A stretch of 64,000 nucleotides of DNA from Actinomycetota bacterium (GTDB lineage: Bacteria; Actinomycetota; Thermoleophilia; Gaiellales; Gaiellaceae). Positions 1 through 64,000 of the stretch are shown here, in pieces. The position numbers were made by a program, and so were the translations under genes. The notes beneath the pieces are model-generated. The model worked only from the letters and a program-made list of their open reading frames with translations, ran no database searches and had not been told where the DNA came from. How positions within the stretch are numbered: position 1 is the stretch's first letter; each line of letters opens with the position of its first letter. Location of the stretch: NCBI GenBank assembly GCA_009702325.1, contig WLID01000001.1:1-64000 (forward strand), read 5' to 3'.

Positions 1-752
1 CCGCTCATCGGCACCGGCTGGGTGCGCCACGTTGGTTCAAAGCCGATCGTGGCGACGAGCTCGTCAAGCGCCTCTGGCGTCGTTGCGCGCGCGTCGACCG
101 TAAGGGTGACCCGCTCGGGAATGACATTGCGGCCACCCGGCTCAACGACGAACGATCCAACTGTTGCCACAGCATCACCTTTCGGAGCGGCCGCGACGCG
201 CTGAACGAAGGCGGCCGCCTCGACGAGCGCGTCCTGGCGATGAGCCATCGGCGTTGTGCCCGCGTGCCCAGCGCGCCCGTGAAACACGACCTCGCCGCGC
301 GCCTGACCGACGATCGCTGTGACGATCCCGAACGGCTGGTCGAGGTTGTCGAGGATCGGGCCTTGCTCGATGTGGAGTTCGAAGTACGCCTGAGGAAGAT
401 CCCCAGTCGCAACCGCCGCTTCGCTGCCGACGCACCCTCGCTCTTCGTCACGGAACGCGACGACAACGAGCGGCAGGTCGGTTCGTTCGGCAATCTCGAT
501 CCCGGCGAGAACACCGAGAACCCCGTCGTACTTGCCGCCGTTCGGCACCGAGTCGAGATGCGAGCCGATCCACACCTTGGCGTCGCCACGGCGCCCGATC
601 GTGTTCTTCGCCTCGTCAACAGTCACCTCAAGCCCCGCCGCCTCCATCCAGGCTGCGATCAGCCCGTGGGCTGCATCCTCTTCGAGCGAATACCCAACCC
701 GCGACGCGTCAATCGCGTGGATGATCTCGAGGCGTGCGTCGAGCATGCTCAT
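1..752 (-). CDS. Zn-dependent amidohydrolase, M20 / HyuC-AllC type (3' end outside window)
   Basis: This gene runs off the left edge, so about 250 N-terminal residues are visible and the C-terminus is missing. The family hydrolyses N-carbamoyl-L-amino acids, allantoate or ureidoglycolate in the cytoplasm. The first metal-site segment GSHLDSVPNGGKYDG is near residues 63-77, an acidic FRDEERGCVGSE stretch follows near 100-111, and the HIEQGP motif and the GRAGHAGTTPM dimer/substrate segment come later; all are family hallmarks. The start ATG at 752 lies 8 bases after the stop of the mqnD gene, so the two are probably co-transcribed; an in-frame ATG at 746 is an alternative. The exact substrate cannot be read from the sequence. 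Confidence 0.9.
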   Translation of the reverse strand, partial: MSMLDARLEIIHAIDASRVGYSLEEDAAHGLIAAWMEAAGLEVTVDEAKNTIGRRGDAKVWIGSHLDSVPNGGKYDGVLGVLAGIEIAERTDLPLVVVAFRDEERGCVGSEAAVATGDLPQAYFELHIEQGPILDNLDQPFGIVTAIVGQARGEVVFHGRAGHAGTTPMAHRQDALVEAAAFVQRVAAAPKGDAVATVGSFVVEPGGRNVIPERVTLTVDARATTPEALDELVATIGFEPTWRTQPVPMS

Positions 753-760
753 CGCGTCAC

Positions 761-1576
761 TCAGCGGCGCGGCGCGAACTCGGCGGTGACACCGGTGCCC
801 GACCGACGGAGGAGCTCGTCGACTGCGCGGCGGCCCGTCTCGCCGTAGTCGACGGTGTACTCGTTGACGTACATCGCGACGAACTTGTCGGCCGTCTCGC
901 TGTCGATCCCGCGCCCGTAGCCTTCGGCGTACGCGAGGGCTTCGTCACGCTTGTCGAGCCCAACTTCGATTGCATCGCCGAGCACGGCTGAGATCCCGGG
1001 AATCGCTTCGCCGAGATCGCGGCGAATCACGGTCACACCAAGCGGCAGCGGCAGCCCCGTCTCGCCGTGCCAGAAGACGCCGAGGTCGACGAGGCGCTTC
1101 AACCCTGACTGGGCGTAGGTGAGCTGACCTTCGTGGATGACAAGTCCGACGCGTGCACGGCCCGACGAGACCTCGTCAAGGATCTGGTCGAACGGCAGCT
1201 CACGGACGCGGACGCCTTCGCCAAGCAGCAGGCGCAGCACCAAGTAGGCCGTGGTCAGTCGGCCGGGAATGACGATCTCCTCATTGCGGAGCTCGTCGAT
1301 CGTCAGCTCTTCCTGCGCCACGAGGATCGGCCCGTAGTTCTCACCGAACGAGGCCCCATGCGGGAGCAGCAGGTAATGCTCGGCCACCGACGGGTAGGCG
1401 CCCATCGAGATTGCCGTCACCTCAAGGCGGCCTTCGGTGGCCCACTCGTTGAGCGTCTGGATGTCCGACACGACCTGCTCGAACTCGATCCCGCGGGTGT
1501 CGACGCGCCCGGCGTCGATCGCCCAAAACATGAACGCGTCGTCGGGATCAGCGCTGTGTCCTACTCGAATAGCCAC
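761..1576 (-). CDS. mqnD: MqnA/MqnD family protein, most like 1,4-dihydroxy-6-naphthoate synthase
   Basis: A 271-residue protein of the periplasmic-binding-protein-like MqnA/MqnD family. MqnD releases 1,4-dihydroxy-6-naphthoate from cyclic dehypoxanthinylfutalosine in the futalosine route to menaquinone. The N-terminal HSADPDDAFMF resembles the usual HSPDPDDAFMF/YSPCPNDTF start. PGRLTTAYLVLRLLL, the IHEGQLTYAQSGL loop and GLPLPLGVTVI match MqnD better than MqnA. There is no signal peptide, as expected for the cytosolic enzyme. No other mqn genes are visible, so the pathway assignment rests on this gene alone. A menaquinone supply fits the nuo operon downstream. The ATG at 1576 lies 42 bases from the divergent regulator start. 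Confidence 0.8.
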   Translation of the reverse strand: MAIRVGHSADPDDAFMFWAIDAGRVDTRGIEFEQVVSDIQTLNEWATEGRLEVTAISMGAYPSVAEHYLLLPHGASFGENYGPILVAQEELTIDELRNEEIVIPGRLTTAYLVLRLLLGEGVRVRELPFDQILDEVSSGRARVGLVIHEGQLTYAQSGLKRLVDLGVFWHGETGLPLPLGVTVIRRDLGEAIPGISAVLGDAIEVGLDKRDEALAYAEGYGRGIDSETADKFVAMYVNEYTVDYGETGRRAVDELLRRSGTGVTAEFAPRR

Positions 1577-1618
1577 GTGCCCACGCTACCAACCATCGGG
1601 GGGAGCTACGCTCGCGCT

Positions 1619-2047
1619 ATGACGGCGCCGCTCTCGGAGTCGATTCAGGACTACCTCAAAGGGATCTACAAGCTTCAGGCCGCCACAGGCCGGGCGACGA
1701 TCACCGCGATCGCCCGTGACCAGGGCGTGTCGGCAGCGTCGGCGTCGGCGATGGTCAAGAAGCTCGACGCGCTCGAGCTGCTCGTCCATCAGCCCTACCG
1801 CGGTGCGCAGCTGACCCCTGCGGGCGAGAAGGTTGCGCTCGAGGTGATTCGCCATCACCGGCTGCTTGAGCTGTACCTCGCACACACGCTGGGCCTCCAC
1901 CTCGATGCGGTACACGACGAGGCCGACCGCCTTGAGCATGTGATCTCGGAGGAGCTGGAAGCGCGGATCGATTCGGCCCTCGGGTTCCCAACACACGATC
2001 CGCACGGTGATCCGATCCCCGACGCCAACCTCGAGTGGCCGACGTGA
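1619..2047 (+). CDS. DtxR/MntR-family metal-dependent transcriptional regulator (short form)
   Basis: A 142-residue winged-helix regulator with the DtxR DNA-binding and dimerisation domains but no C-terminal SH3/FeoA domain, the same length as Bacillus MntR. ESIQDYLKGIYKLQ starts helix 1 and the wing ends near RGAQLTPAGE. Aligned to DtxR by eye, the ancillary metal ligands are kept (H80, E84, H99), as are two primary ligands (E106, H107). The DtxR Met10 and Cys102 positions are both Asp here (D11, D103). MntR has Asp and Glu at these positions, so manganese sensing is inferred rather than iron. The ATG is preceded by a GGGGGGAG purine run. No metal transporter lies next to it. Confidence 0.85.
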   Translation: MTAPLSESIQDYLKGIYKLQAATGRATITAIARDQGVSAASASAMVKKLDALELLVHQPYRGAQLTPAGEKVALEVIRHHRLLELYLAHTLGLHLDAVHDEADRLEHVISEELEARIDSALGFPTHDPHGDPIPDANLEWPT

Positions 2048-2095
2048 GCGGTTCCCGTCCCCACTCGTGCGCCGGACCGGGATAGAATCGCGGCG

Positions 2096-2335
2096 ATGGC
2101 TCGCATTCCGAATCCGTTTTCGTTCCTCTTCTCCAAGCCGCAGAAGGAAGAGCTGGTTGTGGAGTACGTGATCCGTGAGCACCACAAAGGTCGGTCGCTC
2201 ACCGAGATCCTCGAGGATCACTACGTCACCAATCGGTTCTCGGCCGATCAGGTGCAGCGGGTGCTCGACCATCCCGAGGTGATCCACGCCGTTGGCGAGG
2301 ACACCATTGCCGCGATCCGCGGCAGCTCGATCTAG
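2096..2335 (+). CDS. Small conserved hypothetical protein
   Basis: A 79-residue soluble protein that begins MARIPNPFSFLFSKPQKEEL and is rich in charged helical segments. It has no signal peptide, membrane segment or cysteine motif. The 48-base gap to the regulator upstream and the shared strand suggest co-transcription, but the spacing does not prove it. I do not recognise the family. The mid-part (VVEYVIREHHKGRSLTEILEDHYV) looks like a helix-turn-helix-sized helical pair, but I see no clear DNA-binding signature. The ORF sits in a gap that no other gene explains and has the codon bias of its neighbours. Confidence 0.7.
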   Translation: MARIPNPFSFLFSKPQKEELVVEYVIREHHKGRSLTEILEDHYVTNRFSADQVQRVLDHPEVIHAVGEDTIAAIRGSSI

Positions 2336-2347
2336 CGCTTTCGCGCG

Positions 2348-3277
2348 TTAGAGATCGCGACCGACGCCGGCTTCGCGGGCAAGCTCGACGACGCGTGCGC
2401 CAACGGCGATATCCCAGGCGGTGATGCCGTTGGACTTGAAGAGCACGATGTCGGTGTCGGCGGCACGTCCCTGAACCTCACCCGAGACGACCTCTTGCAG
2501 TTCGTGCACTTCAAGCCAGTCGAGGACGCCCCGCTCGACGGGTTCGATGAGATCTCCCGACTCGATCTGCGACTGCTCCCGTGAGTCGCAGGCAACGAAG
2601 GCCGCTCGTTCGAGCACCGCGTTGTCGAGCTCGCGGCGCGACGCATCGTTTGCGCCAACGGCACACACGAGTGCCCCTTCCTTGAGCCACTCGCCACGGA
2701 GCACCGGATCCTTAGAGGTCGTCACGGTGACAACGATGTCTTGCTCCCCCGCTTGGCGGTGCGACTCACCGGGCACGCAGTTGAACTCTTTGCAGAACGC
2801 GGCGAGCTTGTCCGCATTCCGCCCGTAGGCGACGACCTTCTCGATCGTTGGAACGGCGGCGCGGATGCATTCGACCTGCGTGCCGGCTTGCCAGCCGGTG
2901 CCGATCACCCCGAGCGTCGTTGCTCCTTCACGGGCGAGGTACTTCGCTGCAACGCCTGACGCCGCACCGGTGCGGAGACGACCAAGCGCGTCGGCCTCGA
3001 TCACCGCTTCTAGCCGAGCGTCGGCCACGGAGAACAGCAGCACAACGAATGGCGTTCCACCGGGAAGCCACGCGTAGCTCTTGACGCCGGCGTAGCCAAG
3101 CTCGTGATCGACCGCACTCATCACCGCGAACACGCCTTCTTCGAGCGCCATGCGTTGCCGCGGGCGGTTGTCGATTGCTCCTCGGGCGAGCCGTTCGAAC
3201 GATCCCTCGACAGCCGCAACAGCGTCGGCTGGGGTGAGGAGCGCTGTCACGTCGGCTTCGGTCAGGTAGAGCGGCAC
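2348..3277 (-). CDS. Ornithine cyclodeaminase / mu-crystallin family protein
   Basis: A Rossmann-fold NAD(P)-binding protein of about 309 residues. Family members deaminate and cyclise ornithine, or reduce ketimines or alanine/lysine-type imines. The N-terminal [24 protein letters not shown], the RPRQRM strand, [17 protein letters not shown] with the substrate-facing Lys, and [19 protein letters not shown] followed by [13 protein letters not shown] are all family hallmarks. The proposed GTG start at 3277 gives a start VPLYLTEAD that fits the family. A TTG at 3304 would add nine residues with no supporting ribosome site. The substrate is not predictable. An arginase homologue is encoded far away at 61.4-62.3 kb, and no functional link is shown. 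Confidence 0.85.
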
Positions 3278-3410
3278 GTTCAGAGGGTAGTGCGCCCGGA
3301 GCAACGCCGACAGATCGCAAATCTGGTCAAGGCTTCACAAGTCGTGACAAAACCGCCATACTCCGGCGCCCCCCAACGGTTCGGATGGCTCTTGCGCCCG
3401 CCCCGTTTGC

Positions 3411-4862
3411 ATGCGCCCCATGAAGACCTTTTTCGTTTTGCTCGCCACTGCGTTCGTATTCGCTTCGCCCGCGACTGCGGGGCGCGGCTCGTTCACGTCG
3501 AATGACCCGCTACTGAACCGCATCTGGTCGGCGTCGGTGAAGACCGCTGAGGATGTCGTCTCGCCCCGCACGAACCTGAGCCCGCTCGGTTGCCCTGTCC
3601 CCGATCTCCTGCTGATTCTCGACGGGAAGGACAGAGATCGGTGTCCCTACATCAGTGACATCGCTGTGAGCGGCGCGACATTGATGGCAGCCGGTGACGA
3701 CCCATCTCTCGTGCGATCGATGCTCGTCATGTTTGCGTCGATTCAACACGACGATGGGGGAATTCCCGCTTCGCCGCTTGAGGGCGGCTGGATGGTGACG
3801 AACGACTATTCGGCGTACTGGATCGACGTGCTGCATCAGTACGTGCTGCAGACCGGAGACATCGCGACCGCATCGCAGTTGCTCCCCAACGTGACGCGCG
3901 TGCTCGACCAGTGGTACCCGGCTCGAATCCAAGGCGGCCTCGTGGTGAACCTGATCGGGAACTACGACTACGGCTTCATCCGGCATCGCGGCGCCGCGGT
4001 CTCCTACTACAACAATCTCTACGTGTGGTCGCTCCGCAAGGGGGCCGAGCTCGCCGCGTGGACGGGCGATTCGGCCCGTGCCGCTAGCTGGTCGGGGCGC
4101 GCGACGGCGATGGTGCCAAAGATCGTTGCTGCGTTCTGGGATTCGTCGGCGGGCGCCTTCTTCGACACGACGGAGGACGTGCGCTCGCATCCGCAGGATG
4201 GAAACGCGTTCGCAGTCCTAGCCGGGGTTGCCTCCGCGGGGCAGGCGAAGTCGGCGCTCGGTTGGCTGAGCGATCACAACGCCCGTGGCTACGGGAACAC
4301 GATCAACGACACCCAAGCGTGGGACGATGCGGCGTTCGGTCGCGAGACGCAGCTGCGTGTCTATCCGTTCATGAGCTACTTCGAGGTTGAGGCGCGATTC
4401 GTCGCCGGCCTCGAAACGTCGGCGATCGACCTGATCAGGCGCGAGTGGGGCTACATGCTTGCGAACGGGCCGGGAACGATGTGGGAGTCGATTGGCCCGT
4501 ACGGGTCGGGACCAGTCGGGACACCTGGTTCGTGGGATCACGGGTGGTCGACGGGGGCCGCCCCGGCGATCACGCACCACGTCCTTGGCGTGCAAGCGAC
4601 TTCGCCTGGCTTCGCGACGTTCACCGTGACGCCGCACCCTGGCGGCGTGCGATCGGCGTCGGGCGATGTGCCAACGCCGAAGGGTGTGATCCACGTCGTA
4701 TGGGCGGCGAACGACGCCGGCGATGTGACCTCGCTCAAGGTGACCGCTCCCGCCGGACTGACGTGGACGAACGCACCCGCCACCTCCTCGAGCAAGACGG
4801 TCTCCTCGAAGAAGCAGCGCGCTTCGACCAAACCGACGAAGCCGACCGGCGTAAAGCGGTAG
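3411..4862 (+). CDS. Secreted alpha-L-rhamnosidase-like (GH78-type) glycosidase
   Basis: A 483-residue exported protein with a signal peptide (MKTFFVLLATAFVFASPATAG, using the second ATG at 3420). The body is an (alpha/alpha)6 six-hairpin glycosidase domain. GKDRDRCPYISD resembles the GH78 RDR..W.GD segment, NGPGTMWES the conserved W-E segment, and SWDHGWSTGAAPAITHHVLGV the C-terminal HGWS motif, followed by the usual beta-sandwich (PGFATFTVTPHPGG). It is shorter than typical multi-domain GH78 enzymes because the N-terminal carbohydrate-binding domains are absent. The last 30 residues are a Ser/Lys/Thr/Pro-rich basic tail, which could bind wall or polysaccharide. The substrate is unproven. 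Confidence 0.75.
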   Translation: MRPMKTFFVLLATAFVFASPATAGRGSFTSNDPLLNRIWSASVKTAEDVVSPRTNLSPLGCPVPDLLLILDGKDRDRCPYISDIAVSGATLMAAGDDPSLVRSMLVMFASIQHDDGGIPASPLEGGWMVTNDYSAYWIDVLHQYVLQTGDIATASQLLPNVTRVLDQWYPARIQGGLVVNLIGNYDYGFIRHRGAAVSYYNNLYVWSLRKGAELAAWTGDSARAASWSGRATAMVPKIVAAFWDSSAGAFFDTTEDVRSHPQDGNAFAVLAGVASAGQAKSALGWLSDHNARGYGNTINDTQAWDDAAFGRETQLRVYPFMSYFEVEARFVAGLETSAIDLIRREWGYMLANGPGTMWESIGPYGSGPVGTPGSWDHGWSTGAAPAITHHVLGVQATSPGFATFTVTPHPGGVRSASGDVPTPKGVIHVVWAANDAGDVTSLKVTAPAGLTWTNAPATSSSKTVSSKKQRASTKPTKPTGVKR

Positions 4863-4872
4863 AACCTCGGGG

Positions 4873-5895
4873 ATGGCTTCGCCCGCCCGCCTCCCGATCG
4901 GACTCATCGGCCTTGGCCTGATTGGGCGCGCGCACCTCGAGCGCGCCCTGACGAGCAATGCGGTCGAGATCGTCGCGGTTGCCGATCCGGCGGAGGCGTC
5001 GCGTGATCAGGCAGCGGCCGCAGGACTCACGGCCTACGCCGACCATCGCGATCTGCTGGCCCATCCCGGCCTTGGCGCGGTGATCGTTGCGACGCCGAAC
5101 CAGACCCACCTCGCGGTCGGTCTCGACTGTGTGGCTGCCGGCCTGCCGACGCTCGTCGAGAAGCCGATCGCCGACACGGTCGAGGCGGCGCAGCAGCTCG
5201 TCGATGCTGCAGCGGCTGCGGGCGTGCCGATCCTCGTTGGCCATCAGCGTCGCCACAACCCGCTCGTGCGGAAGGCGCGCGAGATCGTTGAGGCTGGGAC
5301 GCTGGGGCGGATCGCAACCGCAACCGTCCACAGCACCTGGTTGAAGCCGGACGCGTACTTCGACGTCACCTGGAGGCGGGAGCCGGGTGGCGGGCCGGTG
5401 CTGATCAACCTGATCCACGACATCGACCTGCTGCGCCACCTGCTTGGCGAGGTGGTGTCGGTGCAGTCGGCGACCTCGAATGCGATCCGCGGGTTCGAGG
5501 TTGAGGATTCGGCGGCGGCGATCCTCCGCTTCGAGTCGGGTGCGCTCGCGACCGTGATTACAAGCGACACCGTCGCCTCACCGTGGATCTACGACCTCTC
5601 GGCCGGCGAGGCGGCCCACTACCCACGCCAGCCGCAGCCGGTGAACAGCCACTACCTCGCGGGAACGGAGGCCTCGCTCGCGCTGCCGCAGCTCGACCTG
5701 TGGCGGTACGAGGGTGCGCGCGGGTGGCACGAGCCGCTGTCAGTGACGCGCGTCCCGTACGAGCCGGGCGACCCGTACGCCGAACAGCTCCGTCATCTGC
5801 GTGCCGTCGCTGTCGATGGCGTCGAACCGTTGTGCTCAGGACTCGACGGGCTGCGGACGCTTGAAGTGACGCTCGCGATCCTCGCGAACGCCTAG
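4873..5895 (+). CDS. Gfo/Idh/MocA family NAD(P)-dependent oxidoreductase
   Basis: A 340-residue sugar or inositol dehydrogenase family protein. Its N-terminal Rossmann domain starts PIGLIGLGLIGRAHLERAL. VATPNQTHLAVGLDCVAAG and LVEKPIAD (the EKP motif) are followed by the C-terminal substrate domain with GGGPVLINLIHDIDLLRHLLG, which holds the catalytic His-Asp-like residues. It lies 10 bases after the secreted glycosidase, so the two may be co-transcribed; oxidation of a released sugar is plausible but not shown. The specific substrate cannot be assigned. Confidence 0.88.
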   Translation: MASPARLPIGLIGLGLIGRAHLERALTSNAVEIVAVADPAEASRDQAAAAGLTAYADHRDLLAHPGLGAVIVATPNQTHLAVGLDCVAAGLPTLVEKPIADTVEAAQQLVDAAAAAGVPILVGHQRRHNPLVRKAREIVEAGTLGRIATATVHSTWLKPDAYFDVTWRREPGGGPVLINLIHDIDLLRHLLGEVVSVQSATSNAIRGFEVEDSAAAILRFESGALATVITSDTVASPWIYDLSAGEAAHYPRQPQPVNSHYLAGTEASLALPQLDLWRYEGARGWHEPLSVTRVPYEPGDPYAEQLRHLRAVAVDGVEPLCSGLDGLRTLEVTLAILANA

Positions 5896-5898
5896 CTG

Positions 5899-5930
5899 CG
5901 ACCACTCCTTATGACTTCGAAGAGTGGTCG
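5899..5930. terminator. Hairpin between the oxidoreductase gene and tRNA-Arg
   Basis: A perfect 9-bp stem (CGACCACTC at 5899-5907 with GAGTGGTCG at 5922-5930) and a 14-base loop. It begins 4 bases after the oxidoreductase stop and lies just past the 3' end of the opposite-strand tRNA. Neither side has a T-run, so it may be a weak bidirectional terminator or an RNA-end stabiliser. Confidence 0.45.
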
Positions 5931-5937
5931 GCGTTCA

Positions 5938-6010
5938 TGCGCCCGGCACGATTCGAACGTGCGACCTCTGCCTCCGCAGGGCAGCGCTCTATCCCCTGAG
6001 CTACGGGCGC
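5938..6010 (-). tRNA. tRNA-Arg (anticodon GCG)
   Basis: The minus strand folds as a full cloverleaf. The acceptor is GCGCCCG with CGGGCGC and discriminator A, the D arm is GCTC AGGGGATA GAGC, the anticodon stem is CTGCC/GGCAG with loop CTGCGGA, and the T arm has GTTCGAATC. The anticodon GCG reads CGC arginine codons, which are abundant here. CCA is not encoded. It starts 7 bases after the ygfZ stop, so it may lie on the same transcript. Confidence 0.95.
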
Positions 6011-6017
6011 CAGCGAG

Positions 6018-6797
6018 CTAGCCGGGGGAGTGTAGCCGTGCGGCGCGCCCCGCGACCTGAAGTTCGGCATCAGCCGGTACTTCGACGCGGATGTACGCGA
6101 GCGCAAGACCGTCAACCGAGCTTGTGATGCGGCCCACAGACTCGCCGTCATGGGTCACTTCAGCAGGCGGTCGCACCCGGTCACCGGGGATCTCAAGGAT
6201 GCGCAACGAGCGATTCACGTGGCCGCGGCGGAAGAGTCGCGTCACCGGCTCCTGACCGGGGAAGCACCCCTTCTCGAACGAGATTGCCGACACGTCGAGC
6301 CCTGCTTCGGCGGGAAGGATGCCATCGTCGATCTCACGACCCCATCGCGGCGTCGCGGCGAGGATGCGCAGACGCTCAAGCTCATGGTCGGGCGGGTCGG
6401 CGGGATACGCAGAGTCGATCGCTTCGACGGCAGCGATACCGTAGTCGTCGTTCGGGATCCCGTCGGTGGCGGGATCGAAAACGATCACGGAGGTGTGCTC
6501 CTCCGGCTCGATCTCGCACTTCGTTCCGATCTTCAGCCGCCGCAGCTCACGCAGCAGCGCCGCACCCTGCTCAATCTCGGTGAGCAGCAGGAAGTCGTCA
6601 GCGTTCCGTCGCCACACCCGCATCAGTGCGATCACTCGACCCTTCGGGGTCAACAGCAGCGCCTGGCAGTGGTCCCCAGCAAGCACGTCGTTCGACAACA
6701 CTCGCTGCAGAAAGTCTCCCGCCTCCGGCCCCGCGACGCGCACGTACGCGCGCGGACGGGCATATGTCGAACCGGGCCTTTCGGGTGACGCTCCCAC
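6018..6797 (-). CDS. ygfZ: YgfZ/GcvT-like folate-binding protein
   Basis: A 259-residue tetrahydrofolate-binding protein of the YgfZ family, which supports Fe-S enzyme assembly or repair. The signature FEKGCFPGQEPVTR, with the essential Cys, is in the C-terminal half (usual form KGCYxGQE; here F then P). The N-terminus follows the GcvT-type fold (LQRVLSNDV, LTPKGRV). Only a GTG start at 6797 gives full length, and it lies 18 bases from the divergent GTG start of the next gene, so the true N-terminus may be slightly shorter. Its role fits the Fe-S-rich complex I and LipA encoded in the same window. Confidence 0.88.
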   Translation of the reverse strand: MGASPERPGSTYARPRAYVRVAGPEAGDFLQRVLSNDVLAGDHCQALLLTPKGRVIALMRVWRRNADDFLLLTEIEQGAALLRELRRLKIGTKCEIEPEEHTSVIVFDPATDGIPNDDYGIAAVEAIDSAYPADPPDHELERLRILAATPRWGREIDDGILPAEAGLDVSAISFEKGCFPGQEPVTRLFRRGHVNRSLRILEIPGDRVRPPAEVTHDGESVGRITSSVDGLALAYIRVEVPADAELQVAGRAARLHSPG

Positions 6798-6815
6798 CCG
6801 GCTAGTGTAGGGACG

Positions 6816-7421
6816 GTGTTCAGGTCTAAGGCGGAGCGGAAGGTCACCGAGATGGGATACGACCCGTCACGCCTACCCCCGGGCCAGTACCTGACAGACA
6901 AGTGGCCCGTGCTGCACGCCGGCTCCGTGCCACACGTCGATCGGTCGCTCTGGACGCTCCGCGTGTTCGGCGAAGTCGAGAACGAGCTCACCCTCACCTG
7001 GTCGGAGTTCGCCGCGCTGCCGCACTCAAGCAACGTGCAGGACATCCACTGCGTGACGCGTTGGAGCAAGTTCGACACCGAGTTCACCGGTGTCCACTGG
7101 CGCGAACTCGCCGCGCTCGTGAAGCCGAAGCCGACGGCCCAGTACGCGATCGCCCACGCCGAGCACGGGTTCACCGCCAACGTCCCACTCTCGTACCTCG
7201 CCGATGACAACGCGATCCTCGCCACCCACGGCGACGGCGCCGAACTGACACCCGACCACGGCTGGCCCGTGCGGCTCGTGATCCCCGGCAAGTACTTCTG
7301 GAAGAGCGCCAAGTGGCTGACCGGCATCGAGCTACGCGCCACCGACCAGCCCGGCTTCTGGGAACGCTACGGCTACAACAACAACGCCGACCCCTGGGCC
7401 GAAGAGCGCTACGAGTTCTAG
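6816..7421 (+). CDS. Sulfite-oxidase-like molybdopterin oxidoreductase
   Basis: A 201-residue protein made of just the sulfite-oxidase/YedY molybdopterin core. VPHVDRSLWTLRVFGEVENELTLTWSEFAALP and DIHCVTRWS supply the expected Mo-ligand Cys, and GWPVRLVIPGKYFWKSAKWL ends the cofactor-binding region. It has no haem domain, dimerisation domain or Tat signal, so it is probably cytoplasmic. The GTG at 6816 is used here; ATG at 6852 (MGYDPSRLPPGQYL) is an alternative nearer the family consensus. The substrate is unknown. No molybdopterin synthesis genes are present nearby. Confidence 0.88.
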   Translation: MFRSKAERKVTEMGYDPSRLPPGQYLTDKWPVLHAGSVPHVDRSLWTLRVFGEVENELTLTWSEFAALPHSSNVQDIHCVTRWSKFDTEFTGVHWRELAALVKPKPTAQYAIAHAEHGFTANVPLSYLADDNAILATHGDGAELTPDHGWPVRLVIPGKYFWKSAKWLTGIELRATDQPGFWERYGYNNNADPWAEERYEF

Positions 7422-7493
7422 CGACGCCCCTCAATTTCCGAGCGAGACGGTCGATGACGTGACTGTCTCACTCCTCCCGATTGTGACTTGTCT

Positions 7494-7516
7494 GAGGGCG
7501 CCCAATGGGCGCCCTC
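7494..7516 (+). terminator. Terminator-like hairpin after the molybdopterin enzyme
   Basis: A 10-bp stem GAGGGCGCCC / GGGCGCCCTC with an AAT loop, 73 bases after the upstream stop. Only a weak pyrimidine tail follows. The stem sequence recurs at 7681-7705. Confidence 0.6.
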
Positions 7517-7519
7517 ACT

Positions 7520-7660
7520 CGCTTCTACAGGCGAAATGACGTGGTTCCCTCAGAAGAGGGATCAGGTCGCCGCCCATCGCAACCGAGAACAGAAAGGCAC
7601 CTCCTGAAGTGCCCGTCCCGTTCTGAGAGAGCCGGCCCGCCCGCCGGCTCTCTGTCTTTA
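7520..7660 (+). ncRNA. Candidate small RNA with a CCUCCU loop and its own terminator
   Basis: Three successive stem-loops lie in a stretch with no gene. The first is TCCCTC/GAGGGA (7546-7551 with 7556-7561, loop AGAA). The second is GGCAC/GTGCC (7596-7600 with 7609-7613), enclosed by AGAAC/GTTCT (7586-7590 with 7620-7624); its apical part reads CACCTCCT, the same as the 16S anti-Shine-Dalgarno core. The third is an 11-bp terminator stem at 7626-7653 followed by GTCTTTAA. The 5' end and promoter are not identified. It could instead be a structured 3' UTR. I do not match it to a named RNA family. Confidence 0.4.
7626..7660 (+). terminator. Rho-independent terminator
   Basis: An 11-bp perfect stem (AGAGAGCCGGC with GCCGGCTCTCT), a 6-base loop, and a short T-rich tail GTCTTTAA on the plus strand. 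It ends any plus-strand transcript, including the candidate small RNA. Confidence 0.7.
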
Positions 7661-7680
7661 AGGCGCTCGCCGTTAACGAC

Positions 7681-7705
7681 GGAGGGCGCCCGCTAGGCGC
7701 CCTCC
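7681..7705 (-). terminator. Probable groEL terminator hairpin
   Basis: A 10-bp stem GGAGGGCGCC / GGCGCCCTCC with a 5-base loop, 27 bases beyond the groEL stop on the minus strand. It shares nine stem bases with the hairpin at 7494-7516. The T-tail is weak. Confidence 0.6.
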
Positions 7706-7732
7706 GCTTCGAACCGTGAGCCCAAGGGCTCG

Positions 7733-9370
<1,638 letters not shown>

Positions 9371-9390
9371 TCAGTCCTCCGTCTTCCTAG

Positions 9391-9681
9391 TTACTTTGCG
9401 ACCTTGGCGAGGATGTCCGTCTCGCGCAGGATGAGATAGTCGTTGCCTTCGATCTTGATGTCGGTGCCGCCGTACTTCGAAAACAGCACGACATCGCCAA
9501 CGGCGACATCAGGGGTGAGATGCTCACCCTTGTCGTTGCGGACGCCTGGTCCAACAGCGATCACGGTGCCGCGCTGCGGCTTTTCGACCGCCGTGTCCGG
9601 CAGGACGATGCCGCCAATGGTCGTCTGCTCTTCTTCGAGCGTTTCGACGATCAGACGGTCGCCCAGGGGCTTCAGGTTCAT
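9391..9681 (-). CDS. groES: Co-chaperonin GroES (Hsp10)
   Basis: A 96-residue lid of the GroEL chaperonin. The start ATG at 9681 (MNLKPLGDRLIVE) is fixed by homology and a GGAGG ribosome site 5 bases upstream; longer in-frame extensions to 9765 cross the operator and are not used. The mobile loop EEEQTTIGGIVLPDTAVEKPQRG carries the IVLP-type GroEL-binding tripeptide. GDVVLFSKYGGTDIKIEGNDYLILRETDILA is the canonical C-terminal half. It is the first gene of the groES-groEL operon. Confidence 0.99.
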   Translation of the reverse strand: MNLKPLGDRLIVETLEEEQTTIGGIVLPDTAVEKPQRGTVIAVGPGVRNDKGEHLTPDVAVGDVVLFSKYGGTDIKIEGNDYLILRETDILAKVAK

Positions 9682-9715
9682 ACAGCCTCCATCGTAGGTG
9701 CGGGGTGCGAATCGG

Positions 9716-9742
9716 TTGGCACTCTCAGTAGGTGAGTGCCAG
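9716..9742 (-). promoter_or_regulatory. CIRCE operator (HrcA binding site)
   Basis: TTGGCACTC, a 9-base spacer, then GAGTGCCAG. This matches the CIRCE consensus TTAGCACTC-N9-GAGTGCTAA with two symmetric changes. It lies 34 bases upstream of the groES start, where HrcA would block transcription. The hrcA gene itself is not in the window. Confidence 0.93.
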
Positions 9743-9865
9743 CGGCTCGCAGCATAGCGGTCCACAGGAGGCTGACGTCAAGAGATCTAAGTCACATTGA
9801 CTCAACCTTGTTACCGAAGCGATCGAATCCGCCCCCTGCCCGAAAGGGTGGTATGAACCATTCCG

Positions 9866-10306
9866 ATGAGACATGAGTTCTCAGCGGGGGGTGTGCTCGT
9901 TCGACGCGAGAACGAGCAGTGGGAGTTCGCAGCGATCCGACCTGGAGGTCGGCCGGCCGGACTCTGGGCGCTGCCAAAGGGCCAGATTCAGGAAGGCGAA
10001 ACGAGCGAAGACGCCGCGCTACGTGAGGTGACCGAAGAGACGGGCGCGGCAGGCCGACCAATTGGGAAGCTTGGCGACATCCGCTACTGGTTCAACTGGA
10101 AGGGCGAACGGATCTTCAAGATCGTCTCGTTCTTCCTCATCGAATACGCCGGTGGCGATTTCGGCGACATCGACGCCGAGTTCCAGCACGAGGTTGCCGA
10201 CGTGCAGTGGCTGCCGCTCACCGACGCCGCATCGCTACTCGCCTACAAGGGTGAACGTGAAATGGCCGAACTCGCCGCCGCCCGTCTCACCGCGCTCAAC
10301 AGCTGA
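9866..10306 (+). CDS. Nudix hydrolase
   Basis: A 146-residue Nudix protein that hydrolyses a nucleoside diphosphate linked to another group. The complete Nudix box Gx5Ex7REUxEExGU spans residues 39-61 (G39, E45, R53, E54, E57, E58, G60), so the Mg-binding glutamates are intact. The N-terminus FSAGGVLVRRENEQWEFAAI and mid-region WFNWKGERIFKIVSFFLIEY fit the Ap4A or MutT-like subgroups. The start ATG at 9866 lacks a strong ribosome site. The substrate is unassigned. The next gene follows 13 bases later. Confidence 0.9.
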   Translation: MRHEFSAGGVLVRRENEQWEFAAIRPGGRPAGLWALPKGQIQEGETSEDAALREVTEETGAAGRPIGKLGDIRYWFNWKGERIFKIVSFFLIEYAGGDFGDIDAEFQHEVADVQWLPLTDAASLLAYKGEREMAELAAARLTALNS

Positions 10307-10319
10307 CTATGATCGAGCC

Positions 10320-10688
10320 GTGCCCGCGTACGCGCTCAACTTCTACTCGCCGATCGTCGAACAGCAGCTCCGAAGCCAACGCAAGACGGCAACGATCCGC
10401 CTCGGCGACAAGTCGCGTAAGTACCAAAAGGGCATGATCGTCTCCGTGCTCGTCGGTGCCCGCTTCGGCCCGAGACAGCACGTGTTCGACGCGGTCATCG
10501 ACAAGGTCGAGGTGAAGAACCTCGACGAGCTCTCACCCCGCGAGATCGAGCACGACAACCCTGAGATCCGCCGCGTCGAAGATATGGCGACATGGCTCGG
10601 CCAGCTCTACAACCGTGACGTCGCCCCCGACGAGACCGTCACCGTGATCCGCTTCTCGGCGATCAAGCCGTCGCTGGGTCTGTTCTAG
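10320..10688 (+). CDS. ASCH-domain protein
   Basis: A 122-residue protein with an ASCH-like beta-barrel, a fold often linked to RNA or nucleotide binding. The start GTG at 10320 gives VPAYALNFYSPIVEQQLRSQ, and RKTATIRLGDKSRKYQKGMIVSVLVGARFG matches the usual K.T..R.G...Y..GD segment. The gene follows the Nudix gene by 13 bases and is likely in the same transcript. There are no catalytic motifs beyond the fold. The exact ligand is unknown. Confidence 0.7.
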   Translation: MPAYALNFYSPIVEQQLRSQRKTATIRLGDKSRKYQKGMIVSVLVGARFGPRQHVFDAVIDKVEVKNLDELSPREIEHDNPEIRRVEDMATWLGQLYNRDVAPDETVTVIRFSAIKPSLGLF

Positions 10689-10701
10689 ACCCGCGCCCGC
10701 C

Positions 10702-10977
10702 CTACTTTGGGTCTTTGCGGATCTTCATGCCGAAGAGCGTCGGTTCGCGCAATTGCGCCCCGCACTCCTCGCAGTCGACCGCGAACGTCGACGAGAACGG
10801 TGCGGCGCACGACGGGCAGCGACGCAGCATGGTCCCGCCACAGGGACAGGTCTCCGGCACCTCGTCTTCGTGCTCCTCAAACCACCGCTGTGCCGCGCCA
10901 CAGCTGAGACAAAAGGCCGTCCAGCTGCCGAGCACCTTACGGCGTTCTTCGCGGAGCCAGTCGGCGGCCTTTCCCAT
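10702..10977 (-). CDS. Small zinc-ribbon protein
   Basis: A 91-residue protein with four closely spaced cysteine motifs: CLSCG (residues 23-26), CPCGG, CPSC and CEEC. These would form two treble-clef or zinc-ribbon sites. The N-terminus MGKAADWLREERRKVLGSW is basic-helical and has no signal peptide. Such proteins act as adaptors or in nucleic-acid binding; no specific role can be assigned. The gene is convergent with the ASCH gene (13-base gap) and divergent from the epimerase (19-base gap). Confidence 0.75.
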   Translation of the reverse strand: MGKAADWLREERRKVLGSWTAFCLSCGAAQRWFEEHEDEVPETCPCGGTMLRRCPSCAAPFSSTFAVDCEECGAQLREPTLFGMKIRKDPK

Positions 10978-10996
10978 TTGCGTAGGCTAGCCGTCG

Positions 10997-12010
10997 ATGG
11001 CCACTGTGCTTGTTCTTGGTGGATCGGGTCAGATGGGCCGCCCGATCGCGCGACGACTCGTCGCCGACGGGTATGACGTGACGGTCGCAGCACGGTCCGT
11101 TAGCCCGCCCGACATGGATGATCTGCACTACGTCACATGCGACCGCGACGCCCCCGGCGAACTCGCAGCACTCGTCGGTGATGGCTTCGATGTCCTCGTC
11201 GACATCGTCACGATGACGCCCGCGCACGCCCAACAGATCGTCGATCTCGGCGACCGGTTCGGCTCGGTGATCACCACCTCGACAGGCGCCGTCTACCGCG
11301 ACGATGCAGGCAACAGCCTGATCTCGGCGCGCACGACCGGGATCTTCCCCGACTTTCCGCTGCCGATCACCGAGAGCCAGCCGCTCGTCGAACCAGACGA
11401 CGAGACCTACTCCGGCCGCAAGGTCGCGATCGAGCAGATCCTCGCCGCAGGCCCCGCCCCTGCAACGTTCCTGCGCGTCGCCGCCTACCACGGCACCCAC
11501 ACCCGGCATGCGCGCGAGTGGTTCTTCGCGCAGCGCGTCCGCGACGGCCGCAAGGTCGTGATCCTCGCAAACGGCGGCGACACGATCTTCAACACGACCT
11601 CCCCGGAGAACCTCGCCGAGATGGTCGCATGCGCAGCCAACAACCCTGGCCGCGGCGCATTCAACTGTGCTGACACTGATCCCCCCACCGCCCGCGAGAT
11701 CGGCCGGATCGTTGCCGGCCACCTTGGCTACGCATTCACCGAGGTGCTCCTGGCAGGCGAGGCCGTCGGACCGGTTGGCGCAAGCCCCTGGAACGTTCCG
11801 CGCCCCTTCGTGCTCGACACAACGAAGGCGCAGCGCGAGCTCGGCTACACGCCGCAAACGACGTACGCCGCCTCTGTCCCCACCACCGTCGACTGGCTGA
11901 TGCACGCCCTCGAAGGCAAGACATGGCGCGAGGTGCTCACCGGCTCGCCATATCTTGAAACAATGTTCGATTACGACGCCGAGGACGCATTCCTCACTGG
12001 CCTCGCGTAA
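10997..12010 (+). CDS. NAD-dependent epimerase/dehydratase family protein
   Basis: A 337-residue extended short-chain dehydrogenase. The Rossmann motif is VLVLGGSGQMGRPIARRL (residues 4-21), and TTSTGAVYR with YSGRKVAIEQ provides the Ser and the Tyr-x3-Lys catalytic pair. The C-terminal half has RPFVLDTTKAQRELGYTPQTTY, a typical sugar-nucleotide epimerase tail. The substrate is not evident, and there are no neighbouring sugar-nucleotide genes. The ATG at 10997 is chosen because it begins directly at the first beta-strand. Confidence 0.85.
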   Translation: MATVLVLGGSGQMGRPIARRLVADGYDVTVAARSVSPPDMDDLHYVTCDRDAPGELAALVGDGFDVLVDIVTMTPAHAQQIVDLGDRFGSVITTSTGAVYRDDAGNSLISARTTGIFPDFPLPITESQPLVEPDDETYSGRKVAIEQILAAGPAPATFLRVAAYHGTHTRHAREWFFAQRVRDGRKVVILANGGDTIFNTTSPENLAEMVACAANNPGRGAFNCADTDPPTAREIGRIVAGHLGYAFTEVLLAGEAVGPVGASPWNVPRPFVLDTTKAQRELGYTPQTTYAASVPTTVDWLMHALEGKTWREVLTGSPYLETMFDYDAEDAFLTGLA

Positions 12011-12092
12011 CCACCATGTCGCACACCCTTATCACCGTGATCACCAAAAACTCCGCCCACAGCCTGAGTTCAGGCGTTAGAGTGAGCGCCGC

Positions 12093-13139
12093 ATGACGAC
12101 CGCCCGCGTCGCCGAGCCCATCGGTTCGTTGCAGGAAGTGCACGAGCTAGGCCTCGATCAAGAGGATCTCCTCGGCATCTACCGCAACATGATCACCACG
12201 CGCCTGATCGAAGAGCGTGGTCACATCCTCTACCGTCAGGGCAAGATCTCCGGCTCGTACTACACAGGCCGCGGTAACGAGGGTGCGTCAGTGGGTATCG
12301 CGACCGCAATGGGAACTCACGACGTTGGCACGCCACTCCACCGCGAGTGCGGCGTCCACATCACGCGCGGCATCGAGCCGTGGCGGATCTTCGCCCAGTT
12401 CCTCGCCAAGGCCGACGGCCCAACCCGCGGCCGCGACGGCAACATCCACCTCGCCGACGATCGCCTCGGGCTGATCGCGATGGTGTCGCACCTTCCCGCC
12501 ATGCTTCCCGTCTCGGTTGGGTGCGCGCTCGCCTTCAAGATCCGCGACGAACGCCGCGTCTCCTTTGGGTGGTACGGCGACGGGTCCGCAGCCCGTGGCG
12601 ACGTCCACGAGTCGATGAACTTCGCCGGCGTCCTACGGCTGCCGATGGTCTTCTGCTGCACCAACAACCTTTGGGCCTACTCGACACCCAACTACATGGA
12701 GTACGCCTGCGAGCACCTCGCCGATCGTGCTGCCGCCTACGGCTTCGAAGGTGTCGTCGTTGATGGCACCGACGTCCTCGCGGTCTACCGCGAGGCCAAG
12801 CGAGCAGCCGAGAAGGCGCGCGACGGAGGCGGACCGACGCTGATCGAGACCGTCTCGCTGCGCATGGAAGGTCATGCGGTGCACGACGACGCGTTCTACG
12901 TTCCGAAGGAGCTGTTCGACGAGTGGTCAGCGAAGGATCCCGTCGAGCGCTACCGCACGTGGCTCCGCGAGAACATCGGCATGACCGACCAGACCGAGGA
13001 TGACATCACGTCACAGGTCAAGAAGCTTCTGAACGACGCGCTCGAACGGGCCGAAGCCTCACCCGATCCCGATCCCGCAGGTCTGCTTGATGGCGTCTAC
13101 GCGACGCTCTCCGACGTCGAAACACCCCACCACAAGTAA
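12093..13139 (+). CDS. 2-oxoacid dehydrogenase E1 component, alpha subunit
   Basis: A 348-residue thiamine-diphosphate-dependent decarboxylase subunit. The ThDP motif GDG starts at residue 162 and the matching NN is at 191-192. GSYYTGRGNEGASVGIA, GRDGNIHL and MVSHLPAMLPVSVGCALAFK are conserved E1-alpha segments. RMEGHAVHDD is the phospho-loop region, without the eukaryotic regulatory serines. Together with the next genes it forms a pyruvate or branched-chain 2-oxoacid dehydrogenase complex. The beta subunit resembles the branched-chain type, but the substrate is not settled. The stop overlaps the next ATG by one base. Confidence 0.92.
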   Translation: MTTARVAEPIGSLQEVHELGLDQEDLLGIYRNMITTRLIEERGHILYRQGKISGSYYTGRGNEGASVGIATAMGTHDVGTPLHRECGVHITRGIEPWRIFAQFLAKADGPTRGRDGNIHLADDRLGLIAMVSHLPAMLPVSVGCALAFKIRDERRVSFGWYGDGSAARGDVHESMNFAGVLRLPMVFCCTNNLWAYSTPNYMEYACEHLADRAAAYGFEGVVVDGTDVLAVYREAKRAAEKARDGGGPTLIETVSLRMEGHAVHDDAFYVPKELFDEWSAKDPVERYRTWLRENIGMTDQTEDDITSQVKKLLNDALERAEASPDPDPAGLLDGVYATLSDVETPHHK

Positions 13140-14107
13140 TGGCCGAAAAGACCTACCTCCAGGCAATCAGCGAAGGCCTGCGCCAGCAGATGCGCCACGA
13201 CAAGCGCGTCTTCCTGATCGGCGAAGACATCGGGGTCTACGGCGGCGCGTTCAAGGTGACGCTCGGATTCCAGGAAGAGTTCGGCCCGTGGCGTGTCATC
13301 GATGCGCCACTCTCCGAGACGGCCATCGTTGGTGGCTCGACGGGCGCGGCGATCATGGGCCTGCGGCCAGTGGCGGAGATGCAGTTCTCCGACTTCATCT
13401 CGTGCGCCTACGACCATCTCGTCACGATCGCCGCAAAGCAGCGTTGGCGTGCGGGAACGGCGATCCCGATCGTCGTCCGTCTGCCGTCGGGCGGCGGCTT
13501 CTCGGGCGGACCGTTCCATTCGCAGAACCCCGAATCAACCTTCGCGCACATTCCGGGACTGAAGGTCGTGTGCCCCGCAACACCAGAAGATGCGAAGGGT
13601 CTGATCATCGCTGCGATCGAGGATCCAAACCCGGTGCTCTTCTTCGAGCACAAGCATCTCTACCGTCGGATCAAGGGCGAGGTGCCCGACGAGCGCTACG
13701 TGACGCCCATCGGCGAGGCCCGCATCCACCAGGAAGGCGACGAGATCACCGTCATCACCTGGGGCGCAATGGTGCACACGGCCGCCGAAGCGGCAGCGGA
13801 GCTCCCCGACCTTTCGATCGAGATCATCGATCTGCGCACGATCCTGCCATGGGATAAGGAGGCGGTGCTCGCGTCTGTCCGCAAGACGTCGAAGGCGCTC
13901 GTGCTGCACGAAGACACGCGCACCGGAGGCTTCGGCGGTGAGATCGCTGCGACGATCGCGGAGGAGGTCTTCGAACACCTCGACGCACCCGTTCGTCGCG
14001 TCACTGCGCCCGACTCACCCGTGCCGTTTGCGCCGGTGCTTGAGAAGGCGTTCATCCCGCAGGTCGCCGACGTCGTCGCGGCCCTCCGCTCGCTGTCGGA
14101 GTACTAG
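13139..14107 (+). CDS. 2-oxoacid dehydrogenase E1 component, beta subunit
   Basis: A 322-residue transketolase-fold beta subunit of the alpha2-beta2 E1. FLIGEDIGVYGGAFKVT and VIDAPLSETAIVGGSTGAAIMG form the ThDP-facing N-domain. HSQNPESTFAHIPGLKVVCPATPEDAKGL and FFEHKHLYRRIKGEVP match branched-chain E1-beta proteins. The C-terminal domain has LHEDTRTGGFGGEIAA. It is translationally coupled to E1 alpha (TAATG) and followed 3 bases later by E2, so the three are made together. Confidence 0.92.
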   Translation: MAEKTYLQAISEGLRQQMRHDKRVFLIGEDIGVYGGAFKVTLGFQEEFGPWRVIDAPLSETAIVGGSTGAAIMGLRPVAEMQFSDFISCAYDHLVTIAAKQRWRAGTAIPIVVRLPSGGGFSGGPFHSQNPESTFAHIPGLKVVCPATPEDAKGLIIAAIEDPNPVLFFEHKHLYRRIKGEVPDERYVTPIGEARIHQEGDEITVITWGAMVHTAAEAAAELPDLSIEIIDLRTILPWDKEAVLASVRKTSKALVLHEDTRTGGFGGEIAATIAEEVFEHLDAPVRRVTAPDSPVPFAPVLEKAFIPQVADVVAALRSLSEY

Positions 14108-14110
14108 ACC

Positions 14111-15505
14111 ATGGCGACAGGCACCTCGATCGATGTCGTGATGCCCCAGATGGGCGTGTCGGTGTCGGAGGGCACGATCACGAAGTGGCTCAAAGACGTT
14201 GGCCAGACGATCGCATCCGACGAGGCGCTGCTTGAGATCTCGACCGACAAGGTCGACACCGAAGTTCCGAGCCCCGCCTCTGGGGTGATCATCGAAATTC
14301 TTGTGCCGGAAGGCGAGACCGTTGCGGTTGGTGCAGTGCTCGCACGCATCGGCGAAGCTGGCGCTGCGGTCACACCGCCCGCCGCACCCGAACCGGCACC
14401 GGCCCAACCGGCCGCGCCAGCCGAACCAATCGCGGCACCCACTCCTCCGCCTGCCGAGGTCGTGCCGGCAGCGCCCGCACCCGTCGCGCCCAGCACCGTC
14501 CCGGCGAGTACGCACGTCTTTGTGTCACCGGTTGTCGCACGCATCGCAGCCGAGGCCGGAATTGATCCGACAACCGTGCCGGGAACCGGCAACGGCGGAC
14601 GCGTCACGAAGAAAGACATCCTTGCGTTCGTCGCACGCGGTGGCGCCGCCGTGCAAGCACCCGCGGCACCCTCCGTGCCAGAACCCGTTGCGCCGGCCGC
14701 GTCGATGCCAGCCGCACCCGCCGCGCCAGTGCCGGCCGCGCCTGCCGCTGTCACGCCGACCGAGGCGCTACCCGATGTCGCGGAGGCCGAGCCTGGCGAG
14801 ACACTCGAGTCGATGAGCGCCATGCGCCGCGGCATCGCCGACCACATGCGCCGCTCGCTCGACACCGCTGCCCACGTCACGAGTGCCATCGAAGTGGACA
14901 TGTCCCGTGTCGTGGCACTCCGCACCGAACTGAAGGACGCCTACCTCCGCGACTACGGCGTCAACCCGACCTACCTGGCATTCATCGCCCGTGCTGTTGT
15001 CGACACCTTGCGCGACTGGCCCTGGGTCAACGGCGAACTTCGCGGAGACAAGATCGTCACGCGCAACTACGTGAACCTCGGCTTCGCCGTCGCGCTCGAA
15101 AACGGCAAGGGCCTCATCGTTCCGGTCGTCAAGCACGCCGAGGGCCTCAACCTCCTCGGCATGGCCAAGGGCATCGCCGACATCGCCGAGCGCGCCCGCA
15201 CCAAGAAGCTCACCCCAGACGATGTTGCAGGCGGCACATTCACGATCACGAACCCCGGCGGCTACGGCACCTTCATGGGTACGCCGGTGATCAGCCAACC
15301 GCAGGCGGGCATCCTCGGCACCTACGCGCTCGTCAAGCGCCCCGTGGTTGTCGAAGACGCCCTTGGGCAAGACGTGATCGCGATCCGGCCGATGATGAAC
15401 CTCAGCCTCACCTACGACCACCGCCTGGTTGACGGTGCGTATGCCGCGCAGTTCCTGCGTGACCTCACGCATCGTCTCCAGACCTGGACCGTCTCCGACT
15501 ACTAA
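14111..15505 (+). CDS. Dihydrolipoamide acyltransferase, E2 component of 2-oxoacid dehydrogenase
   Basis: A 464-residue E2 with the full domain order. One lipoyl domain has K47 in STDKVDTE as the lipoylation site. A long Ala/Pro linker (about residues 85-132) is followed by the E1/E3-binding domain at about 136-173 (SPVVARIAAEAGIDPTTVPG and GRVTKKDIL), a second Ala/Pro linker, and the catalytic domain with YDHRLVDG (H437, D441). Linkers of this kind explain the extreme GC content locally. E3 (lipoamide dehydrogenase) is not encoded in the window. The adjacent lipB and nearby lipA provide the lipoyl cofactor. Confidence 0.95.
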   Translation: MATGTSIDVVMPQMGVSVSEGTITKWLKDVGQTIASDEALLEISTDKVDTEVPSPASGVIIEILVPEGETVAVGAVLARIGEAGAAVTPPAAPEPAPAQPAAPAEPIAAPTPPPAEVVPAAPAPVAPSTVPASTHVFVSPVVARIAAEAGIDPTTVPGTGNGGRVTKKDILAFVARGGAAVQAPAAPSVPEPVAPAASMPAAPAAPVPAAPAAVTPTEALPDVAEAEPGETLESMSAMRRGIADHMRRSLDTAAHVTSAIEVDMSRVVALRTELKDAYLRDYGVNPTYLAFIARAVVDTLRDWPWVNGELRGDKIVTRNYVNLGFAVALENGKGLIVPVVKHAEGLNLLGMAKGIADIAERARTKKLTPDDVAGGTFTITNPGGYGTFMGTPVISQPQAGILGTYALVKRPVVVEDALGQDVIAIRPMMNLSLTYDHRLVDGAYAAQFLRDLTHRLQTWTVSDY

Positions 15506-15528
15506 CCGCCGGTCGGTAGAGTCGAGGA

Positions 15529-16245
15529 GTGGCAACTGGTGCCTACCTCCTCAACCTCGGCGTTGTTGATTACCACGAGGCGTGGGCGTTACAGCGCTCG
15601 CTCGCAGCAGCCGTAACGCAGCGGGCGATCCCCGACACGATCCTGCTTCTCGAGCATCCACCAACGGTGACGCTCGGGCGGCGCACCGATGACGGCGAGC
15701 TCCACGTTCCCGCCGACGTCGCCGTCGATGTCGTCGAGACCGACCGGGGTGGCAAGTCGACGTTCCACGGGCCCGGCCAGCTTGTCTGCTACCCGATCCT
15801 TGACCTCCACCGGTACGGCAAAGACGTCAAGAAGTACTGCCGCGACCTCGAAGAGGCCGTCATCCGCACAACTGCCGCCTTTGAGGTTGAGACAACCCGG
15901 ATCGAAGGCCTCACGGGTGTGTGGCTTGAGCGGCCACCTCGCAAGATCGCGTCGATCGGGGTTCACATCCGTCGCTGGGTCACAACGCACGGGTACGCCC
16001 TCAACGTCGATCTCGACCCCGCGCCGTTCACCGAGTGGATCACGGCGTGCGGGCTCGAAGACGCGCAGTTCACCTCACTTGCCCGCGAAGCCGGACGAGC
16101 GATCACCGTCGACGAGGTTCGCGGGGCGGCAGCAGCCGCGCTCGCCGACGTGTTCGACATCGAGCTCGACGAGCTCCCCGCAGACAGCTTTGTGGGTACG
16201 GGGCTCTGGGCTCAGCCACGCCACGAGTCGCTCTCCGCGCGTTAG
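15529..16245 (+). CDS. lipB: Octanoyltransferase LipB
   Basis: A 238-residue enzyme that moves octanoate from acyl carrier protein to lipoyl domains. RGGKSTFHGPGQLVCYPI holds the RGG motif (73-75). The catalytic pair is K139 in RKIASIGVHI and C174 in ITACGL, both present. The start is a GTG at 15529, 24 bases after the E2 stop, so lipB is in the dehydrogenase operon. The last four bases overlap the end of the convergent histidine kinase gene. Confidence 0.96.
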   Translation: MATGAYLLNLGVVDYHEAWALQRSLAAAVTQRAIPDTILLLEHPPTVTLGRRTDDGELHVPADVAVDVVETDRGGKSTFHGPGQLVCYPILDLHRYGKDVKKYCRDLEEAVIRTTAAFEVETTRIEGLTGVWLERPPRKIASIGVHIRRWVTTHGYALNVDLDPAPFTEWITACGLEDAQFTSLAREAGRAITVDEVRGAAAAALADVFDIELDELPADSFVGTGLWAQPRHESLSAR

Positions 16246-17948
16246 GTCGGCTGAGCGCCGCCCGCCGGCACCACGACACGGAACGTCGACCCATGACCCT
16301 CGGTGCTCGTCACCCTGATCGACCCATGGTGGGCCTCGACGATCGTCTTCGCGATATAGAGACCAAGCCCCGTTCCTTGCACCGCGTCCTTCAACGAGCG
16401 CGACGAACGAAAGAACCGGTCGAAGAGATGCTGGAGGTCGGCCTCGGGAACACCGACACCGTCGTCCTCGACCTCAACCTCAACACTGTCACCCTTGCGC
16501 TCAACGCGAATCGCGACATGGCCGCCCGGAGGCGTGAACTTCACCGCATTCGCGACCAGGTTGTCGATCGCCTGACCGAGGCGGACAGCGTCGCCAACGA
16601 CATAGGTGTTGCCGACAGCCTCGAACGTGATGCTCAATCCGCCCGCCGCCGCGACCGGGCGAATAGTGTCGACCGAATGAGCGACGACAGCTCGCAGCTC
16701 GACCGTATCGCTTCGAAGCTCCAGCCGACCTTCGCCCAGACCTGCGGCGAAAAGCAGGTCGTTCACAAGCCGCAATAGCCGATCGGTGTTGCGAGTGACG
16801 ACGTCGAGATCATCCTTCTGCGCCGCGGTAACGGGGCCGCTCGCCCCGTCAGCAAGCAGCTCCACGTACCCAACGATGGAGGTCAACGGTGTCCGCAGCT
16901 CATGCGACACGCTCGCCACAAAGTCGTCCTTCATGCGATCCAACTGACGGAGCTCACGGTTCTGTTGCTCAACGACGCGAAGCAGACCCGCAAGGCGAAG
17001 CAGCACGAGCACGGCGATCAGAGCGGCACCGCCCGCCGCAACGAGCGTGTGCACGTGATGGTGCTCCAGCCGCTCGGTCGCCAGTACCGCTGGCACCGCC
17101 AGCAACGCCGCCGCGAGAACAGCAAGCCGCACACCGGAAAGACGTTGTGGCGCGACGGGCACGGTCGCGACCTCCGTTCGCACACCACGCCTGAGCGCAG
17201 CCGCGCCGAGCGTGACGTACGACCCCAACCAACCGATGTCGATCCATGTTCCCGAGTCGTACTGCGGTGTCAGCAGGAAGATCTCGTCGGAGATGAACAG
17301 CAGGAAGATCGAAACGCCAATCATGCGATACGGCACCGACCGCCGCTTCGGCCCAATCACAAGCTGGATCAACGCAACGAGAACAAGCACGTCGAACGAC
17401 GGGAGTGCGATCTCATCGGCCTTGCGCAACGACGAGAGCGACTCGTTCACGAGCGACTCGACAACGAACACCCACTGCACCGTCGCGAGCGCGACCACAA
17501 CAATCACTGCGTCAAGAATCACCGCGCGGCTCCACTGCGCCCCGAGCTCACGGAGCAACACAAAGATGCCGATGGCGAAGATGAGCGCCCCACCGATGTA
17601 GAAGACGTCGGCGGCCGACGGGGCCGGCGGCTCCTGGTCTCGATACAGCTCGTAGTACGCCGTGATGCAGTCACCGGTCACCTCGCTGGCGAGCCCGGCA
17701 GCGAACAGCCACCAGGCCGGTCGCGGCTCGGCCGTTCGGCGGGCGAGGCCGACCATGATCGCCCCGATACCGGCAAGGCCAACAACCTCGTACGCGATCG
17801 ACTGCACGTCGCCCGCAAGCAGCTCGTATCCGAACACCGCGAGCCACCCCACTGCAAGGAAGCCAATCGACGCCGGCGATAGCCCCCTGATCCACCGCAC
17901 GAGCGGCCGCTGTGAAACAGCACCGCTTGTGAACGCCCGTGTGTTCAT
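16242..17948 (-). CDS. Membrane sensor histidine kinase (second of a tandem pair)
   Basis: A 568-residue two-component kinase. Residues about 25-330 form some eight or more membrane segments, an apparently intramembrane sensor without a recognisable PAS or extracellular domain. HisKA follows with the phospho-acceptor H349 in SVSHELRTPLTS. The ATPase domain has the N box DNLVANAVKF, G1 DDGVGVPEADL and G2 GTGLGLYIAK. Its start overlaps the stop of the upstream kinase by four bases (ATGA), so they are translationally coupled. It is a clear paralogue of that kinase. No response regulator lies nearby. The signal is unknown. Confidence 0.93.
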   Translation of the reverse strand: MNTRAFTSGAVSQRPLVRWIRGLSPASIGFLAVGWLAVFGYELLAGDVQSIAYEVVGLAGIGAIMVGLARRTAEPRPAWWLFAAGLASEVTGDCITAYYELYRDQEPPAPSAADVFYIGGALIFAIGIFVLLRELGAQWSRAVILDAVIVVVALATVQWVFVVESLVNESLSSLRKADEIALPSFDVLVLVALIQLVIGPKRRSVPYRMIGVSIFLLFISDEIFLLTPQYDSGTWIDIGWLGSYVTLGAAALRRGVRTEVATVPVAPQRLSGVRLAVLAAALLAVPAVLATERLEHHHVHTLVAAGGAALIAVLVLLRLAGLLRVVEQQNRELRQLDRMKDDFVASVSHELRTPLTSIVGYVELLADGASGPVTAAQKDDLDVVTRNTDRLLRLVNDLLFAAGLGEGRLELRSDTVELRAVVAHSVDTIRPVAAAGGLSITFEAVGNTYVVGDAVRLGQAIDNLVANAVKFTPPGGHVAIRVERKGDSVEVEVEDDGVGVPEADLQHLFDRFFRSSRSLKDAVQGTGLGLYIAKTIVEAHHGSIRVTSTEGHGSTFRVVVPAGGAQPT

Positions 17949-19630
17949 TCGGCCGCACTCCGCGGAAGCGTCACCTGGAAGCGCGCCCCACCCACGGCGC
18001 TGTTTGTGGCCGCCACCGAGCCGCCATGCGCCTCGACGATCGTCTGGACGATGTAGAGACCGAGGCCCGTGCCAGAGATGCCACTCGTGACGGCACCCGA
18101 CGAGCGGTAGAACCGGTCGAACACCCGCCCCAGCTCGTCGTTCGGAATACCGGGGCCCGTGTCAACAATTTCGACGAACGCTGCATGAGCCGCCTTCCAC
18201 ACGGACACCGTCACCGTGCCCCCCGCGGGCGTGAACTTGACCGCGTTCGCAACGAGATTGTCAACCACCTGCCCCAGCCGATCCGGGTCGGCCGGGATAG
18301 CAACGTTCGATTCGATGCGACTCGCGATAACGATGTTCTTCCCATCGGCAGCAGGCCGAGCCGCCTCAACCGCCAGATGCACGATCTCGCCAAGGTCAAC
18401 TGGTGCCGAGGAAAGAACGAGCGAGCCGCGCTGCACCGACGCCGCGAACAGCAGATCATCGACCACGCCGAGCAGACGATTCGTGCTGCGACGAATCACC
18501 TCAAGATGGCCATATCCCGATGTAGCGGGAACAAGACCACCGTCCTCTTCAAGCAGCTCCGTGTATCCAGCGATCGAGGTGAGCGGTGTGCGCAGTTCAT
18601 GCGAGACGCTCGCAACGAACTCATCCTTCAAGAAGTCGAGCTCGCGAAGCTCCCGGTTTTGATGTTCCGACTCTCGCAGCAGGAGCCATAGGCGTGCGAA
18701 GACGAAGCCCGCGACGAGCGTCATCCCTACCGCCGCCGCGAGCGCATGCTGGTGGCCATGACGGAACACAAACTCGCCGAGCAGGGTCACCGGGGTCAGC
18801 ATCAGCGCCGCGGCAAGCAGGATCACCCGGATTCGTCGAATCGCCGGGGAGGGGGCTCCATCGGCCCCCATCGTTGTTGGCGGCTGAAGCCCAACCGCCC
18901 CGAAGAACACGTAGGAGATCAGCCAGAGCGCGTTCACCCATGAGTCGGCAGAGTAGGTGGGTGCGACGAAGTAGAACTCGTCGGCAGCGACCATCGCAAT
19001 AACGGCGACCGTCAGCAGCCGCACGCGGGTGGCGTGACGCGTCGGCCGAACGGTGAGCTGAAGTACGAGGACGAGCAAGATCACGTCGAGCGACGGGTAG
19101 GTCATGTCGACCGCGGTCTCGCCGAACGCATAGCCCTGGTGCCTCACACTCTCGAGAACGACCATCCATTGCACCGTCGAGAACGCGACGAGGAAGACGA
19201 GGACGTCGAGAAGCGCCGCGAGCTGCCGTACAACACGCATGCGGTAGACCCCGATGAGGAGCCCCGCAATCCACGCGCAGTAGCCGCTGATGTACACGAC
19301 GTCGATGAGCGACGGGGAGAGCACTTCGCGGTGATCAACAAGTTCTGTCCACGTGTCGAGCCAGTCGCCCAGCACCTGGCAGACGAGTCCGAACGCGATG
19401 AACGCCCACGGCAGACGCGTCCCTTGGTCAGCCCGTGACACACCCACGATCGCTGCGAGCGCTGCCCCGCTCCCGATCACCTCAAACGCAACCTGTTGCA
19501 CCGAGCCCGACAGCAGGAAGTACGTCCCTATGGCGACGCCTGAAGCAGCCAGGTAGGCAGCGGTCGTGACGCTAAGGCCGAAGAGGACTGGTCGTCCCAC
19601 CTCGCGAACGGGTGTCGTCGTCGCACTCAC
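17945..19630 (-). CDS. Membrane sensor histidine kinase (first of a tandem pair)
   Basis: A 561-residue paralogue of the following kinase with the same plan: about eight hydrophobic helices (residues 15-325), the HisKA helix with H344 in SVSHELRTPLTS, then HATPase with DNLVANAVKF, DTGPGIPNDEL and GTGLGLYIV. The sensor halves share landmarks such as a G.W/GDW acidic turn after the third helix, STVQW, and DEFYF/DEIFLL before a YDSGTW/YSADSW loop. This indicates duplication of the whole gene. Its start is 97 bases from the divergent lipA start. Heterodimerisation with its partner is possible. No cognate regulator is visible. Confidence 0.93.
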   Translation of the reverse strand: MSATTTPVREVGRPVLFGLSVTTAAYLAASGVAIGTYFLLSGSVQQVAFEVIGSGAALAAIVGVSRADQGTRLPWAFIAFGLVCQVLGDWLDTWTELVDHREVLSPSLIDVVYISGYCAWIAGLLIGVYRMRVVRQLAALLDVLVFLVAFSTVQWMVVLESVRHQGYAFGETAVDMTYPSLDVILLVLVLQLTVRPTRHATRVRLLTVAVIAMVAADEFYFVAPTYSADSWVNALWLISYVFFGAVGLQPPTTMGADGAPSPAIRRIRVILLAAALMLTPVTLLGEFVFRHGHQHALAAAVGMTLVAGFVFARLWLLLRESEHQNRELRELDFLKDEFVASVSHELRTPLTSIAGYTELLEEDGGLVPATSGYGHLEVIRRSTNRLLGVVDDLLFAASVQRGSLVLSSAPVDLGEIVHLAVEAARPAADGKNIVIASRIESNVAIPADPDRLGQVVDNLVANAVKFTPAGGTVTVSVWKAAHAAFVEIVDTGPGIPNDELGRVFDRFYRSSGAVTSGISGTGLGLYIVQTIVEAHGGSVAATNSAVGGARFQVTLPRSAAE

Positions 19631-19727
19631 GCAGGGCTCCCAGGTGCGAGCGAGCGGGGAGACGGTGGTGGCGTCGCCCCGCGCGCTCCGTTTCTGCCCG
19701 GTGGGCTGGTGCCTCTAGACTGAGGCA

Positions 19728-20648
19728 ATGGAGACGTCGCGCCCGGTCGGAGAGCGCCCACGCCGACCCGAGTGGATGAAGGTGCGGGCGCCGAGCGCCA
19801 ACACGAAGTACAACGACGTCAAGAAGCTGCTCCACGGACAGCGGCTCAACACGATCTGCGAAGAGGCTCATTGCCCAAACATCGCCGACTGTTGGGGCCG
19901 GGGCACCGCGACGTTCCAGATCCTTGGTGAGACGTGCACCCGGGCCTGCCGGTATTGCTACGTCAACTCTGGGGCACCGTCGGAACCTGTCGATCCGCTC
20001 GAGCCGTTGCGGGTCGCGCAGGCGGCGCACCAGCTTGGCCTCTCCCACGTGGTGGTGACCTCTGTCGATCGTGACGATGTCGCCGATCGTGGGGCGGGAC
20101 ATTACGCTGCGACGATCCGGGCGTTGAAGGCGAAGCTTCCTGACGCAACGGTTGAGGTGTTGACTCCCGACTTTCTTGGGGTTGAGGAGGAGGCGCTGCA
20201 CACGCTGCTTGCCGAGCGGCCTGAGGTGTTCAACCACAACATCGAGACGGTGCGGCGGTTGCACCGCAAGATGCGCGGCGGCAAGGCGAGCTACGACGGT
20301 GCGTTGGCGTTGCTTGCGCGAGCGAAGGAGCTTGCCGACTATCCCGTGCTGACAAAGAGCGGCATCATCGTCGGCCTCGGTGAGACGAACGACGAGGTTG
20401 TCGACACGTTGCGTGACTTGCGCGGGCACGGTGTTGATGTTGTGACGATCGGCCAGTACTTGCAGCCGAGCGCGAAGCACGCCGAAATTGATCGTTGGGT
20501 GCATCCCGACGAGTTCGCGTGGTTCCGGGAGCAGGGCGAGGCCCTCGGTTTTGGCACAGTCTTTTCGGGGCCGCTTGTGCGGTCGAGCTTCCGGGCTGAT
20601 GAGCAGCGGCACGCCGCTGCGACGGGTCGCGGCGCGATCTCGTACTAG
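19728..20648 (+). CDS. lipA: Lipoyl synthase LipA
   Basis: A 306-residue radical-SAM enzyme that inserts two sulfurs into protein-bound octanoate. The auxiliary cluster cysteines are C44, C49 and C55 (CEEAHCPNIADC). The radical-SAM CxxxCxxC is at C70, C74 and C77. The C-terminal RSSF supplies the serine that ligates the auxiliary cluster (usual form RSSY). It completes the lipB/LipA route for E2 lipoylation. It is separated from lipB by two kinase genes on the other strand, so it has its own promoter in the 97-base divergent gap. Confidence 0.97.
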   Translation: METSRPVGERPRRPEWMKVRAPSANTKYNDVKKLLHGQRLNTICEEAHCPNIADCWGRGTATFQILGETCTRACRYCYVNSGAPSEPVDPLEPLRVAQAAHQLGLSHVVVTSVDRDDVADRGAGHYAATIRALKAKLPDATVEVLTPDFLGVEEEALHTLLAERPEVFNHNIETVRRLHRKMRGGKASYDGALALLARAKELADYPVLTKSGIIVGLGETNDEVVDTLRDLRGHGVDVVTIGQYLQPSAKHAEIDRWVHPDEFAWFREQGEALGFGTVFSGPLVRSSFRADEQRHAAATGRGAISY

Positions 20649-20657
20649 AATCGCGCC

Positions 20658-21242
20658 GTGCGCCGAGCTGCTCTCTGGTTGCTTTCGCTGTCTCTCACGG
20701 TTGCGGGGACAGAGGCTGCGCACTGGGTCGCCTTCCGGCTGACCTACCCCGACCCGCGCATGCGCGCTGAGGCGCTCGCCGGATCCGGTCACCACTACTT
20801 GCAGCTGATGCCAACGGTGCTCTCGCTCGCCGGTGCGCTCTCCGTCGTGCTGCTCGCGACACGGACGTTCTCGAACCGGCCAAGCGCACTTCGCATCTCG
20901 CCTACGTTCTTCTTCCTTCTCGCACCCGCCTGCTTCATCGTCCAGGAATGTGGCGAGCAGCTGGCCGCCGGCACATCCCCACTCGCAGCGCTTGGCGCAG
21001 CCACTTTCCTTCCCGGACTTGCTCTCCAACTACCGTTCGCCGGCGCCGCCTATGCGCTCGCACGTCTATTGCTTCGCGCGGCATCTGAACTTGGCCGCCT
21101 CCTCAGCGCTGCCCTCCGCACCCGCCTTCGTGCCGTCGCAATCACCTTGCGACCCGCGGGTCACGACGCACCGCCTCGCGCTCGACTCCTTGCTGCGTCA
21201 GCATCGGGCCGCGGCCCGCCTGCAGCACTCGTGAACGCCTAG
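20658..21242 (+). CDS. Small membrane protein of the copper-type cluster (paralogue A)
   Basis: A 194-residue protein with about four membrane helices and a basic Pro/Arg/Ala-rich C-terminal tail. The GTG start at 20658 is 9 bases after the lipA stop. Aligned with the second paralogue at 23.1 kb without gaps at the N-terminus, both keep E19, H22, Y30-P31-D32 and S43-G44-H45-x-Y47. Both also keep a later QE segment and LPGLALQLPFA. Conserved His and Glu near the membrane suggest metal binding or transport. I do not recognise a named family. Its position directly before the CopC-CopD fusion is the only functional clue. Confidence 0.75.
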   Translation: MRRAALWLLSLSLTVAGTEAAHWVAFRLTYPDPRMRAEALAGSGHHYLQLMPTVLSLAGALSVVLLATRTFSNRPSALRISPTFFFLLAPACFIVQECGEQLAAGTSPLAALGAATFLPGLALQLPFAGAAYALARLLLRAASELGRLLSAALRTRLRAVAITLRPAGHDAPPRARLLAASASGRGPPAALVNA

Positions 21243-21412
21243 TTCGTTCGGCCGCCTGAAGCGGCCACCTCGGCGTTCGCCCGTCGGTGCCCTCACGTGC
21301 GTGTGCGCGAGTGCCCACCCGATTCTTCCGGGTGGCCATCGGCCCACACCGGCACGCCTCCCGACCCCTCCGTCGGGTGGGCATTCGCGCCTGCGCATGC
21401 GGGGCCGCCGAA
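21243..21412 (+). promoter_or_regulatory. Structured leader before the CopC-CopD gene
   Basis: This 170-base gap contains three short hairpins: GGCCGC/GCGGCC (21250-21266), CCACCCG/CGGGTGG (21315-21335) and CCGAC/GTCGG (around 21360-21375). The second is a 7-bp perfect stem with loop ATTCTTC. No T-run follows any of them. They may terminate the upstream gene or form an RNA leader. No known metal-riboswitch pattern was recognised. Confidence 0.35.
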
Positions 21413-23071
21413 ATGAAGAGATTCGACCACCACCTCACTCTCCGACGCACCGGTCGGCAAACCGGTGCCGCAGCCGCGTGCGCGCTCGTCGTCACGTGCG
21501 TAGTCGTACTCGCCACACCACCCATGGCCCGCGCGCACGCTGCCCTCCTGCGATCGACGCCAGCCTCCGACGCCACCCTCCGGCACGCGCCACACACGGT
21601 GTCGCTCACCTTCGACGAATCCGTCAGCGTCGCTCCAAATGCGCTGGAGGTCTACGACCGTTTCGGTACTCGGGTAGACAGCGGAATCATCACGGGGGCC
21701 GGCACGGCCACCATCGCAACGACGATCACTGACGCCTCGGATCGCGGGACGTACACCGTTGCATGGAGGGTCACCTCCGCCGACTCCCACGTCATCCACG
21801 GCGCCTTTGTGTTCTCCGTCGGGACAACGACCGCCACACGAGCGGCCGAGTCGTCGGCGACCAGCCCCTCGATCATCCCCCATGCATTCGCCATCACACG
21901 CATCGCAAGCCTGGCCGCCCTGCTCGTCTGCTTGGGAGCGATCGCGATCCTCCTCATGCCGGAATGTCGCGGCAGATCTCACGCCTCGGTCATGGCGCTC
22001 GCCCACGGCTCCGCGCTCCTGCTCGCTGTCACGAGCATGGCGGGCATCGTGCTCCAGGCGGCAGAGATGGTCGGCGGCGGAGTCCGAGCAGGGCTCACAC
22101 ACTCGGCACTCGGCGCGGTAGCGCACACCCGCTTTGGAGAGCTCTGGGCGCTCCGAGCCGCCTGCGCGTTCGCGATCGTCGTGGCCTCGTCGGGACTCCG
22201 CACCAACGCGGGCCGTCAGCGACGAGCACTCTTGCTCACCTCGGCGGTCACGATCGGGCTTGCAACCCCGCTCGCCGGCCATTCGGGACTTCGTTGGACA
22301 ACCGCGTTCGCCGACACCGTCCACCTCCTCGCCGCCTCCGTTTGGGTTGGTGGCCTGGCCGCCACAGCAGTCGCGTTCATCTCCGACGCAGGCGACGAGA
22401 CGCGACGTCGCCTACCTCGCCGGTTCTCGAAGCTCGCGGGCACCTCCGTCGTCGCCCTCGGTATCTCCGGCGCAGTCGACGCGTATCTCGAAATCGGAAC
22501 AGTCGATGCACTGCTGCAGTCGACGTACGGACGGCTCGTCGACGCAAAAACGCTGCTCCTCGTGCCCGTGCTGATGCTTGGGCTCCTGAACCGGCGTTCT
22601 CTTCGCTCGCGCACGGGTCGCGATCGACGCTTCCTCCAGCTCGCGCTTCCGGAGCTTGGCCTGCTCGCAGTGGTCATTGCGTTGAGCGGTGTTCTGGTGG
22701 GGACATCGCATCGTCAACCCTCTGGCGAGCGGGATCGGGCGGCTCCGTCCAACACGTTGCCGATCGGCCCATTCGAGGCGACCGTCACGATCGACAGCGC
22801 GGGCGAGCACCAACCGCGGATTGCCGTTGCACTCATGGAACACGGGACGCCGGCACGCGCCGATGACGTCCAGATCGCCGCATCGCTCGACAACCCCCGA
22901 CTCGGGCCCCTGCGCTTCCGTACCACCCGAAGCGGCCAAGGACGGTTCACCGCAGTCCGAGCCCGGCTTCCGATCCCTGGAAGCTGGCACATCACGGTTG
23001 TGATTCGACGTGGCGACTTCGACCAGTGGGAAGGCACGACGACATTCGATATTCCGGCGGGGGCGCGTTGA
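21413..23071 (+). CDS. CopC-CopD fusion copper resistance/import protein
   Basis: A 552-residue fusion. The signal peptide ends PMARA before H42, then comes a CopC domain (residues 42-135) with the copper ligands expected of CopC: the N-terminal His (H42) and D124/H126 in SADSHVIHG. About eight membrane helices of the CopD type follow (residues 150-440; HSGLRWTTAFADTVHLLAASVWVGG is the CopD His segment). A C-terminal exported beta domain (about 465-552, YtkA-like in character) completes it. The ATG at 21413 is preferred over an upstream ATG-less extension because it places the signal peptide at the N-terminus. The stop overlaps the next gene region. The family moves or binds copper at the cell surface. 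Confidence 0.9.
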   Translation: MKRFDHHLTLRRTGRQTGAAAACALVVTCVVVLATPPMARAHAALLRSTPASDATLRHAPHTVSLTFDESVSVAPNALEVYDRFGTRVDSGIITGAGTATIATTITDASDRGTYTVAWRVTSADSHVIHGAFVFSVGTTTATRAAESSATSPSIIPHAFAITRIASLAALLVCLGAIAILLMPECRGRSHASVMALAHGSALLLAVTSMAGIVLQAAEMVGGGVRAGLTHSALGAVAHTRFGELWALRAACAFAIVVASSGLRTNAGRQRRALLLTSAVTIGLATPLAGHSGLRWTTAFADTVHLLAASVWVGGLAATAVAFISDAGDETRRRLPRRFSKLAGTSVVALGISGAVDAYLEIGTVDALLQSTYGRLVDAKTLLLVPVLMLGLLNRRSLRSRTGRDRRFLQLALPELGLLAVVIALSGVLVGTSHRQPSGERDRAAPSNTLPIGPFEATVTIDSAGEHQPRIAVALMEHGTPARADDVQIAASLDNPRLGPLRFRTTRSGQGRFTAVRARLPIPGSWHITVVIRRGDFDQWEGTTTFDIPAGAR

Positions 23072-23088
23072 GCAGCGCTCGCCCACTG

Positions 23089-24207
23089 GTGCGGCGCCGA
23101 CTCGCCTGGGCGCTCGCGGTACCGCTGATTGCGACATCGCTTGAGGTTGCGCACGCCGCGAGCTACCAGCTCGTGTACCCCGACGGCCCGGGCCGAGCCC
23201 GGGTGCTTGCGCTATCCGGCCACGGCTACGAAAGGCACTTCCCTGCGGTCGCCGCGCTCCTCGCGAGCGTGCTTGTAGGTGCGCTCCTCGCACGCATCTT
23301 CACACCCCGGCGCCCTGGGCTCATGTCGATCGACGCGCGTGTGTTCTTCGCGCTTCCGCCCACCGCCTTCGTGCTGCAGGAGGCGCTTGAACTCGTGAGC
23401 GCGGGGCAGGCGCCGTACGACGTCGCTCTAAGCCCCGTGCTTCTCCCCGGACTTGTGATGCAACTGCCGTTCGCGGCCCTCACCTGGTTCGTCGGACATC
23501 TCCTCGTGGACGCGGCCGATGTCGTTGCGCATGCGATTCGGTGCATTCCGCGAGTCGCGCTGCACGTGTTCGTAACGCGCCTCACATCCAACCGACACGA
23601 ACTTCCGCCTCGGCGACCACCGACCTCAGATGCACATCCGCGCGGACCTCCCACACGCGTCAGCTCGCGTTCGGGCGTGCCGCACCCGCGGCGACGCCCC
23701 TTTGACCTGACCATCTCAGGAGGTTTCACGATGCACAGGCCCTTGGCCCTCGTAGTTGTCTTTGCCGTTCTCTCGCTCGCCTCGGTGTCGGCGGCACTCG
23801 CTCACGCCCGTATCTCGAACAACGGCGTGACGATGACGCTGCATGTCGATCCAAACGACGAGCCCGTAGCGGAGGCACCCTCGACGCTCGTGATCGAGTC
23901 TGTTGAGGTTCAGCCCGCGTTCTCGTGGTCGTCGTGTGGTTGCACGCTGACGGTGAGCGACGGTGCCGGCAAGGTCGTCTACGCAGGGACTGCCGCGGCG
24001 CGTGTGACGGTCACGTTTCCGTCAGCCGGCGCGTACCAGGCCACCTACGCCGGGCGCACACCCGTCACGACCAAGTCGACCGTCATGAAGACGGTGATGA
24101 AGCTCGTGAAGGGCAAGAAGAAGAAGGTCTCGGTTCCAACCGTCGTGACCACGACTGCCACGACGGCGTTCTCGATTCCGTTCGCGTTCCGGGTGGATCC
24201 AGCGTGA
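23089..24207 (+). CDS. Membrane protein (paralogue B) read through in frame into an exported protein
   Basis: The GTG at 23089 gives an N-terminus that aligns residue for residue with the protein at 20.7 kb: E19, H22, Y30-P31-D32 and S43-G44-H45-x-Y47. A TTG at 23068, overlapping the previous stop, is the other option. The four-helix part ends near residue 160, and a Pro/Arg/Ser-rich tail follows as in the paralogue. No stop codon occurs before the next gene, which is in the same frame. The full product would be about 372 residues: a membrane domain, a linker, an internal signal-peptide-like helix, then the exported domain. Either this is a real fusion with an internal start, or the stop was lost by mutation or sequence error. 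Confidence 0.65.
   Translation: MRRRLAWALAVPLIATSLEVAHAASYQLVYPDGPGRARVLALSGHGYERHFPAVAALLASVLVGALLARIFTPRRPGLMSIDARVFFALPPTAFVLQEALELVSAGQAPYDVALSPVLLPGLVMQLPFAALTWFVGHLLVDAADVVAHAIRCIPRVALHVFVTRLTSNRHELPPRRPPTSDAHPRGPPTRVSSRSGVPHPRRRPFDLTISGGFTMHRPLALVVVFAVLSLASVSAALAHARISNNGVTMTLHVDPNDEPVAEAPSTLVIESVEVQPAFSWSSCGCTLTVSDGAGKVVYAGTAAARVTVTFPSAGAYQATYAGRTPVTTKSTVMKTVMKLVKGKKKKVSVPTVVTTTATTAFSIPFAFRVDPA
23718..23730 (+). promoter_or_regulatory. Strong ribosome binding site for the internal start at 23731
   Basis: AGGAGG at 23718-23723, seven bases before the ATG at 23731. It is among the best Shine-Dalgarno sites in the window. It argues that the exported protein is translated independently, although the upstream frame is still open through it. 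Confidence 0.85.
23731..24207 (+). CDS. Exported protein with predicted N-terminal His and CGC motif
   Basis: A 158-residue protein with a clear signal peptide ending SAALA before H25. The predicted mature protein starts HARISNNG. A beta-rich domain follows, with an isolated C69-G-C71 in SWSSCGCTLTV. A Lys-rich, Thr-flanked loop (residues about 105-125, KGKKKKVSVP) comes next, and the chain ends with FSIPFAFRVDPA. The N-terminal His, as in CopC and YcnI, and the CGC pair suggest copper binding. The fold resembles YtkA-like or CopC-like Ig domains by eye only. The name and function are unknown. It lies between CopCD and YcnI genes on the same strand. Confidence 0.75.
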   Translation: MHRPLALVVVFAVLSLASVSAALAHARISNNGVTMTLHVDPNDEPVAEAPSTLVIESVEVQPAFSWSSCGCTLTVSDGAGKVVYAGTAAARVTVTFPSAGAYQATYAGRTPVTTKSTVMKTVMKLVKGKKKKVSVPTVVTTTATTAFSIPFAFRVDPA

Positions 24208-24236
24208 GTCTCCAGGCAACTGAAAGAAGGCACTCC

Positions 24237-24797
24237 ATGCTCAGGAAGTCTCGGGTTCGACTGTTGGTGTTTGGGGCAGCCGCTGTTGCGGCACTTGCGG
24301 TTGGTATTCCGCTCGCCTCGGGTCATGCGACGCTCACGCTGCTGTTCCCGGTTCCTGGGACACAGCCGTTGACGGCGGCAACTGATACGTGGTTGTTGCG
24401 CGTCCCGAACGAGCGGTATCACCGTTCAACCTGGAAGGTCGTTCTGCACATCCCGGCTGTTGCGCAGAGTTCATTTACGCTCCGCCAGCACCCGGGCTGG
24501 AAGACGACGCTGACGACCCAGGACACGGGTGCGAAGGACGGGAATGGCGACCCGGTGTCGGTTGTCACGGATGTCACGTGGCAGGCGTTGCCGGGCAACA
24601 ACATCGGACCCGGAACCGCTTGGTACGGCGAGTTCCAGTTCCGATTCAAGAACCCCGCCACACCGGGGCCGGTCTGCTTTCACGTCGACCAGTACTACAA
24701 CGGTCAGACCAAGGGGGCTCCGGTTGAGGTTGTGAGTTGGGCTGACGGAGCAGGGACAGCTCACCCGGCGCCATGCGTCAACGTCGTCTCAAGCTAA
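24237..24797 (+). CDS. YcnI-like (DUF1775) exported copper-binding protein
   Basis: A 186-residue exported protein. The signal peptide ends PLASG before H30, so the mature N-terminus reads HATLTLLFPV. TWLLRVPNERYHRSTWKVVLHIP, QHPGWKTTL and YGEFQFRFKNP are DUF1775 landmarks. YcnI proteins bind Cu(II) with the N-terminal His in a histidine-brace-like site. Two cysteines (about C147 and C170) could form a disulfide. An AGAAGG site precedes the ATG at 24237. Unlike many YcnI proteins it has no C-terminal membrane anchor. The next gene overlaps its end by 25 bases. Confidence 0.85.
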   Translation: MLRKSRVRLLVFGAAAVAALAVGIPLASGHATLTLLFPVPGTQPLTAATDTWLLRVPNERYHRSTWKVVLHIPAVAQSSFTLRQHPGWKTTLTTQDTGAKDGNGDPVSVVTDVTWQALPGNNIGPGTAWYGEFQFRFKNPATPGPVCFHVDQYYNGQTKGAPVEVVSWADGAGTAHPAPCVNVVSS

Positions 24798-25441
24798 CGG
24801 CGAGGGGGTGGGGGGACGGTTCGCCGTCCCCCCACCTCGTCACGCTTGTTGCGGCCGTGGCCGTCGCGTTGATCGCTTCTGCGGTCGCGTCGGCCCATGC
24901 GATCGTGCTGCCTGCGGCGTCGCGTCCGGCCGACCTTCAGCGGTACACCCTGACGGTTCCGAATGAGCGGGATGTGCCGACGATCTCGGTGGCGCTGCAG
25001 GTTCCGGCGGGTATCTCGTTCTTCCTTGTGGAGACGGCGCCTGGCTGGACGGTGTCGATCCACAAGACGGACGGGCATGTGGATGTGGTGCGTTGGACGG
25101 GAGGCGCGATCCCGGTTGATGGGTTCGCGACGTTCCGTGTTCTCGCGCGAAACCCGATTGCGGCGGTGCCGATCTCGTGGAAGGTGTTGCAGGGCTATGC
25201 GGGTGGTGAGATCGTGCGGTGGATCGGGTCGCCCGACTCTGACACGCCCGCACCTGTGACAGAGATCACGGAGCAGGCGGTGCCAACCGACGTGATCGAT
25301 GTGCAGGGCGGAAAGGTCGTGCCGAACGTTGTTGCGGAAGCGGCGGCCCGCCGTTCACGCGACGCGCTGCCCCGCTACCTCAGCGTCGTCGCAGTTGTTC
25401 TCGCTGGTGCGGCACTCGTGCTCACGATCCGGAGGCGGTAA
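24773..25441 (+). CDS. Membrane-anchored DUF1775/YcnI-like protein
   Basis: A 222-residue second DUF1775 protein. The signal peptide ends AVASA before H42 (mature HAIVLPAAS). RYTLTVPNERDVPTISVALQVPAGI and AETAPGW-like ETAPGWTVSI match the family better than the preceding copy does. One membrane helix (about residues 198-218) and a final RRR anchor it outside the membrane. The proposed start overlaps the upstream gene by 25 bases, so translation is coupled; a start further in would cut into the signal peptide. Two different YcnI-type proteins in a row suggest a copper relay, which is an inference. Confidence 0.85.
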   Translation: MRQRRLKLTARGWGDGSPSPHLVTLVAAVAVALIASAVASAHAIVLPAASRPADLQRYTLTVPNERDVPTISVALQVPAGISFFLVETAPGWTVSIHKTDGHVDVVRWTGGAIPVDGFATFRVLARNPIAAVPISWKVLQGYAGGEIVRWIGSPDSDTPAPVTEITEQAVPTDVIDVQGGKVVPNVVAEAAARRSRDALPRYLSVVAVVLAGAALVLTIRRR

Positions 25442-25452
25442 GCCCACCCGAC

Positions 25453-25607
25453 CCCCAACTCTCACCCCGGTGTCAGACACCTATTGCTGTCAAGCGGCTC
25501 TTCGGGACATTTGCGAAATGTGTTTCAGGCAAACCGCGCGGAGAAATGTTTCAAAGATGATCCATTTGCCCCTTGACACAAAAAGGTGTCTGACACCGCA
25601 GTTGGGG
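25453..25607. repeat. REPIN/MITE-like 155-bp inverted repeat
   Basis: The ends are inverted: CCCCAACT (25453-25460) with AGTTGGGG (25600-25607), and GGTGTCAGACACC (25469-25481) with GGTGTCTGACACC (25585-25597), each itself a palindrome around one base. TGTCAAG (25488-25494) pairs with CTTGACA (25572-25578). The centre has ACATTT-GCG-AAATGT. It is visibly more AT-rich than its neighbours. It has the layout of two inverted REP units mobilised by a RAYT-type transposase, which is not in the window. It sits between convergent genes and may also end transcription. Confidence 0.8.
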
Positions 25608-25689
25608 CGCGGCCGCGACGACCAGGGCCGGAACGAACAGGGCCGCCCCGAAGGACGGCCCCGCAAGCACCACCCGATCGCGCCGAGGA

Positions 25690-27018
25690 TCAGCCGTGCG
25701 GCTTCGCCATCGCGCGGAAGTCGAGCGCCTTGTCGAGAACCTCATCCGACACACCCTTCTCACGCGCAACCTCACGCAGCGAGCGCTTCGAGTGCGACGC
25801 CTCCTTCACGATCTCCGCAGCCGCGTCGTACCCGATATACGGATTCAAAGCAGTCGCCGCCGACAAGGTCAGCTCGGCATAGGTCTCGCACTGCTCACGA
25901 TTCGCCTCGATCCCATCAATGCACTTCTCGGCAAACATGCGGCTCGACGACGAAAGCAACGTGATCGAGTCGAGCAAGTTACGCGCCATCAACGGGATAA
26001 ACACGTTCAGCTCGAAATGCCCCTGCATGCCACCGATCGCGATCGCCGTGTCATTCCCAATCACCTGAGCCGCCACCTGCGTCACCACCTCGGGAATCAC
26101 AGGATTGACCTTGCCCGGCATGATCGATGACCCCTTCTGCAGCTCCGGCAGAAAGATCTCCGACAGGCCCGCACGTGGACCAGAGCCAAGGAAACGAAGG
26201 TCGTTTGCGATCTTCGTCAACGAGACCGCCACCGTCTTCAGCGCACCCGAGGTCTCGACCAACCCGTCGCGCGCAGCCTGCGACTCAAACGCATCGGCCG
26301 GAGCCGAAATCGTCAACCCCGTGTCGGCAGCAAGCCGTGCACGAACCTTCGCCGCAAACTCCGGATGCGTATTCAGACCCGTACCAACCGCAGTACCGCC
26401 AAGCGGAATCTTGCCGAGACGACCAAGCGTCGACTCAACCCGCGCAATCCCCTCGCGCACCTGGGCGGCATACCCGCCGAACTCCTGGCCGAGCGTCACA
26501 GGCACCGCGTCCATCCAATGGGTGCGGCCCGACTTCACAACGTCGTCAAACTCAACCGCCTTCGCCTCAAGCGAAACTGCAAGCACGGTAAGCGACGGAA
26601 TCAGATCGTTGACCAACTCGTCGAGCGCCGCAAGGTGCACCGCCGACGGGAAGACATCGTTCGACGACTGCCCCATGTTCACATCGTCGTTCGGGTGCAC
26701 ACCCTCACCAGCGAGCGTCGCGATCACCTCGTTGGCATTCATGTTCGACGAAGTGCCAGACCCCGTCTGAAACACATCGATCGGAAACTGATCGTCGAGC
26801 TCGCCGCGCGCGATCTGATCGGCTGCAGCGCCAATCCGCTCTGCCTTCGCAGCGTCGAGCAAACCGAGCTCGGCGTTCACATGGGCGGCAGCGCCCTTGA
26901 TACGGCCAAGCCACCGCGCAACGGAAGCGGGAATCGGCTCGCCTGAAACAGGGAAGTTGTCAATCGCCTTGCGGGTCTCGCCACCCCAAAGCTCACGAGA
27001 AGTCGTCGGGTCACTCAT
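25690..27018 (-). CDS. fumC: Class II fumarate hydratase FumC
   Basis: A 442-residue oxygen-stable fumarase of the TCA cycle. The aspartase/fumarase signature GSSIMPGKVNPVIPE is intact, as are QTGSGTSSNMNANEV, SSNDVFPSA and KSGRTHWMDA, which carry the substrate-binding and catalytic residues. GGTAVGTGLNTHPEF is the usual A-site loop. The length fits the family. Its single-gene transcript is convergent with the copper cluster. The start ATG at 27018 has no strong ribosome site; the next gene on this strand (fprA) ends 57 bases upstream. Confidence 0.97.
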   Translation of the reverse strand: MSDPTTSRELWGGETRKAIDNFPVSGEPIPASVARWLGRIKGAAAHVNAELGLLDAAKAERIGAAADQIARGELDDQFPIDVFQTGSGTSSNMNANEVIATLAGEGVHPNDDVNMGQSSNDVFPSAVHLAALDELVNDLIPSLTVLAVSLEAKAVEFDDVVKSGRTHWMDAVPVTLGQEFGGYAAQVREGIARVESTLGRLGKIPLGGTAVGTGLNTHPEFAAKVRARLAADTGLTISAPADAFESQAARDGLVETSGALKTVAVSLTKIANDLRFLGSGPRAGLSEIFLPELQKGSSIMPGKVNPVIPEVVTQVAAQVIGNDTAIAIGGMQGHFELNVFIPLMARNLLDSITLLSSSSRMFAEKCIDGIEANREQCETYAELTLSAATALNPYIGYDAAAEIVKEASHSKRSLREVAREKGVSDEVLDKALDFRAMAKPHG

Positions 27019-27075
27019 GATGGGAGCCTAGCTCGCGCGAGCAACTCCCAAACGGTTGTTTGATCTAACCGGTCG

Positions 27076-28449
27076 TTACCGCGACGAACGGACATGGCCG
27101 AGCAGCTGTTCCCACGTCACGAGCTTCACGCGCGGACGGCCGAATGGCTCGCCCCGCTCACGCTCGTGCGCGTCGATCGCCTCCCAGCTCTCGTACTCGA
27201 TCAGCTCGACGTTTCGGCCAAGCAAGATCCGCTCAAGCTCGTCGCCGCCACCCTCGCGGGTCGGCAGCTTGCCGGCGCGGTAATCCTCAAGCAGCAGCTC
27301 GGCAGTCTCGGACGCGTCCTTCTTATTGGTGCCAATCACGCCGCTCGGGCCACGCTTGATCCAGCCGGCGCAGTAGACGCCTGGGACGACTGCGCCATCC
27401 GCGTCAACAACCCGACCGTCGTTGTTCGCGATCGTGCCGCGACGATCATCGAACGGCACACCTGCGATTGACTGGCCGCGATAACCGACGCTTCGAAGCA
27501 CGAGCGAGCATGGAATCGTCTCGCGCTCCTCGGTCGCAACTGCGGCGATGTTGCCGCGGTCGTCGACAACAAGCGTGTTGCGGACAACCTCGATCGCCTC
27601 GACCTTGCCGTCGCCGAGGATCGCGACAGGCGACACGCAGAACCGCAGATGAACGCGACGCGGCTTGCCCTCGGGTGTGCGGGCCGCGTACTCGCGGAGC
27701 AGATCAACGTTGCGACGGGCTGTCGCGCGATCGTCTTCCAGCGCAGCAGCGCTCGCATCGTCGAGCACAAGGTCAGCCGGATCGACGATGACGTCGGCGC
27801 CAGCAAGTTCGCCAAGCTCCTGCAGCTCGGGTGTCGTGAACGCCGCCTGCGCGGGGCCGCGACGGCCGAGCATGATGATGTCGCGCACGCCAGCGTTATT
27901 GATCGCCTCGATCGCGTGATCGTTCGTGTCGGTGATGCCAAGCTCGTCGGGGGTCAGCGCGAGCATGCGCGCGACGTCGACCGCGACGTTCCCGTTGCCG
28001 ATCACCACAGCTGTCTCGCCGGAAAGGTCGAACGGAAGATCCTGGTAGTCGGGGTGGCCGTTGTACCAAGCAACGAACTTCGTCGCGGGCCACGAGCCGG
28101 GCAGATCCTCGCCATCGATCCCAAGCCGACGATCGGCCTGGGCCCCCACGGTGTAGACGACCGCGTCATAGATCGCGGCGAGCTCGTCGTGCGAGACATC
28201 CCGCCCAACCTCAACGTTGCCGAAGAACCGAAAACCTGGGTTCTTCGCGATCTTCTCGAACGCCCGCGAAACAGCCTTGATGTTCGGGTGGTCCGGCGCG
28301 ACACCCATGCGGACGAGCCCCCAAGGTGTCGGCAGCCGTTCAATCATGTCGACTTCAACCGCCACGTCGGACGCGAATACGTGGGCAGCTGTGTAGAAGC
28401 CGGCAGGACCAGAGCCGACTACCGCGACGTGCAAGGGACGTTCGCTCAT
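27076..28449 (-). CDS. fprA: FprA-type ferredoxin/flavodoxin-NADP+ reductase
   Basis: A 457-residue FAD flavoprotein of the adrenodoxin-reductase/FprA family. The FAD-binding GxGxxG is VAVVGSGPAGFYTA at the N-terminus. PTPWGLVRMGVAPDHPNIK and VYTVGAQADR follow, and the NADP-binding GNGNVAVDVARML lies near residue 160. RRGPAQAAFT and GWIKRGPSGVIGTNKKDA are strong family marks. The enzyme passes electrons between NADPH and ferredoxin. It lies 40 bases from the Fe-S carrier gene and is read in the same direction, so it may share its transcript. Confidence 0.95.
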   Translation of the reverse strand: MSERPLHVAVVGSGPAGFYTAAHVFASDVAVEVDMIERLPTPWGLVRMGVAPDHPNIKAVSRAFEKIAKNPGFRFFGNVEVGRDVSHDELAAIYDAVVYTVGAQADRRLGIDGEDLPGSWPATKFVAWYNGHPDYQDLPFDLSGETAVVIGNGNVAVDVARMLALTPDELGITDTNDHAIEAINNAGVRDIIMLGRRGPAQAAFTTPELQELGELAGADVIVDPADLVLDDASAAALEDDRATARRNVDLLREYAARTPEGKPRRVHLRFCVSPVAILGDGKVEAIEVVRNTLVVDDRGNIAAVATEERETIPCSLVLRSVGYRGQSIAGVPFDDRRGTIANNDGRVVDADGAVVPGVYCAGWIKRGPSGVIGTNKKDASETAELLLEDYRAGKLPTREGGGDELERILLGRNVELIEYESWEAIDAHERERGEPFGRPRVKLVTWEQLLGHVRSSR

Positions 28450-28489
28450 GGGCGTCTAGTTAGCGAAATGGCGGAAGCGGGCGAGGCGG

Positions 28490-28888
28490 CTAGTGACGGC
28501 AGCCGTGGTGCTCTTCGCCGTCTTCGACCTGGAAGCTATGGCCGCAGCCGCACGAACCGGAGGCGTTCGGATTCTCGATCTTGAATCCGGTCTCCTGGAG
28601 CGTCTCCACGAAATCGACCGAAGCGCCCTTCAGGTACGGGGCGCTTGCCGAGTCGACCACGACGCGAACGCCATGGAACTCAGCCTCGGTATCACCGTCG
28701 TTTGCGCCACGGTCGAAACCGAGCGCGTACTCGAAGCCGCCGCAACCGCCACCGCGAATCGCTACACGCAGCACTTCGGCGTCACCAGCAGGCTCCTGTG
28801 CCATAAGGACACGAACCTTTTCGGCGGCGCGCTCGGTGAGCGTCAACGTCGTCGGGGTGGTTTCGATCGCGGTCACGTCCACAAGCAT
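28490..28888 (-). CDS. erpA: ErpA/IscA-type iron-sulfur cluster carrier
   Basis: A 132-residue A-type Fe-S carrier. The three conserved cysteines are present: C49 in RGGGCGGFEY, and C113 and C115 in GSCGCGHSF. The start ATG at 28888 gives MLVDVTAIETT; GTG codons just downstream are alternatives. A longer upstream reading would overlap the divergent nuoA and is not used. The C-terminus has an extra EEHHGCRH tail with one more Cys and three His, which is not typical. It is divergent from nuoA, suggesting coordinated Fe-S supply to complex I. IscA versus ErpA cannot be told apart by sequence alone. Confidence 0.9.
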   Translation of the reverse strand: MLVDVTAIETTPTTLTLTERAAEKVRVLMAQEPAGDAEVLRVAIRGGGCGGFEYALGFDRGANDGDTEAEFHGVRVVVDSASAPYLKGASVDFVETLQETGFKIENPNASGSCGCGHSFQVEDGEEHHGCRH

Positions 28889-28926
28889 AGCGAGGGGGTG
28901 GGCGTTCAGGGCGGGGCGTCGGCACA

Positions 28927-28944
28927 ACACTTCGTGCGAAGTGT
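28927..28944. promoter_or_regulatory. Palindromic operator candidate between erpA and nuoA
   Basis: ACACTTCG, two bases, CGAAGTGT: a perfect 8+2+8 palindrome in the 105-base divergent gap, 38 bases from the erpA start and 49 from nuoA. It could bind a regulator common to both promoters. I do not recognise the regulator. Confidence 0.5.
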
Positions 28945-28993
28945 CTCGATCGTTCTTGGTAGCGTCCGACCGCGACGGAGAGGGAGAAGCACT

Positions 28994-29356
28994 GTGTTTG
29001 ACGACTGGTTGCCATTCGCTATTTACGGGCTGTTCTCGCTCGTCATTCCCGCGACGATGATCGGCGCGTCGTTCGCGCTCGCCACTCGGCCAAAGCGCGT
29101 CGTCAAAGCACGCACGATCCCGTTCGAATCCGGTGTCTCCACCGGCCCGCCGGTGAAGCAGCGGTTCACCGTCAGCTTCTACCTCACCGCCATGCTGTTC
29201 GTGCTCTTCGATATTGAAATCGTGTTCCTCTATCCGCTGGCCGTGATCCTCCACGAGCTCGCGTGGTTCGGATTCCTTGAGTTCTTGGTCTTTATCCTCA
29301 TCCTGCTCGTCGCCTACGTCTACATCTGGCGGAAGGGAGCACTCGAATGGCGTTAG
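28994..29356 (+). CDS. nuoA: NADH-quinone oxidoreductase subunit A
   Basis: A 120-residue membrane subunit of complex I with three transmembrane helices. [38 protein letters not shown] is the invariant NuoA stretch; ND3-type Cys is replaced by the SG context usual in bacteria of this type. The GTG at 28994 follows GGGAGAAG. The stop overlaps the nuoB ATG by 10 bases. First gene of the 14-gene operon. Confidence 0.97.
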
Positions 29357-29925
29357 ACCATCCACTTCGCGATTACGGCTTGAAGTCGGAGCGGCTGCTT
29401 TGGCCAGAGAAGGCACCTGGTGCGTTTGAAACAGAGGTTGCCGAGCTCGAAACAAAGGTTGGCTTGACGACGCTGCAGAAGGCGGTGGCCTGGTCGCAGA
29501 CGAAGTCGATGTGGCCCGACACGTTTGGGCTCGCCTGTTGTGCGATCGAGATGATGTCGATCGTTTCGTCGCGCTACGACATCGCACGTTTTGGGATGGA
29601 GGCGTTTCGCTCGTCGCCGCGCCAGGCTGACCTGCTGATCGTCTCGGGCCGGGTGAGCCACAAGATGGCCGCACCATTGCGCCAGATCTATGACCAGATG
29701 CTTGAGCCGAAATGGGTGATCGCGATGGGTGCTTGCGCGAGCTCAGGCGGCATGTTCAACAACTACGCGATCGTTCAGTCGGTCGACAAGGTTGTGCCGG
29801 TCGACGTGTACGTCCCGGGCTGCCCGCCTCGGCCGGAGCAGCTGATCGAGGGAATCGTTCGACTCCATGAAGCTGTTCAGGCTGGTGTGCCCCCGGCGTA
29901 TGAGCTGCGGAGTGTCGCGTCGTGA
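29347..29925 (+). CDS. nuoB: NADH-quinone oxidoreductase subunit B
   Basis: A 192-residue peripheral-arm subunit that holds cluster N2, the electron donor to quinone. The four ligands are C64 and C65 ([10 protein letters not shown]), C130 (MGACASSGG) and C159 (VPGCPPRPE). The N-terminal extension (about 35 residues, [15 protein letters not shown]-like) is longer than in E. coli NuoB. It starts within nuoA and its stop overlaps the nuoC GTG (GTGA). Confidence 0.98.
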
Positions 29926-30467
29926 GCTACGAGGGCGTGCCAGGTCTCGTCGAAACGATCGAGGCCCATGGGGAGACGACGCTTGTCGTTGATCCTGCAC
30001 GCCTGCTTGAGGCTGCGCGCCATCTGCGCGACTCCCTCGGGTTCAACTTTCTCTCTGATGTCGCCGCGGCTGACTACCTCGGGTGGGGTGAGGGTGATGT
30101 GTCGGGCTACATCGGTACCCGTGCCGGTCGCGATCTGAACCATCCGGCCACGTTTGGCCTTCAGGCCGTTCCCGCCACGAAGCCGAAGCGGTTTTCGATG
30201 AGCTACCACCTGCTTGCCCTTGGGCCGAACGCTCGCCGGGTGCGCCTGCAGACCTGGGTGAACGAGGATGAGGCGGTGCCGAGCGTGATCGAGATCTGGC
30301 CGACGGCCGATTGGCACGAGCGCGAGGCCTGGGATCTGATGGGGATCACCATCACGGGCCATCCGAACCTGAAGCGAATCCTGCTGGAAGACGACTGGGA
30401 AGGTCATCCGCTGCGCAAGGACTATCCGATCGGCGGCGAGCCGGTGCGCTTCTCGGAGGCTGAGTGA
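29922..30467 (+). CDS. nuoC: NADH-quinone oxidoreductase subunit C
   Basis: A 181-residue separate NuoC, not fused to NuoD as in E. coli. The 30-kDa subunit signature [41 protein letters not shown] is near the C-terminus. It is a soluble, non-redox subunit of the peripheral arm next to NuoD. GTG start overlapping the nuoB stop; the TGA overlaps the nuoD ATG. Confidence 0.97.
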
Positions 30468-31744
30468 TGGCTGTCGCTCCTGAGCAGACACGCGGTGTGA
30501 TCTACGAGGGCACCCGCATTCCAAGCCCGATCCCGACGGTGCTTCGTGTGTCGGACGAACTGACGGCGACCGGCGATGTGATGCAGGTGAACTTCGGCCC
30601 GAACCACCCGTCGACCCACGGTGTGCTCCGTCTGATCGTCGATCTCTACGGCGAAGACGTGGTCGGGCTCGAAGCGGTCATCGGCTACCTGCACACGGGC
30701 TTCGAGAAGTCGATGGAGCAGAAGTCGTGGTGGAAGGCGATCACCTACCCGGAGCGTGTCGACTATCTCTCGTTCCAGGCAAACGAGATGGCCTTTGTGA
30801 TGGCGATCGAGAAGCTGCTCGATCAGGACATTCCTGAGAAGGCGACGTGGATGCGCATGTGTCTCTGCGAGCTGAACCGGATCCACTCTCACCTTGTGTG
30901 GCTGGGCACTGCGGCGCTCGAGATCGGTGCGATTTCGATGTTTTGGTACGCGTTCCGTGAGCGCGAGACGATCCTTGACCTCTTCGAGATGGTCACTGGC
31001 GTGCGGATGCACACCCGCTACTTCCAGACGGGTGGGCTCGCCGAAGATATTCCGACCGGTTTCTACGCTCAGGCTCGGGCGTTCTGCGACCAGATGCCGA
31101 AGGGTGTCGACGACTACGAGGCGATGCTCGACAAGAACAAGATCTGGCTTGAGCGCACCGTTGGTCTGGGGCTGCTCTCTGCTGACGATGCGATCGCCCT
31201 CGGCCAGTCGGGCCCGGCGCTGCGAGCGTCTGGCGTCAATTGGGATCTCCGTCGCGATCAGCCGTATCTCGCCTACGACCAGGTCGAGTTCGAGGTGCCC
31301 GTCTACTACGAGGGCGACGTGTACGCCCGGTACCGCTGCCACATGGAAGAGATGCGGGAGTCGACGAAGATCATCCGGCAGTGCGTCGATCGGCTCGAGA
31401 AGATGAATGGGGAGCCGTGGATCGCCGACAACCGCAAGGTCGTCCTGCCGCCGCGCGAGGAGCTTCACACCTCGATGGAGGCGCTGATCCACCACTTCAA
31501 GATCGTCACCGAGGGCTACCGCGTACCCGAAGGTGAGGTGTACGTCACGATCGAGTCGCCGCGCGGCGAGATGGGCTGTTACGTCGTGTCCGACGGCGGC
31601 GCAAAGCCGTGGCGCGTGAAGTTCCGCGCCCCGTCGTTTGTCGCGCTTGAGGCGACTGCGACGTGCATGCACTCGGGCTTTATCGCCGACATGATCGCGA
31701 TCGTCGGCTCGCTCGACACCGTGATGGGCGAGGTTGACCGCTGA
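30467..31744 (+). CDS. nuoD: NADH-quinone oxidoreductase subunit D
   Basis: A 425-residue 49-kDa subunit lining the quinone-binding cavity with NuoB. NFGPNHPSTHGVLRLIVDLYGEDV has the conserved His residues at the quinone site. IGYLHTGFEKSMEQKSWWKAITYPERVDYLS and RSRSG-equivalent segments follow, and PRGEMGCYVVSDGGAKPWRVKFRAPSF ends the hydrogenase-like fold. No NiFe cysteines remain, as expected. ATG at 30467; a GTG three bases earlier is less likely. Confidence 0.98.
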   Translation: MAVAPEQTRGVIYEGTRIPSPIPTVLRVSDELTATGDVMQVNFGPNHPSTHGVLRLIVDLYGEDVVGLEAVIGYLHTGFEKSMEQKSWWKAITYPERVDYLSFQANEMAFVMAIEKLLDQDIPEKATWMRMCLCELNRIHSHLVWLGTAALEIGAISMFWYAFRERETILDLFEMVTGVRMHTRYFQTGGLAEDIPTGFYAQARAFCDQMPKGVDDYEAMLDKNKIWLERTVGLGLLSADDAIALGQSGPALRASGVNWDLRRDQPYLAYDQVEFEVPVYYEGDVYARYRCHMEEMRESTKIIRQCVDRLEKMNGEPWIADNRKVVLPPREELHTSMEALIHHFKIVTEGYRVPEGEVYVTIESPRGEMGCYVVSDGGAKPWRVKFRAPSFVALEATATCMHSGFIADMIAIVGSLDTVMGEVDR

Positions 31745-32208
31745 TGGGTGTTGCGCTCTTCGAGAAGATTCAGGAGATCCGCGCGATCTATCCGGAAGGG
31801 ACGCAGTCGGCGCTCCTGCCGGCGCTTCGTCTGGCGCAGGAGGAGTACGGCTGGCTGTCGCCCGACGCGTTGCGCGAAGTCGCCGATGCGCTCGACGTCA
31901 CACCTGCGGTGTGTAAGTCGGTCGCGTCGTTCTACGACCAGTTCCATCTAGAACCGGTTGGCGAACATCTGGTTGAGGTCTGCACCAATGTGTCGTGTGC
32001 GCTGTATGGCGCCCAGCAGGTGCTTGAGGCGTTCCAGGACGAGCTCGGCTGCCGTGCAGGCGAGACGTCTGACGATGGTAAGGTGACGTTGAGCACAATC
32101 GAGTGTCTCGGCGGCTGCGGCTGGGGCACGATCGTCGCGGTTGACCACCACTACCGCACGGGCGTCAAGCCTGAGGATGCCGCCGCGATTGTGAAGGAGC
32201 TCTCGTGA
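31744..32208 (+). CDS. nuoE: NADH-quinone oxidoreductase subunit E
   Basis: A 154-residue thioredoxin-like [2Fe-2S] subunit (cluster N1a) of the NADH-oxidising module. The ligands are C80 and C85 (CTNVSC) and C121 and C125 (CLGGCGWG). The N-terminal helical bundle EYGWLSPDALREVADALDV is typical. It is coupled to nuoD by one base and to nuoF by GTGA. Confidence 0.97.
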   Translation: MGVALFEKIQEIRAIYPEGTQSALLPALRLAQEEYGWLSPDALREVADALDVTPAVCKSVASFYDQFHLEPVGEHLVEVCTNVSCALYGAQQVLEAFQDELGCRAGETSDDGKVTLSTIECLGGCGWGTIVAVDHHYRTGVKPEDAAAIVKELS

Positions 32209-33539
32209 GCCATAAGCAGGTCGTCATGGCGGGGACGGATACCCGCGACCTCACGAAGCTCGCTGAGTACGAGGCTGTTGGCGGGTATGCGAGCCTCGCG
32301 AAGGCCCGCACCCTCGGCCCTGAGCAGATCACGAATGAATTGATGGCCTCCGAGCTGCGCGGTCGCGGCGGTGCCTTCTTCCCGACGGGTCGCAAGTGGA
32401 GCTTCGTGCCGTCGCCGGAGCAGAATCCGAACCCGCACTACCTCGTGATCAACGCCGACGAGTCGGAGCCGGGAAGCTTCAAGGACAACGAGATTATTTC
32501 GCGCGTTCCTCACCGCTTCATCGAGGGCTGTTTGATTACCGCCCACGCTGTGCTCGCGAAGCACGTCTACGTCTACATTCGCGGGGAGTATCTGGGCCCG
32601 TACGAGATTCTCGTTGCTGCGCTTGAGGAGTTGAAGCAGCGGCCCGACCTGCGCGGCGACGTGACGATCGTCGTGCATCGAGGCGCCGGCGCCTACATCT
32701 GCGGTGAAGAGACGGCGCTGCTCGATTCGCTCGAAGGCAAGCGGGGCCAGCCGCGCACGAAGCCGCCGTTCCCGGCGATTGCTGGCCTCTACGCCTCACC
32801 GACTGTCGTCAACAACGTCGAGACGATCGCGACGGTTCCCGCGATCGTTGAGATGGGTGGCGCGGAGTACGCGAAGCTTGGCGTTCCGAATTCGCGCGGC
32901 ACCCGCCTGATCTCTGTCTCGGGCCACGTTGAGCGGGGCGGCAACTACGAGGTCGAGCCGGGGATCTCGCTGAAGGATCTGATCTTCGCGCCCGAACTCG
33001 GTGGCGGCGTTCCCGGCGGTCGCGCAGTGAAGGCCGTGATTCCAGGCGGCTCCTCGACCGTGATCCTGACCGGTGACGAGCTCGACGTTGGCTACGACTT
33101 CGACTCACTGCTCGCGAAGAACACGGCGATGGGTTCGGCCGGTGTGATCGTGCTCGACGAGCGCGTGTGCATGGTGCAGCTCGGCATTCGCGTCTCCGAG
33201 TTCTACGAGCACGAGTCGTGCGGCAAGTGCACCCCGTGCCGTGAGGGAACCCGGTGGATGACGCAGATTCTCCGCAAGCTCGAGGCGGGCGAGGCCACCG
33301 AGCGCGAACTCGATCTGCTCCTCTCTGTCTGCGATCGGATCAACGGCAAGTGTCTCTGCCCGCTTGGCGACACTGCCGCCATGGCGATCGCGAGCTACGT
33401 CGCCAAGTTCCGCGACGAGTTCGTTGCACACCTTGACGGTGGTGCCTGCCCGTGTGGCGATCACTCGCCGCTCGATGGCGTGCTCGCACCGGTTGCCCAG
33501 CACATCCACGACCACGCATCGGAGCTCGTGCCCGCATGA
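32205..33539 (+). CDS. nuoF: NADH-quinone oxidoreductase subunit F
   Basis: A 444-residue NADH- and FMN-binding subunit with cluster N3. The FMN/NADH glycine-rich segment is LRGRGGAFFPTGRKW (residues 51-65). Later come GAGAYICGEETALLDSLEGKRGQPR and the [4Fe-4S] ligands C339, C342, C345 and C385. The C-terminal CPCGDHSP tail carries extra cysteines. GTG start overlapping the nuoE stop. Confidence 0.98.
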   Translation: MSHKQVVMAGTDTRDLTKLAEYEAVGGYASLAKARTLGPEQITNELMASELRGRGGAFFPTGRKWSFVPSPEQNPNPHYLVINADESEPGSFKDNEIISRVPHRFIEGCLITAHAVLAKHVYVYIRGEYLGPYEILVAALEELKQRPDLRGDVTIVVHRGAGAYICGEETALLDSLEGKRGQPRTKPPFPAIAGLYASPTVVNNVETIATVPAIVEMGGAEYAKLGVPNSRGTRLISVSGHVERGGNYEVEPGISLKDLIFAPELGGGVPGGRAVKAVIPGGSSTVILTGDELDVGYDFDSLLAKNTAMGSAGVIVLDERVCMVQLGIRVSEFYEHESCGKCTPCREGTRWMTQILRKLEAGEATERELDLLLSVCDRINGKCLCPLGDTAAMAIASYVAKFRDEFVAHLDGGACPCGDHSPLDGVLAPVAQHIHDHASELVPA

Positions 33540-35626
33540 CCGACCACGTCACATTGACGATCGATGAGCGCACGGTCACCGTGCCGAAGGGCACTGGTCT
33601 CGTTGAGACAGCTCAGGCGGCGGGAATCGAGATTCCCGTCTTCTGTTACGAGCCCCGCCTTGGGCCGCCGGTTGGCGCCTGCCGCATGTGCCTCGTTGAG
33701 ATCGAAGGGATGCCGAAGCTTCAGGCGGGCTGCACTCTGACGGCGCAGGAGGGCATGGTTGTTCGCACCGCGCGCACGTCGCCGCTCGCGAGCGAAGGCC
33801 AGAACTCGACGTTGGAGTTCATCCTCGTCAACCATCCGCTCGACTGCCCGGTGTGCGACAAGGGTGGCGAGTGTCCGCTGCAGGATCTGACGTTCCGGTA
33901 CGGGCCCGGCAATACGCGGATGACGTTCGACAAGCGAACGCAGGAGAAGCCGATTCCGCTGTCCCCGACGATCGCCCTCGACCGGGAGCGGTGCATCCTC
34001 TGTTACCGCTGCACCCGGTTCTCGGAGTCGGTCTCCGAAGACAACGACCTGGTGCCGCTCAACCGTGGTGCCAACACGGTGATCGGCACGTTCGAGGATC
34101 AGCCCTACCGCTCGCGCTTCTCCGGCAATGTCGTTGAGCTCTGCCCCGTTGGAGCGCTCACCTCGACGCAGTACCGCTTCGAGGCACGACCCTGGGACAT
34201 CCAGGAGTCGCCGTCGGTGTGTGGTCTCTGCCCGGTCGGCTGCAACATCAGCGCTACGACCCGCGAGGGCAAGGTCAAGCGGATCCAGTCGCGGAACCAT
34301 CCTCAGATCGACGAGGGCTGGCTGTGTGACAAGGGTCGCTTCACCTATGGCCACCTGACTGCTGCCGACCGCATCAAGACTCCGCTGCTGAAGGGCGAGG
34401 CCGGGTTTGAGCCGCTCGAATGGGATGACGCGCTCGATCAGGCGGAAACGCTGCTGCGTGCCGGTGGCGACACGGTTGTTACCGCGTTCTCCGGCACCGA
34501 GTCGACTGAGCAGGCCTATGCGCTCGGCCGACTTCTGCGTGCGGGGCTTGGCGCGAATGGCGCCGTCCTGCCCGAGGAGATCCCGACCGCACTCGACGCC
34601 TATCGGGCGCCGCTCTCGTCGATCCGCGACGCGACGACGATCGTCATCCTCACGCGCGACCTCGTCGCCGACCGTGCTCCGATCGTTGACCTCTGGGTGA
34701 AGGCTGCGCGCCGTAATGGCGCGACGATCCTCACGGAGATCCCCGAGGAGAAGCTTGAGGACGCCGTCCTGATCTCTGACAACGCCGCCCACGCCGCGTG
34801 GCTCGCACAAGACATCGATGCGAAGTCGGCGTTCTACCTGCCCCGCACCCCGAATGGTCGCGGTGTCGCGGACGCGTGGAGCGCAGCGGGCGATGGCGAA
34901 GCGTCAAACGAGGAGCCGCGCGTTGTGATCGTTTCAGGCGACGACGCTGCAGCCGATCCGGCCGTGCGTGCGCTCGCCGCAGGAGCCGACTTCGTGATCG
35001 GTATCGGTCTCTTCCAGGAGTCATTTGAAGGCCTCGCCGACCTGGTGTTGCCGGCAACGAGCTACCTCGAGCGCGACGGCACCACCGTCAACCTCGAAGG
35101 TCGCGTGCAGCGCCAGCGCCGCGCGGTGATCGCACCGTGCCCCGACGAGCTCGCCTGGATCTCGAAGCTCGCCGAGCGGTTTGAGGTCGAAGTGTCGCCG
35201 CACGCGTCGCTCGCATTCGAAGAGATTTCCGGCCGCATCTACGGCGGTGTGTCGTTCGCTGAGATCGGCGAGCAGGCTCCACTGCCGCCCGCCGCCGAGA
35301 AGGGTGCACCGGTTCCGGCGCCGAAGCCGGTGCAGGTTCCGGTGGCCGACGGTCTGCGTGTGATCCGCTACCGCCCGCTGTTCTCCGGCCCGGTCGTCGA
35401 TCGTGTGCCTGAGGTCGAGTTCCAGAAGGCCGACCACGAGGTTGGCATGAACCCGGCCGATGCGCGTGAGCGTGGAGTCATCGACGGCGACATGGTCACC
35501 GTCAATTCGCGCGGCAACTTCCACCGCTTCAAGGCGCGCATCGTGCGTGACCTTCCCGCAGGCACGGTTCGCCTTTCGACGTACGCCGAGGGCGACCTCA
35601 CCGAGTTTGTGGCGGTGCGTAAGTGA
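33536..35626 (+). CDS. nuoG: NADH-quinone oxidoreductase subunit G
   Basis: A 696-residue Fe-S relay subunit. The [2Fe-2S] ligands are C37, C49, C52 and C66. The His/Cys cluster is H100, C104, C107 and C113. The next [4Fe-4S] has C153, C156, C159 and C203. An additional N7-type site (C219, C222, C226, C254) is present, which many complexes I lack. The rest is a shortened molybdopterin-oxidoreductase-like domain with a molydopterin dinucleotide-binding-like end (PADARERGVIDGDMVTVNSRGN). A Pro/Ala-rich linker lies near residues 585-605. ATG at 33536 overlaps the nuoF stop. Confidence 0.97.
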   Translation: MTDHVTLTIDERTVTVPKGTGLVETAQAAGIEIPVFCYEPRLGPPVGACRMCLVEIEGMPKLQAGCTLTAQEGMVVRTARTSPLASEGQNSTLEFILVNHPLDCPVCDKGGECPLQDLTFRYGPGNTRMTFDKRTQEKPIPLSPTIALDRERCILCYRCTRFSESVSEDNDLVPLNRGANTVIGTFEDQPYRSRFSGNVVELCPVGALTSTQYRFEARPWDIQESPSVCGLCPVGCNISATTREGKVKRIQSRNHPQIDEGWLCDKGRFTYGHLTAADRIKTPLLKGEAGFEPLEWDDALDQAETLLRAGGDTVVTAFSGTESTEQAYALGRLLRAGLGANGAVLPEEIPTALDAYRAPLSSIRDATTIVILTRDLVADRAPIVDLWVKAARRNGATILTEIPEEKLEDAVLISDNAAHAAWLAQDIDAKSAFYLPRTPNGRGVADAWSAAGDGEASNEEPRVVIVSGDDAAADPAVRALAAGADFVIGIGLFQESFEGLADLVLPATSYLERDGTTVNLEGRVQRQRRAVIAPCPDELAWISKLAERFEVEVSPHASLAFEEISGRIYGGVSFAEIGEQAPLPPAAEKGAPVPAPKPVQVPVADGLRVIRYRPLFSGPVVDRVPEVEFQKADHEVGMNPADARERGVIDGDMVTVNSRGNFHRFKARIVRDLPAGTVRLSTYAEGDLTEFVAVRK

Positions 35627-36633
35627 CCCATCCCAAGGAGACCTGGTGGGTTGCGCTCATCGAGGTCGGGGTCATCATCAACCTCGTGATGGTGGCGTTC
35701 GCCTACACGACGTGGCTTGAGCGCAAGGTGCTCGGCCGCATGCAGCGACGCTTCGGGCCGAATCGTGCGGGCCCCTTTGGCCTCCTGCAGCCGATCGCTG
35801 ACCTTGTGAAGCTGATCCGGAAGGAGAGCTTCTTCCCGGCGTCGGCGCACGAGATCCCCTACATCCTCGCTCCGATCCTCTCGACGTTCACGGCGCTGGC
35901 CGCGTTCGCCGTGATCCCGTGGGGCAAGGGCTGGACGGTGCACGGGTACTACATCCCCGGTGTCGTCTCGAACCTCCCGATCTCGCTGATCCTGATCTTC
36001 GCGCTCGGGTCGATCGGCATCTACGGCTACATCGTCGGCGGGTGGGCCTCCGACTCGAAGTACGCAATCCTCGGCTCGATGCGCACCTGCGCACAGCTCG
36101 TCTCGTACGAGGTGTCGCTGGCGCTGAGCGTCCTCGGCGTCGTCCTGATGGGGCAGTCGTTGAACCTCGTCGACATCGTCGACAAGCAGCAGACAACCGT
36201 GTGGTTCTTCATCCCGCAGTTCGTGGGGCTCTGCGTGTTCCTGCTCGGTGGCATCGCCGAAACGTCGCGGCCACCATTCGACCTGCCGGAAGCAGATACC
36301 GAGCTCGTGGCCGGGTACCACACCGAGTATTCGGGCATGCGCTGGGGCCTGTTCCAGATGGCCGAGTACATCAACATGATCGTGCTCTCGTCGCTCGCCG
36401 TGACGCTGTTCTTCGGCGGCTGGCACTTCCCGTGGGTACCGTCGCTCGACAAGTTCGGGCCGATCTGGTTCTGCCTCAAGCTTGCGATCCTCGTCAACGC
36501 CTTTATCTGGCTGCGCGCCTCACAGCCGCGCCTTCGCTACGACCAGCTGATGCGTTTTGGCTGGAAGATTCTGCTCCCTGCCGCGACGATCAATGCGCTC
36601 GTCACGGCCCTCCTCGTCGTGTGGGTGAAGTAA
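35623..36633 (+). CDS. nuoH: NADH-quinone oxidoreductase subunit H
   Basis: A 336-residue membrane subunit with about eight helices that forms the quinone entry. [31 protein letters not shown] is the classic first loop, and [32 protein letters not shown] is the acidic loop facing NuoD and NuoB. GTG start overlapping the nuoG stop. It ends one base into the nuoI start. Confidence 0.98.
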
Positions 36634-37130
36634 TGGCTCAAGTCGTCCCAAATACGCTGAAGGGCTTCGGTGTCACGCTGAAGCAGGTCTTCAAGAAGCC
36701 GCTGACGCAGCAGTACCCGGAGTACAAGCACCCGGTGTACCCGCGCTTCCGCGGCCGTCACCGTCTGCACGTGCACGCAAACGGCCTGGAGAAGTGCGTT
36801 GGCTGCTCGCTGTGTGCGGCGGCGTGTCCGTCGGACTGCATCCGCGTCGTTGCCGCCGAGAACACACCAGAGAATCGCGTTTCGGCAGGCGAGCGCTACG
36901 CCCGCATCTACGAGATCAACCTGAGCCGCTGCATCTTCTGCGGCTACTGCGAGCTCGCGTGTCCGTTCGACGCGATCACGCTCGGCAACGACTTCGAGAT
37001 CTCGGAGTACAACCGTGACGACTTGATCTACGACAAGGAGATGCTCCTCAAGGAGCCGGTGAAGAAGGTGCCGGTCGCCGACCGCAGCCTCTACGACACC
37101 CCGATCCCGTACTACCGGAGCCACAGCTGA
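36633..37130 (+). CDS. nuoI: NADH-quinone oxidoreductase subunit I
   Basis: A 165-residue ferredoxin-like subunit with two [4Fe-4S] clusters (N6a, N6b). The ligands are C55, C58, C61 and C65, then C100, C103, C106 and C110 ([12 protein letters not shown] and [12 protein letters not shown]). The N-terminal amphipathic helix anchors it to NuoH. ATG at 36633 overlaps the nuoH stop; the TGA overlaps the nuoJ ATG. Confidence 0.98.
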
Positions 37131-37672
37131 TGTCGAACATTCTCGTCTGGGCCGTGTGGATCTTCGCCGCGTTCGCGTGTATCGCAAGCGCCGTAGGTGT
37201 GGTCACGTTCCGCAACCCGTTCTACTCGGCACTCGCACTGATCGGAAACTTGGCCGCGCTCGCGGTGCTGTACCTGCTCCTTGGTGGCGAATTTGTCGCC
37301 GCGGGGCAGGTGCTCGTGTACGGCGGCGCTGTGATGGTGATGTTCCTCTTCGTGATCGCCTACCTCGGCGACAAGACTGATGAGGCCCCCTGGGCTGGCG
37401 GGCCGTCGTGGCAGATCGTCGGCGCCGTTCTGGCAGCCGCTGCTGTCGGCACCGAGGTGATCGTTGCGATCGGTTCAACCGCGAGCGGATCGTTGAGCCA
37501 CAGCGCTCCGATCGCCCGCTCGTTTGGCTCACCGGAGCAGATCGGCCGCCTCTTCCTGACAAACCACCTGATCGCCTTCGAGGTGACATCGATCGTGCTG
37601 CTTGTTGCTGCCGTCGGTGGCGTCGTACTCGGGTCGCATGCACGTGTGACGGAGGACGATGCACGGGCCTGA
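37130..37672 (+). CDS. nuoJ: NADH-quinone oxidoreductase subunit J
   Basis: A 180-residue membrane subunit with five helices. VVTFRNPFYSALALIGNLAALAVLYLLLGGEFVAAGQVLVYGGAVMVMFLFVIAYLGD is the conserved core, including the helix with the pi-bulge that couples quinone and proton steps. Its 3' end overlaps nuoK by 14 bases. Confidence 0.96.
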   Translation: MSNILVWAVWIFAAFACIASAVGVVTFRNPFYSALALIGNLAALAVLYLLLGGEFVAAGQVLVYGGAVMVMFLFVIAYLGDKTDEAPWAGGPSWQIVGAVLAAAAVGTEVIVAIGSTASGSLSHSAPIARSFGSPEQIGRLFLTNHLIAFEVTSIVLLVAAVGGVVLGSHARVTEDDARA

Positions 37673-37967
37673 TGTCAGCTGGTACCTCGCCCTCTCTGGG
37701 CTGATGTTCACGATCGGTGCGATCGGCGTCCTCGTACGTCGCAGCCCGCTGATCATCTTGCTCTCGGTCGAGATCATGCTGAACGGAGCGAACCTCGCCC
37801 TCATTGCGTTCGCCCGGCACTTCGGCCACGCCGACGGCCAGGTCTTCGCGATTGCCGTGATGGCCGTTGCCGCTTCGGAAGTCGTCGTCGGCCTCGGCCT
37901 GATCGTCGCGATGGGCCGCCGCAACATCGAGCTTGACGTCGACAAGTTGAGGACGTTGCGCGGATGA
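37659..37967 (+). CDS. nuoK: NADH-quinone oxidoreductase subunit K
   Basis: A 102-residue three-helix subunit. LLSVEIMLNGANLALIAFARH carries the conserved membrane Glu, and the second Glu is in VAASEVVVGLGLIVA. Both take part in proton transfer. The ATG at 37659 lies inside nuoJ, giving an unusually long 14-base overlap for this operon. Confidence 0.96.
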   Translation: MHGPDVSWYLALSGLMFTIGAIGVLVRRSPLIILLSVEIMLNGANLALIAFARHFGHADGQVFAIAVMAVAASEVVVGLGLIVAMGRRNIELDVDKLRTLRG

Positions 37968-39841
37968 ACACCGCCGCCTGGGTCACACTCCTCGCCCCGC
38001 TCGCTTCTGCGGTTGCGATCACGCTGACGGGCAACCTTCTGTCGCGCCGTCAGGCGGGCTTCCTCGCCACGGGCGCGGCACTCGTCGCGTTCGGTGCGGC
38101 GATCACCGCGTTCGTCACGATGGTTGGGAAGGACGCCGAGGAGCGCATCGCCCAGACGACGTCTTGGACATGGCTTTCGGCAGGCAGCTTCCACGTCAAT
38201 CTGACGCTGCTCACCGACCAGCTCTCGATCATGATGATGTTGATCATCACAGGCGTTGGCAGCCTGATCGTGGCCTACTCGGTTGGCTACATCGATGGTG
38301 ACGACGAGGAGCGCAGGTTCTTCGCCTACATGTCGCTCTTCCTCTTCTCGATGCTCCTGCTCGTGCAGGGCGGCGACCTGTTGCTGCTCCTGGCTGGTTG
38401 GGGCATGGTCGGCCTCTCGAGCTACCTGCTGATCGGGTACCACCAGCACCGCGCCGCCGCCGTTGCGGCCGCGAAGAAGGCGTTTGTTATGAACGCATTC
38501 GGTGACGCGGCCATGGCGATGTCGTTGTTCCTGCTCGTGCAGCACACTGGCCGCCTCGACTACGCGGGCGTATTCGAGAACGCGCCCGGCGGTGGGGCAC
38601 TCGCAACGGTGATCGCACTTGGGCTGCTCGGCGGTGCGCTCGCAAAGTCGGCACAGATTCCACTCCACACGTGGCTGCCCGACGCAATGGAGGGCCCAAC
38701 CCCGGTCAGCGCCCTCATCCACGCGGCAACGATGGTGACCGCAGGCGTCTACCTGATCGTCCGCTGCCATCCGCTCTTTGAGAACGCGAAGGCCGTCGAA
38801 AACCTTGCGGCCGGCCTCGGCGCAGTCACGCTCGTGATGGCCGGCCTGATCGCGCTCGTGCAGACCGACATCAAGCGCGTCATCGCCTACTCGACGATGT
38901 CGCAGATCGGCTACATGTTCGTGGGCGCCGCAGCAGGCTCGTACGTCAACGGGATGTTCCACCTGATGACGCACGCGTTCTTCAAGGCCCTGCTCTTCCT
39001 CGCGGCCGGCATCATCATCCACGCGCTCCACGATGAGCAGGACATCCGCAAGATGGGTGGGCTCGGCAAGAAGCTCCCGCACACGCGCACCGTCTTCCTC
39101 ATCGGTTCGCTCGCACTGGTTGGCGTGCCGCCGTTCTCCGGATTCTTCTCGAAGGACGCGATCATCGCCTCGACCCTCGATCGCGGGACATTCGGCCTCT
39201 TCCTCTTTGGCGCCTGTCTGATCGGCGCGTTCCTGACCGGCGTCTACACCTTCCGCCTCTACTTCATCGTCTTCCACGGCGAGCAGAGCGCGTTTGCGAA
39301 GGAGCACCTCCACGAGCCGCACGGCCGCCTCGAAGGTCCGCTCTCGATGGTGTGGCCGGTGACGATCCTCGGCGTGCTCGCCGCCGTCGGTGGACTCGTG
39401 CAGTTCGCCCCTGTCTGGCATCCGCTCACCCGGTGGCTTGAACCGATCGCGCCGTCGTTCGCCGAGGCGACCAACACTCAGGAGTTCATCGCTTCGGCCG
39501 GCACGGTTGCACTCGGCCTCCTCGGGATCTACGTCGCCTGGACAATGTTTGGCGCGAAGACCCGCCCTGTCCCGCAGCCTGTCGCCGCCTTCGAGGCGAA
39601 GTTCTGGTGGGACGAGCTGTACGACGCGATCTTCTATCGCCCGGCAGTCGCGGCCTCGGCGCTCCTGCGTCGGCTGGTTGAGGTGCCTCTCGTCTTCGGG
39701 TCGATCAACGAGCTCACGCGAGGCTTCCGGATCGGCTCGGTCGAACTCGCGCGCGTCCAGAACGGGCTCGTTCGCTCCTACGCGTTCGCGTTGACGACCG
39801 GCCTTGCCGTCCTCACCGTCATCTTCCTGGTGACCAAGTGA
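37964..39841 (+). CDS. nuoL: NADH-quinone oxidoreductase subunit L
   Basis: A 625-residue antiporter-like proton-pumping subunit. The core helices have GWGMVGLSSYLLIGY, KSAQIPLHTWLPDAMEGPTPVSALIHAATMVTAGVYLI and TDIKRVIAYSTMSQIGYMFV, with the conserved Lys and His. The long C-terminal lateral helix and last membrane helix (residues about 560-625) are present. ATG overlapping the nuoK stop; followed by nuoM through GTGA. Confidence 0.98.
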   Translation: MNTAAWVTLLAPLASAVAITLTGNLLSRRQAGFLATGAALVAFGAAITAFVTMVGKDAEERIAQTTSWTWLSAGSFHVNLTLLTDQLSIMMMLIITGVGSLIVAYSVGYIDGDDEERRFFAYMSLFLFSMLLLVQGGDLLLLLAGWGMVGLSSYLLIGYHQHRAAAVAAAKKAFVMNAFGDAAMAMSLFLLVQHTGRLDYAGVFENAPGGGALATVIALGLLGGALAKSAQIPLHTWLPDAMEGPTPVSALIHAATMVTAGVYLIVRCHPLFENAKAVENLAAGLGAVTLVMAGLIALVQTDIKRVIAYSTMSQIGYMFVGAAAGSYVNGMFHLMTHAFFKALLFLAAGIIIHALHDEQDIRKMGGLGKKLPHTRTVFLIGSLALVGVPPFSGFFSKDAIIASTLDRGTFGLFLFGACLIGAFLTGVYTFRLYFIVFHGEQSAFAKEHLHEPHGRLEGPLSMVWPVTILGVLAAVGGLVQFAPVWHPLTRWLEPIAPSFAEATNTQEFIASAGTVALGLLGIYVAWTMFGAKTRPVPQPVAAFEAKFWWDELYDAIFYRPAVAASALLRRLVEVPLVFGSINELTRGFRIGSVELARVQNGLVRSYAFALTTGLAVLTVIFLVTK

Positions 39842-41301
39842 ACACCTGGCTGACAACCTTCCTGATCTTCCTACCGATGGTGGGAGCGGCGCTCGTCTGG
39901 CTGACCCCGTTCTCGAAGCACATGGCGGGGGCAGTCGCCACGCTCGTCGCGCTGCTTGAGGTCGCCCTCTGGGTGATCGCCGTCGAGCGGTTCAACTTCG
40001 CAACCGGCGACTTGCAGTTCGAACAGCAGCACGCCTGGTTCCGCGATCTCGGGTCGAGCTACCACGTCGGCCAGTTCGGCTTCTCGCTGTGGCTGATCGG
40101 CCTCACGGTGATCGCAGGAGCCGCAGCCACCGCCTACGCGTGGTGGGCCGGCCGCGAACGCGCACGCGCCTATTTCGGGCTGATGCTCTTCCTCACAGGC
40201 TCAGTCGTCGGTGTCTTCGCCGCCCAGGATCTGCTGCTCTTCTACGCGTTCTTTGAAGCGATGCTGATTCCGCTGTACGTGCTGATCGGCGTCTGGGGTG
40301 GCGCCGGCCGACTCGGTGCGACGATCAAGTTCGTCGTCTACACGGTGGCCGGCTCGCTCCTGATGCTCGCAGCGATCATCGTCTACGGCCTCCAGCAGAA
40401 CACGTTCGATCTCACCCAAGCGATGACGAGCGGCAACCGCTGGCTGTTCCTTGGCTTCGCGATCGCGTTCGCCGTCAAGGCACCGCTCTTCCCGTTCCAC
40501 GGCTGGCTGCCCGACGCCTACCGCGAGTCGCCACCCGAGGTTGCAGCGCTCCTCTCCGGCGTCATCTCGAAGGCCGCCGCCTACGGCTTCCTGCGCATCG
40601 CGATCGCCCAGTTCCCGGAGCCTGCTCACCACTTCCGCACGTTGATCCTCGCGCTCGCCACGATCGGTCTCGTGTACGGCTCGCTGCTCGCATTCCGCGC
40701 GCCCGACATCCGTGGCGTCATCGCCTACTCGTCGCTTGGCCAGATGGGGTTGATCACGCTCGGTCTCTTCGCCACGAACGAGCTTGGCTACGACGGTGCG
40801 GTGCTGCAGATGGTGAACCACGGTCTGATCTCTGTGTCGCTCTTCCTGCTCGCAGGGATGGTCGAGCGGCGCACCGCAACGGGCGAGTTCGCGCTGCTTG
40901 GCGGCATGGCCAAGGGCCGCCCCGCCCTCGCAACCGTGCTGATGATCGTCGGGATGATGGCGCTCGCAGTGCCGCTCTCAAGCGCATTTGCCGGCGAGTT
41001 CTTGATCCTCGCTGGCGTCTTCCAACACGGCTGGGGATGGGCCGCCGTCGGCGCAATCGCAATCGTGCTCGGTGCGATGTACTCGCTACGGCTGATCTCG
41101 GCTGTCCTGCACCGCGAGCAGGGTTCTGCCGTCAGCGACGCTGCGCTTGACCTTCGCCGTGCCGAGCTCGCGATCATCGTTCCCCTGATCCTGCTGCTGC
41201 TTGTGCTTTCGGCTTGGCCCGACGCGATCACCGGGCACTCGTTCGGTCATGGCGGCCTCGTTGCCGGAATCCAGGCAGCCTTCCAGGCGGTGGCCAAGTG
41301 A
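39838..41301 (+). CDS. nuoM: NADH-quinone oxidoreductase subunit M
   Basis: A 487-residue antiporter-like pump subunit with about 14 helices. FYAFFEAMLIPLYVLIGVWGG holds the conserved Glu, KAPLFPFHGWLPDAYRESPPEVAALLSGVISKAAAYGFLR is the broken-helix region, and DIRGVIAYSSLGQMGLITLG carries later conserved polar residues. GTG start at 39838. Confidence 0.98.
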   Translation: MNTWLTTFLIFLPMVGAALVWLTPFSKHMAGAVATLVALLEVALWVIAVERFNFATGDLQFEQQHAWFRDLGSSYHVGQFGFSLWLIGLTVIAGAAATAYAWWAGRERARAYFGLMLFLTGSVVGVFAAQDLLLFYAFFEAMLIPLYVLIGVWGGAGRLGATIKFVVYTVAGSLLMLAAIIVYGLQQNTFDLTQAMTSGNRWLFLGFAIAFAVKAPLFPFHGWLPDAYRESPPEVAALLSGVISKAAAYGFLRIAIAQFPEPAHHFRTLILALATIGLVYGSLLAFRAPDIRGVIAYSSLGQMGLITLGLFATNELGYDGAVLQMVNHGLISVSLFLLAGMVERRTATGEFALLGGMAKGRPALATVLMIVGMMALAVPLSSAFAGEFLILAGVFQHGWGWAAVGAIAIVLGAMYSLRLISAVLHREQGSAVSDAALDLRRAELAIIVPLILLLLVLSAWPDAITGHSFGHGGLVAGIQAAFQAVAK

Positions 41302-42764
41302 TCAACAAGCCGCACGTCGATTGGTTTGCGCTCTCGCCGACCCTGGCGCTGATTGGTGCATCCGGGCTGCTGCTCCTCGTTTCGGTGCTCGCTCCGAAGC
41401 GGACGCGTAAGCCTCTCGCAGCGACGATCGCAGGCGCGGCGTTCCTTACCGCGCTCGTCTTCGCTATCGCACTGACCGACAAGAGCGCCCATGGCGCCGC
41501 GATTGTGGCTGATGCGATCTTCCGCGACCGCTGGACGGGACTCGCGCAGGTGCTGATTGCCGGCTGTGGCCTCGTCGCCGTGCTGATCTCCTACGGCGAA
41601 CGGTGGCGTGAGGAGCATGTGGGCGAGTACTACGCGCTGCTGACCGCTGCAGGCGCCGGCCTCGTGTTCTTCGTTTCTGCGTCGAATCTGATGACGCTGT
41701 TCCTCGGCCTTGAGTGGTTCTCGATCGCGCTGTACGTGCTGTGCGCCATCGACATCCACCTTGTCGGCTCGCTTGAGGCCGGCCTGAAGTACCTCATCAT
41801 CGGTGCCATCGGATCAGCGACGTTGCTCTTCGGATCGGCCCTCGTCTACGGGGCGACCGGCTCGCTTGGGTTCGATCAGATCGCGGCGGGAACGCACGCG
41901 CACAGCGGTCTGCTCGTTGGTGGCCTCGCGATGGTGATCGTTGGGCTTGCCTTCAAGACGTCGGCTGCCCCGTTCCACATGTGGACGCCTGACGTGTACC
42001 AAGGTGCTCCAACCCCAGTCACTGCCTTCATGGCTGCTGCGACCAAGGTGGGCGCTCTCGTCGTTACCGCGCGAATCCTTGTTACGGCGTTCCCGTCTGA
42101 ACAGCATCTCTGGACGTGGGCGCTTGCCGGCATCGCCATCGCATCGCTCGTTGTCGGCAACATCGCCGCGCTCGCACAGCGCAACGTCAAGCGCCTGCTC
42201 GCGTACTCGTCGGTCTCGCACGCAGGGTTCATGCTGTTTGCCATCGCCGCCGCGAACACGCTTGGTGCGCGGTCGCTCATGTACTACCTGATCCCCTACT
42301 GTGCAATGTCGCTCGGCGCGTTCGCGGTCGTCGCCGCCCGCGAACGCGAGCTTGGCGCACCGGTAACGCTTGAGAACCTCGCCGGGTTCGGGTGGGATCG
42401 TCCCTTCCTCGGCGTCGCGATGTGGGTCTTCATGCTCGGCTTCCTCGGCTTCCCATTGACGGGCGGCTTCTGGGGCAAGATCTACGTCTTCTCGGCCGTC
42501 TACCAGCACGGCTGGTGGTGGTTGATCGTCGTCGGCGTTGTCGCAACGATGGTTTCCGCGGTGTACTACCTCGCGATCGTCCGCTCGATGTTCCTGCGCG
42601 ACAGCGTCGAGCTGGCACTCGCACCCGTCGGGGGCGCGCCCTCGCGCGAGGTTGCGCTGTCGATTGGCGTCGCCGCGTGCCTTGTGGTCACCGTCGGCTC
42701 GTTCTTCGCCGTGCAGCCGTTGATTGACGCTGCACATGCCGCTTCGCGCGCCCTGCCGTTCTAG
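41298..42764 (+). CDS. nuoN: NADH-quinone oxidoreductase subunit N
   Basis: A 488-residue third antiporter-like subunit and last gene of the operon. LEWFSIALYVLCAID, KTSAAPFHMWTPDVYQGAPTPVTAFMAAATKVGALVV and NVKRLLAYSSVSHAGFML are family landmarks. The start GTG at 41298 overlaps the nuoM stop; longer in-frame extension lies inside nuoM. I see no strong terminator after it; the next gene begins 54 bases on. Confidence 0.98.
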   Translation: MINKPHVDWFALSPTLALIGASGLLLLVSVLAPKRTRKPLAATIAGAAFLTALVFAIALTDKSAHGAAIVADAIFRDRWTGLAQVLIAGCGLVAVLISYGERWREEHVGEYYALLTAAGAGLVFFVSASNLMTLFLGLEWFSIALYVLCAIDIHLVGSLEAGLKYLIIGAIGSATLLFGSALVYGATGSLGFDQIAAGTHAHSGLLVGGLAMVIVGLAFKTSAAPFHMWTPDVYQGAPTPVTAFMAAATKVGALVVTARILVTAFPSEQHLWTWALAGIAIASLVVGNIAALAQRNVKRLLAYSSVSHAGFMLFAIAAANTLGARSLMYYLIPYCAMSLGAFAVVAARERELGAPVTLENLAGFGWDRPFLGVAMWVFMLGFLGFPLTGGFWGKIYVFSAVYQHGWWWLIVVGVVATMVSAVYYLAIVRSMFLRDSVELALAPVGGAPSREVALSIGVAACLVVTVGSFFAVQPLIDAAHAASRALPF

Positions 42765-42817
42765 CGGCGGGGTTCGCGTACCCGCTACGGTCCCTATCCC
42801 ACCGAAAAGGACGAGCG

Positions 42818-43237
42818 ATGATGAACGTGACCATGCTGCTGTGCGACGCCGCCACTGAGGCCGACGGCAAGCTCTACATCCTTGGAGGTGGCTGGTCGCA
42901 GGTCGCTGCTGCCGACACACCCCTCAACCTTGCGCTGGCAATCAAGCTTGGAGTGCCGTGGGATGAGACACCAGGGCAGCATTCGTTCAAGCTTGCGCTC
43001 ATGAACCTCGACGGTGAACTCGTCGAGAACCCCGAGGGCGACGGCATTCAGGCCGTCGGTCAGATGGATGTCAGCAGACCCGACACCGTCAAACAGGGCA
43101 CCGACATCGACGTGCCGATTGCAATCACGTTCAACGGGCTCCGTCTGCCTGTTGGTGGCTACCGGTGGGAGCTCGAGATCAACGACGAGCCCGTGGCGCG
43201 AATACCGTTTACGGTGCTTGCGGCCGCGACGACCTGA
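42818..43237 (+). CDS. DUF6941-type conserved protein
   Basis: A 139-residue protein that begins MNVTMLLCDAATEADGKLYILGGGWSQV (ATG at 42818 or 42821), the typical opening of a conserved actinobacterial family of unknown function. It is predicted to be a beta-sandwich: VPIAITFNGLRLPVGGYRWELEINDEPV looks like an Ig-like strand pair. There is no signal peptide, so it should be cytoplasmic. It may be co-transcribed with nuo, but a link to respiration is not shown. It is convergent with the next gene. Confidence 0.8.
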   Translation: MMNVTMLLCDAATEADGKLYILGGGWSQVAAADTPLNLALAIKLGVPWDETPGQHSFKLALMNLDGELVENPEGDGIQAVGQMDVSRPDTVKQGTDIDVPIAITFNGLRLPVGGYRWELEINDEPVARIPFTVLAAATT

Positions 43238-43252
43238 CGGTCGCCGAGCGAG

Positions 43253-43624
43253 CTACGGCTTCGCGGGGCGAAGGTCGCTGAGACGCCGCAGATACGGCGC
43301 GACAGTGACGACCGCCATCACGACGAACACGCCGAGCGTGGCAAAGAGCGAGGTCACCGCAAGAGGCGGCACGCCTGAGAGTGCGCTACTGCGCATCGCA
43401 CACGAGACAACGAGCAGCACGACGATCGCCAGCCAGCAGAGCGCCCGGAAGCCGACGATGACGTCCTCGCGTCGATCGAGTGATGCTCCGAACGCGACGA
43501 TCGCCGACACCGACGCGAACGGCACCGCAGCGAGAAGCAGGTCGCGTGCGATTCCGTGGGAGCCGCGTGTATCCGCAGAGACTGCGGCGAGTGCGAGTAC
43601 CACGGGAAGGAGTCGACGTGTCAC
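43253..43624 (-). CDS. Small membrane protein of unknown function
   Basis: A 123-residue protein with four hydrophobic stretches, at about residues 4-18, 28-47, 58-80 and 85-108. The connecting loops are short and basic; the C-terminus is YLRRLSDLRPAKP. The start GTG at 43624 lies 79 bases from the divergent hydrolase gene. No family recognised. The coding call rests on the hydrophobic pattern and open frame. Confidence 0.55.
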   Translation of the reverse strand: MTRRLLPVVLALAAVSADTRGSHGIARDLLLAAVPFASVSAIVAFGASLDRREDVIVGFRALCWLAIVVLLVVSCAMRSSALSGVPPLAVTSLFATLGVFVVMAVVTVAPYLRRLSDLRPAKP

Positions 43625-43703
43625 GGTCGTGTTACAGATTCGCTGCCGAACCGGACGGTCCTTCTATGCTCCTCACGAATTTTCAGACATCTGAGGAGGC
43701 CAC

Positions 43704-44396
43704 GTGGCGTCATTGATTTGGCTCGGCCATTCTGCGTTCCGGCTCGAAACCGATACCGGGAAGCACATCTACATCGACCCGTTTCTCACGCACAACCCTA
43801 AGACCCCCGAGCACGAGAAGACGCCGGAGCGCGTCGACTTCATCGCGATCACCCATGGTCATGGCGACCATGTGGGTGACGCCGTCGAGCTATCGAAGCG
43901 GTTCCCCGACGCGCCGATCATCTGCCAGGTGGAGCTAAAGGCATGGCTCGGGCGGCAGGGCGCGAACGTCGGGCCGATGCCAGGTCTCAACAAGGGCGGG
44001 TCGACAACGATCGACGGCGTCCGCTTCTCCTTGACGAACGCGTATCACTCGTCGAGCTCCGACACGGGCGAGTACCTCGGCGAGGCGTGCGGGATCGTCG
44101 TCACGTTGGAGTCCGGGATGACGGTGTACTTCGCGGGCGACACAAGTCTGTTTGGAGACATGCAGCTGATTCGCCACGTCTACGAGCCCTCCGTTGCGTG
44201 CCTCCCGATCGGCGACTACTTCACGATGAGTCCGGCCGAGGCCGCGATCGCCCTCGACATGCTGAACAACCCCGTGTGCGTCCCGTGCCACTGGGGGACG
44301 TTCCCGTTGCTCACCGGCACCCCCGAGCAGCTCCAGGCGCTCACCGAAGCTGAGGTTGCGATGCTCCAGCCGGGTGACGCCGTCGGGATCGGATGA
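43704..44396 (+). CDS. UPF0173-type metal-dependent hydrolase (MBL fold)
   Basis: A 230-residue metallo-beta-lactamase-fold protein. The start GTG at 43704 follows a GAGGAGG site. WLGHSAFRLET, ITHGHGDHVGD (HxHxDH metal motif), and FAGDTSLFGDM complete the di-metal site, with PCHWGTFPLLTGTPEQL at the end. The family is a conserved bacterial hydrolase whose natural substrate is uncertain. Its stop overlaps the next ATG, so the three genes to 45861 form a likely operon. Confidence 0.9.
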   Translation: MASLIWLGHSAFRLETDTGKHIYIDPFLTHNPKTPEHEKTPERVDFIAITHGHGDHVGDAVELSKRFPDAPIICQVELKAWLGRQGANVGPMPGLNKGGSTTIDGVRFSLTNAYHSSSSDTGEYLGEACGIVVTLESGMTVYFAGDTSLFGDMQLIRHVYEPSVACLPIGDYFTMSPAEAAIALDMLNNPVCVPCHWGTFPLLTGTPEQLQALTEAEVAMLQPGDAVGIG

Positions 44397-45217
44397 CCTA
44401 CTCGCTCGTCGCCTACGACGATGCCTCACGCCAGTGGGGTGTTGCGACGCAATCGAAATTCCTTGCCGTGGGCTCAGTTGTGCCATGGGGTCGCGCCGAT
44501 GTCGGCGCGTTGGCAACCCAGTCCTATGCGAACCCGGCCTACGGGCCAGACGGACTCGCGCTGCTCGCCTCTGGGCTCTCAGCCTCCGAGGTCGTTGAGC
44601 ACCTCACACGAGCTGACGCTGGTCGCGACCAACGTCAGCTCGGCGTTGTCGACGCGCAGGGCCGCGCTGCGACCTATACCGGGCTCGGCTGCCTCGAATG
44701 GGCTGGCGGGCGCACAGGCGACGGCTACGCGGCCCAGGGGAACATCCTGGTCTCGGGCGACACGATCGATGCGATGGCAATGGCGTACGAGGGATCGGCA
44801 GGCGCACCGCTCGCCGAACGACTGATCGGCGCACTCACGGCGGCCCAAGACGCGGGCGGTGATCGGCGCGGGCAACAGTCGGCGGCACTCCTCGTCGTTC
44901 AGCGCGACGGCGGCTATGGCGGCCTCTCCGACGTCCTCATTGACCTGCGTGTCGACGACCATCGAACCCCGATCGCAGAGCTCCGCCGGCTGTACGACCA
45001 GCACCAGCTCCTTTTTGGCGAGACACCGCGCACGGAGTGGCTCACCGTCGATGACGAGCTGGCACGCGAGCTGACCGATCGGCTCGGCGCACTCGGCTAC
45101 GACGGAACGCTTGCTGACGCATTTGCACGGTGGGCAGGAACCGAAAACCTCGAAGAGCGGATCGACGGAGTCGCACACATCGACCCTGTCGTGCTCAAGG
45201 AGCTCCGACAACGATGA
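44393..45217 (+). CDS. DUF1028 (Ntn-hydrolase-like) protein
   Basis: A 274-residue protein. The N-terminal DUF1028 domain (residues 1-205) has TYSLVAYDDASRQWGVATQSKFLAVGSVVPW and the GQQSAALLVVQ segment; the family has an Ntn-hydrolase-like fold without a proven reaction. A C-terminal helical part (about 215-274, TEWLTVDDELARELTDRLGALGY) resembles a putative peptidoglycan-binding extension seen in some members. No signal peptide. ATGA overlap with the upstream hydrolase; overlap of 4 bases with the next gene. Confidence 0.85.
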   Translation: MTYSLVAYDDASRQWGVATQSKFLAVGSVVPWGRADVGALATQSYANPAYGPDGLALLASGLSASEVVEHLTRADAGRDQRQLGVVDAQGRAATYTGLGCLEWAGGRTGDGYAAQGNILVSGDTIDAMAMAYEGSAGAPLAERLIGALTAAQDAGGDRRGQQSAALLVVQRDGGYGGLSDVLIDLRVDDHRTPIAELRRLYDQHQLLFGETPRTEWLTVDDELARELTDRLGALGYDGTLADAFARWAGTENLEERIDGVAHIDPVVLKELRQR

Positions 45218-45861
45218 GCGGATACGACGTCACACGCCTCGACGATCTCGACAAGATTCCTGTTGCCGAGGGCCTCGAATGGCGACCCGTTCGCCGTCGC
45301 TTCGATGTGCGCGCGTTCGGTGTCAACGCATACACCGTCGATCACCCCGGCGGGCACGTCGTTGAAGAACACGACGAGCTCGGGCCTGGTGGAGCGGGAG
45401 GGCACGAGGAGCTGTACGTCGTGCTCCGCGGCCACGCCACCTTCACGATCGATGGCGACACAATCGAGGCACCCGCAGGAACCCTCATCTTCATCCGAGA
45501 TCCGGCATTGAAGCGGGTTGCGATTGCCGAGCAGGCGGACACCGCCGTGCTCGCTGTCGGTGGCGCCGCCGGGAAGGCGTACGAGGTCTCCCCGTGGGAG
45601 TACACGTTTGCCTCGACCCCGCTCCTCAAGGCAGGACGCGCCAAGGAGGCGGAGGCGATTCTGCTTGACGGCCTCGCCCACCACCCTGGCAATCCGGCGA
45701 TCCTCTACAACCTCGCCTGCGCAGAGGCACTCGCAGGTGAATACGCGTCGGCGCTTGTCCACCTGCGCACCTCGATCGAGACCGACGCGAAGTACGCGGC
45801 GTTTGCGAAGACCGATCCAGACTTCGACGCACTACGCCGCGAGCCCGGCTTCCCCGCCTAA
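45214..45861 (+). CDS. Cupin-domain protein with C-terminal TPR
   Basis: A 215-residue protein. A cupin beta-barrel (residues about 30-120) has GGHEELYVVLRGHATFTIDGDTIEAPAGTLIFIRDP, including a His and Glu metal-binding set. A TPR-like helical repeat follows (AKEAEAILLDGLAHHPGNPAILYNLACAEALAG and next helix pair). This fusion is common in actinobacteria with unknown role. ATG at 45214 overlaps the preceding stop; last gene of the operon. Confidence 0.8.
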   Translation: MSGYDVTRLDDLDKIPVAEGLEWRPVRRRFDVRAFGVNAYTVDHPGGHVVEEHDELGPGGAGGHEELYVVLRGHATFTIDGDTIEAPAGTLIFIRDPALKRVAIAEQADTAVLAVGGAAGKAYEVSPWEYTFASTPLLKAGRAKEAEAILLDGLAHHPGNPAILYNLACAEALAGEYASALVHLRTSIETDAKYAAFAKTDPDFDALRREPGFPA

Positions 45862-45905
45862 TTCGACGAAGGGGCCGGGCTCGCAGGCGTCAACCTGTTT
45901 GGCGG

Positions 45906-46478
45906 CTACGCCTTCCGGTGCAGCGCCACGTTGTCGAGGATGATGAACCCGACTCCGACAAGGAGGAGGGCGACACCGACGACGATCGAGAAGAGCGCGA
46001 GCTGCGACGCCATGAAGCTCACGTCAAGCGCTGTTGCGAGCGCCGTCTCTGTGATCCATACGTTCCGGACAGGGTTGTCGGCCGGACCGCCACTTGCGTT
46101 CTTGACCGCCTTCGTAGCGTCATTCGTTCCCTTACCGTCTGTCGATGCGAAGCGTGGCATCTGGGCGTAGGTCTGGCCGCCCGTCGCTTCAAGGGCGTGG
46201 ATGCGCATGTAGTCGGCGAAACACTTCGCGCGAGCGCCGTTTGTGACAGCGACATTGGCGACGTCGCACGTCGGCAACGTGATGCCGGTCAAGCCAGCCT
46301 TCGCCGCCTCATCTTTGATTGCCGCCGGACTCATGTCCGGTGAACCAACGATCTGCTCAGCCTTCAGCTTGTCTGTGACAGTCCCCCGACCCTGCACACC
46401 AAGCGCGATGACTGCAACACCGAACACGATCAAAACGACCCCGGAAATAAGGCCGCCGAGTTCCAAAATTCTCTTCAT
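45906..46478 (-). CDS. Two-helix membrane protein of unknown function
   Basis: A 190-residue protein with one membrane helix near residues 8-28 (LGGLISGVVLIVFGVAVIAL) and another near 158-182. Between them is an exported loop of about 130 residues that carries two cysteines (PTCDVAN and AKCFADYMRIHALEA), which may pair outside the membrane. A strong AGGAGG site 6 bases before the ATG at 46478 fixes the start. It stands alone, with 170 bases upstream to the next gene on this strand. I do not recognise the family. Confidence 0.75.
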   Translation of the reverse strand: MKRILELGGLISGVVLIVFGVAVIALGVQGRGTVTDKLKAEQIVGSPDMSPAAIKDEAAKAGLTGITLPTCDVANVAVTNGARAKCFADYMRIHALEATGGQTYAQMPRFASTDGKGTNDATKAVKNASGGPADNPVRNVWITETALATALDVSFMASQLALFSIVVGVALLLVGVGFIILDNVALHRKA

Positions 46479-46648
46479 GGTTGTCCCTCCTGGGTGGGCG
46501 CGGAATGGTGATGGCGGGTACTCCCAACGTTCGCCATACCGCGAGTCTGCGTGGACAACGCCGCCGAGGCCTCAGGGATTCACCGCACACCCGATAGGGG
46601 AACAGGCCGAATCTGAATCAGCAGATTCCGGCTGGCGCCGGGCTGCGA

Positions 46649-47743
46649 CTACGAGACGAGCGGGAGCGACTTAGTGAAACCACCGGCCGGGCGCTTCGCA
46701 TCGATCGTGCGTGCAAGCTCAAAGATCGCCTGTGCCGCTTCGGAATCGGGATGCGAGAGCACGAGCGGCGTGCCGTCGTCGCCACTCTCCCGCAAATCGG
46801 CTGCGAGCGGGACTCGCCCGAGAAGCGACACCCCAAGTTCGGCAGCGAGACGATCGCCGCCACCCGAACCGAAGACCTCCGACGTCATGTTCTCGACAAC
46901 GCCAAGCACCGACATGCCCGTCTTCCGCGCCATCGATGCCGCGCGGATCGCAACCTCCTGCGCGAGCGGCTGCGGTGTCGTCACAACAACTGCTTCTGCA
47001 CGCGGCAAGAGCTGCGCAAGCGAGATCGAGACGTCGCCCGTTCCGGGTGGCATGTCGACGACGAGCGCATCGAGCTCGCCCCAGTGGACATCCTGAAGGA
47101 ACTGCTCAAGCGCACGATGCAACATCGGTCCTCGCCACATCACCGGTTCGTTGTCGTCGAGGAAGAACCCGATCGACATCAATTTCAGGTCGTGCTTGAC
47201 CGGCGGAATCATCAGCTTGTCGACGAGCACCGGCTTCTGACGGATCCCGAGCATGTGCGGGATCGAGTGCCCGTAGACATCGGCGTCGAGCACTCCGACC
47301 CTACGGCCAAGCGAGGCAAGCGCCGCAGCGAGATTCACCGTGACGGTCGACTTCCCAACTCCGCCCTTGCCCGAGGCCACAGCGATCACGCGGGTCGCGG
47401 GGTCGAGCTGGATCGACTTGTCGTCAGCGGGACGACCGCCTCGAAGCTTCGTTGTGAGCGCGGCGCGCTCGTCGGGTGTCATCACGTCGAACTCGAGCGA
47501 CACCGATGCGACACCCGGGATGCCACCGACCTCGCGCGCAACCTGATCCTGGAAGCTCGACCGCAGTGGACAACCTGCCACGGTGAGGGCGATCTTGACG
47601 GCCACGTCGCCGCCGTCGATACGCACGTCGCGCACCATGTCGAGCTCCGTCACTGGCTTGCGAAGCTCAGGGTCGATAACCCGCGAGAGAGCCTCGTCGA
47701 TCTGGGGGCGCGTCAGGGTCACCGTCGTCTGAGGGTAGCTCAA
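46649..47743 (-). CDS. mrp: Mrp/ApbC-type P-loop ATPase, Fe-S carrier family
   Basis: A 364-residue protein with an N-terminal MIP18/DUF59 domain (residues 9-95, IDPELRKPVTELDMV and VAGCPLRSS) and a C-terminal NBP35 ATPase. The deviant Walker A SGKGGVGKST is at about 124-132, and DADVYGHSIPHMLG and DMPPGTGDVSIS are typical. The cysteine pair (usually CPHCG after ENM) that holds a bridging cluster in NBP35 and ApbC is missing: the region reads ENMTSEVFGSGGGDRL. It may not bind a cluster there. It fits the Fe-S supply for nuo and lipA. Confidence 0.93.
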   Translation of the reverse strand: MSYPQTTVTLTRPQIDEALSRVIDPELRKPVTELDMVRDVRIDGGDVAVKIALTVAGCPLRSSFQDQVAREVGGIPGVASVSLEFDVMTPDERAALTTKLRGGRPADDKSIQLDPATRVIAVASGKGGVGKSTVTVNLAAALASLGRRVGVLDADVYGHSIPHMLGIRQKPVLVDKLMIPPVKHDLKLMSIGFFLDDNEPVMWRGPMLHRALEQFLQDVHWGELDALVVDMPPGTGDVSISLAQLLPRAEAVVVTTPQPLAQEVAIRAASMARKTGMSVLGVVENMTSEVFGSGGGDRLAAELGVSLLGRVPLAADLRESGDDGTPLVLSHPDSEAAQAIFELARTIDAKRPAGGFTKSLPLVS

Positions 47744-47824
47744 TCGTCCTCGCTGACCGTCCGGCTTCGTGGGTGTGAGCGGTTGCGCAGCAACTCCCGA
47801 GATCGCCGTCTACCCTGTCGCGAC

Positions 47825-48445
47825 ATGCGGCGCCTACTCACGATCGGACTTGTCTCGGCCCTGGCCGCCGCATTCGCGGTGAGTGCAGCCGGAACGACGC
47901 GAGACACAACCACCTGCTGGGCCAAGGATGGTGGAAAGCTCTTCCAGATCGTCTGCCCGGCACCGATCAAGCTTGCGATGACCGCAGCGACCCAGGCGGC
48001 ACGGCCCGCCGGCACGCGCGCCACCGCCAACGCCCTTGGTGCCACCGGCACCGCAGGCGCCTTCCGCATCACGATCAACTCGGTGTCGCTCGACGCTGCC
48101 GCGACCATCCAGGCAGCAAGCTCACGTAATGCGGCCCCGCCCGCCGGGATGACTGACGTGATGATCAACGTCACGATCACCTACACCGGTTTCGAAACCG
48201 GTGCCGCCCAGGCGGTCAGTGCCGCACTCCGCGCCGTCGGCCAATCGCGGAACGTCGGCTACTCCTCTGTGCGCAACTCCTGCGGGCCTGTTCTGCCCAA
48301 CGACGTCGGCCCATCGGGCGACCTTTCCACCAATCAGTCTGCGACCGGCAACCTCTGTTACCAGGTCTCCACGGTCGACATCCCAACGCTCATGCTCTAC
48401 TGGGACGCGGGTGCAACAAAGGCTCCCTGGTGGTCGCTGCGGTGA
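47825..48445 (+). CDS. Four-cysteine exported protein, paralogue 1
   Basis: A 206-residue protein with a signal peptide (MRRLLTIGLVSALAAAFAVSAAG). It has four conserved cysteines in the order TCWAKDG, QIVCPAP, NSCGPVLPND and GNLCYQV, suggesting two disulfides. MTDVMINVTITYTGFETGAA is a predicted strand pair with an Ig-like or DUF4352-like look, and the end is KAPWWSLR. Two more copies of this pattern are present. The family is not recognised. The stop overlaps the next ATG by one base. Confidence 0.75.
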   Translation: MRRLLTIGLVSALAAAFAVSAAGTTRDTTTCWAKDGGKLFQIVCPAPIKLAMTAATQAARPAGTRATANALGATGTAGAFRITINSVSLDAAATIQAASSRNAAPPAGMTDVMINVTITYTGFETGAAQAVSAALRAVGQSRNVGYSSVRNSCGPVLPNDVGPSGDLSTNQSATGNLCYQVSTVDIPTLMLYWDAGATKAPWWSLR

Positions 48446-49083
48446 TGCGGCTACGCTGGCAGCAGGTGGTTGGGGGGATCAAGGCGCCGCTCTTCGGCGT
48501 CGTCGCAGCGTTCGCGCTTGCCGCAGCAGGCACCGCTTCAGCGGCGCACTCTGTCACCTGTTACGAGAAGCTCGGCGGGAAGCTCGTCGAGATCCTCTGC
48601 CCCACGCCGGTCGTGCCAAGCAAGTCCGTGACCGCGAAGACACAGGGCCAGACGCGAAACAACCCCTTCAAGCTCGGCACCGCCGGGTACACCGCCGGGT
48701 TCGCCTGGAAGGTCGCCGTCACCTCGGTGAACGCCAACGCGTGGTCGGTGATCCAGGCCGCTAACGCAACGAACAAGGCGCCCCGAGCTGGATACGTCGA
48801 CGTGCTGGTGACGATCACCGCGACGTACAACGGGCCCGACACAGGCGCCGGCTTCGACCTTGTCTCGAACTTCGCTGTCGCCACAACGAAGGGCGCGAGC
48901 TATGGCGCCTCCCCGTCGGCCTGCGGCATCGTGCCAAACGATGCCGGTGCCGCCGGCGACTACTTCAACGGTGGTGTGCTCACAGGCAACCTGTGTTTTC
49001 AGGTGCCCTCGTCGGTCGCGAACTCGCTTGCGCTGTACTGGAACGCCTTCGGTGCGAAAGCACCGTGGTGGGCGCTCCGTTAG
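48445..49083 (+). CDS. Four-cysteine exported protein, paralogue 2
   Basis: A 212-residue paralogue of the preceding gene, coupled to it by a TGATG junction. The signal peptide (about residues 15-35, LFGVVAAFALAAAGTASA) is followed by TCYEKLGG, EILCPTP, SACGIVPND and GNLCFQV. YVDVLVTITATYNGPDTGAGF matches the middle strand pair and the end is KAPWWALR. ATG at 48445 used; a GTG at 48430 would add five residues. It is convergent with the inositol monophosphatase-like gene. Confidence 0.75.
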   Translation: MRLRWQQVVGGIKAPLFGVVAAFALAAAGTASAAHSVTCYEKLGGKLVEILCPTPVVPSKSVTAKTQGQTRNNPFKLGTAGYTAGFAWKVAVTSVNANAWSVIQAANATNKAPRAGYVDVLVTITATYNGPDTGAGFDLVSNFAVATTKGASYGASPSACGIVPNDAGAAGDYFNGGVLTGNLCFQVPSSVANSLALYWNAFGAKAPWWALR

Positions 49084-49106
49084 AGCCGACGCTTCGTCGC
49101 AGCTCT

Positions 49107-49904
49107 CTAGGCGTTGATCGCGGCGGCAAGTTGCGCCGCAAGCTCTGGCGTACCCGCAGCAACAACACGCGAGCGGGCCTTCAGATCGAGCGGATGTTCG
49201 CCGAACACGCCGCCGTCGGCAAGCAGCATCGTGCACCCGCGCTCCCGGACGATCAGCTGGGCCGCCGCGATATCGACCGGCCGCGACGGCTTCAGGCAGA
49301 CAACGCCGTCGGTACGACCCGCCGAGAGATGGCAGTAGGTCAACGCCTGGGCACCCATGATGCGGACGCGATCGGTGATCGGCGCGAGTGCGGGCAGGTG
49401 CTCAAGAACAAGTGTCCCCTTCGTCGCCTCGATCGACAAGAACTGCAGGTGATCCTTTGGCAGATCGAGAATTGGCCCGCCGTTCAGCGTCGCTCCACCA
49501 CCCTTGATCGCAACCCATTCCTCGCGCGAGCCAAAGTCGTAGACGAACCCGAATAGGACGTCGTCCATCGTCTTCCCCTCGGCGACAGCGAGCGACATGC
49601 AGAAGTATGGGATTCCACGCTCGCAGTTCTGCGAGCCATCAATCGGGTCGATCACAACCGTCCAGCGTCCGTCGCCGACGATCCCGACCTCCTCCGACAC
49701 GATCGCGACATCGAGCCCGTCTAGGCGGCGGATGATCGCGTTCTCGGTTGCCTCGTCGATCGCGACCGTGATGTCGCCACCTTTGCCTTCGCCGATCGGC
49801 CGCTCCCGCTCATCGCGGCCCGGCATCGCCGTAAGGATCCCTTCGATCTCAACGACGGCGGCGCGACACAGGTCAAGCCAGGGCGCCGCGTCGAACTCGC
49901 TCAC
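49107..49904 (-). CDS. Inositol monophosphatase family protein
   Basis: A 265-residue Mg-dependent phosphatase of the IMPase/SuhB/CysQ superfamily. GGDITVAIDEATENAI, VSEE (metal Glu) and VIDPIDGSQNCERGIPYFC (the DPIDGT-type metal loop with S for T) are present. The second signature is PVDIAAAQLIVRERG. Its substrate may be inositol 1-phosphate, PAP or a sugar phosphate. GTG start overlaps the stop of the DUF1015 gene (GTGA), so the two are translated together. Confidence 0.9.
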   Translation of the reverse strand: MSEFDAAPWLDLCRAAVVEIEGILTAMPGRDERERPIGEGKGGDITVAIDEATENAIIRRLDGLDVAIVSEEVGIVGDGRWTVVIDPIDGSQNCERGIPYFCMSLAVAEGKTMDDVLFGFVYDFGSREEWVAIKGGGATLNGGPILDLPKDHLQFLSIEATKGTLVLEHLPALAPITDRVRIMGAQALTYCHLSAGRTDGVVCLKPSRPVDIAAAQLIVRERGCTMLLADGGVFGEHPLDLKARSRVVAAGTPELAAQLAAAINA

Positions 49905-50935
49905 GACACCTCGCCGATCGGGTGGAAGAGCAGGCCCGACGTGAGTTTCGGATAGAAGAACGTCGACTTCTGCGGCATCACGTCGCCGCGGTGGGCAAAC
50001 GTTGCGACCTGTTCAACCGTCGTCGGCCGCACAAGGAAGGCCGCCTCTGCCTCGCCGCGATCGACCGCCGCGACGGCCTCATTCGCATAGGGCGTGTAGC
50101 CAACCTTGCCGCAGTAGCGCTCCACCGTCTGCACATCGAGCTCGTCGATCACCGGCACCGAGGAGTAGGTGCCATTGCGATACAACGCAAGCCCCGTCTG
50201 ATCCCAGCCGTCAGTCTGCTCCGCCGGCGGCTCCTCGGTCAGGGCGGGAACGATGCGATGAGTCGGAAAGATCTCAAGTCCCGGCGACCGTGACGAGACG
50301 AGGATCGCGTAGGTGTGCGTCGCGCTCGGGTCTTCCTCACGGAACGCCACAGCCGTCTCGTATCGGTGATGGCCGTCGGCGATCAAGAACGGCGTGTCGA
50401 TCTCGAGCTCACCAACGCCCGTGATCTTCCACAGGCGCGTCCGCACACCACCGTCCTCGACATCCATGTCGGGCATTCCTGTGGGGCGCTCGACCGGCGG
50501 GTCGGCGTCGTAGAGCAGAAAGATCGGCTCAAGTTGGGTGCGAACTTCGCGGAGGAGACGGAGGCGGCCCTCCTTCGGGCCAGCATGGGTGCGCTCGTGG
50601 GGCAGCACGTTGCCTGCCGAATAGGGCGTCGCCTCGACCGACCCGGCGATACCTTCACGCGTACGAGCGACACCGTCGGGACCGACGTAATCCTGTGCCA
50701 CCCACCAGATCGCGGGCTCTTCAAGCGCCAGCACACCTTCAGCTCGCCAATCCTTGAGGGCCGCCGCTGCCGCCGCTTCGCTCTCCGGCAACGTGAGATG
50801 CACAACGTTGTGCAGACTCCGGGCAAGGTACTCCTGGCGCAGCGGCTCATCGATCACGTCGTACGGCGGCGCGATCAGCGAATCGAGCTCGCCAGCCTTA
50901 GTGGTGTCGAAACGAAGCGCGCGGAAGGGCCTCAC
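49901..50935 (-). CDS. DUF1015 family protein
   Basis: A protein of about 344 residues with all DUF1015 landmarks: PFRALRFD at the start, LIAPPYDVID, SLHNVVHLTLPE, LPHERTHAGPKEGRLRLL, LIADGHHRYETAVAFRE and MPQKSTFFYPKLTSGLLFH. The function is not established in most bacteria. The GTG at 50935 is chosen because AGGAGG stands 8 bases before it; a GTG at 50944 would touch that site. The next gene downstream is the phosphatase, with which it may work. Confidence 0.88.
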   Translation of the reverse strand: MRPFRALRFDTTKAGELDSLIAPPYDVIDEPLRQEYLARSLHNVVHLTLPESEAAAAAALKDWRAEGVLALEEPAIWWVAQDYVGPDGVARTREGIAGSVEATPYSAGNVLPHERTHAGPKEGRLRLLREVRTQLEPIFLLYDADPPVERPTGMPDMDVEDGGVRTRLWKITGVGELEIDTPFLIADGHHRYETAVAFREEDPSATHTYAILVSSRSPGLEIFPTHRIVPALTEEPPAEQTDGWDQTGLALYRNGTYSSVPVIDELDVQTVERYCGKVGYTPYANEAVAAVDRGEAEAAFLVRPTTVEQVATFAHRGDVMPQKSTFFYPKLTSGLLFHPIGEVS

Positions 50936-51002
50936 AGATGGCACCTCCTGAGCGTACCGAGGAGAGCGGCAGTCCTGGTCACGAACCGTCTACTCTGAGC
51001 GA

Positions 51003-51635
51003 ATGCGTCGCGTCACCACACTCCCTGCCCTCTCGATCGTCGCCTGCGCGCTCGTGGCGACCGCCGGCAACGTCAAAGCCGCAACACCAACGACGTGTTA
51101 CGCGAAGACAGGCACCACGCTCACCCGAATCGTCTGCCCCGCGACGATCAAGTTGGCGTCGCTCGCGTCGAACACGGTCGGCGCAACACGCGCGAAGCCC
51201 TACCCGCTCGGGCAGACCGTCCTGCTTTCGACGGGAACGTGGAAGCTGCAGTTCCAGACCGCCAACCTCAACGCCTGGCCCGCGATCTCAGCCTTCAGCG
51301 CAAAGAACACGGCACCGCCCGCCGGAATGGTTGACGTGCTCGTGAGCCTCACTGCCACCTACTTCGGGTACGAGGGAGGTGCAGGCGGCTTCGACCGCGG
51401 CTTCACCGACTTCACGAACATCAAGGCGGTCGGCAACGCCCACAACGTGTCGTACGTGTGGGCGAAGCCCGGCTGCGGCCTGATCCCGAACGATCTCGGC
51501 TCCGGCTCAACCCTTGCGGGCGACACGACGGTCACAGGCAACCTTTGCTTCCAGGTGCCCGCTGACGACGCCGCCACCCTTCAGCTCTTCTGGGACGGCA
51601 GCGCGATCAAAGGCCCGTTCTTCGCACTGCACTAG
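51003..51635 (+). CDS. Four-cysteine exported protein, paralogue 3
   Basis: A 210-residue third copy of the exported family. Signal peptide MRRVTTLPALSIVACALVATAG; then TCYAKTGT, RIVCPAT, PGCGLIPND and GNLCFQV. MVDVLVSLTATYFGYEGGAGGF is the matching strand pair, and the end is GPFFALH instead of PWW(S/A)LR. It is separated from the other two copies by the phosphatase and DUF1015 genes on the other strand. No function is known. Confidence 0.75.
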   Translation: MRRVTTLPALSIVACALVATAGNVKAATPTTCYAKTGTTLTRIVCPATIKLASLASNTVGATRAKPYPLGQTVLLSTGTWKLQFQTANLNAWPAISAFSAKNTAPPAGMVDVLVSLTATYFGYEGGAGGFDRGFTDFTNIKAVGNAHNVSYVWAKPGCGLIPNDLGSGSTLAGDTTVTGNLCFQVPADDAATLQLFWDGSAIKGPFFALH

Positions 51636-51675
51636 CGCGGCGTGTCCCCACCGGGCGCCGCAGTAGACTCGGCTC

Positions 51676-52485
51676 GTGATCGCCGATCTCGCGGAAGACC
51701 GAGTTGTTGAAGGCGTGTTTGCCGTCGCCAGTAAGCGCAAGCTGAAAACGAAGGGCGGCGAGCCGTACCTCGCGCTCGAACTCGTCGATTCCTCAGGTCG
51801 AATCGAAGCTCGCGTGTGGAAAGACGTCGAGCTCCTCGATGGACGCTTCGCTGAAGGCGACGCGGTGCGCGTACTCGGCAAGGTCGAGAAGTTCCGCGAC
51901 AAGCTGCAGCTCGACGTGCGCACGCTCGAGAGCACCGACGTCGACCCGCAAAGCTTGACCCCGGCTGCCCGACGCGACCGTGACGAGCTCGCTGGCTTCC
52001 TCGAGTTCCTCGTCGCAGAAGTGCACCACGAAGGTCTTGCGGCAACCGTCCGAAACGTCCTTGCCGTTGCCGACCTCGCTGCGTTTCCCGCGACGGCCGA
52101 CGGCCACCACTCCTACGCGGGCGGGCTGCAAGAGCACACGGTCGGGGTCGCCACCCTCTGCCGCGAAACCTGCCAGCTGCACCCTCGCCTGCGCGCAGAC
52201 CTCGTTCTTGCCGCCGCGATCCTCCACGACGTCGGCCGCACGCGCGAGCTGACCCGTGGCCCTGCGTTCACCCAGACAAGCGAAGGCCGCCTCCTCGGAC
52301 ACGTGCACCTCGGCCTGCGACTTGTTGAAGAACGGGCCGAAGGTCTGACCCCCGCGCAGCTCGCCGAGCTGCTGCACTGCATCGCTGTGCATCACGACGG
52401 CCGTTCCGCACGCACCGCAGAAGCGGCCGTTCTCTACCACGCAAACCAGCTCGACGCGGCCGCCGCCACCCGCCCGGTCGAATGA
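51676..52485 (+). CDS. OB-fold plus HD-domain hydrolase (YhaM-like)
   Basis: A 269-residue protein. The N-terminal OB-fold (residues 1-90, LALELVDSSGRIEARVWKDVELLDGRF) binds nucleic acid. The HD domain follows with HHSYAGGLQEHTVGVATL, AAILHDVGRTRE (HD pair) and LLHCIAVHHDG. This order matches YhaM, a 3'-5' exoribonuclease. GTG start at 51676. The downstream transporter gene overlaps by 4 bases. Confidence 0.85.
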   Translation: MIADLAEDRVVEGVFAVASKRKLKTKGGEPYLALELVDSSGRIEARVWKDVELLDGRFAEGDAVRVLGKVEKFRDKLQLDVRTLESTDVDPQSLTPAARRDRDELAGFLEFLVAEVHHEGLAATVRNVLAVADLAAFPATADGHHSYAGGLQEHTVGVATLCRETCQLHPRLRADLVLAAAILHDVGRTRELTRGPAFTQTSEGRLLGHVHLGLRLVEERAEGLTPAQLAELLHCIAVHHDGRSARTAEAAVLYHANQLDAAAATRPVE

Positions 52486-53309
52486 CCGCGCTCCTTCTCG
52501 CGCTCGGCGCGAGCCTGACCTGGGGCGTCGCCGATTTCGTCGGGCCGTGGCTCGGGCGGACGTGGGGAACCCTTCGCATCATGTTGTGGGGCCAATGCTC
52601 GGGCCTCCTGTTTGTCACCGTGGTAGTCGCGATTCACGGTGGCGGCCCGCGCAGCGGTGCGATCGGCTGGGCGGTGCTGGCTGCGCTCTCCGCCACGATC
52701 GGGCTCGTTGGCTACTACCAGGGGATCGCGACCGGAACGATCTCCGTCGTCGCCCCCATTGCGGGCGCATCAGCGATTGTCCCCGTCATCTACGGAATCG
52801 CTCGTGGCGACGATCCCTCCGTTGGTCAGCTCGTGGGAATTGGAGCCGCGATCGTTGGCGTCGCGTTCGCGTCGATGGAGCAGCAGGACGGCAAGCGTGC
52901 CGCAGCAGCAGGGGTCGGCCTTGCGGTCCTGGCGGCAGTGGGCTTCGGCTTCTACTTCCCGCCGATGCACGCCGCAGGTGCCGCCGACCCGTGGTGGGGC
53001 GCGCTGCTCTTTCGCTTCGCGTCAGTCGGCTTCGTCAGCGTCGCAGTTGCGGCCCGTCGGCCCACACTGCGCCTGCCGCGTCGCGTCGTGTGGATAGTCG
53101 CGCTCGTCGGTGTCGGCGACACGCTTGGAAACATCCTGTTTGCCGCCGCTGCCGGCCGGGGACTCGTAAGCCTCACAAGCGTCATGGCGTCGCTCTACCC
53201 GGTGATCACCGTCGGGTTGGCCGCCGTGTTTCTCCACGAGCGCATCTCACGGATGCAACAGGGTGGTGTCGTGCTCACCCTCGTTGGCATCGGTCTGATC
53301 TCGACCTAG
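52482..53309 (+). CDS. DMT-superfamily (EamA) transporter
   Basis: A 275-residue membrane protein with ten predicted helices in two EamA repeats. The first repeat has LGASLTWGVADFVGPWLGRTWG, the link ends YYQGIATGTISVVAPIAGASAIVPVIYG, and the second closes LTSVMASLYPVITVGLAAVFLHERISRMQQGG. The substrate of this drug/metabolite exporter is unknown. ATGA overlap with the hydrolase gene. Convergent with the GTPase gene. Confidence 0.88.
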   Translation: MTALLLALGASLTWGVADFVGPWLGRTWGTLRIMLWGQCSGLLFVTVVVAIHGGGPRSGAIGWAVLAALSATIGLVGYYQGIATGTISVVAPIAGASAIVPVIYGIARGDDPSVGQLVGIGAAIVGVAFASMEQQDGKRAAAAGVGLAVLAAVGFGFYFPPMHAAGAADPWWGALLFRFASVGFVSVAVAARRPTLRLPRRVVWIVALVGVGDTLGNILFAAAAGRGLVSLTSVMASLYPVITVGLAAVFLHERISRMQQGGVVLTLVGIGLIST

Positions 53310-53336
53310 CCGCCGTATGTTCTGGCAGCGGGCGGG

Positions 53337-54260
53337 CTAGACGTTGAAGCGCACGTTCAGAACGTCACCGTCCTGAACCACGTACGTCTTGCCTTCAAGG
53401 CGATGCTGGCCGCGCTTGGAAACCTCGGCTGCAGAGCCGGCCTCGACGAGCTCCTGCCACCCGAACACCTCGGCGCGGATGAACCCTCGTGCAATGTCAG
53501 TGTGGATCGACGCAGCAGCGTCAAGAGCGGTCTCGCCACGTCGCAGCGTCCACGCGCGCGTGTCCTGCTCGCCTGCCGTGAAGAACGTGACCAGATCAAG
53601 CGCGTCACGTAGGCGCCGCACAACCTCGTCAAGCGCGGACGTGGGGCTGCCACGAAACTCTTCCGCCTCCTCGGGGGAGAGATCGGCGAGCTCGATTTCA
53701 AGCGCCAAGTCGATGCCGTTCGGGCCGTTCTCGACAGCGATCAACGGCTTCGTTGTGAGTGGCTCAATGTCGGCAGGCAACTCATCGGGGTATTCCGAAA
53801 GTGGCGTCCCCGCCTCGACAAACGCCAGCACCTTCTTGAGCTCGTCAAGCTCCGCCCGGACTTTCGCATCACCCGACTTCGCCTGCTTCTCCACCCGCTC
53901 AAGCCGCCGCTCAACATGGTCACGGTCGGCGACGAGCAGTTCGAGCTTCAAGTTCTCAAGGTCGCCAGCCGGATCGGCGCCCGCCGAGAACCCGTCAAGC
54001 ACGACAAGGAGCGCGTCGACCTGGCGAAGGTTGCCGAGCAACGCCGGACCCGTACCGGGAACGTCCTGCACTCGGATCGTCGCCTGGGTGATCTTGCGCG
54101 CCTTCACAACGACCGCGAGCTGGTCTGTGCGATCGTCGGCGATCTGGGCGACGCCAACATTCGTCTTGCCGTACTCGCCACCCGCCGCTTTGGTTAGCGC
54201 AGTGAAGAGCGTTGTCTTACCGGCGCCGGGCAGCCCGACAATGCCAACCTCGAGGGCCAC
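53337..54260 (-). CDS. ychF: YchF-like OBG-family GTPase/ATPase with TGS domain (short)
   Basis: A 307-residue divergent YchF-like protein (usual length about 363). The P-loop is GLPGAGKTT (residues 9-17) instead of GLPNVGKST, and the G3 region is DVPGTG. A coiled segment (about 115-150) is followed by the C-terminal TGS/DUF933 domain: LVTFFTAGEQDTRAWTLRRGETALDAAASIHTDIARGFIRAEV and GKTYVVQDGDVLNVRFNV. The G4-type NxxE, which gives YchF its ATP preference, is not clear. Last gene of the minus-strand operon starting at pabB. Function: ribosome-linked stress or translation factor by family. Confidence 0.8.
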   Translation of the reverse strand: MALEVGIVGLPGAGKTTLFTALTKAAGGEYGKTNVGVAQIADDRTDQLAVVVKARKITQATIRVQDVPGTGPALLGNLRQVDALLVVLDGFSAGADPAGDLENLKLELLVADRDHVERRLERVEKQAKSGDAKVRAELDELKKVLAFVEAGTPLSEYPDELPADIEPLTTKPLIAVENGPNGIDLALEIELADLSPEEAEEFRGSPTSALDEVVRRLRDALDLVTFFTAGEQDTRAWTLRRGETALDAAASIHTDIARGFIRAEVFGWQELVEAGSAAEVSKRGQHRLEGKTYVVQDGDVLNVRFNV

Positions 54261-54266
54261 GAGTCT

Positions 54267-54503
54267 CTAGGAGCCGAAGCCGACGCGGCTCTCGCGAGCG
54301 TGCCGCTTGATGAAGACGATCTTCTTTGTGGCCATCGTGTAGCTGCCGTCCTCGGCCTCAAACGAGATCGACGTGGCATCGCTATCGCCAACGGCTGCAG
54401 CGAGCTTCTCCGCAACATCGGCCGAAACGGCAATTGCCAAGCCAAATCCACCTTCGAACGAGAGCTCGAGCCGGACGCGTTCTGACTGATTCTTATTCGC
54501 CAT
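54267..54503 (-). CDS. Small conserved hypothetical protein
   Basis: A 78-residue protein (MANKNQSERVRLELSFEGGF start) of mixed alpha/beta character, with an Arg/Lys-rich end (KKIVFIKRHARESRVGF). It may be related to the short DUF3107-like proteins but I am not sure. ATG at 54503 lies inside the last 11 bases of the epimerase gene, and its stop is 6 bases from the GTPase start, so it is part of the operon. No signal or membrane segment. Confidence 0.65.
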   Translation of the reverse strand: MANKNQSERVRLELSFEGGFGLAIAVSADVAEKLAAAVGDSDATSISFEAEDGSYTMATKKIVFIKRHARESRVGFGS

Positions 54504-54900
54504 GAGACACAAACTCTGCCAGGACGCCGCCCGTCGTGTCGGGGTGGATGAACGCGACCTGCATTCCGAACAGTCCAACCCGGGGTGCGGTGTCGATCAA
54601 TGTGGCTCCCTGAGCGGCAACACGGGCCAGTTCGGCTGCGACGTCGTCGACCTCAAATGCGACGTGATGCATGCCCGGACCGCGCTTTGCGAGGAACTTG
54701 CCGACCGGCGTGTCAGGGCCGAGTGGGCGAAGAAGCTCGATCCTGCTCGTGCCGACACGGATCGAAACCGCCTCGACACCCTGATCCTCGACCGTCTCCC
54801 GATGCTCGACCGTCGCACCAAGGAGCGTCTCCCACGTGCGCACAAGCTCATCGAGTTCGGGGACTGCGACGCCCACGTGATGAATGCCCTTGGCTGCCAT
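54493..54900 (-). CDS. mce: Methylmalonyl-CoA epimerase
   Basis: A 135-residue vicinal-oxygen-chelate enzyme that interconverts (R)- and (S)-methylmalonyl-CoA in propionate and branched-chain degradation. Two HHV motifs (GIHHVGVAV at the start, GMHHVAFEV near 76-84) and VLAEFVSH at the end supply the metal ligands. PRVGLFGMQVAFIHPDTTGGVL is typical of the family. It would complement a branched-chain dehydrogenase such as that at 12-15 kb. No mutase is in the window. Confidence 0.9.
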   Translation of the reverse strand: MAAKGIHHVGVAVPELDELVRTWETLLGATVEHRETVEDQGVEAVSIRVGTSRIELLRPLGPDTPVGKFLAKRGPGMHHVAFEVDDVAAELARVAAQGATLIDTAPRVGLFGMQVAFIHPDTTGGVLAEFVSHGE

Positions 54901-54938
54901 GCCCGCTCGATGCTACCCGTGCTGTCCAGGTGCCTCGC

Positions 54939-55715
54939 CTAGGCGGAAGCGTGCTCGAGGTCAAGACACGCCTGCAGCGCCGCCTCGGCCACCTCGAGCT
55001 GCGCAGCTGTCGGTTCAGCAGTGGCAACGCGATGTTGGAGCTCGTGGCCGGGACGAGCCAGGGCGCGCGCGAGCGGGGACTCCGCATGACGCTGCATCCA
55101 GGCAAACACCTCCGTCGACGCCGCAACCGCTCCGACAGACGCAGCGACACGAGCGGCCGAGCGGTAGCGAGCAGGCGCCCTCCCCGCAATGACGTTGCCG
55201 ACAGTTCCCACCACCAGCATCGGGCCGATCAAATGTGAGCCGCACCGTTCGTGTTCTTTTGCCGCACGGTGCTCGTGCTCGTAACTGCCAATCGCGATGT
55301 GTTCGGCACCGTGGTAGTTCGCAAGGGCCCCCTCGCGGAGCGAGGCAAGTGCGGGAGCCAGGGCAAGAAGCGACGCGAGAGCCTCCGTCACGCTTGCGTT
55401 GATGCGTAGGCGACGAACACCGCCGGAGATCATTGCCGTCAGTGCGATCACACCAACTGTGCGGGTGCTTTCGTACGGCAGCCGCGCCTCCGGCAGAGCT
55501 CGCTTGAGCCGCGGCAGGAACGCAAGCGACTCGAAGAGCCGCACAGGCCCACGCAGGAACGGGCTCGTGATATTCGGGGCGAGCATCTGCTTGCGGCCGG
55601 ACGCCACCTTGACCGTCCCGTCGCCCACACGAACGGCACATGCCCAAGCCGTTGGGCCGTGCACAAGCACCCCGTTACCGAGAGCCATTCCGCCGAGCCG
55701 CACCTTTTGGCCCAT
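54939..55715 (-). CDS. DUF1385 family membrane protein
   Basis: A 258-residue protein with DUF1385 landmarks: GGMALGNGVLVHGPTAWACAVR at the start, RGPVRLFESLAFL, and the metal-like NYHGAEHIAIGSYEHEHRAAKEHERCGSHLIGPML with His and Cys. Hydrophobic stretches lie near residues 85-130 and 160-200. The family is often found next to peptide chain-release or prmC genes; that is not so here. Function unknown. Its ATG at 55715 is 15 bases after the pabC stop. Confidence 0.82.
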   Translation of the reverse strand: MGQKVRLGGMALGNGVLVHGPTAWACAVRVGDGTVKVASGRKQMLAPNITSPFLRGPVRLFESLAFLPRLKRALPEARLPYESTRTVGVIALTAMISGGVRRLRINASVTEALASLLALAPALASLREGALANYHGAEHIAIGSYEHEHRAAKEHERCGSHLIGPMLVVGTVGNVIAGRAPARYRSAARVAASVGAVAASTEVFAWMQRHAESPLARALARPGHELQHRVATAEPTAAQLEVAEAALQACLDLEHASA

Positions 55716-55730
55716 GCGACGACTGTACTC

Positions 55731-56522
55731 CTAGCGCAGAGCTTCGAGCGCGGTCTGGACACGCGACGCGGCTTCGCCGCGCGGCAGCTCCTGCCCATCG
55801 ATCGCAACGACCGGCAGCACCTCGCGCACGGCGCTGCTCGTAAACGCCTCGTCGGCCCCCAGCAGGTTCGACAGGGTGAAGGCGCCCTCTTGGACGCGAT
55901 AGCCCAGGTCGGCTGCACAACGCATGACGGCACCCCGGGTGACACCCGGCAGCACACCCGTACTTCGGGCCGGGGTCGAGAGCACATCGCCCTTGCGCCA
56001 CCAGATGTTTGCCATCGTCAGCTCAAGCACGATGTCGCCCGGGTCGAGAAACAACGCATCGTCTGCGCCCTGCCGCTCCGCGTCGGCGACGGCAGCGAGG
56101 TTTGCCGCGTAGCTCGTCGCCTTCACTCCCGTTAGAAACCCGGAGGCGATCGAACGCGTCGTGACGACCGTGATCCCGCGCGCACGAAGCGCGTCGAGCC
56201 CCGGTGGCAATGGGGCGACAGTCGCAACAAGCGTGCGGCCGGTGTAGAAGAGACGCACCACACCTTCGTCGACCTGAGCGGCGGCCGCTGCCTGGCGCGC
56301 GAGATCCGCGGCGCCCTCAGGGGGCGGCAGCCGCAGCGACAGCGCCGAGCCGACGAGCCGGTCAACGTGACCGTCGAGAAGCACTGGGATGCCACCCCTG
56401 ATGCGCACCGTCTCGAACGCAGCCGCTCCACGCAGCAGAGCTTCGTCATCCGCAAAGAACACCGGCTCGGCAGGATCGACGAGACCTCGCCCGCCGACCG
56501 CCGCCGCGAGCAACGGGCTCAT
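55731..56522 (-). CDS. pabC: Class IV aminotransferase, probable aminodeoxychorismate lyase PabC
   Basis: A 263-residue PLP enzyme that would release pyruvate from 4-amino-4-deoxychorismate to give p-aminobenzoate for folate. RGAAAFETVRIRGGIPVLLDGHVDRL and the PLP-Lys region GVKATSYAANLAAVADAERQGADDALFLDPGDIVLELTMANIW fit the D-amino-acid/lyase branch. The ATG at 56522 overlaps the pabB stop (ATGA), which supports this role over a branched-chain transaminase. Confidence 0.88.
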   Translation of the reverse strand: MSPLLAAAVGGRGLVDPAEPVFFADDEALLRGAAAFETVRIRGGIPVLLDGHVDRLVGSALSLRLPPPEGAADLARQAAAAAQVDEGVVRLFYTGRTLVATVAPLPPGLDALRARGITVVTTRSIASGFLTGVKATSYAANLAAVADAERQGADDALFLDPGDIVLELTMANIWWRKGDVLSTPARSTGVLPGVTRGAVMRCAADLGYRVQEGAFTLSNLLGADEAFTSSAVREVLPVVAIDGQELPRGEAASRVQTALEALR

Positions 56523-57544
56523 GCCGCACACTCCAACGCCGCGAGCAGCGGTCGCGCTTTGACCCACGACTCCTCGATCTCTGCGGCCGGATCGGAGTCC
56601 CACACGATTCCTCCACCCACCCAGAAGTGGATGATGTTGTCGGCGACAGCGAACGTTCGAATCGTGAGCGCTAGGTCGAAGTCGCCGTTCGGTGAAACGG
56701 TGCCGAGAGCACCCATCGATGCGCCCCGCCCCACGGGTTCAAGCCCCGCGATCAGGTCGATCGCCGCGATCTTGGGTGCGCCCGTGACCGATCCTCCGGG
56801 GAACAGCGCCGCCAGGGTCTCGCCGAGCGTGACGTTGTCACGAGCGACTCCTTCGACCGTCGAGACGAGGTGGGTGACTCCGGCAAGTTCGTGCTCAACC
56901 ATCAGTTCTGGCCAGCGTACGGTGCCGAGCTCACACACGCGAGAGAGGTCGTTCCGCTCAAGGTCAACGATCATCGTGTGTTCGGCCGCATCCTTCGGCC
57001 CTTCAACATGGACGCCTGCTGGCCGGGTCCCCTTGATCGGCTTAGTCTGGAGAGTCTTGCCGGTTCGGCGCAGGAAGAGCTCGGGTGATCCCGAGATGAT
57101 CGACCAGCGATCGGTGATGAACGGCCGGGGGGCGAGCGGGCGGAGGGGCGCGAGCGCTGCTGCGACGGCGGCCGTGTCGCCCGAGAACGCGGCGGAGAGG
57201 TGCTGCACGAGATTCACCTGGTAGACATCGCCGCGGGCGATCGCTGAGCGCACGTGTTCGATCGCGGCTGCGTAGGCGGCGTCAGTCCAGCTGCGCTGCC
57301 AGGGGCCAATCTCAAACGTGTCGGCGGCGGCGAGGGGTTCGTCGGCGCGGCGAATCCGGCAGGCGAGCAACGGGAGCGGGCATGGCTCGCGCGGTGGCTG
57401 GATGTGCGACCGTCGAACGGCGCCTGAGAGGCCGTAGCCGAGGTAAAGGTCAGCGACCACTCCGCTGCGACCCCAAAACGCTTCGCGTGCGAGGTAGGCG
57501 TCGAGTTGCGAGAACGCGTTGGACGCTTCGTGGAGTTCGAGCAT
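56519..57544 (-). CDS. pabB: Aminodeoxychorismate synthase component I PabB
   Basis: A 341-residue chorismate-binding enzyme, a short form without the long N-terminal regulatory domain (E. coli PabB is about 450). PWQRSWTDAAYAAAIEHVRSAIARGDVYQVNL, SPELFLRRTGKTLQTKPIKGTRP and LFPGGSVTGAPK are signatures. The PIKGT Lys is the nucleophile of PabB, and anthranilate synthases lack it. No glutaminase partner PabA is encoded nearby; it could be elsewhere. First gene of the minus-strand operon to ychF. Confidence 0.93.
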   Translation of the reverse strand: MLELHEASNAFSQLDAYLAREAFWGRSGVVADLYLGYGLSGAVRRSHIQPPREPCPLPLLACRIRRADEPLAAADTFEIGPWQRSWTDAAYAAAIEHVRSAIARGDVYQVNLVQHLSAAFSGDTAAVAAALAPLRPLAPRPFITDRWSIISGSPELFLRRTGKTLQTKPIKGTRPAGVHVEGPKDAAEHTMIVDLERNDLSRVCELGTVRWPELMVEHELAGVTHLVSTVEGVARDNVTLGETLAALFPGGSVTGAPKIAAIDLIAGLEPVGRGASMGALGTVSPNGDFDLALTIRTFAVADNIIHFWVGGGIVWDSDPAAEIEESWVKARPLLAALECAA

Positions 57545-57572
57545 CGGGCGGAGCGTACTCCGCGCGGGCGCC

Positions 57573-58334
57573 CTACCGACGGCGGCCGGTGACGAGGAGG
57601 TAACGGCGCGGGGCGCGGATCGCGTCGCCGGCTCGATACTCCTCATACAGCTCGACGAAGGCACGGTGGAACTCTTCGGCCCGGGATTCGTCGAGGCGGG
57701 CGAGGACACTCTGGATCGGCGGTGAGGCCTGCGAGAAGATCGACCACAGCTCTTCGCCGGACGCCGCGTCGACCCAGACGGTGCCGTCTTGGTATTCGAG
57801 CTCCCAATCTTCGCCGAGCATGTCTTCGACGTGATCTTCGCGACCCCATTCGTATGCCTCGCGACCGTCAACGGGCTCCTCGGTGAACGAGCGGTAGAGC
57901 TCGCCAAGCTTGGGGTTCGGCTTCCAGGCGGTGAACGCGAGGCGGGCGCCGGGGCGCGCGACGCGCGCGAGCTCGAGGGCGACGTTCGCGTGATCAGGTG
58001 CCCACACGAGACCGAAGTTCGACAGGAGCACGTCGAATGCGGCGTCGTCGTAGGGGAGGTATTCAACGCTGCCGCTCTCGAAGGTCACGGCCAGATTGGC
58101 GTCTTCGGCATCGAAACGCGCCTTTTCGAGTAGCGGCTCGTCGGAGTCGATGCCGGTGACGTCGGCACCGAGCGTCGCGGCCTTTAGCGCGAGCGTTCCA
58201 GCTCCCGTCGCAAGATCAAGGACGGCGTCGCCTCCATGGACGGTTGCGGCGGTGAGAAGTTCGACTTCGACGGCCTCGATGAGGCCTGCGAGGCGGTCCT
58301 GCCCGTCGGTGCTAGTGGGCGCGTCGTCCGTCAC
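57573..58334 (-). CDS. SAM-dependent methyltransferase
   Basis: A 253-residue class I methyltransferase. The SAM motif I is VLDLATGAGTLALKAATLGADVTGIDSD (residues about 38-65). Motif II FDVLLSNFGLVWAPD and post-II LELARVARPGARLAFTAWKP follow. The substrate is unknown; the tail LVTGRRR is basic. It starts 21 bases from the divergent rarA start and ends 28 bases before pabB, so pabB may be read from the same transcript. Confidence 0.85.
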   Translation of the reverse strand: MTDDAPTSTDGQDRLAGLIEAVEVELLTAATVHGGDAVLDLATGAGTLALKAATLGADVTGIDSDEPLLEKARFDAEDANLAVTFESGSVEYLPYDDAAFDVLLSNFGLVWAPDHANVALELARVARPGARLAFTAWKPNPKLGELYRSFTEEPVDGREAYEWGREDHVEDMLGEDWELEYQDGTVWVDAASGEELWSIFSQASPPIQSVLARLDESRAEEFHRAFVELYEEYRAGDAIRAPRRYLLVTGRRR

Positions 58335-58355
58335 GATCCGGAGGATAGCGGTGGG

Positions 58356-59630
58356 ATGGGTGATCTCTTCGATGATGCTGCAGGCCGCCGGTTAGAGCGC
58401 CTTGCGCCGCTTGCTGGTCGTCTTCGACCCGAATCGCTTGATGCTGTCGTGGGCCAGGAGCATGTGATTGGTCCGGGTAAGGCGCTGCGACTGGCGATCG
58501 AGAACGATCGGGTTCCATCTCTGCTCTTCTACGGACCGCCGGGGTCGGGGAAGACAACGTTGGCGCGTATCGTGGCGCGCTCGACCGGCGCGTTCTTCGA
58601 GGAGCTTTCCGCGGTGTCAGCGACGGTCGGCAATGTCCGCGATGTGTTGACGCGAGCGAAGGATCGGCTCGGCCAGACAGGTCAGCGGACGATTCTGTTT
58701 CTCGACGAGATTCACCGTTTCAACAAGGGGCAGCAGGATGCGTTGCTGCCGGGTGTTGAGGCGGGCCTTGTGACGTTGATTGGCGCGACGACCGAGAACC
58801 CGTACTTCGAGCTGAACTCGGCGTTGCTTTCGCGGCTTGCGATCTACGAGCTGCAGCCGCTGTCGGAGGGTCAGGTTGAGGAGGTTGTGCGGCGCGGGGC
58901 GGCTTCGCTTAGTGCGGAGGTGCCTGACGATCTGGTGGCGTTCATTGCGGGGCGGTCGGGTGGTGATGCGCGGTCGGCGCTTGGGATCCTTGAGTTCACT
59001 GTCGACACTGCGCGGGCGGAGGGTGTGCCGGTTGAGGTGCGGCACGCGGAGGATGCTGCGCGGAAGCGGCCGCTTGTGTATGACAAGTCGGGCGACGTGC
59101 ATCACGACATCATTTCGGCCTGGATCAAGTCGACGCGTGCAAGCGATGTGCAGGCGTCGATCTACTACTTGGCGGCGATGCTTGAGGCGGGTGAGGACGC
59201 CCGGTTTATTGCCCGCCGGATGATCGTGCTTGCGTCTGAGGACATTGGGAATGCCGATCCGCAGGCGTTGCAGGTTGCGGTGGCCGCGGCGCATGCGGTG
59301 GAGCATGTTGGTTTGCCGGAGGCGCGGATCAATTTGGCGCAGGCGGCGGTGTATCTCGCGCGTGCTCCAAAGTCGAACGCGTCGTACATGGCGCTGAACC
59401 GTGCGCAGGAGCTTGTGCGGCAGCATGGGATTTTGACGCCGCCGGGTGAGCTCCGCTCAGCTGCGTATGCGGGGGCGCGCAAGCTTGGCCGCGGGAACGG
59501 CTATCTGTATCCCCACGACAATCCTGAGGGGTTCGCGTTCGACTGTCTGCCGGAGCAGCTGCGCGGCACGGTCTTCTTTACCCCGTCAGGGAACGGGGAT
59601 GAGCAGCCGAAGCCGCGCGGCGCGAATTAG
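58356..59630 (+). CDS. rarA: RarA/MgsA replication-associated recombination ATPase
   Basis: A 424-residue AAA+ clamp-loader-like protein that acts at stalled replication forks. Start ATG at 58356 follows [24 protein letters not shown], Walker [10 protein letters not shown] (about 60-68), Walker [11 protein letters not shown], sensor 1 [18 protein letters not shown], and the C-terminal tetramerisation domain [43 protein letters not shown] are conserved. The family C-terminal end ([13 protein letters not shown]) is complete. Confidence 0.97.
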
Positions 59631-60151
59631 GCGGGCATTTCCTTAGGTAATCGATTCTTGGGGTGGTCGCCATGGGCGAGTTTTTCGCCGTGAGCCCCTA
59701 TGTCGTACCGACTACGAGTGCTGCGCTACGGGCGGCAATGCGCGACGGAATGTTTTGCGAAGACCCGCGCGGCTTATCCTGGCTCCACTGCTGCGTTTGC
59801 ACCACAGGGCGGCGTGTTCGTGTTGCGGATACCCGCCGCGATACACGACGCCACCTCTGCGACGCTCGCCCTGGGGCCCCCCGCCCCGCCAGCCATGTCC
59901 TGGGGACAGTCCCCAAAACGAGAGGTGAACGCGATCGTGCCGCGGTTCCCTCGCCAGACCCGCCGCGGACGCGGGTCACGAGCGCCAACGGCTTGAGGTT
60001 TTGGCGTTCGGGTTTCGGTCTTCGAGTCTCGGGTTTGGACACTCGCCCCCAGCGCGTCGCTGGCAAAAGAGGCAAGCCCGAGGAACGCCGGGCAGTACTC
60101 GACGTACGGCCAAGCTCCGAGGGCGCAGCATCCTGCTGCGAGACGGCTCAG
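59631..60151. other. Gene-free stretch with one REP-like palindrome
   Basis: More than 500 bases between rarA (+) and the helical-repeat protein (-), which converge here. No convincing gene: long open frames on both strands are Arg/Pro-rich and end in antisense of the next gene. It holds a GC-rich palindrome (59901-59915) and short repeated words such as GGGTTTCGGTC/GGGTTTGG near 60010-60040. It looks like decayed repeat DNA. Confidence 0.65.
59901..59915. repeat. REP-like palindrome
   Basis: TGGGGACAGTCCCCA, a 7+1+7 palindrome around a central A. It has the same design as the two units in the 25.5-kb repeat (GGTGTC-A-GACACC), but a different sequence. Probably a single REP-type unit or remnant. 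Confidence 0.55.
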
Positions 60152-60191
60152 CTGATCGTGAAGCCCGGCTCAGCCGGGCGAGAACGATCAG
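60152..60191 (-). terminator. Strong hairpin at the end of the helical-repeat gene
   Basis: Outer stem CTGATCGT (60152-60159) with ACGATCAG (60184-60191) and inner stem GCCCGG with CCGGGC, loop CTCAG. It overlaps the stop of the minus-strand gene at 60188. There is no clear T-run on the minus strand, so it may also work by stalling. Confidence 0.6.
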
Positions 60192-61405
60192 CGGCCAGGG
60201 GAGCCCGCCACCGAAGCGTTGACGGTGTGCGCAATACGAGAAATGTGCTCGTCGACATCGCATTCGTCTTGGTGGCAGAAGACGGAGTAGGTGTAGCCGT
60301 AGTCAGCGACGGTGGGTTGTTCGGCGCGGGCATAGGGGCCTGCGATGCCGATGAGCCAGTTGTCGACCGGGGCGCCGGCGGGCCGGAAGCGGAAGACGTA
60401 GACATCGCCGGGGCTGCCGTTTGTCGGGAGCTGGATTTCCTGGGTGTGCAGGTGTTCGATCGCCTCGGGTGGCGTTCCGAGGTGGTTTGGGTCTTGCAGC
60501 CAGTTGGCGAGTGCGCCTTCTGCCAGCGCGACTTGGGTGCGGTGTTCGGCGGGGATGGAGTCGACGCCGTGGAGCTCGGTGAAGGCTGCGAAGAGGGGGA
60601 TGCGTGCGGCCGGGTTTGCGGCGGCGCGTGCGATGACTCCTTCGGGCATGTCGGCACCGGCGCGTTCGAGGCCGATGATTCCCCAGACGGCAATGGTCGG
60701 GTTGGGGTTGATGGCGACCCCAGTGAGGAATTCGCGGGCGTCGTCGGTTGCGAGCGCCGCGAGAAGATCGCTCCACATGCCGAGTCGGCGGCGGGCGTCT
60801 TCGTGGAGTGACGCGTCGAGGTCGTTGCTGAGGTCGGAGAGCGCGACGCGGGCATGTGGGAGGGCGACCTCGGTGAGGCGCGCCGCGTGAGACCACAGCA
60901 GGCCGCGTTTTCCGTAGCTGATGAGGGTGAGTGCTGCGTTGCGGCGGAATCGCTCTTCAGAGATTGCTTCGCCGAGGACGCGGATGAGGCGGTCGGCTTC
61001 TTTGGCGGTGTATTCGAGGGGGCCGAGAATGGGCCACCAGGCTTCGGGGAGGTTCGGTTTGTCTTCGAGGAGCCCGGCGAGTGTGGCGGTTGAGGTGTCG
61101 GTGGCGGCCTGGGCGAGGACGCGGAGCGCCCAGGCGCGTGCGACTTCAGGAAGCTCGGTGTAGGCGGCTGCGATGTCGGCAGGGGTGACTTCACCGGCGT
61201 GGCGGGCGAGCAGCACCATCAGGACTTCTTCGGCGCGCTGGGGCCCGACTTCGGGGAATGGTGTGCGGACAGCCGTGAGGATGGCGTCGGTTGCGCCGGC
61301 GGGGAGTTCTGGGGCGGCAGCGACCGTTTCGGCCTCTTGGAGGGCTTCGGCGTAGCGTTCGGGCTCGCCGGAGCGGAAGTGGGTGATGATCTCTTCGAGT
61401 GTCAT
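60188..61405 (-). CDS. Helical-repeat protein of unknown function
   Basis: A 405-residue protein. Residues about 1-300 are Ala/Leu/Glu-rich paired helices of HEAT-like look, beginning MTLEEIITHFRSGEPERYAEAL. The C-terminal 100 residues are different: GDVYVFRFRPAGAPVDNWLIGIAGPYAR and YTYSVFCHQDECDVDEHISRIAHTV, probably a beta domain with a Cys/His/Asp patch. ATG at 61405 is used; longer frames run into the arginase gene, 4 bases upstream. Family not recognised. Likely co-transcribed with arginase. Confidence 0.75.
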   Translation of the reverse strand: MTLEEIITHFRSGEPERYAEALQEAETVAAAPELPAGATDAILTAVRTPFPEVGPQRAEEVLMVLLARHAGEVTPADIAAAYTELPEVARAWALRVLAQAATDTSTATLAGLLEDKPNLPEAWWPILGPLEYTAKEADRLIRVLGEAISEERFRRNAALTLISYGKRGLLWSHAARLTEVALPHARVALSDLSNDLDASLHEDARRRLGMWSDLLAALATDDAREFLTGVAINPNPTIAVWGIIGLERAGADMPEGVIARAAANPAARIPLFAAFTELHGVDSIPAEHRTQVALAEGALANWLQDPNHLGTPPEAIEHLHTQEIQLPTNGSPGDVYVFRFRPAGAPVDNWLIGIAGPYARAEQPTVADYGYTYSVFCHQDECDVDEHISRIAHTVNASVAGSPGR

Positions 61406-61409
61406 GGTG

Positions 61410-62321
61410 TTAGAGGATGCGGGCGCCGAGTGCGCTGGCTGCGAGTTCGACTGCGAGTTTCGCCGTTTCGTTTTCCCGGTCGAGGACGGGGTTAACTTCG
61501 ACGATCTCGAGCGAGTCCAGAGTACCGCCCTCCGCGACGATTTCGAGTGCGTGGTGGGCTTCGCGGTAGGTGAGTCCGCCTCTGACGGGTGTGCCGACGC
61601 CGGGGGCGAACATGGGGTCGACGGCGTCGAGGTCAAGGCTCACGTGGAGGAACGAGGTGCCGGAGAGGTAGGCGAGCGCTTCGCGGACGGCGGCTTCGAT
61701 GCCGAGCCGGTCGAGGTCGGTCATGGTGAAGACTTTGATTGGGAGTTGAGCGACGAGTTCGCGTTCGCCAGGGTCGAGTGAGCGGATGCCGAGGAGGACT
61801 GCTCGTTCGATGGATGGGGTGGGCCAGTCGGGTGTTTCGAATTCGGTGCCTGCGACGCCGAGTGCGGCGGCGAGGGGCATGCCGTGCACGTTGCCGCTGG
61901 GTGAGGTTGATGGTCGGTTGAGGTCACCGTGGGCGTCGATCCAGAGGACGCCGCCGGCGCCCCGGGCGCGGGCCATGCCGCCGAGGGTGCCCATTGCGAC
62001 GGAGTGGTCGCCTCCGAGCACCAGGGGGATGAGGTTGGCGGTGGCGGCGTCGTTGACGAGGTTTGCGACGCGCCCGCAGGTCTCTTTGATTTGGGCGAGG
62101 TAGCGAGCGTTCTGGCTGCCTGCTTCAGTTGCTTCAGCGACGGCGACGGTGACGTCGCCCCAGTCGGCGCAGTGGAGGCCGAGGCTTTCGACGCGTTCTT
62201 TGAGTCCTGCGTACCGGATGGCGGAGGGGCCCATGTCGACGCCGCGGCGGCCGGCGCCAAGGTCAAGTCCGGCGCCGATGACGGCGACGCCGCGCGGGTG
62301 TGGGTGTGGGTGTTCGCTCAT
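61410..62321 (-). CDS. rocF: Arginase
   Basis: A 303-residue ureohydrolase. The di-manganese site is intact: GGDHSVAM (H106), WIDAHGDLN (D129, H131, D133), and [25 protein letters not shown] with the two later Asp. HGMPLA (H146) is the usual arginine-side His. GTPVRGG fits arginase over agmatinase. The start ATG at 62321 gives [18 protein letters not shown]; longer frames are not supported. Divergent from the cupin gene by 44 bases. It would make ornithine and urea. Confidence 0.92.
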
Positions 62322-62365
62322 CGCGGGCAAGGCTACTCCTCTGAGGGCGGCTATCGTGCGCCGGG

Positions 62366-62818
62366 ATGGAGACACGTGCTGCGGAGATCGTTGAGTTGCT
62401 CGGTTTGGAGCCGTTGCCGCATGAGGGTGGGCTGTTTGCGCAGACGCTTGTTGATCCGTATTCGACTGCGATCTACTACATGACGGAGCCGGGTCAGTTT
62501 TCGGCGTTGCATCGGTTGGATGCGACGGAGGTGTTTCACCATTACGCGGGTGCGTCGGCGAAGATGCTGTTGCTTTTCCCGGATGGTCGTGTGTCGGAAC
62601 CGGTGCTCGGCAAGGACTTTGCTGCGGGTGAGCGGCCGCAGGTGATTGTTCCGGCGGGGGTGTGGCAGGGTACGTCGACGCTTGGTGATTGGTCGTTGCT
62701 TGGCACGACAATGGCGCCTGGGTTTACGTGGGACGGGTTCGAGCTTGGCGAGGCGGTGTCGTTGATGCGCGATTGGCCTTCGGCGGCTTCGCGGATTCGG
62801 GAGTTGACCCGCGCGTGA
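62366..62818 (+). CDS. DUF985 cupin protein
   Basis: A 150-residue cupin-like protein of the DUF985 family. LGLEPLPHEGGLFAQTLVDPYSTAIYYMTEPGQFSALHRLDATEVFHHYAG and VIVPAGVWQGTSTLGDWSLLGTTMAPGFTWDGFELG are the conserved blocks. The fold likely binds a small molecule, perhaps a nucleotide or sugar. ATG at 62366. The stop overlaps the GTG start of the SDR gene. Confidence 0.88.
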   Translation: METRAAEIVELLGLEPLPHEGGLFAQTLVDPYSTAIYYMTEPGQFSALHRLDATEVFHHYAGASAKMLLLFPDGRVSEPVLGKDFAAGERPQVIVPAGVWQGTSTLGDWSLLGTTMAPGFTWDGFELGEAVSLMRDWPSAASRIRELTRA

Positions 62819-63603
62819 GCGAACCCGTGTCGGTGCCGCCGGTCGCAGGACTGCTGTCGCTTGACGGTCATGTTGCGGTTGTGACGGGTGCGAGCCAGGG
62901 GATCGGTGCTGCGATTGCGGTTCGGCTTGCCGAGGCGGGGGCGTCGGTGGTGCTCGGTCAGCGTGCTGACGCGTCGGCGGTTGTTTCACTGATCGAGGAG
63001 CGGGGCGGCCGCGCGGGGTCGGTGTCGACCGATCTCTCGGTCGTGGGTGATGCGGAGACGTTGCTTGGTGAAGCGCGTGCGCGCTTTGGCACGCCAACGA
63101 TCCTCGTGAATAACGCGGCGTCACAGCCTGTGAAGTCGTTTGTGGACTTGACGGAGTCCGATTGGGACGATGTGTTTCGGACGAACGTGACCGGTGCCGC
63201 TGCGACGCTCGCTGCGTTTGCGCGCCTTCGGATTGCGGAGGGTGGTGGTGGCGCCGTAGTGAATATCGGTTCGATCGAGGGTCTGCGGCCGGCGGTGGGG
63301 CACGTGCATTACGCGGCGTCGAAGGCGGCGCTGGCGCAGCTGACGCGCGGTGCCGCGTTGGAGCTTGGCCCCCATGCGATTCGGGTGAATCTCGTCGCCC
63401 CAGGGCTGACGTGGTCGCCGACGCTTGAGGCGACCTGGCCGGAGGGCGTTGCCCGGTGGCTGGACGCGGTTGCGCTTGGCAGGTTGGGGATGCCGAGCGA
63501 TGTAGCTGACGCTGTGCTCTTCCTTGCGTCTGATGCGGCGCGGTTCGTAACCGGGGTCGAACTACCGGTTGACGGTGGTGTGCTCGCCCGACCTGCGTTT
63601 TAG
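62815..63603 (+). CDS. Short-chain dehydrogenase/reductase
   Basis: A 262-residue classical SDR. The cofactor loop is VVTGASQGIGAAIAVRLAEAG (TGxxxGIG). ILVNNAASQP is the NNAG-type segment. Catalytic Ser, Tyr and Lys are in VVNIGSIEGLRPAVGHVHYAASKAAL. GVELPVDGGV closes the fold. GTG start at 62815 overlaps the previous stop. The substrate is unknown. Confidence 0.9.
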   Translation: MSEPVSVPPVAGLLSLDGHVAVVTGASQGIGAAIAVRLAEAGASVVLGQRADASAVVSLIEERGGRAGSVSTDLSVVGDAETLLGEARARFGTPTILVNNAASQPVKSFVDLTESDWDDVFRTNVTGAAATLAAFARLRIAEGGGGAVVNIGSIEGLRPAVGHVHYAASKAALAQLTRGAALELGPHAIRVNLVAPGLTWSPTLEATWPEGVARWLDAVALGRLGMPSDVADAVLFLASDAARFVTGVELPVDGGVLARPAF

Positions 63604-63649
63604 GTGCCTCTCAGCCGCTGAATCTGTCACGGACGGCTAGACTGCCGAA

Positions 63650-63670
63650 GCCCTGAAGCCAATTCAGGGC
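63650..63670 (+). terminator. Hairpin between the SDR gene and tRNA-Phe
   Basis: Perfect 8-bp stem GCCCTGAA / TTCAGGGC with loop GCCAA, 46 bases after the SDR stop and 7 bases before the tRNA. There is no T-run. It may be a terminator or a tRNA leader. Confidence 0.4.
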
Positions 63671-63676
63671 TGGCAA

Positions 63677-63749
63677 GGCGGGGTAGCTCAGTTGGTAGAG
63701 CACACGGCTGAAAACCGTGGTGTCGCCGGTTCAAGTCCGGCCCTCGCCA
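63677..63749 (+). tRNA. tRNA-Phe (anticodon GAA)
   Basis: Full cloverleaf. Acceptor GGCGGGG with CCTCGCC (one G-T pair) and discriminator A; D arm GCTC AGTTGGTA GAGC; anticodon stem CACGG/CCGTG with loop CTGAAAA; T arm CCGG TTCAAGT CCGG. The anticodon GAA reads Phe. CCA is not encoded. Confidence 0.95.
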
Positions 63750-63774
63750 CTCTGTTCGACGTAGACGGCGCCCG

Positions 63775-64000
63775 TTACGGGCAGCCGCCGGCCTTGTAGG
63801 TCTTGTAGTCCGACGTGGTCATCGCGCGGGTCCAGGTCGTTCCTGTCCAGTAGGCGTACACGGTGACTTCGGTTGCGAGGTCTTCTGTTGAGCCGGAGGT
63901 GGAGAAGATGACTGCGAGCTTGACGCGGTCGACGACGGCTGAGCCGAGGAGCGGCAGCGTTGCTGGTGTGCTGATCACACCTTCGGACTCGACGGCTTTG
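63775..64000 (-). CDS. C-terminal part of an unknown protein (5' end outside window)
   Basis: About 75 residues at the C-terminus of a gene that enters from the right edge. The visible end is beta-rich, Thr/Ser-heavy (VKLAVIFSTSGSTEDLATEVTVYAYWTGTTWTRAMTTSDYKTYKAGGCP) and finishes with one Cys. It looks like an exported or pilus-type protein end, but the family is not recognised. An internal GTG at 63978 is not a convincing start. The gene converges on tRNA-Phe. Confidence 0.6.
   Translation of the reverse strand, partial: KAVESEGVISTPATLPLLGSAVVDRVKLAVIFSTSGSTEDLATEVTVYAYWTGTTWTRAMTTSDYKTYKAGGCP

Follow-up and report, generated by a model that had tools for sequence, protein, structure and literature searches.

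The window (the whole stretch of DNA that was analysed, 64,000 nucleotides of contig WLID01000001.1 from an Actinomycetota bacterium of the family Gaiellaceae) harbors, between positions 20658 and 25441, a run of forward-strand genes whose order is, as judged from the sequence, most likely that of an operon: a predicted arrest gene (m1), copCD, a second predicted arrest gene (m2), an orphan gene (U) and two ycnI genes (Y1 and Y2). Its parts are as follows.

20658..21242, + strand: m1, a 194 aa four-helix membrane protein, putative RGPP arrest peptide heading copCD
21210..21221, + strand: RGPP codons of m1 (CGC GGC CCG CCT)
21284..21409, + strand: leader hairpin between m1 and copCD, with a right arm that ends directly 5' of the copCD start
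21413..23071, + strand: CopC-CopD fusion, YcnJ-like, with a predicted mature N-terminus at His42 and a further C-terminal domain
23068..24207, + strand: m2, second member of the four-helix family by core identity, in a frame open through U
23641..23652, + strand: RGPP codons of m2 (CGC GGA CCT CCC), which include GGACCTCC, complementary to the Shine-Dalgarno sequence of U
23718..23724, + strand: Shine-Dalgarno sequence of U (AGGAGGT)
23731..24207, + strand: U, an orphan exported protein modelled as a beta-sandwich, with a predicted mature N-terminus at His25 and a second invariant histidine, His38
24237..24797, + strand: Y1, YcnI/DUF1775 protein lacking a C-terminal anchor, predicted mature N-terminus at His30
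24773..25441, + strand: Y2, YcnI/DUF1775 protein with a C-terminal transmembrane anchor, predicted mature N-terminus at His42

The first gene begins with GTG immediately past the lipA stop, while the better start of m2 is the TTG at 23068, overlapping the stop of copCD; the direct same-strand 3' neighbours of m1 and m2 are copCD and U, respectively. Between m2 and U the shared open frame contains zero stops, and U has its own Shine-Dalgarno sequence (at 23718). Within the operon no sigma-70-type promoters were found, the Rfam search of the leaders returned no known RNA element, and a ycnK-type repressor gene was not found among the operon genes.

In line with the original prediction that four exported proteins carry a histidine right after a signal-peptidase-type site, the translations reproduce these residues in CopC-CopD (start 21413, PPMARA/H42) and, at predicted sites, in U (start 23731, AALA/H25), Y1 (start 24237, PLASG/H30) and Y2 (start 24773, AVASA/H42). 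The fusion protein matches the Pfam families CopC (4e-22) and CopD (4.1e-17), and both Y1 (1.8e-13, 51.5 bits) and Y2 (2.3e-15, 57.7 bits) match DUF1775 (cut-off 25 bits). The first mature residue of the Bacillus subtilis YcnI structure 7me6 aligns to H42 of Y2 (E 1.5e-22), with PNE and W, which hold the Glu and Trp of the monohistidine brace, conserved (cleavage being predicted); the alignment of Y1 to YcnI begins at residue 45 and retains E and W, its H30 being read off the sequence and its cleavage predicted. Similarly, residue 1 of YcnJ-CopC 9c14, of 6tpb and of other CopCs aligns to H42 of CopC-CopD, and its ADSH is aligned to the D.H of the CopC brace (again with predicted cleavage). This homology, the conserved ligands and published work (PMC8424229, PMC12154828) support the view that CopC and YcnI handle Cu(II) and employ the N-terminal histidine as a brace-type ligand. 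A signal-peptide-like small-x-small-His pattern is present in 14/14 DUF1775 and 13/13 CopC homologues from related genomes, as well as in 3/3 U proteins; since homologues keep the histidine after small-x-small, its first-residue position is not due to chance, and the conservation on which the prediction had been staked was found. The further claim that four such proteins in series depart from the standard arrangement is better narrowed to a cassette variant, given that the U-YcnI-YcnI order recurs in two other genomes. Exported small-x-small-His proteins are the usual cargo encoded 3' of the m1/m2 membrane family (39 of 58 exported proteins encoded there show the pattern).

Protein U has no Pfam match above cut-off, and its homologues were confirmed in only 3 genomes, in all of which His25 and His38 are invariant (3/3). 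Its model is of beta type (pLDDT 70); the top VIA-align rows are the copper proteins P19/FetP (Z 9.6, rmsd 4.2 Å over 110 residues), while Foldseek returned no match at E 0.001 and a genome scan with U across the named genomes found nothing. Two candidate occurrences (genomes G153 and G325) were weak matches that phmmer failed to confirm, and a likeness to the HE...VGWxxEPxYxG proteins encoded 3' of other members of the m1/m2 family was discarded, the hhalign match being mostly signal peptide.

Neither m1 nor m2 matches a Pfam family (at E up to 1) or an NCBIfam model, by which an assignment to DUF2946 was also dismissed, and a Foldseek search with the m1 model found nothing at E 0.001. The AlphaFold2 model of m1 is helical (four helices, pLDDT 87.5), and both proteins are members of a four-helix family distributed across Actinomycetota. 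In m1 the RGPP motif lies 6 aa before the stop, and m2, too, measures less than 300 aa up to its RGPP (the size criterion of RGPP/RAPP arrest peptides). A query devoid of the C-terminus yielded a set of 30 complete family members, all of which (30/30) possess R[GA]PP, at a distance of 3-11 aa (most often 5) from the stop with the exception of m2, although the linker varies across the family. The phylum-wide members were retrieved by a profile that included the C-terminus; with a core-only profile, each of the 66 members that have a stop close by ends in RGPP (38), RAPP (27) or RSPP (1), placed 1-12 residues before it, as against 19 of 3179 background ORFs ending likewise. Every other complete member has a stop codon, whereas m2 lacks one; a single sequencing slip was rejected as the cause, the other two frames (inspected by eye) having no stop near the expected place.

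Within the helices, a histidine (66/67) and two glutamates (66/67 and 67/67) are near-invariant; the histidine resides in helix 1 and the glutamates in helix 3 (QExxE), and a further histidine (GHxY) lies in the first outer loop. We consider the His/Glu/Glu set, on the basis of its sequence conservation, a probable candidate copper sensor, and argue that m1 and m2 are most likely nascent-chain copper-sensing switches that control the genes 3' of them. The class as such has already been described by experiment (2022-2025), as RGPP/RAPP arrest peptides encoded 5' of copper genes (i.e. CruR and seven Streptomyces lividans peptides).

The original prediction had seen in the cluster a multi-step copper relay, with the two membrane proteins as its partners. 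The latter part is the less convincing one, as m1 and m2 carry the hallmarks of RGPP/RAPP arrest peptides and stand 5' of copper genes, for which reason they are better read as such; the former remains plausible for the exported proteins because copper exchange between YcnI and CopC-CopD has been shown in B. subtilis, where the N-terminal-His sites of YcnI and YcnJ exchange copper (PMC12154828). We consider it improbable that m1 and m2 persist in the membrane as stable partners passing on Cu(II) from CopC-CopD, U, Y1 and Y2 (the RGPP being incidental or a docking motif). Gene proximity, the near-invariant His/Glu/Glu within the helices and the ability of YcnI and YcnJ to exchange Cu(II) would agree with this view. 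Against it, RGPP is reportedly avoided more than any other four-residue sequence in many phyla and has been proven to cause stalling (PMC12992588), yet RGPP/RAPP/RSPP is universal near the stop here, and the variable linker, the narrow distance to the following start and the proline codon bias (see below) fit cis regulation better than docking.

Comparison with known systems places m1 and m2 close to several precedents. Arrest at RGPP/RAPP has been shown for seven S. lividans proteins, some encoded 5' of metal genes; the motifs are enriched 5' of YcnI genes, and the uORFs that precede YcnI-family genes mostly code for transmembrane segments (Fujiwara et al. 2025, PMC12992588). Like m1 and m2, SLIV_18480 and SLIV_16130 are small, either membrane-bound or secreted, carry RGPP/RAPP close to the C-terminus and are encoded 5' of copper-related genes. 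SLIV_18480 also spans the membrane four times and has a predicted copper site, reportedly made up of three His and one Met, in place of the His, Glu, Glu and loop His found here (as compared by description). The present locus differs from the S. lividans ones by having two members in one operon, one of them in frame with the next gene. CruR of Bordetella pertussis, a RAPP-bearing arrest peptide controlling a copper operon (PMC9426467), likewise is encoded by a 5' gene, with a C-terminal RAPP (RGPP here) and a C-rich, G-poor stretch near the arrest site, but is a DUF2946 protein with CXXC, whereas m1 and m2 are four-helix proteins with neither a DUF2946 match nor CXXC. CutF of Rhodobacter capsulatus (PMC9973294) resembles them in sensing copper as a nascent, exported chain that has a Pro-rich motif at its C-terminus, and in a stem-loop shielding the next Shine-Dalgarno sequence; it is, however, small and secreted with a Cys copper motif, and strong stalling has not been shown for it, while in m2 the anti-Shine-Dalgarno lies within the arrest codons. 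Finally, the B. subtilis ycnKJI operon (YcnJ being CopC-CopD-YtkA; PMC12154828, PMC13344008) shares the CopC-CopD fusion, YcnI and the N-terminal-His Cu(II) sites; the present locus has, in contrast, a pair of YcnI proteins, the orphan U and two membrane genes with RGPP.

The genes 3' of family members encode DUF1775, CopC-CopD, multicopper oxidase or cupredoxin-like proteins. This bears on the view that the arrest peptides would sense Sec/YidC capacity (as SecM and MifM do) and not copper, thereby matching the exported copper genes to export capacity, as RAPP-type peptides 5' of sec genes do (PMC10987492, PMC12992588). The combination of four helices and a C-terminal arrest motif matches the build of these peptides; copper proteins are, however, encoded 3' in nearly all assignable loci, no sec or yidC gene was seen there, and a near-invariant His and Glu in the helices would be needless for a plain insertion monitor, so we deem this view very improbable.

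From the RGPP codons to the next start the distance is narrow (median 81.5 nt, IQR 77-95 nt, in 58 relatives), and the first arrest proline codon is CCT in 34% of the family versus 15% for [GA]PP in other genes (P 0.001), or in 43% when counted in 50%-identity clusters (P 9e-5). An apparent CCA bias at the same codon vanished against [GA]PP in other genes, whereas the CCT excess stayed. The Shine-Dalgarno sequences of the next genes are modestly less accessible than control ones (P 0.0015, family members being non-independent), and their accessibility rises more when the stall site is masked than when an upstream site is (P 0.003, likewise modest and with the same non-independence). The region around the leader hairpin between m1 and copCD (21200-21440) folds very stably, at -126.9 kcal/mol (z -5.2; 0/200 shuffles as stable). 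At m2, the arrest codons (GGACCTCC) are complementary to the Shine-Dalgarno sequence of U (AGGAGGT), and masking of the stall site raises its accessibility from 0.14 to 0.40 in the shortest fold; in longer folds, owing to competition by a local hairpin, it goes from 0.15 to 0.12. C-rich, G-poor stretches are found at both stall sites. The C-richness is partly a by-product of the Arg/Pro codons.

Taken together, sequence features, conservation and gene order make it probable, in our judgement, that the locus is an operon for extracytoplasmic copper handling into which two nascent-chain switches (m1 and m2) are built, and for which we infer arrest, sensing, direction of control and copper exchange. 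The main job of m1 and m2 would be done during synthesis: they may be inserted into the membrane while the ribosome reaches the C-terminal RGPP and stalls, with the histidine of helix 1, the two glutamates of helix 3 and the loop GHxY histidine forming a putative copper site that reads the outer face. The m1 stall would control copCD, and the m2 stall U-Y1-Y2; as the m2 arrest codons are the anti-Shine-Dalgarno of U, a stalled ribosome would cover this element (about 75 nt upstream) and could free the U start. Alternatively, the stalled ribosome may block Rho at both stall sites in the manner of CruR, which the C-rich, G-poor stretches allow. Copper binding would let the sensor domain fold, relieve the stall and close the 3' genes (copper-off, as for CruR), a logic that we favor because of the CruR precedent and its fit to copper-acquisition genes. 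Outside the membrane, mature CopC-CopD, U, Y1 and Y2 may bind Cu(II) via their N-terminal histidines and exchange it.

The opposite logic, by which insertion would be slowed by copper at the outer face, the stall would last longer and protective copper-binding genes would be turned on, strikes us as rather unlikely. CutF, with its stem-loop shielding the Shine-Dalgarno sequence (PMC9973294), is a precedent for it, and a multicopper oxidase is encoded 3' of one family member in this genome; against this, the role of CopC-CopD and YcnI in B. subtilis is to acquire copper (PMC13344008, PMC12154828), and a strong RGPP arrest relieved by copper fits CruR (PMC9426467). A bolder proposal is advanced here as tentative and open to considerable doubt: that four-helix nascent copper sensors with an intramembrane His/Glu/Glu set operate phylum-wide, their arrest codons acting in addition as anti-Shine-Dalgarno for the copper gene that follows, and that m2, having lost its stop, became the N-terminal part of the frame it controls. 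Protein U would then arise by fresh initiation during the stall, or by read-through and internal signal-peptide cleavage after release, giving the same mature His-first protein.

While the 2025 RGPP survey does not settle if arrest acts on the gene that follows, or by what means, the m1/m2 family offers a concrete and testable proposal, which rests on the narrow spacing, the codon bias turning the arrest site into an anti-Shine-Dalgarno and the near-invariant His/Glu/Glu set. It would bring copper proteins with an N-terminal histidine under a single mode of control across Actinomycetota, and it counsels caution, since an ‘unknown membrane partner’ in a cluster of this kind may be a regulator whose protein need not last.

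Directly 3' of lipA, the small genome (1.9 Mb) carries a six-gene, same-strand cluster in which m1 and m2 encode four-helix membrane proteins with an RGPP motif, copCD a CopC-CopD fusion, U an orphan exported protein, and Y1 and Y2 YcnI/DUF1775 proteins:

20658-21242 (+), m1, gene directly after lipA
21413-23071 (+), copCD
from the TTG at 23068 (+), m2, frame running on into U
23731-24207 (+), U
24237-24797 (+), Y1
24773-25441 (+), Y2

Directly 3' of Y2, a 129-nt stretch (25469-25597) is flanked by the near-palindromes GGTGTCAGACACC and GGTGTCTGACACC (2 found in the window vs 0.10 expected), and may represent a terminator or a small element with inverted repeats; across lipA from the operon lie two adjoining, similar membrane sensor histidine kinases (16242-19630, -).

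The m1 and m2 proteins (35% identity) form one family, whose named relatives come from metagenome-assembled genomes of uncultured Actinobacteria, Thermoleophilia and Gaiella. Queried with m2 lacking its C-terminus, 27 of 101 genomes (the window's own and near relatives) harbored the family, and all 30 complete members carried R[GA]PP, placed (m2 excepted) 3-11 residues, usually five, before the stop and preceded by a linker that is not conserved across the family. A profile of the helical core alone recovered 70 members in the fetched loci, of which all 66 with a nearby stop end in the motif (RGPP 38, RAPP 27, RSPP 1), as compared to 19 of 3179 background ORFs; in m2, the remaining closed case, RGPP is present and the frame continues into U. 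The full profile matched 63/399 genomes of the class and 51/396 of the phylum (the phylum-wide set, unlike the first 30 members, was fetched with a profile including the C-terminus). A His in helix 1 (66/67) and two Glu in helix 3 (66/67 and 67/67) are near-invariant, the GHxY His being found in 85% of members, and the m1 model is confident and helical, with a loose tail. RGPP and RAPP are reported to stall ribosomes strongly, to resist EF-P, to be avoided in proteomes, to occur close to the C-terminal end of small proteins that are secreted or membrane-bound, and to be enriched 5' of YcnI and PCuAC genes (PMC12992588); arrest was demonstrated for seven such S. lividans proteins, one of them four-helix and ahead of a metal-related gene (PMC12992588), and in CruR the same motif keeps a copper operon on (PMC9426467). 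The m1/m2 family fits this arrest-peptide pattern, also in the genes that follow its members (below).

The predicted stall could act on the next gene, whose start lies a median of 81.5 nt (IQR 77-95) from the RGPP codons. In the predicted fold, the m2 codons CGC GGA CCT CCC pair with the AGGAGGT of U, and CCT encodes the first arrest Pro of 23/67 members vs 25/170 [GA]PP of other genes (P 0.001; by clusters 21/49, P 9e-5), with no excess of CCA in the same comparison. With starts and Shine-Dalgarno sites of relatives picked by a simple script, arrest-site pairing to the Shine-Dalgarno exceeded synonymous expectation across the family (P 0.014), downstream sites showed lower accessibility than the sites of control genes (P 0.0015), and masking the arrest site opened them more than masking an upstream stretch (P 0.003); for m2 alone this opening was not robust. 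All of these P values, those for CCT included, overstate independence, because family members are related. The m1-copCD leader forms an exceptionally stable hairpin (z -5.2) reaching the copCD start region. Stretches rich in C and poor in G, which characterize the Rho site in CruR (PMC9426467), reach a maximum close to each of the two putative stall sites (99.8th and 99.9th percentile of the window) and in the family average, a signal to which the Arg/Pro codons contribute. Opening of translation and a block on Rho termination are thus both possible mechanisms.

In the original prediction of four exported proteins with a mature N-terminal His (CopC-CopD, U, Y1, Y2), the histidines are genuine and lie at exactly the positions proposed. 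CopC-CopD, Y1 and Y2 score over Pfam cut-offs, and the N-terminal His of the YcnJ-CopC and YcnI crystal structures align with those predicted for CopC-CopD and Y2, respectively, with brace residues kept in alignments of both types. Among homologues, a His follows a signal-peptidase-like site in 14/14 DUF1775 and 13/13 CopC proteins; by homology, the N-terminal His of CopC and YcnI are copper ligands, and the proposed extracellular relay through the exported proteins is plausible. U matched no known family. Its two confirmed relatives (G067, G238) share the predicted N-terminal His, and in both genomes Y1-like and Y2-like genes follow U. A second His, 13 residues after the first, is invariant (3/3), CxC occurring in only 2/3. 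The U model (pLDDT 70) is a beta-sandwich whose best-scoring alignment rows are the copper proteins P19/FetP (Z 9.6, with an rmsd of 4.2 A across 110 residues), ahead of CrdA, PmoD and CopC (Z 6.7-7.9), a likeness only suggestive at this model quality. In G238, a different small membrane ORF (L086:2071-2505, -), ending ...PRGGRLIASALAVRPPPAAPATL, lies 5' of U and may be an analogous arrest gene. Unlike m2, every other complete family member stops shortly after the motif. Given the even helix count of m2 and the signal sequence with which U itself starts, cleavage of a read-through product at ALA|H would still be possible, and the same mature U could then arise either way.

Genes 3' of family members encode DUF1775, CopC-CopD, multicopper oxidases and small HxHGYD cupredoxin-like proteins, and 39/58 downstream exported proteins bear the small-x-small-His signature. 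The window's genome holds two further RGPP membrane genes:

C1:373371-373940, third RGPP gene, preceding a multicopper oxidase
L064:5179-5898 (contig C1 near 205178-205897), fourth, more distant RGPP ORF with GHGY, QETLEE and RGPP 7 aa before the stop

The latter heads the genome's other ycnI-copCD operon; behind it come genes for an exported protein, for a second His-first exported protein, for a lipoprotein, and for YcnI and CopC-CopD. In L052, L057, L060, L062, L072 and L077, the RGPP gene is followed by small exported proteins that bear an EVHLHGYD-type motif, one of them with a weak Cupredoxin_1 match; in L052, L062 and L072 these precede an unnamed membrane protein (AHG...DLPVPxWLF or similar) with which they may form a new copper pair. 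Among other phylum members (L137-L157), the RGPP membrane gene is often followed by a gene for a His-first exported protein with a C-terminal anchor (HEER..VGWxxEPxYxGxxN); these proteins form a widespread family, two members of which had no Pfam match over cut-off.

Taken together, m1 and m2 are most likely copper-responsive arrest peptides of a known kind; what is unusual in this operon is the presence of two putative arrest genes, one in frame with its target, and that the m2 arrest codons can double as an anti-Shine-Dalgarno.
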